Shown in pieces: positions 1-33,471 of a DNA stretch of 33,471 bases. The stretch lies in assembly GCA_028688835.1 (NCBI GenBank), contig JAQTXL010000010.1, forward strand, positions 1 to 33,471. The letters are read 5' to 3'. Numbering within the stretch: the first letter of the stretch is position 1; every line of letters starts with the position of its first letter. A program made the translations under genes and the position numbers. The notes beneath the pieces are model-generated. The model made no database searches, was not told where the DNA came from, and saw only the letters and a list, made by a program, of their open reading frames with translations. This DNA is from Candidatus Nanopelagicales bacterium. Its GTDB lineage: Bacteria > Actinomycetota > Actinomycetes > S36-B12.

Positions 1-2
1 GC

Positions 3-437
3 ACGAAGCTCAGCACCCGAGAGGTTGCGGAAGTCACGGCGCAGATGGTGCAGATCGTCGCGGCCACATCACGCACCACGGACCTCATCGGGTCCGACGG
101 CGATGCTCGCCTGCTGCTCCTCCTGAGTGACACCGATGCCGACGGCGCGAAGATCGCGCTCGACGACCGAGCACGCCTGATCGGCGACTACACCTTCACG
201 GCCGGGAATGAGCGGCTGCGCCTCACCCCGACGATCGGGTTCGCCCTCGCCTTTGCCGAGCTCACCGCTGATGAGCTCATCGAGCAGGCACACATTGCGG
301 CCGAGCACTCCGCCCTGCACCTGGATCTCCAGACGAATCAGTTCGTGCCCGAGATGATCGCCGAGGCCACAGCCACGCGAAGCAGCAAGCGCAAGTCGTG
401 GCTGCAGCGATGGCGCGATCACCCGCCGTGGGACTGA
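3..437 (+). CDS. C-terminal part of a degenerate GGDEF-like protein (5' end outside window)
   Basis: The open frame runs in from the left edge and ends at TGA 435-437, so only the last 144 residues are seen. The order of elements fits the second half of a GGDEF (diguanylate cyclase) fold: an amphipathic helix, a TTDLIGSDGDARLLLLL strand-turn-strand where RxGGDEFxxLL would be, a following SDTDADGAK helix, a TPTIGFALA strand in place of the usual vTxSiGva, and a final helix ELIEQAHIAAEHSA like the AD.ALY.AK helix. The signature is SDGDA rather than GGDEF, so diguanylate cyclase activity is unlikely; a sensory or binding role is an inference. The last 25 residues are basic and Trp-rich (KRKSWLQRWRDHPPW). 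Any N-terminal domains lie outside the window. The family call is moderate because it rests on pattern, not on conserved catalytic residues. Confidence 0.5.
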   Translation, partial: TKLSTREVAEVTAQMVQIVAATSRTTDLIGSDGDARLLLLLSDTDADGAKIALDDRARLIGDYTFTAGNERLRLTPTIGFALAFAELTADELIEQAHIAAEHSALHLDLQTNQFVPEMIAEATATRSSKRKSWLQRWRDHPPWD

Positions 438-466
438 AGGCCCTACCGGCCGCATCCGCGCCTTCC

Positions 467-472
467 TAGCCT
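467..472 (+). promoter_or_regulatory. Leaderless -10 element TAGCCT for the octad-repeat gene
   Basis: TAGCCT is followed by exactly six bases and then ATG 479, the spacing expected when transcription starts at the A of the start codon. The only purine run (GAAGG, 473-477) lies one base from the ATG, too close to act as a ribosome binding site. No convincing -35 is seen. Confidence 0.5.
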
Positions 473-478
473 GAAGGT

Positions 479-1771
479 ATGAACACGAGGATGCATGCAC
501 ATGGAATGCAGCGTTGGGTTCTTGCGGGACTCGCACTCACGTGCACGACGCTGTCGCTCGCCGTCCCGATCGCGGCCTTCGCCGCCGAAGGGCCTCCCGG
601 CGGTGGCGGTGCGCCGCCCGGCGTACCGGCCGGACCCCCGGCCGGCATCCCCAGCGCACCCCCTGCGGGCGTTCCCAGCGGGGTCCCGACAGGCATCCCC
701 ACGGGCGCACCGTCAGGCATTCCTTCAGGCGTGCCTTCAGGAGCGATCCCGTCCGGTGTCCCTACCGGTGCGATCCCGTCCGGCGCACCCGCCGGTGGGC
801 CTCCGGCTGGCATCCCCACCGGGGCCATGCCGAGCAACCTGGGCGCCCTGACCTCGGGAGGGCTGGCCGACATCGACCCCACCAAGTTCGCCGGGCTCAC
901 CCCGACCCAGCTCGACGCCCTCAAGCCCGCAGCGCTGGCAGGCCTGTCGCAGGAGCAGCTGGCCAACATGAAGCCCGCGAGCCTGGGCTCGCTGAGCGCA
1001 TCGCAGTTCAGTGCACTGCCGCCTGCGTCGATGGCCGGACTCAAGCCGGAGCAGCTGGCGGCCATGGGCCCCAATGAGATCAAGGGCATGACACCCGACA
1101 TGCTCGACGCGATCCCGGCAGCGGCCCTGAGCGCCTTGAGCTACGACCAGATGCTGGCCCTCAAGCCGGCCGTGATGTCGCAGATCTCCGGCGAGCAGGT
1201 CGCCGCACTCTCCGCAAAGGCGATGGGCGCGCTGTCCAAGGAGCAGCTGGCCCGCATTCCCCTCGAGTCCATTGCCGCCATCTCCTCGGGCCAGCTCGAC
1301 AAGCTCAGCCCGGCCTCGTTCCCCGGCTTCAGCCCTGAGCAGTTCGCTGACCTGCGGCCGGCGATCCTCTCGGTGATCGATCCCAAGCAGTTCGTGGGAC
1401 TCAAGCCGGCAGTCATGGGCGTGATGACCGCGGAGCAGTTCGCCGCCTTCACCCCGGCGACGGTCAAGTCGATCACGATCCCCCAGATCGACAGCCTGGC
1501 TCCGGCCGCCCTGGCCGGCATGGCGCCCAACGAGATCACGGGGCTCAGCGATGCCAAGATCGCCAAGCTCGATGCGCCGCAGATCGGCAACCTGCCGACC
1601 GCGACCTTCGCCGCGATGAAGCCGAGCCAGTTGGCGGCCATGGCGCCTGCCGATGTCCCGGGCATGACGGCCCCGCAGCTGGAGGCCCTCAGCCCCAGGC
1701 AGGTCGACGCACTCAAGCCCGCTGTCGTCGGTGCGATGAGTGCCGAGCAGAAGTCGGCCCTCACCCAGTAG
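479..1771 (+). CDS. Secreted Pro/Gly-rich protein with 39 tandem octapeptide repeats
   Basis: The 430-residue product begins with a signal peptide (hydrophobic stretch about residues 12-33, cleavage near AFAAEG). Residues about 37-116 are low-complexity Pro/Gly with a four-residue period of the type P-S/T-G-I/V, resembling elastin-like sequence. From residue 117 to 428 the protein is 39 octapeptides in perfect register without one insertion or deletion. Each unit has hydrophobic residues at positions 5 and 8, for example KPAALAGL followed by SQEQLANM. Units carrying Pro-Ala early in the unit often alternate with units carrying Gln at position 4, suggesting a 16-residue super-repeat. There is no LPXTG motif, membrane anchor, Cys or catalytic domain. 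Similar ALTxxQ-type octads occur in some large bacterial surface proteins, but I know of no assigned function. A structural, adhesive or cell-wall-associated role is inference. ATG 479 fits the leaderless promoter; ATG 506 is an alternative that shortens the signal peptide. Confidence 0.85.
   Translation: MNTRMHAHGMQRWVLAGLALTCTTLSLAVPIAAFAAEGPPGGGGAPPGVPAGPPAGIPSAPPAGVPSGVPTGIPTGAPSGIPSGVPSGAIPSGVPTGAIPSGAPAGGPPAGIPTGAMPSNLGALTSGGLADIDPTKFAGLTPTQLDALKPAALAGLSQEQLANMKPASLGSLSASQFSALPPASMAGLKPEQLAAMGPNEIKGMTPDMLDAIPAAALSALSYDQMLALKPAVMSQISGEQVAALSAKAMGALSKEQLARIPLESIAAISSGQLDKLSPASFPGFSPEQFADLRPAILSVIDPKQFVGLKPAVMGVMTAEQFAAFTPATVKSITIPQIDSLAPAALAGMAPNEITGLSDAKIAKLDAPQIGNLPTATFAAMKPSQLAAMAPADVPGMTAPQLEALSPRQVDALKPAVVGAMSAEQKSALTQ
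587..826 (+). repeat. Pro/Gly tetrapeptide low-complexity segment
   Basis: A roughly 12-bp DNA period encodes repeated P-x-G-I/V/A motifs such as GVPSGVPTGIPTGAPSG. It forms the flexible tether between the signal peptide and the octad domain. Such DNA is prone to slippage, so its length may vary between strains. Confidence 0.75.
827..1762 (+). repeat. 39 tandem 24-bp units encoding octapeptides
   Basis: Starting at MPSNLGAL, the translated sequence divides exactly into 39 units of eight residues, followed only by TQ and the stop. Positions 5 and 8 are almost always L, M, I, F or V; Pro is common at position 2; Gln is common at position 4 of every second unit. The DNA units are diverged, so this is an old, selected array rather than a recent expansion. 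Confidence 0.85.
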
Positions 1772-1812
1772 GGCGTGCATCGGGGCATCGTCGAGCGCAC
1801 CATCACCCCTGA

Positions 1813-1831
1813 GGGGGTTCACACGACCCCC
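1813..1831 (+). terminator. Possible terminator hairpin after the octad-repeat gene
   Basis: GGGGGT (1813-1818) can pair with ACCCCC (1826-1831) across a 7-base loop, 42 bases after the stop codon. No T-run follows, which is usual in GC-rich actinobacteria, so the call is tentative. Confidence 0.35.
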
Positions 1832-1898
1832 AACGGGGAGATGGCGCTCCACTCGGCAGGCCGACGGGCTGACCAGCGCTCACCGGTGGGTGCCGGAA

Positions 1899-1968
1899 GT
1901 TCGACCGTCGTTCACCATCTGTTCATCCACCGGACCCGCTTCCTTCGTTCACCTCATGTTCACTTGAG
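1899..1968 (+). promoter_or_regulatory. Array of 11-bp direct repeats, probable PHO boxes (PhoP sites)
   Basis: Three contiguous 11-bp units start at 1899 (GTTCGACCGTC), 1910 (GTTCACCATCT) and 1921 (GTTCATCCACC). After a 15-bp gap two more contiguous units start at 1947 (GTTCACCTCAT) and 1958 (GTTCACTTGAG). Tandem 11-bp units beginning GTTCA are the known form of PhoP-binding PHO boxes in Streptomyces and relatives. The array ends 47 bases before the phosphate permease start, so control by phosphate starvation is strongly suggested. The PhoR/PhoP genes are not in the window. Confidence 0.75.
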
Positions 1969-2015
1969 GGACAACTGCACGACCGGCCCCCGCCCGCCAA
2001 GGAGACCCACCCGTC

Positions 2016-3197
2016 ATGGACATGCTGCTCATCGCGGTCATCGCCCTCTGCGTCCTCGCGCTGATCTTCGACTTCACCAACGGCTTCCACGACGCGGCGA
2101 ACTCCGTGGCAACGGTCGTGGCCACGCGTGCACTGCCGGTCAAGTGGGCCCCCGCGTTCTCCGCCGCCTTCAACTTCCTGGCCTACTTCGTGGTGGGCAC
2201 GGCGGTGGCCAACACCATCGCCAAGACGGTGAAGACCGTCGACGAGGGTGTCGCCGTGACCTTCGCCGCGCTCTTCGCGGCGATCGCCTGGAACTTCATC
2301 ACGTGGCGCCTGGGCATGCCGTCGTCGTCGAGCCACGCGATCATCGGCGGGCTCGTCGGCGCAGGACTCGCAGTCGGCGGCCTCGATGCCATCGACTGGG
2401 CCAGCGTGCAGAAGGCCGGCCTCGGCATCATCGCATCGCCGGTCGTCGCCTTCAGTGTCGCCTTCGTCGCCATGTACCTCGTCTTCGGGCTGCAGCGCAT
2501 GTTCAAGATGCATGACAACCACCCGGTGTTCAAGGGACTGCAGCTGATCTCGGCCGCCGCTGTCTCCTTCGGCCACGGCGCCAACGATGCGCAGAAGACG
2601 ATGGGCGTCATCGCCGCACTCCTGCTCGGTGCCGGCTACACGTCACTCGCCGAGGACGGCAAGACAGTGCTCGTTCCCGAATGGGTTGCCCTGAGCGCCT
2701 ACGCGGCCATCGCCCTGGGCACCCTGTGGGGCGGCTGGAAGATCATCGAGACCATGGGCCTGAAGATCACCATGCTGCACGCGACGTCCGGAACCGCCGC
2801 GAACATCGGCGCGACGACAGCGATGTTCGGCGCCACCGCGGTCGGGATGCCCATCTCGACCACGCATGCTGCCGCGACTTCGATCATCGGCGCCGGAGTC
2901 GGGTCCGGCAAGGGCGTCAACTGGTCGGTCGTCGGGCGCATGGTCCTGGCCTGGATCGCCACGATCCCGTCCGCAGCGGCCATCGCGTTCATCATGCTGC
3001 ACCTGACCGAGCTGCCCACCGTGCTCGCCTGGCTGGTCATCGGCCTCATCCTCATCACCTTCGGGTCATGGGCGGTCTGGGCGATGCTGCACACGATCCA
3101 CGCGTCCGATGTCGAGGCCGAGGTGCCCAGCGAGGACGTGCTCGACACGCCCCTGGAGGCGCATCCCAAGCTCGTGGGCCACGGCCCCGTCGACTGA
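2016..3197 (+). CDS. pit: Low-affinity inorganic phosphate transporter, PiT family
   Basis: This 393-residue integral membrane protein matches the PiT (PF01384) family in length and in both halves of its internally duplicated signature: DFTNGFHDAANS at residues 19-30 and GHGANDAQKTMG around residues 185-196. About ten hydrophobic segments are visible, and a loop with PSSSSHAI and PISTTHAA motifs occurs in each half, as in the family. It would import phosphate, probably as a metal-phosphate complex coupled to protons. AAGGAG (1999-2004) lies 11 bases before ATG 2016. The acidic, non-hydrophobic C-terminus (last about 30 residues) is cytoplasmic. The gene is monocistronic: it is preceded by the direct-repeat PHO box array and followed by a strong hairpin. 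No PhoU-like regulator gene is adjacent. Confidence 0.93.
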   Translation: MDMLLIAVIALCVLALIFDFTNGFHDAANSVATVVATRALPVKWAPAFSAAFNFLAYFVVGTAVANTIAKTVKTVDEGVAVTFAALFAAIAWNFITWRLGMPSSSSHAIIGGLVGAGLAVGGLDAIDWASVQKAGLGIIASPVVAFSVAFVAMYLVFGLQRMFKMHDNHPVFKGLQLISAAAVSFGHGANDAQKTMGVIAALLLGAGYTSLAEDGKTVLVPEWVALSAYAAIALGTLWGGWKIIETMGLKITMLHATSGTAANIGATTAMFGATAVGMPISTTHAAATSIIGAGVGSGKGVNWSVVGRMVLAWIATIPSAAAIAFIMLHLTELPTVLAWLVIGLILITFGSWAVWAMLHTIHASDVEAEVPSEDVLDTPLEAHPKLVGHGPVD

Positions 3198-3246
3198 TCG
3201 ACACCTGATGGCGCTGCTCTGGCGCGCTCGGCTCTCCCCAGCAATC

Positions 3247-3280
3247 ATGTGGCCCCCCACCGCGAGGTGAGGGGCCACAT
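3247..3280. terminator. Bidirectional terminator between pit and the amidohydrolase gene
   Basis: ATGTGGCCCC (3247-3256) pairs perfectly with GGGGCCACAT (3271-3280). CACC/GGTG extends the stem inside after one mismatch, closed by a GCGA tetraloop (GNRA type). It lies between two converging genes and can serve both. Confidence 0.8.
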
Positions 3281-3322
3281 GCTGATTCCACCCTGATGGG
3301 AGGCCTGTGGGCTGCGACGTGG

Positions 3323-4468
3323 CTAGGGCTCGTCTGCAGGCGGGGTCGGGACGTGCGGGAAGAGCTCGGCGAAGGCGCCGATGCGCAGGCGGTGGCTGAC
3401 CTCCGGGGCCAGGTCGTCGCACAGCTCGTGCAGGGTGCGCTGGGTGTGCCCGAAGGTGCCCTCCCAGTGCGGGTAGTCGGAGCCGAAGAGCGCGTTGCGG
3501 TAGCCCTGCGCCGTTGCGGTCGTCGTCGACGAGCGCCGGTCATGCTGGAAGGTCGCGTACACCTGCTCGTAGAGGATCTCGCCCGGCAGCCGGGACAGCT
3601 TGGGGCTGACGGCTGCCGAGTGCTGGCGGTAGCCCTCGTCGAGTCGATCGGCCATGAAGGGGACCCAGCCGGCGCCGCCCTCGGACACGATGACGCGCAG
3701 GTTGGGCCGCGCATCGAGCACGCCAGAGGCCGCGAGCTGGCAGGCCGCACGCTGACCGCCGAAGCTGGTCTCGGCGTAGTTGAGCACGGCGCCGCCGCGC
3801 CCGGTGTCGCGGATGCCGGTGCGGGTCTCAGGCGTGTGCGGCTCGGTGCCCACGTGGAAGGCGATCACCAGCCCGAGATCGTCGAGCACATCCCAGAGCG
3901 GGTCCAGGCACGGATCGGCATAGGAGTGGAAGTGCCCGTCGGCAGGGCCGGGGCGAACAGGGAGGGACACCGCCGCCAGGCCCATGGTGCGCGCACGCAT
4001 GGCCTCTCGGATGGCGTCGTCGATGGCCAGCAGTGGCAGGGCAGCCGCGCAGACGAGCCGCGGGGACTTCTGCTGCATCTCCAGGGCCCAGTCGTTCATC
4101 GCCATCGAGCCGGCAAGCGCGAGCTCGGGATCGCGGATGCAGAACGCCCACGCCCCCATGGATGGATAGGTGAGCTCGGACCAGATGCCCTCGAGGTCGA
4201 GGTCCTCCAGGCGCAGGGGGATGTTCTCGGCCCCCGGAACCCGGCGGTGCGGATCGGCGAACTCCGCATCGGTCATGGCCCCCGACTCAGGCTTGGGGAT
4301 GCGCCGTCGGTACTGCTGGCCGTCAACGTGCACGGTCTCCCACAGCCCATCGGCATCACGGACACTGCGCGGCATGCGCGCAGCCAGGCCTGCAGGGAGG
4401 TGGGTCGCGAAGAGGTCGTCAGGCTCGACGAAGTGGGAGTCGCCGGAGTTCGCCCAGATCTTGCCCAC
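3323..4468 (-). CDS. Amidohydrolase-2 family metal-dependent hydrolase
   Basis: The 381-residue protein belongs to the amidohydrolase 2 (PF04909, ACMSD-like TIM barrel) group. Visible landmarks are the N-terminal DSHFVEP (residues 10-16), where D-x-H begins the metal site but the second ligand is replaced as in the common DSHVVEP subgroup, then IAFHVGTEPH, VSEGGAGWVPFMADRLDEGY, and the late GSDYPHWEGTF with the conserved Asp. Members decarboxylate or hydrolyse small carboxylic or aromatic compounds; the substrate here cannot be told from sequence. GTG 4468 is chosen because AGGAGG (4477-4482) lies 8 bases upstream; an in-frame GTG at 4486 lacks such a site. It stands alone, back to back with the protease gene and facing pit across a shared terminator. 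Confidence 0.85.
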   Translation of the reverse strand: MGKIWANSGDSHFVEPDDLFATHLPAGLAARMPRSVRDADGLWETVHVDGQQYRRRIPKPESGAMTDAEFADPHRRVPGAENIPLRLEDLDLEGIWSELTYPSMGAWAFCIRDPELALAGSMAMNDWALEMQQKSPRLVCAAALPLLAIDDAIREAMRARTMGLAAVSLPVRPGPADGHFHSYADPCLDPLWDVLDDLGLVIAFHVGTEPHTPETRTGIRDTGRGGAVLNYAETSFGGQRAACQLAASGVLDARPNLRVIVSEGGAGWVPFMADRLDEGYRQHSAAVSPKLSRLPGEILYEQVYATFQHDRRSSTTTATAQGYRNALFGSDYPHWEGTFGHTQRTLHELCDDLAPEVSHRLRIGAFAELFPHVPTPPADEP

Positions 4469-4590
4469 AGCACCCCCCTCCTGCACCGAGCCCGGGGCGT
4501 CGTACCGCGGGCCCTCCCATGCTCACGCATCCGCAGCACCGCGCTTAGGGACCTTGGGCCTGAACTCGGGGGCCCAAGGACAGCCCCACC

Positions 4591-4596
4591 TATGCT
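4591..4596 (+). promoter_or_regulatory. Leaderless -10 element TATGCT for the secreted protease
   Basis: TATGCT is followed by six bases and GTG 4603, which opens the protease frame directly into its basic signal-peptide start (IRWRRW). There is no ribosome binding site between them. Confidence 0.55.
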
Positions 4597-4602
4597 CGAT
4601 GG

Positions 4603-5931
4603 GTGATCCGATGGCGACGGTGGCCGGCCCTGCTGGTCGCCGGCGCCTGCGCCCTTGCGGCCGGCGTGCCCACGGCGCAGGCCGCGCCCACGCTCCTGCG
4701 CGGCACGCCCGCCCTCGGCGAGCCGTACACCGTCCAGCTCATCGTGATGGGCACCTCGACGTACGAGCTCTGCAGCGCTGCAGTCTGGAAACCGCGAGTG
4801 CTGCTCACCGCTGCCCATTGCCTCACCGACACGGGGGCCAGCACAGCCGCGGCAAGTAGCCGCATCTTCATCATGCCTCCGGGCGTGGATGCTGCGGTCG
4901 TCTACGCCTCGGGGCCGATCGGTGCAGCACCAGTGCATGTCACCGGCGCATACCTGGGGCAGCAGTACGCCGAGACGTCGAAGGTGGTGGTCGGCAATGA
5001 CATCGCCGCGGTGACCCTCGATGCGGATCTTGCGCCGACGGCGTTCACCAGGCTCGCCGATCGCACGGAGATCACTGCATGGGTGCGAGCACAGCGGGAG
5101 ACCACCATCACCGGCTACGGCATCACCAGCCCCACGGACACCGCGCCGTCGCCACCGCGATCCGCGCAGTTCCAGCTCGTCGAGGCGCAGACCGACCGCC
5201 GCGGGGTGAACGGCTGGACGCTGTGGTCCAACCCCGTCAATGGCGTCGACACATGCCCCGGCGACAGCGGCGCGCCCCAGTACGTGACGGCACCTGCCTC
5301 GACGCTGCTCATCGGCGACATCGCGGGCGGCAACTGCAACGGCCAGCCGCGCACCGCAGAGGCGTTCGCCGCGATCAGCTATCTCGAGGTGCTGAACCCC
5401 GCCCTGGCCGCTGCGGGCTACCCGACGATCCCCAGTGCCCCGCTCGACATCCATGCGGCTCTCGTCGCGGGCAACGAGAGCATCTGGTGGTCCGCGCCCC
5501 AGCTGTCGCCCGACACCGCGGCCTCCTTCGAGGTGCGCGACGCCGCGGGCATCGTGCTCTGCACGGCACAGCAGCGCTCGTGCACGATCAGCCCCACCGC
5601 CGACGCGACGGTACGAAGCGTGAACGCGCAGGGCGAGGGCGATGCAGCACCTGTGCCGACCCCGACGCCGCTGCAGCCGGCCGCCCCGCGCGTCAGTGCG
5701 CGTGCGGGAGCCGTCACGTTCAGCCTCACTGCAGTGGAGGCGCCGATTGTCACTGCCTATCGCGTGGTCGACCAGCGGGGACGGGTCGCGTGCCGTGTCG
5801 TGGCCAGCGCCTCGCCGCTCGGGTGCAGTGCGCGCCTGCCGCGAGGCTCCTACCGCTTCACGGTCAGCTCGAGCACGCAGGCCGGGCGCACACTGGAGTC
5901 GTCGCCCAGTCGCGTGGTGATCATCCGCTAG
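4603..5931 (+). CDS. Secreted trypsin-like serine protease with C-terminal extension
   Basis: A signal peptide (IRWRRW, then a hydrophobic core to about residue 28, AQA-AP cleavage) is followed by an S1-family domain. The triad is visible: His72 in LLTAAHC, Asp133 in GNDIAAVTL and Ser222 in CPGDSGAP. Cys57/Cys73 match the usual disulfide flanking the histidine. The protease domain ends near residue 265. The remaining about 175 residues hold two beta-rich segments with repeated patterns (FEVRDAAGIVLCTAQQRSCTISP and YRVVDQRGRVACRVV), probably two fibronectin/Ig-like modules joined by a PTPTPLQPAAP linker. The protein would be exported and cleave extracellular proteins; the target is unknown. 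The start is GTG under a leaderless promoter. Its TAG stop shares the palindrome CTAG with the stop of the convergent antiporter gene. Confidence 0.9.
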   Translation: MIRWRRWPALLVAGACALAAGVPTAQAAPTLLRGTPALGEPYTVQLIVMGTSTYELCSAAVWKPRVLLTAAHCLTDTGASTAAASSRIFIMPPGVDAAVVYASGPIGAAPVHVTGAYLGQQYAETSKVVVGNDIAAVTLDADLAPTAFTRLADRTEITAWVRAQRETTITGYGITSPTDTAPSPPRSAQFQLVEAQTDRRGVNGWTLWSNPVNGVDTCPGDSGAPQYVTAPASTLLIGDIAGGNCNGQPRTAEAFAAISYLEVLNPALAAAGYPTIPSAPLDIHAALVAGNESIWWSAPQLSPDTAASFEVRDAAGIVLCTAQQRSCTISPTADATVRSVNAQGEGDAAPVPTPTPLQPAAPRVSARAGAVTFSLTAVEAPIVTAYRVVDQRGRVACRVVASASPLGCSARLPRGSYRFTVSSSTQAGRTLESSPSRVVIIR

Positions 5932-7511
5932 TGCGCGTCACGTCCGCCCGGGTCGCCCGTCGAGTCCAGCGCGAGACGTCGGAGCTCGAGCTGCTCGAGC
6001 ATCGGGCGCACGATCGAGTCGGGGAGGCCCTCCTCGGCACGGATACGCAGCAGTTCCTCCTGCTCGGCCTGCAGCATCAGCCGGGCGAGCTGCGACCGCT
6101 GGGCCAGGCCGACCTGCGCGTCGAGCCCCTCGTCCTCGTCGAGTGCGTCAAGGCGCGCGTCGATGCTGCGCTGCAGCGGTTCGGTCACCTCGTGCGCGAT
6201 GGGCCTGCCCTGCAGTGCCGACTGCTCGACTGCGTCATTGAGCTGCGTCGCTGCAGCAAGGGCCAGTGAGGTCTGGACCCTGCGGATGAGCGCCGAGTCA
6301 TCCTCGGCAGGGAGCTTCAGCAGCCGCGCCATGGGGCCCATCGTCGATGACAGCAGGAGCGTGATGACGATGACGGCGAAGGTCGTCGCCAGGATGAGGT
6401 TGCGGAAGGGCAGCGCCTCGCCGGAGGTCATCGTCAACGGGATCGAGAACGCGGCCATGCCCGAGACCGGGCCTCGCGCACCCGACCAGGCGCCGACGAA
6501 CGCGACGCGCCACTCGTCGGGCTGCCGATCCCTGCGCAGCCACAGCATGCCCATCACGAAGAACAGCCTGGTGACGATGAGCGCCGCGACGATGATCACG
6601 GCGAGCACGCCGACCTGCACGCGCTCGTCGGGAGCGAGTGCGGTGAAGGTCGCGGGCAGCTCGAGCCCCACCAGGAAGAACGCCAGGGCCTTGAGCACGA
6701 ACGTGACGTGCCGCCACAGCGAGACACCGTCGATGCGGCTCTCCTGGCGGGCATCCGAGGTCTGCGAGTGCGCCACGAACAGTGCCGCGACCACGACAGC
6801 CAGGATGCCGGACCCCTCGAAGTGCTCGGCGACGTAGTAGAGCAGGAACGGGGCGACGAGGGTCAGGCTGTTGGCCGCGACGGCGTCGCGACTGTGCGCG
6901 ATGATGCGCGACAGGATCCACCCGCCCACGAGGCCGACACCGACACCCACGGCCACCGCCAGCACGAACACGATGCCGATCTCGAGCATCGTGACACTGC
7001 CCGCCACAGCCGCGACGATCGCGACGCGCAGCGCCGTGAGGCCGGTGCCGTCATTGACCAGGCTCTCGCCCTCGAGGATCGACACCGCCCATCGCGGCAG
7101 GCCGACCTTGCGCGCGATCGAGCTCACGGCCACGGCATCGGTCGGCGCCAGCACCGCACCCAGGGCGCAGCCCAGCGCCAGGGGCATGCCGATGAGCCAG
7201 GAGCTGAGCAGGCCGATGACGATCGTGGTGAGGAGCACCAGGCCGATGGCCAGTGAGAGCACCTGCCGTCGCACGCGATCGATGTCGAGGTAGGACGAGC
7301 TGAGTGCCTCGCCGAAGACGAGCGGTGCGAGGATGACGATGAGCACGATGCCCGGCTCCGGCGGCGCATCCGGGCCGATCGGCACCATGCTCACGAGCAC
7401 CCCTGCGGCCATGACGGGCAGGGCCATGCTCCGGCCGCGCTGCCGCGCGATCGCTGCCACCACGAGCGCGATGGCGGCCGAGGCGGCGAACCACGTGAAA
7501 ACCGAATGCAC
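5928..7511 (-). CDS. CPA1-family Na+/H+ antiporter
   Basis: The 527-residue protein has about 12 membrane segments in the first 410 residues and a soluble, acidic, helical C-terminal tail of about 115 residues. Family motifs are present: APLVFGEAL, APTDAVAVSSI and EGESLVNDGTGL (the ND pair is the ion-binding site of CPA1 antiporters), and RGPVSGMAAFSIPL. It would exchange Na+ (or K+) for protons and help pH and salt homeostasis. GTG 7511 is preferred because GGAG lies 6 bases upstream; a TTG at 7523 in the same frame is the alternative and overlaps that site. The gene converges on the protease gene with overlapping stops and diverges from the CHASE gene. Confidence 0.9.
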   Translation of the reverse strand: MHSVFTWFAASAAIALVVAAIARQRGRSMALPVMAAGVLVSMVPIGPDAPPEPGIVLIVILAPLVFGEALSSSYLDIDRVRRQVLSLAIGLVLLTTIVIGLLSSWLIGMPLALGCALGAVLAPTDAVAVSSIARKVGLPRWAVSILEGESLVNDGTGLTALRVAIVAAVAGSVTMLEIGIVFVLAVAVGVGVGLVGGWILSRIIAHSRDAVAANSLTLVAPFLLYYVAEHFEGSGILAVVVAALFVAHSQTSDARQESRIDGVSLWRHVTFVLKALAFFLVGLELPATFTALAPDERVQVGVLAVIIVAALIVTRLFFVMGMLWLRRDRQPDEWRVAFVGAWSGARGPVSGMAAFSIPLTMTSGEALPFRNLILATTFAVIVITLLLSSTMGPMARLLKLPAEDDSALIRRVQTSLALAAATQLNDAVEQSALQGRPIAHEVTEPLQRSIDARLDALDEDEGLDAQVGLAQRSQLARLMLQAEQEELLRIRAEEGLPDSIVRPMLEQLELRRLALDSTGDPGGRDAH

Positions 7512-7558
7512 GTCAGGCTCCAATGGACGATGACCGTACTTGGGTGTGGATTGTTCAC

Positions 7559-7564
7559 TATCCT
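7559..7564 (+). promoter_or_regulatory. Possible -10 element TATCCT for the CHASE-GGDEF-EAL gene
   Basis: TATCCT is the best -10 match in the divergent gap. It would place the transcript start near 7571, giving a leader of about 48 bases that contains GAGGGG (7605-7610), 8 bases before ATG 7619. No good -35 is seen. Confidence 0.35.
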
Positions 7565-7618
7565 GCGATCGACGGAAATCCTTCCGATATGTCCGGGTTC
7601 ACGCGAGGGGCGGCACCG

Positions 7619-8071
7619 ATGTCCGCCACCCCTGAGACTGGCACCCACAGGCAGGAAGCGCGCCGGCGCTCGCGGTGGTGGCACAGGCCCGTGGCGGTGC
7701 GGTGGGTCGCCACCCTCGTCACCCTGCTCATCGGCATCGCCATCACCGAGGTGCTCGTCCACCAGAGCGCGGAAGACCAGCGGGCCACGTCCGACAGGAG
7801 TGCGCGCACCTTCGCCAAGCAGATGACCGCGCGCATCCACGAGAACCTCGGGCCCATGGTCCTGCTGAACCACAACCTCGAGAACTACATCAGCACGGAG
7901 AACGGCCCCGTCGATCCCGATCACACGCTCGCCTTGATGAACCGCGCTCTGGCGCTGGATCCCACACTGGCGGAGATCGCGCTCGCCCCGGGCAATCGCA
8001 TCACCGACGTTGTCCCGCTCGAGGGCAACGAGGGTGCCGTCGGCGTCGACCTGCGGACGATCGCCGACTAG
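7619..8071 (+). CDS. N-terminal fragment of CHASE-PAS-GGDEF-EAL protein, ends at in-frame TAG
   Basis: This reading frame encodes 150 residues: a basic N-terminus, one membrane helix (about residues 27-47) and the first half of an extracellular CHASE sensor domain, up to GVDLRTIAD. It ends at TAG 8069-8071, but the same frame continues without shift into WPSVQQVMRTRRPLLVGPVDLVQGG, the second half of the CHASE domain. ATG 7619 is chosen for the GAGGGG site 8 bases upstream; ATGs at 7523 and 7589 are in frame without a site. Alone this fragment would be a half-domain membrane stub, so it should be read together with the next entry as one gene interrupted by a nonsense codon. Confidence 0.7.
   Translation: MSATPETGTHRQEARRRSRWWHRPVAVRWVATLVTLLIGIAITEVLVHQSAEDQRATSDRSARTFAKQMTARIHENLGPMVLLNHNLENYISTENGPVDPDHTLALMNRALALDPTLAEIALAPGNRITDVVPLEGNEGAVGVDLRTIAD
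8069..8071 (+). other. In-frame amber codon splitting the CHASE domain
   Basis: TAG here is codon 151 of a 978-codon frame. The codons before and after are in the same phase, and CHASE homology is expected to run straight across (GxDL...W..V.......GPV.L.QGG). A single C-to-T change of CAG (Gln) would create it. TAG is an ordinary stop elsewhere in the window (octad-repeat gene, protease, groEL, pdxH, helicase), so global recoding is excluded. Confidence 0.85.
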
Positions 8072-8092
8072 TGGCCGAGCGTCCAGCAGGTC

Positions 8093-10555
8093 ATGCGCAC
8101 CCGAAGGCCGCTGCTGGTCGGTCCCGTGGACCTCGTGCAGGGCGGCCAGGCGTTCATCTACCGCAATCCTGTGTACCTCGCCGACAACTCGTACTGGGGC
8201 CTGGTCAACACGGTCGTCGACGCACAGACCTTCCTCGACGCCCAGGCTGCGAGTGCAACCCACGATGGGATCTCCGCATCGCTGCGGACCGACACCGGCG
8301 ATCCCCAGGTGTCAGCCCCGTTCTGGGGACCGTCTGACGGCTTCGAGAGCGCGACGACGGTGTCGAAGGTGTCGCCATACGGTGCGCACTGGGAACTGGC
8401 CGTCACCGGGCCGGCGATGGACCAGTCCGCACTCTGGCGCCTGCGCGCGACCGGCTACGCGCTCACGCTGGCCATGACGCTCCTGGTCTTCCTCCTCATT
8501 CGCGCCGTGCAACGGCGGCAGGCGACCTCGGCGCTGCTGGCCGACATGTCCGCACAGGTGCCCGGCATGCTGTTCGAGGCCCGTCGACCGCCAGGGGGAG
8601 CCGCAGGCTTCACCTACGTCAGCGAGGGCGTCTACGAGCTGCTGCAGATCACGCCTGAGGCACTGGTCGAGCGCTGGCAGGCGCTCGTGGACCATGTGGT
8701 CGACGCTGATCGTGACCGCGTGACCGCGAACCTCGACCGCGTGCTGAGCGAGGGCATCGACTGGCTCGACACCTTCCGGGTGCGCAGCGAGAACGGCACT
8801 GAGCGCTGGGTGCATGCGACCTCGCTGGTCAGGCAGCTCGCCGACGGCACGGCGCAGTGGCACGGCAGCATCACCGACATCACCGAGGAGATGCGCACCT
8901 CGGACCTGCTCACCCTGAGCGCCAGCGTCTTCGGCGCCACACATGACGCGATCCTCATCCTCACACCCGACGAGCGCATCGCCGATGTGAACCCGGCCTT
9001 CAGCGAGAGCTTCGGCTACAGCCCTGACGAGATCATCGGCGAGCCTGTCTCCTCCCTCGGCCAGGACCTCGGCCAGGAGGTCGTCTTCGCCGATCTGCGC
9101 CAGGCCCTGCAGCGCACCGGATACTGGCGGGGCGAGCTGCTCATGCGGGCCAAGTCGGGGCAGATCAGCCTCGAGACCGTCACCATCTCGGTCGTGGTCG
9201 ACGAACGGGAGCAGCCGACCCACATGGTCGCGGTGATCACCACCGGTAATGAGCTGCGCGAGGACTTCGTCACGGGGCTGCCGAGCAGGAGCCTGCTCGA
9301 GGACCGCCTCGACCAGGCCGGACGGAACATCACGTCCACAGAAGCGACGGTCGCGGTGGTGGCCATCGGGCTCGACGGATTCAAGGAGATCAACACCGTG
9401 TACGGCCACGGGGTCGGCGACCTGCTCCTGCGCGCAGTCGCCGAGCGGCTCCAGCAGCAGATGTCGGGAGGCGACTCGCTGTTCCGCATGCGCGGCGACG
9501 AGTTCAAGCTGGTGCACCCCGGCAGCTCCGACCCCGCAGAGCTCGATGGGCTCTGCGCTCGCATCCTGCGTGACTTCGAGCGGCCATTCGCCATCGGCGA
9601 CCTCGCCCTGCATGTGACGGCCGGTCTGGGGGTCGCCATGTACCCGACCGACACCGAGAACCCGCGTGAGCTTCGAGAGCTGGCCCTGCAGGCCCTGGGC
9701 ACCGCCAAGGCGAAGGGCCGGGCGAGCCTTGAGTACTACCAGTCGCAGATGCAGGTGCGGGCCGGGGAGCGGGTCCAGTTCGCCGAGGACCTGCGGGCAG
9801 CCGTGGAGTCGGGGAGCATCGCCGCCCACTTCCAGCCGATCGTGAGCCTGGTCGACGGCTCGGTCACCAAGGCGGAGACCCTGGCGCGCTGGCACCATCC
9901 GGTGCGCGGCGCGGTCAGCCCGGGCATGTTCATCCCGACCATCGAGCGGCTGGGCATGATCAGCGAGCTCGGGGCGCAGATGCACGAGCAGGCGATGGCC
10001 TTCGCCCGTGAGATGCGCAGGTCGGTGCCCGCCTTCCAGGTGAGCGTCAATCTCTCGGTCGACGAGCTGCACCTGTCCGCGGCCACGCACGAGGCTCGCA
10101 TCCGCAGCGTCTCCGACCACGGCCTGCCGCCGTCTGCCGTGGTCCTGGAGATCACCGAGAGCCTGCTGCTCACGACCGACGAGGCCTCGTCGGCCAACCT
10201 GACCCGCTACCGCGATGCCGGGATCCCGTTCTCCATCGACGACTTCGGCACGGGGTACTCATCGCTGGCGTACCTCCAGGAGCTCGAGGTGGACTGGCTG
10301 AAGATCGACCAGGCCTTCACGCAGAAGCTCACTCCCGGCAGCGACACGCTCGTGCTCGTGCAGGCGATCGTGGTGATGGCGCACCAGCTGGGGCTCGGCG
10401 TGATCGTCGAGGGTGTCGAGACCATCGAGCAGCGCGACCTGGCACGCGAGGCCGGATGCGACTACGCGCAGGGCTTCCTCTACACGCCCGCGCTCGCGCC
10501 GGACGACTTCGTCACGTGGCTACGCGGGCACTCGTCAGGGCCGGCGCAGCACTGA
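8093..10555 (+). CDS. C-terminal part: half CHASE, PAS-PAS-GGDEF-EAL cyclic-di-GMP protein
   Basis: From ATG 8093 this frame gives 820 residues: the rest of the CHASE sensor (GPVDLVQGG...YWGLVNTVVD), a membrane helix (ALTLAMTLLVFLLIRAV), two PAS domains (about 8530-8890 and 8915-9250), a GGDEF domain (about 9262-9740) and an EAL domain to the end. The GGDEF signature is RGDEF (9491-9505) and the upstream RxxD inhibitory site is lost (SGGD), so cyclase activity is doubtful. The EAL domain has ETL in place of EAL (9875-9883) but keeps SVNLS, EITES, DDFGTGYSSL, WLKID and VEGVET, so c-di-GMP phosphodiesterase activity is plausible. If translation restarts at 8093 the product keeps all signalling domains but has a broken sensor and only one membrane helix. 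Its 3' end overlaps the convergent gene by 44 bases. Confidence 0.85.
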   Translation: MRTRRPLLVGPVDLVQGGQAFIYRNPVYLADNSYWGLVNTVVDAQTFLDAQAASATHDGISASLRTDTGDPQVSAPFWGPSDGFESATTVSKVSPYGAHWELAVTGPAMDQSALWRLRATGYALTLAMTLLVFLLIRAVQRRQATSALLADMSAQVPGMLFEARRPPGGAAGFTYVSEGVYELLQITPEALVERWQALVDHVVDADRDRVTANLDRVLSEGIDWLDTFRVRSENGTERWVHATSLVRQLADGTAQWHGSITDITEEMRTSDLLTLSASVFGATHDAILILTPDERIADVNPAFSESFGYSPDEIIGEPVSSLGQDLGQEVVFADLRQALQRTGYWRGELLMRAKSGQISLETVTISVVVDEREQPTHMVAVITTGNELREDFVTGLPSRSLLEDRLDQAGRNITSTEATVAVVAIGLDGFKEINTVYGHGVGDLLLRAVAERLQQQMSGGDSLFRMRGDEFKLVHPGSSDPAELDGLCARILRDFERPFAIGDLALHVTAGLGVAMYPTDTENPRELRELALQALGTAKAKGRASLEYYQSQMQVRAGERVQFAEDLRAAVESGSIAAHFQPIVSLVDGSVTKAETLARWHHPVRGAVSPGMFIPTIERLGMISELGAQMHEQAMAFAREMRRSVPAFQVSVNLSVDELHLSAATHEARIRSVSDHGLPPSAVVLEITESLLLTTDEASSANLTRYRDAGIPFSIDDFGTGYSSLAYLQELEVDWLKIDQAFTQKLTPGSDTLVLVQAIVVMAHQLGLGVIVEGVETIEQRDLAREAGCDYAQGFLYTPALAPDDFVTWLRGHSSGPAQH

Positions 10556-11150
10556 GGAACGCCACCTCCTGGCCGGGGGTGCCCGTCGAGGCGTCGGTTC
10601 CGGGCTGCGGCGCGAAGATCGCGTCGACTCGGGCCTTGAGGTTGAACAGGTGCGGGATCGGCACCGCTCGCTCCATGAGCGGCTGCGCAGCGTCGAAGGT
10701 GCTGTTGATGTCCGGCTGCGGCTTGAACAGCAGGGCCGGGTCGTCAACCGCCGCCTTCATGTACCGCTGCCAGGCCTCGTTGTGGGCGAGGTAGGCATCC
10801 TGGGCGCGCACGATGTCGCCGTGCCACGGCAGCACGGTGACGCCGGCGACGACGTCACCGGCGGCTGTGATGGCGAACTCACCCGCATAGGCTGCCTCCG
10901 ACAGCGCGTCCCAGGCCTTCTCCTGCTGCGCGTCGGTGAGCTTCCCGTTGGCGCCGGACTCCTGGACGATCTGCTGGATCTGGTCGTCGGTCCACTGCAT
11001 TGCCGCCTCGGAGTCCTCGACGGCGTTGACGAGCGCACGCATCTCGAGATTGCGTGAGGTCCAGTCGCCGACGATCATGCCCAGGCCCAGGAGCGTCACC
11101 AGGAACACGGCGACGCCCAGCACGGGTGGGAGCCAGCGGGACAGTCTCAT
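10512..11150 (-). CDS. Membrane-anchored protein of unknown function
   Basis: I do not recognise a family. The 212-residue protein starts with a short basic segment and one membrane helix (LPPVLGVAVFLVTLLGLGMIVGDW), followed by a mainly helical, soluble domain that would lie outside the membrane. That domain contains many Ala, Gln and acidic residues, a WHGDIVRAQDAYLAHNEAWQRYM segment and no Cys, which fits a helical bundle sensor- or chaperone-like fold, but this is inference. ATG 11150 lies 6 bases after GATGAT, a weak form of the leaderless geometry seen elsewhere; GTG 11165 is an in-frame alternative. Its last 44 bases overlap the end of the EAL gene on the other strand, and it diverges from tmsA. 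Confidence 0.7.
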   Translation of the reverse strand: MRLSRWLPPVLGVAVFLVTLLGLGMIVGDWTSRNLEMRALVNAVEDSEAAMQWTDDQIQQIVQESGANGKLTDAQQEKAWDALSEAAYAGEFAITAAGDVVAGVTVLPWHGDIVRAQDAYLAHNEAWQRYMKAAVDDPALLFKPQPDINSTFDAAQPLMERAVPIPHLFNLKARVDAIFAPQPGTDASTGTPGQEVAFLSAAPALTSARVAT

Positions 11151-11199
11151 GCGCCCATCATCCACTACGCGACTGCTTGGGCGAGCGCATCCCAGCCGC

Positions 11200-11205
11200 T
11201 AGCGT
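11200..11205 (+). promoter_or_regulatory. -10 element TAGCGT for the tmsAB operon
   Basis: TAGCGT is followed by 8 bases and GTG 11214. Transcription would start at or two bases before the start codon, giving a leaderless or nearly leaderless mRNA. No ribosome binding site is present. Confidence 0.45.
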
Positions 11206-11213
11206 GTGACGCT

Positions 11214-12611
11214 GTGCTGACTGCATCGGCCCTTCGTCACTATGCATCGCTGGTCGTCGATGTCTCACGCCAGTTCGAGGCCATCCCCGAGGGCAGCACG
11301 ATCAGGCTGGCCAAGCAGACGTCGAACCTCTTCCGGCCCCGGGCACGACTCGCCTCACCCGGGCTCGATGTCTCCGGCTTCGACGGAGTCCTGGCGATCG
11401 ACACCGCGGCCAGGACTGCCGACGTGCTCGGCATGACCACGTACGAGCACCTCGTCCAGGCCACGCTCCCCCACGGACTCATCCCCATGTGCGTGCCGCA
11501 GTTGCGCACGATCACGCTCGGCGGTGCGGTGACCGGCATGGGGATCGAGGCCGCGAGCTTCCGGCAGGGGGCACCGCACGAGTCCGTGCTCGAGATGGAC
11601 ATCCTCACCGGCACCGGCGACGTGCTCACGGTCACGGGGGGCGCCGACGACCCGCATCGCGACTTGTTCGCGGGCTTCCCCAACTCCTATGGGTCGCTCG
11701 GCTACGCGCTCCGCATCCGCATCGAGCTCGAGCCGGTGCAGCCGTACGTGCACCTCAGGCATGTCCGCTATTCCTCGGCGGAGCAGCTCACCGAGGCCAT
11801 CACGACCATCTGCGCCGCGCGCGCGCATGATGGCCACCGGGTGGACTTCATCGACGGCACGGTCTTCGCGCCGGACGAGCACTACCTGACCCTCGGCACG
11901 ATGGTCCCCGTGCTTCCGGCGCACACTGCGGTGAGCGACTACACCGGCCAGTCGATCTACTACCGCTCGATCCAGCAGCGCAGTGAAGACTGGCTCACGA
12001 TCCTGGACTACCTGTGGCGCTGGGACACCGACTGGTTCTGGTGCTCACGGGCCTTCGGCGCACAGGTGCCGGCGATCCGGCGGATGTGGCCTCGGGCCCG
12101 GCTGCGCAGCGATGTCTACTGGAAGCTCATCGCGATCGACCATCGCCATCACGTCGCCGCTCGGCTCAACGCGCTTCGCCGACGCCCGCAGCGCGAGTCA
12201 GTCGTGCAGGACATCGAGGTCCCGGCGGCCAGACTCCCCGAGTTCCTCGACTTCTTCCATCGCGAGGTGGGCATCGAGCCCATCTGGATCTGCCCGCTGC
12301 AGCAGCGCGATCCGCACGCGCGCTGGCCGCTCTACGAGTTCGATCCCGCAACGCTCTACGTCAATGTGGGGTTCTGGTCGAGCGTCGCGCTGCCTGCCGG
12401 GATGTCGCCTGAGGATGGGTCGGTGAATCGCCGCATCGAGGCCGAGGTGACCCGGCTCGACGGCCGCAAGTCGTTGTACTCGACTGCGTTCTACGATCGC
12501 GATACGTTCTGGTCGATCTATGGGGGTTCCGAGTATCCGGCGCTGAAGGAGCGCTACGACCCGCAGGGCCGCTTGCTCGGGCTGTACGAGAAGGTGGTGG
12601 AGCAGCGATGA
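11214..12611 (+). CDS. tmsA: FAD-dependent reductase of 10-methyl branched fatty acid synthesis
   Basis: The 465-residue protein has a FAD_binding_4 (vanillyl-alcohol oxidase type) domain in its first about 210 residues. Markers are RLAKQTSNLFRPR, LTPHGLIPM-like ATLPHGLIPMCVP, and TITLGGAVTGMGIEAASFRQG, the phosphate-binding region also seen in DHCR24-type sterol reductases. The C-terminal half is the substrate cap. In actinobacteria a gene of this type sits next to a cyclopropane-synthase-like methyltransferase. The pair (tmsA/tmsB, also called bfaA/bfaB) turns oleoyl chains of phospholipids into 10-methylstearoyl (tuberculostearic) chains; TmsA reduces the 10-methylene intermediate. The assignment rests on the fold plus this neighbour. 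Start GTG 11214 follows a -10 element closely. The stop overlaps the next ATG as ATGA (12608-12611), which implies translational coupling. Confidence 0.8.
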   Translation: MLTASALRHYASLVVDVSRQFEAIPEGSTIRLAKQTSNLFRPRARLASPGLDVSGFDGVLAIDTAARTADVLGMTTYEHLVQATLPHGLIPMCVPQLRTITLGGAVTGMGIEAASFRQGAPHESVLEMDILTGTGDVLTVTGGADDPHRDLFAGFPNSYGSLGYALRIRIELEPVQPYVHLRHVRYSSAEQLTEAITTICAARAHDGHRVDFIDGTVFAPDEHYLTLGTMVPVLPAHTAVSDYTGQSIYYRSIQQRSEDWLTILDYLWRWDTDWFWCSRAFGAQVPAIRRMWPRARLRSDVYWKLIAIDHRHHVAARLNALRRRPQRESVVQDIEVPAARLPEFLDFFHREVGIEPIWICPLQQRDPHARWPLYEFDPATLYVNVGFWSSVALPAGMSPEDGSVNRRIEAEVTRLDGRKSLYSTAFYDRDTFWSIYGGSEYPALKERYDPQGRLLGLYEKVVEQR

Positions 12612-13849
12612 AACTCGCCGACGTGTTCGCGACTGTCGTGCCGCAGGAGCGCGGGGTCGCCTTCCGCGCCTTCGATGGGTCCACCGCAGGTCCGCCCGAT
12701 GCCGAGGTCGTGCTCGAGCTCCGCAGCCCGCGCGGCGCGAGCTACATCGCAGGAGCTCCGTCGCAGCTCGGACTCGCGCGGGCATACGTCAGCGGCGATC
12801 TCGAGATCATCGGCGACACCTACAAGGCACTCGCCAGGCTCTACCCGCTCGACACCTCGCACCTGACCGTCAAGGACAAGGCTCGACTGGCCAAGGAACT
12901 GCTGCCCTACATCATGTCGCGGCCCTCGCCACCGCCGCAGGAGCGCAGGCTCGGCGGACGCCGCCACTCCAAGGGCCGCGACGCCGACGCGATCCATCAC
13001 CACTACGACGTGTCGAACCTGTTCTACAGCTGGGTGCTCGGGCCCTCGATGGCCTACACCTGTGCAGTCTTCCCTGACGCGGAGTCCTCGCTCGAGGTCG
13101 CGCAGGAGACCAAGTTCGACCTCGTCTGCCGCAAGCTCGGCCTCGAGCCGGGCATGCGCCTGCTCGATGTCGGCTGCGGATGGGGCGGGATGGTGCGCCA
13201 CGCGGTGCAGCACTACGGCGTGACCGCCATCGGCGTCACGCTGTCCGAGCAGCAGGCGCACTACGGCCAGCAGGCGATCGAGCGCGACGGCCTCGGCGAC
13301 CGCGCCCAGATCCGCTTCAGCGACTACCGCGACCTGCCCGAGACCGGATTCGACGCGATCTCCTCGATCGGGCTCACCGAGCACATCGGGCGCGCGAACT
13401 ACCCGTCGTACTTCAGGTTCCTGCACAGCAGGCTCAAGCCCGAGGGCCGCCTGCTGAATCACACCATCACGCGCTACGACGATGCGCAGCCCACGCACCT
13501 GCGCACGTCGTTCATCAACCGCTACGTCTTCCCCGACGGCGAGCTCTCCGGCCCCGGCCACATCATGAGCGTCATGAATGCTGCCGGATTCGAGATCCGG
13601 CACGAGGAGAACCTCCGCGAGCACTATGCGCTCACGCTCCAGCACTGGTGCAAGAACCTCGATGCGCACTGGGATGAGGCGGTCGCGGAGGCTGGCCTGG
13701 GCACCGCACGCGTGTGGCGCCTGTACATGGCGGCCTCGCGACTGGGCTTCGATCTCAACACGATCCAGTTGCACCAGATGCTCGGCGTGAGGCTCGGCGA
13801 CGGCTACCGCAGCGGGATGCCCCTGCGCCAGCGCCTGGATGTCGCCTGA
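12608..13849 (+). CDS. tmsB: SAM-dependent phospholipid methyltransferase, CFA synthase family
   Basis: This 413-residue protein is a cyclopropane-fatty-acyl-phospholipid synthase family member. An N-terminal lipid-binding region precedes DAIHHHYDVSNLFYSWVLGPSMAYTCAVF (about residues 126-154), the family hallmark, then the SAM-binding LLDVGCGWGGMV (about 183-194), SEQQAHYG and the catalytic-region SIGLTEHIG. Members either form cyclopropanes or, when paired with a FAD reductase, add a methylene group at C10 of oleoyl chains. The tight ATGA overlap with the FAD reductase gene favours 10-methyl synthesis (TmsB/BfaB) over cyclopropane formation. It acts on membrane phospholipids at the inner leaflet. 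A plain cfa role is the main alternative. Confidence 0.85.
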   Translation: MKLADVFATVVPQERGVAFRAFDGSTAGPPDAEVVLELRSPRGASYIAGAPSQLGLARAYVSGDLEIIGDTYKALARLYPLDTSHLTVKDKARLAKELLPYIMSRPSPPPQERRLGGRRHSKGRDADAIHHHYDVSNLFYSWVLGPSMAYTCAVFPDAESSLEVAQETKFDLVCRKLGLEPGMRLLDVGCGWGGMVRHAVQHYGVTAIGVTLSEQQAHYGQQAIERDGLGDRAQIRFSDYRDLPETGFDAISSIGLTEHIGRANYPSYFRFLHSRLKPEGRLLNHTITRYDDAQPTHLRTSFINRYVFPDGELSGPGHIMSVMNAAGFEIRHEENLREHYALTLQHWCKNLDAHWDEAVAEAGLGTARVWRLYMAASRLGFDLNTIQLHQMLGVRLGDGYRSGMPLRQRLDVA

Positions 13850-13892
13850 GCCTCAGCGCATGGCACGTGACGAGCGTGCGGTGAGCAGGTGA

Positions 13893-14585
13893 CTAGCTGG
13901 CGGTCTGCACGAGCACGTGCTGCGCGAGCTCGTCGTTCAGCTCGGTGTACTCGCCGGCACTGCCGATGGTGATGAGCGCACCCGTGCGTGCCACCATCAC
14001 CGCCGCTCCAGGCATCGCCCCCACGCGCTGCAGGGCCGCCATCGTGACCGCCGACTCCTGGATCGGCTCGGCGATGCGGCGCACGGTGACGCGTGCAGCA
14101 GTGTCCGTGACGACCTCGCTCAGGGGACGCAGCTCGCCGTCGCTCAGGACGTCGTGCGGGCTGCCCGGGTCCAGGGAGTCCAGGCCGGGAATCGGATTGC
14201 CATAGGGCGAGTGCGTGGGGTTGCCCAGGATGGCCAGGAGCCGCTGCTCGACCGGCTCGCTGATGACGTGCTCCCACCGGCAGGCCTCGGCATGGACGTC
14301 TTCCCAGGGCAGGCCCAGGACGCTCACGAGCAGGCACTCGGCGAGCCGGTGCTTGCGCATGACCCTGATGGCCGCCTCGCGTCCGAGTGGCGTGAACTCC
14401 AGCTGGCGGTCCGCGGCGACCACGACGAGTCCGTCGCGCTCCATCCTGGCCACGGTCTGCGACACCGTGGGACCGCTCTGGTGCAGCCGCTCGGTGATGC
14501 GCGCGCGCATCGGCGCGATGCCCTCCTCCTCGAGCTCGAAGATGGTGCGCAGGTACATCTCGGTGGTGTCGATCAGCGCGCTCAT
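13893..14585 (-). CDS. ideR: Iron-dependent transcriptional repressor, IdeR/DtxR family
   Basis: The 230-residue length equals that of mycobacterial IdeR. The order is an N-terminal winged helix (about 1-73), a metal-binding and dimerisation domain (74-140) and a C-terminal SH3-like domain. Counting from ATG 14585, every DtxR metal ligand falls at its reference number: Met10, His79 and Glu83 in KHRLAE, His98, Cys102, Glu105 and His106 in VHAEACRWEH. It should therefore bind Fe(II) at both sites and repress iron-uptake genes when iron is plentiful. AGGAGG (14590-14595) lies 4 bases upstream of ATG 14585; GTG 14588 is too close to it. A DtxR-box-like sequence lies in its own promoter region. 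The gene diverges from the photolyase gene. Confidence 0.93.
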   Translation of the reverse strand: MSALIDTTEMYLRTIFELEEEGIAPMRARITERLHQSGPTVSQTVARMERDGLVVVAADRQLEFTPLGREAAIRVMRKHRLAECLLVSVLGLPWEDVHAEACRWEHVISEPVEQRLLAILGNPTHSPYGNPIPGLDSLDPGSPHDVLSDGELRPLSEVVTDTAARVTVRRIAEPIQESAVTMAALQRVGAMPGAAVMVARTGALITIGSAGEYTELNDELAQHVLVQTAS

Positions 14586-14606
14586 CACACCTCCTCGCTT
14601 TGTCAG

Positions 14607-14625
14607 TTAGGCGACCCTCACCCTA
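14607..14625. promoter_or_regulatory. Candidate iron box (IdeR/DtxR operator)
   Basis: TTAGGCGACCCTCACCCTA matches the 19-bp DtxR/IdeR consensus (TTAGGTTAGCCTAACCTAA) at 13 positions, including the outer TTAGG. It sits between ideR and the photolyase gene, 22 bases upstream of the ideR start, where it could give autoregulation. Thirteen matches is borderline. Confidence 0.4.
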
Positions 14626-14663
14626 CGGCAGGCCGGCGCGCCCGGTCGCCCGAGTCCTCGCCC

Positions 14664-14669
14664 TACGCT
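14664..14669 (+). promoter_or_regulatory. Leaderless -10 element TACGCT for the photolyase gene
   Basis: TACGCT, six bases, then ATG 14676, with no ribosome binding site between. This also fixes the photolyase start at 14676. Confidence 0.55.
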
Positions 14670-14675
14670 GACGGC

Positions 14676-16034
14676 ATGCCCACGGTCATGTGGTTCCGAC
14701 GCGACCTGCGCCTGCGCGACAATCCGGCGCTGCTGGCCGCCGTCGACCAGGCTCGCCAGGACGGTGACGGCCGCGTCGTGCCGCTGTTCGTCGTCGATCC
14801 GCGGCTGTGGGATGCCTCGGGCCCAGTGCGCCAGGCAGCACTGGTGCAGTCGCTCGAACGACTCGGGGCCAGCCTCGACCGCAGCCTGCTGATCCGCCAC
14901 GGCGATCCGGCCGTGATCGTTCCCGAGGTCGTCCGGGCCAGCGGCGCATCGTCCGTGCACATCGCGCAGGACTTCGGTCCGTACGGCCGCGTGCGTGACG
15001 CGGCCGTCGCCGTGGCACTTGGTGCGACCCCGCTCACCGCCACGGGCTCGCCGTATGCCGTGGCGCCCGGCCGGGTCACCAAGGCCGACGGCACCGCGTA
15101 TCGCGTGTTCAGCGCCTTCCACCGGGCGTGGGAGCGCCATGGCTGGCGCGCGCCGGCGGCCGATGTCCCGGCCGACACTGCGTGGTGGGAGGCCATGCCC
15201 TGCGAGGGCCGTCCTGCCGCCCCGGACCTGGGCGGCTTGGTGCTCGCACCTGCGGGCGAGCAGGCGGCGTGGGAGCGCTGGACCGCCTTCCGCGACCACG
15301 ACCTGGCCGCCTACGCTACCCAGCGTGACCGCCCGGACCTGGGCGCCACCAGCGGCCTGAGCCAGCACCTGCGCTGGGGGGAGATCCACCCGCGCTCCCT
15401 GCTCGCCGACCTCGGCCCCGACGACGAGGTGTTCCGCAAGGAGCTGTGCTGGCGCGAGTTCTACGCCGATGTCCTCATGCACGCGCCCGAGTCGGCGCGT
15501 CGCTCGCTCGACGAGCGCTTCGACGCGATGCCGTGGGCCACCGGCGAGGCCGCCGAGACGGCGTTCCAGGCCTGGGCGTCAGGCACGACGGGGTACCCGC
15601 TCGTCGATGCCGGCATGCGTCAGCTGCTCGCTGAGGGCTGGATGCACAATCGGGTGCGCATGGTCGTGGCCAGCTTCCTGGTCAAGGACCTGCACCTGCC
15701 CTGGCAGCGCGGAGCGCGTGCGTTCATGCGGCTGCTGCGCGACGGTGACCTGGCGAGCAATGCGCATGGCTGGCAGTGGACTGCCGGGTGCGGCACCGAT
15801 GCAGCGCCCTTCTACCGGATCTTCAACCCGGTCGCCCAGGGCCTTCGCTTCGACCCGGATGGCGACTACGTGCGCCGCTATGTGCCCGAGCTGGCCCACC
15901 TCGAGGGCGCACAGGTGCATGAGCCGTGGTCCGCGACCGACGGCTACGCGCAGGGCTATCCGCAGCGGATCGTCGACCACGCAGTCGAGCGCCAGGTGGC
16001 CCTCGATGCCTATCAGGCAATTCGGCGGGTCTGA
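14676..16034 (+). CDS. phrB: Deoxyribodipyrimidine photolyase (class I, CPD type)
   Basis: The 452-residue protein begins with TVMWFRRDLRLRDNPAL, the classic N-terminus of the photolyase/cryptochrome alpha/beta domain that binds the antenna chromophore. The C-terminal FAD domain shows ELCWREFYADVL, TTGYPLVDAGMRQL, GWMHNRVRMVVASFLVKDL and ASNAHGWQWTAGCGTDAAPFYRIFNPV, which contain the FAD-contacting and electron-transfer residues. It repairs UV cyclobutane dimers in DNA with light. The antenna type cannot be told. The frame is open for 250 codons before 14676, but homology and the leaderless promoter both begin there. ParA follows after 27 bases with its own promoter. Confidence 0.93.
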   Translation: MPTVMWFRRDLRLRDNPALLAAVDQARQDGDGRVVPLFVVDPRLWDASGPVRQAALVQSLERLGASLDRSLLIRHGDPAVIVPEVVRASGASSVHIAQDFGPYGRVRDAAVAVALGATPLTATGSPYAVAPGRVTKADGTAYRVFSAFHRAWERHGWRAPAADVPADTAWWEAMPCEGRPAAPDLGGLVLAPAGEQAAWERWTAFRDHDLAAYATQRDRPDLGATSGLSQHLRWGEIHPRSLLADLGPDDEVFRKELCWREFYADVLMHAPESARRSLDERFDAMPWATGEAAETAFQAWASGTTGYPLVDAGMRQLLAEGWMHNRVRMVVASFLVKDLHLPWQRGARAFMRLLRDGDLASNAHGWQWTAGCGTDAAPFYRIFNPVAQGLRFDPDGDYVRRYVPELAHLEGAQVHEPWSATDGYAQGYPQRIVDHAVERQVALDAYQAIRRV

Positions 16035-16047
16035 GCCTGCAGCCACG

Positions 16048-16053
16048 TACGAT
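16048..16053 (+). promoter_or_regulatory. -10 element TACGAT for the parA-like operon
   Basis: TACGAT is followed by 8 bases and ATG 16062, giving a leaderless or nearly leaderless transcript for the two-gene unit. Confidence 0.4.
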
Positions 16054-16061
16054 GTGCCCTT

Positions 16062-16844
16062 ATGCCGACCTACTCCGTTGTCTCGATGAAGGGTGGCGTC
16101 GGCAAGACCTCGGTGACCCTCGGGCTGGCCAGCGCCGCCTGGAGTCGGGGTGACCGGGTGCTCGTCATCGACCTCGACCCGCAGGCCAACGCCACCATGG
16201 GCCTGCGTGTCGAAGCGCCCAGCTTCACGGTGAACGACGTGCTCGCCGATGCCCGGCCGGGCGTGGCCATCGACGCCCTGCAGGTCTCGCCGTGGGGCGA
16301 GCACGTGCATGTGCTCGCCTCGGAGCGCGCGCTCGAGCACCGCAACACCGTGGAGGGGCGGCACTCCTCACTGCGGCTGCGTGCCGCGCTGGCGAGCCTG
16401 CCCCGCGCGTACGACCTCGTCGTCATCGACTGCCCGCCCTCGCTGGGCGAGCTCACGCGCAATGCCCTGAGCGCCAGCGATGCAGCGCTCATCGTCACCG
16501 AGCCGGGGTACTTCGCGCTGCGCGGGGCCGAGCAGGCCATGGAGGCTGCCGAGGTCATCCGCAGCTCCACCAATCCCCTCATGCATGCTGAGGCGATCAT
16601 CATCAACAAGGCCCGTCCCTCGGTCGCCGAGCAGCGCGCGCGCATCGCCGAGCTCACCGCGATCTATGGCGATCTCGTGAGCGGCGTCATCGTCCCCGAG
16701 CGCAACGCGATCCAGCAGGCCGAGGCCGCGGGCATGCCGATCCACGCGTGGGAGTCACCGGCCGGTGCCGAGCTCAGCGGCGTGTTCGATGCGCTCTACG
16801 ACGCCATCATGCCCGTACGACTCACGACGGAGGTGCCGCGATGA
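16062..16844 (+). CDS. ParA/MinD-family ATPase
   Basis: The 260-residue protein has a full deviant Walker A motif KGGVGKTS at residues 10-17 with the signature lysine, the switch segment VLVIDLDPQANAT, and Walker B-like YDLVVIDCPPSLGELT. It lacks the N-terminal helix-turn-helix of plasmid type Ia ParA. Such ATPases dimerise on ATP, bind DNA or membrane nonspecifically and position a cargo (chromosome, division site, or protein cluster) through a small partner. The coupled downstream gene supplies a likely partner. It is not the parAB pair near the chromosome origin, since no ParB is present. It may resemble orphan actinobacterial ParA-like proteins such as PldP of Corynebacterium; this comparison is inference. 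Confidence 0.88.
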   Translation: MPTYSVVSMKGGVGKTSVTLGLASAAWSRGDRVLVIDLDPQANATMGLRVEAPSFTVNDVLADARPGVAIDALQVSPWGEHVHVLASERALEHRNTVEGRHSSLRLRAALASLPRAYDLVVIDCPPSLGELTRNALSASDAALIVTEPGYFALRGAEQAMEAAEVIRSSTNPLMHAEAIIINKARPSVAEQRARIAELTAIYGDLVSGVIVPERNAIQQAEAAGMPIHAWESPAGAELSGVFDALYDAIMPVRLTTEVPR

Positions 16845-17128
16845 CCGCAGCGAAGCCGGCATTCGACCCCGCGCCGCGTCCGGCGCTCTCGCGCGCCACC
16901 GACGCGATCTGGCACCCGACCCTCCCGCGCGAGCAGGCCGAGCGTGCTCCGCTGAACTCGGGGGCGACGTCGGATGCGCTCCTCGGGCCCAAGGAGGACA
17001 AGCTCGTCGAGCTGCGCCTCGAGCTGCCCAAGTCGCTGCGCCGGGCGCTGCGCACCGAGGCCGAGGCACGCGGGCTCACGGTCGACCAGCTCGTCGCCAT
17101 GGTCGTGCGCAGCTACCTCAAGCGCTGA
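16841..17128 (+). CDS. Small ribbon-helix-helix-like partner of the ParA-like ATPase
   Basis: The 95-residue product starts at ATG 16841, overlapping the ParA stop as ATGA, so the two are translationally coupled. Residues 1-50 are Pro/Ala-rich and probably disordered. The last 45 residues, LVELRLELPKSLRRALRTEAEARGLTVDQLVAMVV, fit an Arc/MetJ-type ribbon-helix-helix: a short strand followed by two helices. A basic, flexible N-terminus with such a dimerising DNA-binding domain is the usual build of small ParA partners (ParG/CopG-like centromere-binding proteins), which stimulate the ATPase. The DNA site or cargo is unknown. It ends four bases before the convergent pdxH stop. Confidence 0.75.
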   Translation: MTAAKPAFDPAPRPALSRATDAIWHPTLPREQAERAPLNSGATSDALLGPKEDKLVELRLELPKSLRRALRTEAEARGLTVDQLVAMVVRSYLKR

Positions 17129-17132
17129 CCGG

Positions 17133-17819
17133 CTAGGGCGACAGGCGCTCGAGCACCCACCCCTGCGGATCCGAGCAGCCAGCATCCTCGATCACGCGCC
17201 GGAAGCGCAGGCGGTCGTGCAGCCGCGACGGCCGTCCCTGCCAGAACTCGACGGTGGTCGGCACGATGAGCCACCCGCCCCAGAACTCCGGCATGGGCAC
17301 CTCCTCCGGGAACCGCTGCTGCGCCGCCGCGAACTGCTCGTCGAGCACTGAGCGCTCCGTGATCACCGCCGACTGCGCGCTCGCCCAGGCCCCGAGCCGC
17401 GACTCGCGCGGACGCGAGTCGAAGTACTGCTGGGCCTCATCGCGCTCGATCTGCTGCACCCGGCCCACCACGCACACCTGACGGTGCAGGGCGTACCAGG
17501 GGAACACGCACGAGGCATGCTGGTTCTCGAAGAGCTCCTGGCTCTTGCGCGACCCGAGATTGGTGTAGAAGGCGAAGCCGCGAGCATCAGCGCCCTTGAG
17601 CAGCACCGTGCGGCTGCTGGGCTGCGCGTCGGCCGTCGCCGTGGCCAGCACCATGGCATTGGGCTCGGTCACCTCCGCGGCGATCGCCGCCTCGAGCCAG
17701 TCGCGGAAGGCCTCGAGGGGCGTGTCGGGCAGATCGGCAGCCTCGAGGTGACCCGCGTCATAGTGGACCCGCAGGCCTGCCAGTCGATTTCGGTCGGCAG
17801 GCGCGTTCTCTAGACTCAT
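17133..17819 (-). CDS. pdxH: Pyridoxamine/pyridoxine 5'-phosphate oxidase
   Basis: The 228-residue protein carries the PNPO landmarks in order: an N-terminal LRVHYDAGHLEAADLPDTPLEAF, then PSSRTVLLKGADARGFAFYTN (FMN-binding), GSRKSQELFENQHASCVFPWYALHRQV, SRLGAWASAQSAVI, PEFWGGW and the C-terminal FWQGRPSRLHDRLRF with the substrate-binding R-x-H. It oxidises PNP/PMP to pyridoxal 5'-phosphate using FMN, which serves the adjacent, divergent PLP enzyme SerC. ATG 17819 starts the conserved part. A weak leaderless arrangement (TGGGAT, six bases, ATG) is possible. In many actinobacteria a citrate synthase gene lies between pdxH and serC; here only 86 bases separate them. Confidence 0.93.
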   Translation of the reverse strand: MSLENAPADRNRLAGLRVHYDAGHLEAADLPDTPLEAFRDWLEAAIAAEVTEPNAMVLATATADAQPSSRTVLLKGADARGFAFYTNLGSRKSQELFENQHASCVFPWYALHRQVCVVGRVQQIERDEAQQYFDSRPRESRLGAWASAQSAVITERSVLDEQFAAAQQRFPEEVPMPEFWGGWLIVPTTVEFWQGRPSRLHDRLRFRRVIEDAGCSDPQGWVLERLSP

Positions 17820-17848
17820 ACCTGCATCCCACCACGGGTGCCCCGTGA

Positions 17849-20201
<2,353 letters not shown>

Positions 20202-20214
<13 letters not shown>

Positions 20215-21029
20215 GGGATCTCCACGCGGATCAGCCGGTTGTCGCGCTCGCTGGCGATGAGCAGGGCCCTGCCGTCGGCGGTCCAGGTGATCGCCTCCCC
20301 CTGGAACTGGCCCGGCAGGTCGAAGGGCCGGCCGGCCTTGCCCGGCGGCAGCCCGGTGAACACCGTGGCGTCGAAGTAGGTGCGCAGCACATAGCGATCA
20401 CCCTGCGGTGCGACCGAGCCGTCGGTGATGAGCCCGTCCTCACGACGCAGCGGCACCGCGCGATTGACCGCTGCCGGAGGCACCGGCAGGGCATAGAGGC
20501 TCCCCGCAGCAAGCTGCTTGGTCACGATCCACAGCTGGGGCTTCGTCGGGTTCGCGAGCAGGGTCTCGGCGTTGTGCCCCATGTCGGGGTAGGTGACCCG
20601 CAGGTGCCTGGCGGACACCGTCTGAGACCGCAGGGTGGTCGGCTCCTGGATGCGCAGCACCTCGACCCACGGCCACGAGTCATTGTTGTCGCCGAGGTCG
20701 CCGAGCCAGATCACCGGACGGCCCTTGGCGTCGCGTCCGGTCGCGATCGCCTCGTAGTCGCGGGCTGGGCTGCCCGAGACGCGCAGCGTTGCCAGGGTGC
20801 GGCAGGTGCGCTCGTCGACCGCATGCACGTACGGGCCGTTCGACGAGTCGTTGTGCAGGTAGAGCACTCCCGGGAACCGCTGCGATCGCGCAAGCCCGCT
20901 GATCTCGGTGAACCGCTCGTCACTGAAGGTGCACTGCACCCGCCACGACTGTGCCGACTGGGCCGGCGCTGCCAGCAGGGCGACGAGACCGAGCAGCGGC
21001 AGGACGAGCCAGGCCGTGAGCCGCCTCAT
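20202..21029 (-). CDS. Secreted beta-propeller-like protein of unknown function
   Basis: The 275-residue product has a clear signal peptide (MRRLTAWLVLPLLGLVALLAAPAQSAQS). The mature part resembles small secreted six-bladed propeller or phytase-esterase-like proteins: SGLARSQRFPGVLYLHNDSS, ARDYEAIATGRDAKGRPVIWLGDLGDNN, a pair of Cys (C33, C55 region), and a late FQGEAITWTADGRALLIASER blade-like repeat. The DYEAIA...GDLGDN...EP pattern is known from uncharacterised secreted proteins; acidic Asp/Asn clusters may bind calcium. The enzyme activity, if any, is unknown. ATG 21029 overlaps the stop of an upstream 29-codon membrane ORF as ATGA, so translation is probably coupled to it. Confidence 0.75.
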
Positions 21030-21115
21030 CGGCCGGCGATGGCGGCCACCACGATCACGGCAACGAGTGAGGCGAGCACCACGAGGGTGATCAGGCGACG
21101 TGCTCTCGGGCTCAT
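21026..21115 (-). CDS. 29-residue single-span membrane microprotein
   Basis: Translated product: MSPRARRLITLVVLASLVAV followed by IVVAAIAGR. A basic N-terminus (R4, R6, R7) precedes a continuous hydrophobic helix that fills the rest, as in known small membrane proteins. Its ATG lies exactly 6 bases after TAGGGT, the same leaderless geometry as larger genes here, and its TGA overlaps the ATG of the secreted-protein gene. Promoter, coding pattern and coupling all support translation, although a role purely as a leader ORF is possible. The function is unknown. Confidence 0.55.
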   Translation of the reverse strand: MSPRARRLITLVVLASLVAVIVVAAIAGR

Positions 21116-21121
21116 GCCCAG

Positions 21122-21127
21122 ACCCTA
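21122..21127 (-). promoter_or_regulatory. Leaderless -10 element TAGGGT for the microprotein/secreted-protein operon
   Basis: On the minus strand TAGGGT is followed by CTGGGC and ATG 21115. No other promoter is needed for the secreted protein, whose start overlaps the microprotein stop. Confidence 0.5.
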
Positions 21128-21244
21128 CGATGCGGCCGCTGAGGGCCGAAGCGCACCTCGACCGGGATGCGGTCGATCTCCGGCGTCGGTGCGCCGTCGA
21201 GCAACATGCGGCCACCACACCCGGGGTACCGGAGGCGGGGACAG

Positions 21245-21250
21245 TAGCGT
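21245..21250 (+). promoter_or_regulatory. -10 element TAGCGT for the DUF2530 gene
   Basis: TAGCGT would start a transcript near 21257. The resulting 35-base leader contains GAGGAGG (21276-21282), 9 bases before ATG 21292, so this gene uses a normal leader unlike its neighbours. Confidence 0.4.
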
Positions 21251-21291
21251 GAGCGCACACACGCGTGGGAACTCCGAGGAGGCGTCAGAGC

Positions 21292-21516
21292 ATGAGCCGC
21301 AGCAGCGCCTACCGTCCGCAGGCTGAGTCGATCTTGTCGGCGCAGGTGGCCGTGCGGGCCGGCACGCTCGCCTGGGTCCTGGCCGCAGTGGTCGGAACGG
21401 TCGTGGTCGTCCGCAATGGTGACGCGGTGACGCCCTGGCTGCTCACGTGCGCGATCGGCATCATCAGCGGAATCGGCGGACTGCTGTTCCTGCGTCGCAA
21501 GGCTCGCGGCCGCTGA
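21292..21516 (+). CDS. DUF2530 family two-span membrane protein
   Basis: The 74-residue protein has two membrane helices (VAVRAGTLAWVLAAVVGTVVVV and PWLLTCAIGIISGIGGLLFL) and ends in basic RRKARGR. The pattern and length match DUF2530, a small actinobacterial membrane family of unknown role that is usually found beside DUF3027, exactly as here. ATG 21292 is set by GAGGAGG (21276-21282); the frame is open to 21265 but that ATG lacks a site. It converges on the DUF3027 gene with 31 bases between. Confidence 0.8.
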   Translation: MSRSSAYRPQAESILSAQVAVRAGTLAWVLAAVVGTVVVVRNGDAVTPWLLTCAIGIISGIGGLLFLRRKARGR

Positions 21517-21530
21517 CCTGCCTCACGGCA

Positions 21531-21545
21531 GCCGACCGCGTCGGC
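21531..21545. terminator. Short hairpin between DUF2530 and DUF3027 genes
   Basis: GCCGAC (21531-21536) pairs with GTCGGC (21540-21545) around a three-base loop in the 31-base convergent gap. It may serve as a weak bidirectional terminator. Confidence 0.3.
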
Positions 21546-21547
21546 GG

Positions 21548-22321
21548 CTACGAGTGGCCGAGGTCTCCGGCCTCATCGATCGGCACCGCGGGTGCAAGCT
21601 CGACTGCTGGCTCGACCATGACCTCCGAGTGCGCGCCACAGCCGAAGCTCAGGCTCACGATCTTGCCATCGGCCGCACCCATCGCATTGGCGCAGACGCC
21701 GAAGGCCTGGCCGACGACACCACCCAGCGTGACGAGGAAGCCGCAGCTCGAGCACTCGTGCGCCGCGCCACGGGCCATCGGCGACTGCGGACCGGTGTCG
21801 CCCTCATGCCACCGCTGCGTCGCCTCATCGCGACCGATCGGCGACAGCACGCGCGCGCGGCCGAGGCCGAGCTCCCACTGCCCGGGAGTCAGGGGCGCCA
21901 GCGACGCAGCACCCTCGAGCTCGTCCTCGCCGGTGAGGCCGGCGATCAGGCGGTCGTCATCGGCCGAGGTCGGGAGGATGTCGCCCACGCCCAGGTCACC
22001 GGGCTGCACGCGCTCGTTCCACGGCACCCAGCGCGGTGCGGTGATCGCCGTGTCACCGGGCATCAGGACGACGTCATTGACGGTCACGGTGCGGGCGCGG
22101 GAGGCGCGCACGACGACAACCGCCCAGTTCCAGCCGGCATAGGCCGGGTTCAGGCAGGCGAACAGGTGCGTCGCGATGCGGTCGGCATCCATCGCCGCAC
22201 CGAGGTGATCGCCCACCATCGCGGCCCCCACATCGCCGATGACGGCATCGCGTGCGAGGTCCACGGCGCCGATGAGCGCGGGATCAGGCTTGATCGCTGG
22301 TGCAGTCTCGGTGTTGGTCAC
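21548..22321 (-). CDS. DUF3027 family protein
   Basis: The 257-residue protein matches the actinobacterial DUF3027 family. Features are an N-terminal helical region (ALIGAVDLARDAVIGDVG), FACLNPAYAGWNWAVVVVRAS, VLMPGDTAITAPRWVPWNERVQPGDLGVGDILPT, RVLSPIGRDEATQRWHEGD, and a short Cys cluster AHECSSCGFLVTLGG...VCANAMG...FGCGAHSE whose four to five Cys could bind zinc. The GDTAITAPRWVPWNERVQPGDL segment is the most conserved part of the family. The function is unknown; its constant link with cold-shock and GDT1-like genes suggests a housekeeping role. GTG 22321 is chosen because a -10-like GACAAT lies exactly 6 bases upstream, without a ribosome binding site. Confidence 0.85.
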   Translation of the reverse strand: MTNTETAPAIKPDPALIGAVDLARDAVIGDVGAAMVGDHLGAAMDADRIATHLFACLNPAYAGWNWAVVVVRASRARTVTVNDVVLMPGDTAITAPRWVPWNERVQPGDLGVGDILPTSADDDRLIAGLTGEDELEGAASLAPLTPGQWELGLGRARVLSPIGRDEATQRWHEGDTGPQSPMARGAAHECSSCGFLVTLGGVVGQAFGVCANAMGAADGKIVSLSFGCGAHSEVMVEPAVELAPAVPIDEAGDLGHS

Positions 22322-22327
22322 GTGCCG

Positions 22328-22333
22328 ATTGTC
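22328..22333 (-). promoter_or_regulatory. Leaderless -10-like element GACAAT for the DUF3027 gene
   Basis: On the minus strand GACAAT, CGGCAC, then GTG 22321. It differs from TANNNT only in its first base and keeps the six-base spacing. Confidence 0.35.
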
Positions 22334-22386
22334 GCGCACGGTCCTCGGGGCCCCGACCCCCGGGGCCGCATTGCCGTGGCGGGCCG

Positions 22387-22392
22387 TAGGGT
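22387..22392 (+). promoter_or_regulatory. -10 element TAGGGT upstream of the GDT1-like gene
   Basis: TAGGGT is followed by six bases and a GTG-ATG pair at 22399-22404 that opens a ten-codon ORF ending just before the transporter start. The transcript therefore probably begins at this small ORF. Confidence 0.45.
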
Positions 22393-22398
22393 CTGGTC

Positions 22399-22431
22399 GT
22401 GATGGGCGCCCACCTCGTGCTGGACCACTGA
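22399..22431 (+). CDS. Possible ten-codon leader ORF coupled to the GDT1-like gene
   Basis: GTG ATG GGC GCC CAC CTC GTG CTG GAC CAC TGA reads as MMGAHLVLDH. It starts at the predicted leaderless transcript start, and its stop is one base from ATG 22433 (TGACATG). The transporter has no ribosome binding site of its own, so re-initiation after this ORF is the simplest way to start it. Whether the peptide has any role is unknown. Confidence 0.35.
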   Translation: MMGAHLVLDH

Positions 22432-22432
22432 C

Positions 22433-23068
22433 ATGTGGGGCCTTGATCTGGCCGTCGTGGTCTCGACCTTCCCGGTGATCTTCCTCGCCGAGCTGCCCGA
22501 CAAGACCTTCGTCGCGGCCCTCGTGCTCGCCACGCGCTTCCGGCACCTGCTGGTGTGGATCGGTGTCAGCGCCGCCTTCTTCGTGCAGTGCCTCATCGCC
22601 GTGGTCGCGGGCAGCTTCATCTCGCTGCTGCCCGCTGCGCTCGTCCTGGGCGTCACCGGCGCCTTCTTCGTCGTCGGCGCGGTCATCCTCATCCGCAGCG
22701 GCCTGCGCACGCGCAGCGAGGAGGCCCAGGTCGAGCACGACGAGGAGTCCGAGGTGCTCGCGAAGGTCGGCGACACCACCTCGGCATCCGCGGTGAAGGT
22801 GCTCGCCACCAGCTTCATCGTGCTGTTCGCCGCAGAGTGGGGCGACCTCACGCAGATCTTCACCGCAGCGCAGGCCGCCAAGACCGGGGCTCCCCTGTCG
22901 GTGTTCATCGGCTCGTGGTTCGCCCTCATCGCCGTCAGCGGGCTGGCCGTGGTGCTGGGGCGCTGGCTGCAGCAGCGCATCCCGCTGTGGCGCGTGAGCA
23001 TCGCATCAGGCACCGTGCTGCTGCTGCTCGCCGGCTACACCGGCTACGAGTTCATCCAGGCCCTGTGA
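22433..23068 (+). CDS. TMEM165/GDT1 (UPF0016) family transporter
   Basis: The 211-residue protein has six membrane helices in two repeats of three, each opening with the family's E-x-G-D-(K/R)-(T/S) signature in altered form: FLAELPDKT (residues 18-26) and FAAEWGDLT (about 132-140). A cytoplasmic acidic loop (RSEEAQVEHDEESEV) lies between the repeats. The Gly-to-Pro change in the first motif and Leu in the second are typical of actinobacterial members. Family members move Mn2+ or Ca2+ in exchange for protons; export of manganese is the likely role by analogy with bacterial MneA-type proteins. Its neighbours DUF3027 and the cold-shock gene are the usual ones in actinobacteria. Confidence 0.85.
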   Translation: MWGLDLAVVVSTFPVIFLAELPDKTFVAALVLATRFRHLLVWIGVSAAFFVQCLIAVVAGSFISLLPAALVLGVTGAFFVVGAVILIRSGLRTRSEEAQVEHDEESEVLAKVGDTTSASAVKVLATSFIVLFAAEWGDLTQIFTAAQAAKTGAPLSVFIGSWFALIAVSGLAVVLGRWLQQRIPLWRVSIASGTVLLLLAGYTGYEFIQAL

Positions 23069-23085
23069 CCCAGCCCGGGCCTCGG

Positions 23086-23469
23086 CTAGATGTCGAGGTC
23101 GTCGGCGACGGCGCGCAGGACGGCCGCCGTCTTCTGCGCCATCGGGTCCGCGGGGTACTTGCCGCGCTGCAGCTGGGTGGCGACGCCGTCGAGCAGCTTG
23201 ATGAGATCCTCGACGATGCCGGCGAGGTCACCAGCGGGCTTGCGACTGCTCTTCACGATCGAGGGCGTGGGCCCGACGATCGACACGGACAGGGCCTGCT
23301 TGCCGCGCTTGCCGTCGACGATGCCGAACTCGACCTTGGTCCCCTGCTTGAGCGCAGTGACGCCTGCAGGCAGGGTCGACACATGGACGAACACATCCTC
23401 GCCGTCATCTGAGGCGATGAATCCGAACCCCTTGTCGGTGTCGTACCACTTGACTGTTCCCGTAGGCAT
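23086..23469 (-). CDS. Cold-shock domain protein, long actinobacterial type
   Basis: The 127-residue protein starts with a full cold-shock domain: PTGTVKWYDTDKGFGFIASDDGEDVFVHVSTL holds RNP1 (KGFGFI) and RNP2 (VFVHVS), and the OB-fold runs to about residue 68. The remaining about 60 residues (DLAGIVEDLIKLLDGVATQLQRGKYPADPMAQKTAAVLRAVADDLD) are a helical extension found in this actinobacterial subgroup next to DUF3027 genes. It binds single-stranded RNA or DNA and probably acts as an RNA chaperone. ATG 23469 is set by homology and by TACCCT seven bases upstream. It converges on the GDT1-like gene with 17 bases between. Confidence 0.9.
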   Translation of the reverse strand: MPTGTVKWYDTDKGFGFIASDDGEDVFVHVSTLPAGVTALKQGTKVEFGIVDGKRGKQALSVSIVGPTPSIVKSSRKPAGDLAGIVEDLIKLLDGVATQLQRGKYPADPMAQKTAAVLRAVADDLDI

Positions 23470-23476
23470 GCCCGCA

Positions 23477-23482
23477 AGGGTA
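23477..23482 (-). promoter_or_regulatory. Leaderless -10 element TACCCT for the cold-shock gene
   Basis: On the minus strand TACCCT is followed by seven bases and ATG 23469, with no ribosome binding site. Confidence 0.45.
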
Positions 23483-23517
23483 CTCACGCGCCCTGCCCGC
23501 CCCGAGTCGCGGGTGAA

Positions 23518-24006
23518 TCAGGCGTCTGCGCGAAGCCGCAGATCTGCCGCGGCAGCCAGGACGATCGAGTCGAGACGGCCGATGCCGGGGATGGGCACGT
23601 CGACATCCTCGAAGACCGCGGTGCCGGAGAGCGCGATGCCGAGCGTGCCTGCCGTGTGCTCGACAGGCGTGAGCACGAGGTCGAGATCCACCGCCACCCG
23701 GCCGGACCGTGCGACGCCGGTGACTGCTGGCGGATCGGCATCGGCGGCGCCTGAGCCCACGAAGAACAGCTCATTGGCGCCATAGCCCACGAGGAAGGCC
23801 CGCAGGGCCGTGTCCATGATGAAGCCGCCGGAGCGCACGTCGTTGATGCCGATGCTCATCGTGAGCACCACGCCGGCAGCGTCCACGGTGAGGTCGGCGG
23901 CGTGGATCGGTGCGGTGAGCCGCACGGTGCGGCCCTTGGCCTGGGCGGCGAGGGTGAGCACCGATGGATCACCGTCGAGGATCCAGGCACCGGGTGGGAG
24001 CGTCAC
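23518..24006 (-). CDS. YceI-like lipocalin-fold protein
   Basis: The 162-residue protein begins GAWILDGDPSVLTLAAQAKG, like the W-x-I/L-D-x-x-x-S-x-L opening of YceI (polyisoprenoid-binding) proteins. It continues as alternating strands with a central GGFIMDTALRAFLVGYGANELFFVGSG (in YceI the equivalent region reads roughly R-D-x-H-L-R...) and a late GTLGIALSGTAVF...PIPGIGRLDSIVLAAAADLRLR. It has no signal peptide, so it would be cytoplasmic and might bind a lipid or isoprenoid. The family call is moderate. GTG 24006 lies six bases after TAGGCT. Immediately upstream is the groEL terminator. Confidence 0.6.
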   Translation of the reverse strand: MTLPPGAWILDGDPSVLTLAAQAKGRTVRLTAPIHAADLTVDAAGVVLTMSIGINDVRSGGFIMDTALRAFLVGYGANELFFVGSGAADADPPAVTGVARSGRVAVDLDLVLTPVEHTAGTLGIALSGTAVFEDVDVPIPGIGRLDSIVLAAAADLRLRADA

Positions 24007-24012
24007 GGGGAG

Positions 24013-24018
24013 AGCCTA
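24013..24018 (-). promoter_or_regulatory. Leaderless -10 element TAGGCT for the YceI-like gene
   Basis: On the minus strand TAGGCT, CTCCCC, then GTG 24006; no ribosome binding site. It starts five bases after the base of the groEL terminator stem. Confidence 0.5.
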
Positions 24019-24022
24019 TGCA

Positions 24023-24054
24023 AGGAGCGGCACCCCCGAGGGGATGCCGCTCCT
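24023..24054 (-). terminator. groEL terminator
   Basis: AGGAGCGGCA (24023-24032) pairs perfectly with TGCCGCTCCT (24045-24054), and an inner run of C pairs with GGGG. It lies 31 bases after the groEL stop. Confidence 0.75.
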
Positions 24055-24085
24055 GTTGGTGCGTGAGGTCGTGCCTGGCCCAGGG

Positions 24086-25753
<1,668 letters not shown>

Positions 25754-25780
25754 TTATCACTCTCAGGTGTCGAGTGCTAA
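25754..25780. promoter_or_regulatory. CIRCE operator 1 (HrcA site), groEL-proximal
   Basis: TTATCACTC, nine bases, GAGTGCTAA. One change from the consensus TTAGCACTC-N9-GAGTGCTAA. It lies 33 bases upstream of the groEL start, within the expected 5' leader. Confidence 0.93.
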
Positions 25781-25787
25781 GGCATTT

Positions 25788-25814
25788 TTAGCACTCTGCC
25801 CATGAGAGTGCAAA
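25788..25814. promoter_or_regulatory. CIRCE operator 2 (HrcA site), distal, overlapping the promoter
   Basis: TTAGCACTC, nine bases, GAGTGCAAA: one change from consensus. It is separated from CIRCE 1 by seven bases. On the minus strand it contains TTGCAC and TAAAAA separated by 17 bases, a plausible -35/-10 pair, so HrcA bound here would block RNA polymerase. Confidence 0.88.
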
Positions 25815-25870
25815 TGGAAATCCGCGGATTTCGCCCCCGGCAATGCCCGAAAGTGCCGGCGGTGCGCAGG

Positions 25871-27124
25871 CTAGGGACGCGCCGCGATCGCCGCGGTGAC
25901 CGCGGCCTGGGCCGAGGTGAACGCAGCCACTGGGGGGCTGGCTCCAGCCCCGCGCGTGGAGGCCGCCCAGGCAGTGCCGAGCGGGCCCCAGACGCTCTGC
26001 ATCTGGGGAATGTTGGGGATCGGCACGCCCAGGGCGCCGGCCGCGCCGAAGGCTCGCAGTCGCGGATCGGTCACCCGCGAGGCTGCCTTGACGTTTGCCG
26101 GCATGCGCCGTGCGGCGTTGCCGAAGGCCGCCTGGACGCCAGCACGTGACAGCCCCTGCGTCACGAAGGCATCCGCCAGGGTCTTGGCCTGGTGCGCCTG
26201 GGCGAACACGGTGACCATGAAGCCCTTCATGCCCAGCAGCGGGGAGGTCGCCTTGCCCTTGACGATCGTGGGCACCGTCGTGATGCGGTAGGCGAAGGGC
26301 AGGCTGGTGATCGACGCCAGGTCCCAGGGACCGGTGATCCAGAACGGGGCCTTGCCGGCCAGGAAGGCCTCCTTGGCGCCCTGCGTGGTCAGGGACGCCT
26401 CGATGATGCGGGCGTCGTTCCAGTCCTTGATCTGGGGCGCGTTCTTCAGGAAGGCCGGATTGGCGATGCCGATGTCACTGGGGTTGGCATTGCCGGCCTG
26501 GTCGACGCCGATGGCGTAGCCGCCCAGGCCGCTGAAGAGGGTGTACATGTTGTAGGCGTTGCCGGCGTCGCCCTGCCCCACCGCGATGCCGGTGGTGGCC
26601 TTGCCGTTCTTCAGGAGGCGCTTGGCCACGGCCACCACCTTCGCGAAGGAGCTCGGCTGCTTGGGCACGAGCTTCACGCTCGTGACCAGCGCGAGGTTCT
26701 CGTACTGCACCGGGATGCCGTAGACGCGCGAGTTGAACCGAAAGCCGCTGAGCACGTTGGTCGGGAACAGCGCCGTAAGCGCCTTGGTCAGCGTGAGCCG
26801 CCGGACGAGCTTGGCATCGACGAGCTCGCCGGTGGAGTCGTGCTCGGCCGCGATGACATCGGGCGCATCGGCGGGCTTGACCGTCTTGAGCTCGTCCTTG
26901 ATGGCCGCCAGGCTGTCCTTGACGACGATGCTCAGCTTGGTGTCGCGAAAGCCGTCGGGGAACTCCTGCTTGAGCACGTCGGCGCGGATCTGGTCTGCCC
27001 AGATCACCAGGCGCGCCGGAGCGGCCTGGGCCGGCGCGATGGATCCGGCCCCGACGATGGCCGAGACCACCGCCGCGGCCGCGACGGCAGCAGCGAGCCT
27101 GGAGCGGCCGGACGTGGATGCCAT
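25871..27124 (-). CDS. Secreted sugar-type solute-binding protein (maltose-binding family)
   Basis: The 417-residue protein has a signal peptide (AAAVAAAAVVSAIVGAGSIAPAQA-AP) followed by a family-1 extracellular binding protein: ARLVIWADQIRADVLKQEF, APDVIAAEHDSTGELVDAKLV, GFRFNSRVYGIPVQYENLALV (hallmark of maltose-type binding proteins) and APFWITGPWDLASITS. It would bind a sugar or maltodextrin. Gram-positive binding proteins are normally lipoproteins, but no lipobox Cys is present, so it may be released or held by other means. No permease genes adjoin it; a MalK-like ATPase and an amylase lie 6 kb away on the same strand. The start is ATG 27124, five bases after the DUF3263 stop, so the two form an operon. 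Confidence 0.85.
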   Translation of the reverse strand: MASTSGRSRLAAAVAAAAVVSAIVGAGSIAPAQAAPARLVIWADQIRADVLKQEFPDGFRDTKLSIVVKDSLAAIKDELKTVKPADAPDVIAAEHDSTGELVDAKLVRRLTLTKALTALFPTNVLSGFRFNSRVYGIPVQYENLALVTSVKLVPKQPSSFAKVVAVAKRLLKNGKATTGIAVGQGDAGNAYNMYTLFSGLGGYAIGVDQAGNANPSDIGIANPAFLKNAPQIKDWNDARIIEASLTTQGAKEAFLAGKAPFWITGPWDLASITSLPFAYRITTVPTIVKGKATSPLLGMKGFMVTVFAQAHQAKTLADAFVTQGLSRAGVQAAFGNAARRMPANVKAASRVTDPRLRAFGAAGALGVPIPNIPQMQSVWGPLGTAWAASTRGAGASPPVAAFTSAQAAVTAAIAARP

Positions 27125-27129
27125 CGGGA

Positions 27130-27429
27130 TCAGCGGGACTCGAGCTCCACGCCGAGTCGGCGTGCGGAGCGTGCCTTCTGGCGCGAGGAGCGCATGCGGC
27201 GCAGCCGCTTGACGAGCATGGGGTCGAGCTCCATCGCGGCCTGCTGGTCGATGAGCCCGTTGAGGATCTGGTAGTAGCGCGTGGCGCTCATGTCGAACAG
27301 CTCACGGATGGCCTGCTCCTTGGCACCGGCGTACTTCCACCACTGGCGCTCGAACTCCAGGATCGCGCGGTCACGATCGGACAGCCCAGGAACCACGGAG
27401 TGACCATACGACTGACGTGCTGCATCCAT
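27130..27429 (-). CDS. DUF3263 family protein
   Basis: The 99-residue protein is a close match to DUF3263: LSDRDRAILEFERQWWKYAGAKEQAIRELF, then MSATRYYQILNGLIDQQAAMELDPMLVKRLRRMRSSRQKARSARRLG. The helix-turn-helix-like middle and very basic C-terminus suggest DNA binding, which is inference. The family is actinobacterial and often precedes a LytR-C-domain gene near groEL; here a solute-binding protein follows instead. GGAAGGA lies 6 bases upstream of ATG 27429. Confidence 0.88.
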   Translation of the reverse strand: MDAARQSYGHSVVPGLSDRDRAILEFERQWWKYAGAKEQAIRELFDMSATRYYQILNGLIDQQAAMELDPMLVKRLRRMRSSRQKARSARRLGVELESR

Positions 27430-27489
27430 GCGGGGTCCTTCCGGGTGCCGGTGGCTCAGCGGCCATCCTAGACCCGAATCACAGCCATG

Positions 27490-28242
27490 TCATTTGTGTG
27501 CGGAACGATCACGCAGCCTGATGAGCACCCAGCCGAAGGCGTAGCCGAGCCCGTTCGTGGCCCAGTGGAACCCCATCGGCGCCAGGACGCTGCCGGACAC
27601 CAGGCGCAGGCCGATGAACAGGATCCCCGACAGGCCCGTGGTGACCACGCTGAGCAGCACCGCGAGGATGTTGCCGCGCCGGCCCTCCCCCACGACCGAC
27701 CCGAGGGCGGGGTTCTGCTCATGCGTGCCGATGGAGGGCAGCACATGCCACAGCCCGAAGGCCAGGCACGAGATCACCACCGCCCACACCAGCCCGTAGC
27801 GACGCGCGAGCATCGCGAAGAGCACCGAGCGGAAGGCGATCTCCTCGAGCAGCACGGTGCCCAGCGGCACCTCGATCATCGCCTGGAAGAACAGGCCTCG
27901 GGCGGACAGGTCGGCCATGCGCTCGTCGTGGAACGCCGTGCGCGTGCGCCTCATGAGCGAGCCGATGAGGTAGACCATCGCGATGGCTGCGATGCACAGG
28001 CCTCCCCAGATGAGACCCGGCACCAGCGAGCTGCGCCCCAGGCCCATGTCGGTCCAGCTGCACCCGTCGAGCAGGCCGATGGCCAGCAGGATGACTGCGA
28101 AGCCGAAGGCCCAGAGCAGGTAGTGGGTCTGCGGGGCGACGCGGTTGTTGACGACGTTGACGATCACCATCACCGCCAGGACCAGCAGCAGCGGCCAGAG
28201 GGCCAGGCCGGGCACCTGCTCGGGCACCACCCAGTTGATCAT
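27490..28242 (-). CDS. CPBP (Abi/CAAX) family intramembrane metalloprotease
   Basis: The 250-residue protein has about seven or eight membrane helices and the three CPBP motifs: EEIAFR (Glu133, Glu134, Arg138), FGLWH (His166) and HWATN (His226, Asn230). These form the zinc-like active site of this family (Rce1-like). Members cleave membrane peptides or protect against bacteriocins; the substrate is unknown. The loop GTHEQNPALGSVVGEGRRGN between motifs 2 and 3 is longer than usual. ATG 28242 follows GGGAG by 5 bases; GTG 28248 is the alternative. It stands alone between the DUF3263 operon and the helicase gene. Confidence 0.9.
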   Translation of the reverse strand: MINWVVPEQVPGLALWPLLLVLAVMVIVNVVNNRVAPQTHYLLWAFGFAVILLAIGLLDGCSWTDMGLGRSSLVPGLIWGGLCIAAIAMVYLIGSLMRRTRTAFHDERMADLSARGLFFQAMIEVPLGTVLLEEIAFRSVLFAMLARRYGLVWAVVISCLAFGLWHVLPSIGTHEQNPALGSVVGEGRRGNILAVLLSVVTTGLSGILFIGLRLVSGSVLAPMGFHWATNGLGYAFGWVLIRLRDRSAHK

Positions 28243-28258
28243 CAGCACTCCCGGGACC

Positions 28259-28275
28259 GCGCGGGAATCCCGCGC
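28259..28275 (-). terminator. Possible terminator of the DEAD-box gene
   Basis: GCGCGGG (28259-28265) pairs with CCCGCGC (28269-28275) around AAT, nine bases beyond the helicase stop. The loop is short and there is no T-run. Confidence 0.4.
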
Positions 28276-28283
28276 CGTTCAGT

Positions 28284-30197
<1,914 letters not shown>

Positions 30198-30348
30198 GGA
30201 CGCATGCGAAGACGGCACAGCAGCACAACTCTCATTCGAGACGATTTCGCGTGTCTCGAATGGGGCGGCACCTGGCCGCATGTGTTTCAAGACTCGCTCG
30301 TGAGCTCCAGGAGCTCCCAGTCATCGGCTGATGACCGAGGCCACGCTA
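30198..30348 (-). promoter_or_regulatory. Promoter and hairpin-rich leader of the DEAD-box gene
   Basis: On the minus strand TAGCGT (30343-30348) is a -10 candidate, giving a leader of about 139 bases. The leader holds three inverted repeats: GTCATC/GATGAC with a GGCT loop (30320-30335), GAGCTCC/GGAGCTC (30302-30316), and ATTCGAGAC/GTCTCGAAT with a 10-base loop (30234-30261). Long structured leaders are known in cold-inducible helicase mRNAs, so post-transcriptional control is plausible here. Confidence 0.45.
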
Positions 30349-30390
30349 CGCGAGGATGCCCGTTTCGCGAAATCCCCCCCATGGAACGAC

Positions 30391-30426
30391 GAATCCCCTG
30401 CAGGCCCGAGGGCCTGCAGGGGATTC
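30391..30426 (-). terminator. Strong terminator of the small secreted-protein gene
   Basis: GAATCCCCTGCAGGCC (30391-30406) pairs perfectly with GGCCTGCAGGGGATTC (30411-30426) around a CGAG loop, 11 bases after the stop at 30438. It is the most stable hairpin in the window. Confidence 0.85.
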
Positions 30427-30437
30427 GAGTGGTCTGA

Positions 30438-30893
30438 CTACTCCGCTGCCGAGAGCTCGATCTTCACGAAGTTCTTGTTGGCGGTGATGCCAGCTGCGGT
30501 GACCTTGACCGGGGCGGTCTTGCCCACGGTGACGGTCGCTGCCTTGGCCGTGTCGACCATGACCACGCCGCTGACGGTGCAGGTGAAGAAGCCTGCGAAG
30601 TCGCCACCCGCGTAGGACAGGCTGACCTTGGTGATCTTGCCGGTGCCGACGACCTTGCCGGACTTGTCCTTGAACACGATCGGCGTCTTGAGGGTGGCGC
30701 CTGCTGCGGGGCCGTCCTCGGTGACGCAAGCGGTCTTTGCGGCAGGAACGCCGTCGCTGGCCAGGATCGACGAGTCGACGAGCTTGACCTGGACGTTGAC
30801 ATTGCGGGTTGCTGCCTGTGCGGGTGCTGCGACCAGGGCAGCAGATGCCACGAGTCCGGCTGCTGCAACGCTGGTCAGAACGATCTTCTTCAT
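30438..30893 (-). CDS. Small secreted beta-rich protein of unknown function
   Basis: I do not recognise a family. The 151-residue product has a signal peptide (MKKIVLTSVAAAGLVASAALVAAPAQA-A). The mature part of about 123 residues alternates short strands and turns (VNVQVKLVDSSIL, TLKTPIVFKDKSGKVVGTG, KITKVSLSYAGGDFAGFFTCTVSGVVM, APVKVTAAGITANKNFVKIEL) and has two Cys that could form one disulfide, as in an Ig-like or beta-sandwich fold. It has no membrane anchor or sorting signal. CGGAGGAAAC places a strong ribosome binding site before ATG 30893. Its Lys-rich, less GC-skewed codons and strong terminator suggest high expression, which is inference. Confidence 0.75.
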   Translation of the reverse strand: MKKIVLTSVAAAGLVASAALVAAPAQAATRNVNVQVKLVDSSILASDGVPAAKTACVTEDGPAAGATLKTPIVFKDKSGKVVGTGKITKVSLSYAGGDFAGFFTCTVSGVVMVDTAKAATVTVGKTAPVKVTAAGITANKNFVKIELSAAE

Positions 30894-30956
30894 GTTTCCT
30901 CCGGTTGTTGGCAGCGACCTTGGAGTCGCCGCCTGTAGTACTTGCGCCTTGTCCGG

Positions 30957-30990
30957 CGAATATATACACGAACCTCACGTTTACGAAAGA
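30957..30990 (-). promoter_or_regulatory. AT-rich promoter region of the small secreted-protein gene
   Basis: This is the most AT-rich stretch in the window. On the minus strand it reads ...GTAAACGTGAGGTTCGTG then TATATATTC; TATATT is the -10 candidate and would give a leader of about 60 bases. A -35 is not clear. The rest of the 30894-31105 gap shows nothing further that I can support. Confidence 0.45.
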
Positions 30991-31105
30991 GTTACCGGAG
31001 AATTTCGCGAATGTGACCGGGCCGCGCTTCGCTGCCCCTCACAACCGGCGATCCGCACGCCGAATCGATACCCGACTGTGATAGTCCAGCGCCGCGCCCG
31101 CAGGC

Positions 31106-33244
31106 TCAGAACAGCGGTGTGAGCACCACCGGAACGCTCGTCGACATGGCCTGCTGGCCCGTGGAGTCGGTCACGATCGCCGCCACCTCCACCGCCCTGC
31201 CACGGCCCAGTCGCGCGGGATCCAGGTAGACCCGGAAGTCGCGGGCGTCGTCGGTGCCGATGCGGCTCCAGGCAGCACTGCCCTTGGTCCGCAGCACGAA
31301 GGTGACCGATGCGGGGTCACTGCCCGGCACGCTCGCCTCGGCCCGGTAGGTCCCCGAGGCGTCATCGCGACCCACCTTCAGTCTGACGCTGGGGGCGCCA
31401 GGCGTCGGCAGCACCGACGTGGATCGCAGGACCAGCGCACTGCGCGCAGGGATCGTGAGCGATGCACGCCCCTGGGCGTCTGTCGCGGCCGTGCCAGAGC
31501 CCAGCAGCGCGGTCCACTGGGCGCTCGGCGTCGAGGTCGGCACGGTAAGGCTCTGGGCGGAGGTGCCGGTGTTGAAGGCGACGAGGTACTCACGCCGGTC
31601 CTTGGCGTCGATGCGGCTGGCCGCGAAGGTGCCGCCCTCGCCGGCCCGCGTGATCTGCGCTCCGGTCGCCAGGGCCGGGTGCTCGCGGCGCAGCGTGTTG
31701 AGTCGCACGATCTGCGCCTGCAGCGGGTCGCTCGAGGCGAACGAGGAGCCCGTGCCGATCGGGGGTGCGCCGATGCGCGGCTCGGCCTGCCAGGCACCGA
31801 CCTGCGTGGGGAACAAGTCCTGGCGGGCGTTCTTGTCCTTGCCGTCGCCGCTGCCGGTCATCCCGACCTCGTCGCCGTAGTACGCGACCGGCACACCGCG
31901 CGTCAGGTAGAGGATGTCGTGCGCGAGCAGGTCGCGCTCGAGCTGGAACCTGCTCTCGGACGGGTTGTCGGTCCTGATGAAGAAGCCGATGCGGCCCATG
32001 TCGTGGTTGCCCAGGAATGTCGTGAGGCCGTAGGCATTCGTCGATGCCGACGTGTAGTAGTCATCATCGGCGAACAGGGCCTTGAGCGACCCGCCCGTGG
32101 CCTGGTTCGACACGTACTTGCGCACCGTGTCCTGGAACGGGAAGTCGAGCACGGACGGCAGCTGGCGCGCAAGCATCTGCTCGGACAGCTGCGCCGCGTC
32201 GGTGAGCCAGATCTCGCCGAACGACGTGAACCCGGGACGACCTGCGGCCGTCGCCGTGGCACTGACCAGCGGGAGCCATCGGCTGAAGAAGTACGGATCG
32301 ACGTGCTTGGCCGTGTCGATCCGGAAGCCGTCGACGCCGTACCGGGTGATCCAGTCGCCATAGGCCTGCGCCAGCGACTGCACCACCGACCAGTCCTCGG
32401 TCATGAGGTCGTCGAGACCGAAGAAGTCGCCGTCCATCTCGCAGCGGCCCACGCACGTGCTCCAGTCGATGTCGCCTCGGTTGTGGTACCTCGTGACGTC
32501 GTTGAGCAGGGCCGGCCCCTTGGCGTTGGCGAATCCCGACTGCACCACCGGCACCTTGGCGAAGCTGATGCTCGGGCGCAGTGCCGGGAAGACCGTGCCC
32601 TTGGTGAAGTTCCACGGGTTGAACGCCCGCTTGGCGGCAGTGCGGTAGGGGCGCTGCTCGATCGGCACATAGGAGTAGTCGCCACCGCGGAAGCTGATGA
32701 CATCTGCAGTGTGGTTGACGACGACGTCGAGGAAGACCTTGATCCCCAGGCGGTGGGCGCAGGTCATCAGGTCGGCGAACTGGGCCTCGGTGCCCAGGTG
32801 CGGGTCGGGCTTGGTGAGGTCCAGGAACCAGTAGCCGTGGTAGGCCGCGCTGCTGCCCTGCACCGTGCGGTTGACCACGGGCGGGGTCACCCACAGCGCG
32901 GTGTAGCCCAGGCGCTTGAGGCGTCCCATGCCCTCGTCGGTCGGGTCGGCGGGATCGCACTTGCCCGTGAGCCCGACGAAGTCGCCGCCGTGGAAGTACG
33001 CGTCGGATGCCGGCTCGTACCCGGTGACCGATGCCGGCCCGGTGGCCCCGCCGCGATCATTGGACGGGTCACCGTTGCGGTACCGGTCCGTCATCGCGAA
33101 GTAGAACGACTCGCCTGCGATCGAGGAGCGCACCGACGGCGCGGCCAGCGCGGCGGTGACGTCATCGGCGCTCGCGGGCAGGAGCGCGGCCATCACCGAG
33201 GCGGCGACCGCCACCCCCACGAGTGCCGTCCTAGCGAAGGGCAC
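31106..33244 (-). CDS. Secreted GH13 alpha-amylase family protein
   Basis: The 712-residue protein has a signal peptide (TALVGVAVAASVMAALLPASA) and a GH13 barrel: YFAMTDRYRNGDPSND, LKRLGYTALWVTPP, DVVVNH (region I), GFRIDTAKH with nucleophile Asp310 (region II), FGEIW with acid Glu344 (III) and FLGNHD with Asp415 (IV). An amylase C-domain follows (about 520-605), and the last about 95 residues (PSVRLKVGRDDASGTYRAEASVPG...) form an extra beta-domain, perhaps starch-binding. It would hydrolyse extracellular starch or related alpha-glucans. The start is GTG 33244, inside the 3' end of the upstream ABC ATPase gene (14-base overlap), which links cleavage to maltodextrin uptake. Confidence 0.92.
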   Translation of the reverse strand: MPFARTALVGVAVAASVMAALLPASADDVTAALAAPSVRSSIAGESFYFAMTDRYRNGDPSNDRGGATGPASVTGYEPASDAYFHGGDFVGLTGKCDPADPTDEGMGRLKRLGYTALWVTPPVVNRTVQGSSAAYHGYWFLDLTKPDPHLGTEAQFADLMTCAHRLGIKVFLDVVVNHTADVISFRGGDYSYVPIEQRPYRTAAKRAFNPWNFTKGTVFPALRPSISFAKVPVVQSGFANAKGPALLNDVTRYHNRGDIDWSTCVGRCEMDGDFFGLDDLMTEDWSVVQSLAQAYGDWITRYGVDGFRIDTAKHVDPYFFSRWLPLVSATATAAGRPGFTSFGEIWLTDAAQLSEQMLARQLPSVLDFPFQDTVRKYVSNQATGGSLKALFADDDYYTSASTNAYGLTTFLGNHDMGRIGFFIRTDNPSESRFQLERDLLAHDILYLTRGVPVAYYGDEVGMTGSGDGKDKNARQDLFPTQVGAWQAEPRIGAPPIGTGSSFASSDPLQAQIVRLNTLRREHPALATGAQITRAGEGGTFAASRIDAKDRREYLVAFNTGTSAQSLTVPTSTPSAQWTALLGSGTAATDAQGRASLTIPARSALVLRSTSVLPTPGAPSVRLKVGRDDASGTYRAEASVPGSDPASVTFVLRTKGSAAWSRIGTDDARDFRVYLDPARLGRGRAVEVAAIVTDSTGQQAMSTSVPVVLTPLF

Positions 33245-33471
33245 GGCCCGATTCCACGTCGAAGAAGTGCAGGCGGCCCATGTCGACCCACATCGTCAGG
33301 CGCTCGCCGATGCGCGTCTGGATGCGCGGCGGGAAGGCCGCCACGCCCTGGACCCCGCCCTCTGCTGCAAGCGCACTGAGGCCGTGCTCGTCGTCGCTCT
33401 TGAGCCCGCTGCCCAGGCGCGCCTCGTCGACGGGGCTGCCGGCGAACGAGAATCCCAGGTGGACAGACGAG
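33231..33471 (-). CDS. Sugar ABC transporter ATPase, MalK/MsmK/UgpC type, C-terminal part only
   Basis: The frame enters from the right edge and gives the last 79 residues before TAG 33231-33233. It reads SVHLGFSFAGSPVDEARLG ... RIGERLTMWVDMGRLHFFDVESGRALR, the end of the regulatory OB/TOBE domain of carbohydrate ABC ATPases. The G-E-R...W-V-D...L-H-F-F-D-x-x-x-G pattern near the end is typical of MalK/MsmX. The nucleotide-binding domain lies outside the window. It would energise uptake of maltodextrins or similar sugars, perhaps with the solute-binding protein at 25871-27124. The amylase start codon lies inside its last five codons. Confidence 0.85.
   Translation of the reverse strand, partial: SSVHLGFSFAGSPVDEARLGSGLKSDDEHGLSALAAEGGVQGVAAFPPRIQTRIGERLTMWVDMGRLHFFDVESGRALR

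Follow-up and report, generated by a model that had tools for sequence, protein, structure and literature searches.

A secreted protein of 39 octads, new member of the ALTTAQ / HeliScrew repeat family, in a Candidatus Nanopelagicales bacterium: a candidate extracellular structural element

The gene at positions 479-1771 of contig JAQTXL010000010.1 (Candidatus Nanopelagicales bacterium, assembly GCA_028688835.1) raises the question of what role can be assigned to a secreted protein of 430 amino acids that consists mainly of one eight-residue unit, repeated in tandem and attached to no cargo domain. The whole analysed stretch, 33,471 nucleotides of this contig read on the forward strand, is designated here as the window, and the following features were assigned to the gene.

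479..1771, forward strand: whole gene of the 430-aa, cargo-free octad-array protein (translation).
479..586, forward strand: Sec-type signal peptide, approximately residues 1-36 (basic N-region, hydrophobic core and AxA, with cleavage near AFA-A-EG judged by eye).
587..826, forward strand: Pro/Gly-rich flexible tether, residues 37-116 (sequence; AlphaFold2 pLDDT of about 32-43; indels among orthologues all N-terminal to residue 117).
827..1762, forward strand: predicted helical-screw solenoid, residues 117-428, 39 octads (Pfam, PDB match, periodicity, orthologues and AlphaFold2).

The Sec-type signal peptide recognised in the sequence supports the secretion that was claimed in an earlier note on this DNA, and the claim that the protein has no enzymatic domain is supported as well. 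The lipoprotein reading was dropped because the Cys of the signal region is not conserved among orthologues and is lacking in one of them (L005). The tether, which the earlier note had correctly delimited as an 80-residue tetrapeptide region preceding the array, consists of Pro, Gly, Ala, Ser and Thr with P-[STA]-G-hydrophobic tetrapeptides; VPGxG pentapeptides are absent from residues 37-116, and thus the label "elastin-like" was too loose and was abandoned. The C-terminal end of the protein is made of octads followed by TQ and the stop codon, and an LPxTG motif with hydrophobic segment and basic tail is absent there.

The array is composed of 39 gapless octads with a residue of the LIVMF set at octad position 5 in 97% and at position 8 in 100% of units, the same set occupying the remaining positions in 0-13%, so that the register read earlier (39 x 8 residues at 117-428, hydrophobic at positions 5 and 8, no indel) is borne out. 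At the 8-residue harmonics the LIVMF pattern had a Fourier power of up to 13.5, whereas 5000 shuffled versions gave at most 1.75. Within the array, self-identity reached 0.29 at lag 16 and 0.19 at lag 8, compared with 0.03-0.14 at lags outside the multiples of 8; the higher value at lag 16 indicates that two unit types truly alternate, as had also been proposed. The resulting 16-residue A/Q super-period is visible at position 4, which is Q in 15/19 even units and most often A or S in the odd ones.

Judged by sequence comparison, the protein is a new member of the catalogued ALTTAQ / HeliScrew repeat family. Pfam PF20080 (ALTTAQ repeat) matched six stretches of the array with 99.1 bits and E=1e-28 (curated cut-off 26.4 bits), and residues 3-120 of chain HeliScrew4 in PDB entry 9zem, whose name hints at an engineered protein, were aligned with residues 121-238 in a gapless 118-residue match of the same 8-residue register (E=9e-16). 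On these two matches the earlier proposal of a new repeat fold fails. The earlier note had also considered a profile hit to a characterised repeat family with known function: the family found is a catalogued one, a function is not assigned to it, and a literature search returned no paper on ALTTAQ/PF20080, HeliScrew or octad motifs. Among the other matches Pfam Mesothelin (PF06060) reached 12.8 bits, under its cut-off of 25.8, and CAAP1 (PF15335) scored 33.7 bits over 37 residues within the array (cut-off 25); the latter profile is also matched by other octad arrays and is read here as repeat cross-talk. The PDB sequence matches to LRR proteins of GSO1 type were set aside as composition cross-talk.

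From the single sequence AlphaFold2 predicted a 5-residue helix every 8 residues with moderate confidence (mean pLDDT 54.7), and from an alignment of nine family sequences it predicted a helix-turn ladder to which each octad contributes one short helix, with a solenoid mean pLDDT of 92.8 that may be over-confident, as was reported for AlphaFold2 on perfect repeats of beta-solenoids (PMC11795689). Beta-strands are absent from both models, and the solenoid claimed earlier is supported by the nine-sequence model as an alpha-solenoid and not a beta-solenoid. Foldseek ranks obtained with the single-sequence model were useless, and the nine-sequence model was used instead.

Three further orthologues were identified within the genus, in genomes G001 (L003), G007 (whose contig is the deposited UBA11398 contig, L001) and G005 (L005), with solenoids 80, 77 and 53% identical to that of the 430-aa protein. 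Each of them likewise contains 39 units, and the alignment of the 312 solenoid residues has 0 gaps, in contrast to 8-48 gap columns in the N-terminal part. For the closer orthologue pairs the solenoid gave dN of 0.11-0.15 versus dS of 1.0-1.2, which corresponds to dN/dS of about 0.10-0.15 by Nei-Gojobori counting. Beyond the genus the array length changes by whole octads, mostly by multiples of 16 residues (blocks of 8, 16 or 80 residues). Thus, the unit count across relatives proposed in the earlier note gave 39 in each of four orthologues, including the 430-aa protein, with no frame-breaking indels, and the idea that the 8-residue period is under structural selection gained support: as far as sequences can tell, maintenance of the octad register under selection is strongly supported within the genus. 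Occurrence of the gene within the genus is patchy, since it is missing from several members with incomplete genomes; no conserved operon partner was found within about 5 kb at two orthologous loci, and no match was obtained among phage records.

The single protein, used as query against the genome collection, retrieved just one genome, and the search for other carriers was performed with probe A3, a gapless 40-column octad profile. Such arrays were detected in 37/85 genomes of the same taxonomic family versus 4/81 other genomes of the order, and PF20080 arrays in 28/85 same-family genomes versus 3/395 in a sample of the phylum. In a set that includes fragments and orthologues, 40/55 arrays with a true stop end at most 5 residues from the C-terminus and 47/55 at most 20 residues from it. 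The own genome contains a single octad-array gene, without cargo, while in sister genera the arrays follow N-terminal cargo domains such as Peptidase_S8 (subtilases), right-handed Beta_helix, LRR_5 (BspA-type), NIDO, BNR, Ice_binding (DUF3494) with He_PIG, DUF285 with fn3, and several extracellular regions of unknown type, usually joined to the array by a Pro/Ser/Thr/Gly linker. When arrays of a beta-helix group (L098, L124) were compared with those of an unrelated group (L099, L113, L123), identity was 53-64% at a single offset and 23-26% elsewhere, and the comparison of subtilase arrays (L104, L109, L114, L118, L126) with that of L115 likewise gave 54-64% at one offset and 27-30% elsewhere; the N-terminal parts of these groups have no BLAST similarity. 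Collinear arrays on dissimilar N-terminal parts point to one domain, often of about 22 octads, that was shuffled between cargo proteins.

Several further carriers were recorded during this survey. The beta-helix carrier of G009 (L098:1450-3423) has an in-frame stop inside the octad array, which results in ORFs of 587 and 70 aa and reflects either disruption of the gene or a fault of the assembly. A sister-genus protein of G077 (L112:1226-3643) contains 72 octads in one array, the longest seen in the family, followed by an 80-residue C-terminal end. In a member of another family of the phylum (G253; L062 and L140) very long octad arrays were observed within an open frame that spans about 2000 residues.

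Among plasmids 57 records, mostly of Rhizobium, Shinella and Cereibacter, encode family matches. Three of these proteobacterial loci were read, with arrays of 124-267 octads, and at two of them the array adjoins type I secretion system (T1SS) genes together with glycosyltransferase/polysaccharide or rhamnose genes, a setting that likewise hints at the cell surface; the third locus is without them. By inspection no T1SS genes were recognised among the window ORFs near 479-1771, where the upstream side ends at the contig end. The nearest ORF on that side, 3-437 on the forward strand, is a C-terminal fragment cut by the contig end, located about 40 bases upstream on the same strand as the repeat gene and without Pfam match, and it could belong to one transcript with this gene. 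Elsewhere in the window the ORF 4603-5931 (forward strand) encodes a secreted trypsin-like protease (PF00089) with a C-terminal region of about 190 residues without Pfam match, and the ORF 28284-30290 (reverse strand) is DEAD-box-helicase-like with a long low-complexity RGG-like C-terminal tail containing DDRAPR(T/K/S)(Y/F)-type repeats in roughly at least 10 copies.

The arrays differ in charge according to the presence of cargo. Cargo-bearing arrays have a mean net charge of +6.9 per 100 aa and +9.3 in the last 11 octads, and in 25/25 cargo-bearing proteins the array exceeds the N-terminal part of the same protein in positive charge. The net charge per 100 aa ranged from +3.7 to +18.7 in 12 cargo groups and from -1.5 to +6.4, mostly near zero, in 8 cargo-free groups (p=0.0005); since the groups were formed by cargo homology after inspection of the data and the sequences are related, this contrast is treated as a lead. 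The array of the 430-aa protein has -1.6 per 100 aa and is without the basic C-terminal end typical of cargo arrays. Near-neutral charge together with the greater length of the cargo-free form suggests a role as scaffold or matrix fibre rather than as a cationic tail bound to the wall, and simple wall binding is less likely for the near-neutral array than for the cationic ones.

According to these data the 430-aa protein is, on balance, probably a non-catalytic extracellular structural or attachment element, either rod or scaffold, of the cell surface or matrix. The surface role is deduced from the arrays that serve as C-terminal modules on unrelated secreted proteins of sister genera and from the proteobacterial neighbourhoods, while the idea of attachment is borrowed from sister genera, since a profile scan of the own genome found no cargo-bearing octad array and no match to sortase (PF04203) was obtained in this genome, which is 96.7% complete. 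Of the roles suggested earlier the wall spacer is weakened, because the array is the last element in most carriers and nothing lies beyond it to be spaced from, and attachment or assembly fits better. The protein would be exported by the Sec pathway as a signal peptide, a disordered Pro/Gly tether and a rigid ALTTAQ / HeliScrew alpha-solenoid, in which each octad would supply a single 4-6-residue helical segment plus a short turn, the continuous core would be built from positions 5 and 8, and S, T, K or D at position 1 would, together with P at position 2, cap the next helix. The array would then act as a rod or scaffold at the surface or in the surrounding matrix and not as an enzyme.

A different explanation, which we regard as unlikely, is a wall anchor without cargo, where an anionic polymer of the envelope would be bound by the solenoid itself, as may also hold for the cationic arrays on enzymes of sister genera, and the protein would merely coat the wall. 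The repeat family and the C-terminal placement are indeed common to the cargo arrays, the own genome gave no sortase match, and octad arrays and sortase showed a weak anti-correlation in 59 genomes (p=0.018, and p=0.09 in genomes at least 90% complete, with kinship ignored in both), but the array is near neutral and lacks a basic end, and the genus member G001 carries the orthologue together with two sortases. The further idea that the arrays replace sortase was dropped, the anti-correlation being weak and phylogenetically confounded.

Rather improbable is also a specific receptor or adhesin, whose solenoid groove would recognise a ligand, either protein or glycan, in the manner of mesothelin and armadillo solenoids. 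The closest solved folds of the nine-sequence model are those of mesothelin (7ued, 8cx3; Z 7.4, rmsd 5.8 over 246 residues, with one fragment at 2.1 A over 68 residues), followed by armadillo proteins with Z 5-6; however, Z below 8 is common among helical repeats, and the likeness of the model to both may be only a common arrangement. Entry 9zem was absent from the Foldseek and VIA structure-neighbour lists, which cover structures to April 2026. Conservation of octads is uneven across orthologues, the octad 293-300 being for example invariant at 6/8 positions, but the most conserved octad positions are the core position 8 and position 4, and an exposed hot spot is not obvious.

That the array is neutral low-complexity filler, generated through repeat slippage, is very improbable and, at the level of sequence, refuted: repeat arrays can grow in this way and unit numbers differ widely between genera, but the units have diverged, their number is fixed in the four orthologues, and dN is about a tenth of dS. 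The same nominal 8/16-residue unit and two sister-genus carriers with the DUF3494 ice-binding domain (L131) might point to an octapeptide beta-solenoid of ice-nucleation type, with ordering of water or binding to ice as its function; this reading was dropped as next to negligible on the all-helical prediction without strands and on HeliScrew as the best solved-chain match.

The repeat family as such is already known as Pfam ALTTAQ, and the extension of interest is its modular C-terminal use, which lies outside the window. As a tentative generalisation beyond the structural role preferred for the 430-aa protein, octad arrays are possibly a general C-terminal surface-retention or matrix-assembly module in the secretome of this actinobacterial family, with a cationic cargo-bearing form, often of about 22 octads, and a long near-neutral cargo-free scaffold form. 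If true, such a module would amount to a hitherto undescribed, sortase-independent display system. The comparison offers a testable role for the catalogued ALTTAQ family, namely that of a C-terminal retention or assembly module of secreted proteins, demonstrates the array moving as one collinear block between unrelated cargo, and splits the cationic cargo-bearing class from the near-neutral cargo-free class.

Among known systems the ice nucleation proteins of InaZ type share the octapeptide/16-mer periodicity; however, they are beta-solenoids, whereas the present array is all helical by prediction. The cationic wall-binding repeat modules of Gram-positives, for example GW modules, are an analogy only: like the sister-genus arrays they are cationic C-terminal repeat modules on varied secreted proteins, whereas the array of the 430-aa protein is near neutral. 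Mesothelin, a human cell-surface protein, is the best fold neighbour of the model and is likewise an extracellular solenoid built of short helices, but its repeats are longer and irregular. With the ALTTAQ family the protein shares the tandem octad [ST]-[TP]-A-Q-hydrophobic-A-A-L in one register; the three proteobacterial members read are nearly pure arrays, and two of them (L141, L142) have octads from the very start without evident signal peptide and with T1SS genes adjoining, whereas the 430-aa protein has its own Sec signal and a Pro/Gly tether before its 39 octads. HeliScrew4 differs in having 15 octads that are near-perfect repeats. The 8-residue unit of natural helical screws is, to our knowledge, one of the shortest in any alpha-solenoid, and thus a natural and conserved example of 39 units may be useful to repeat-protein design.
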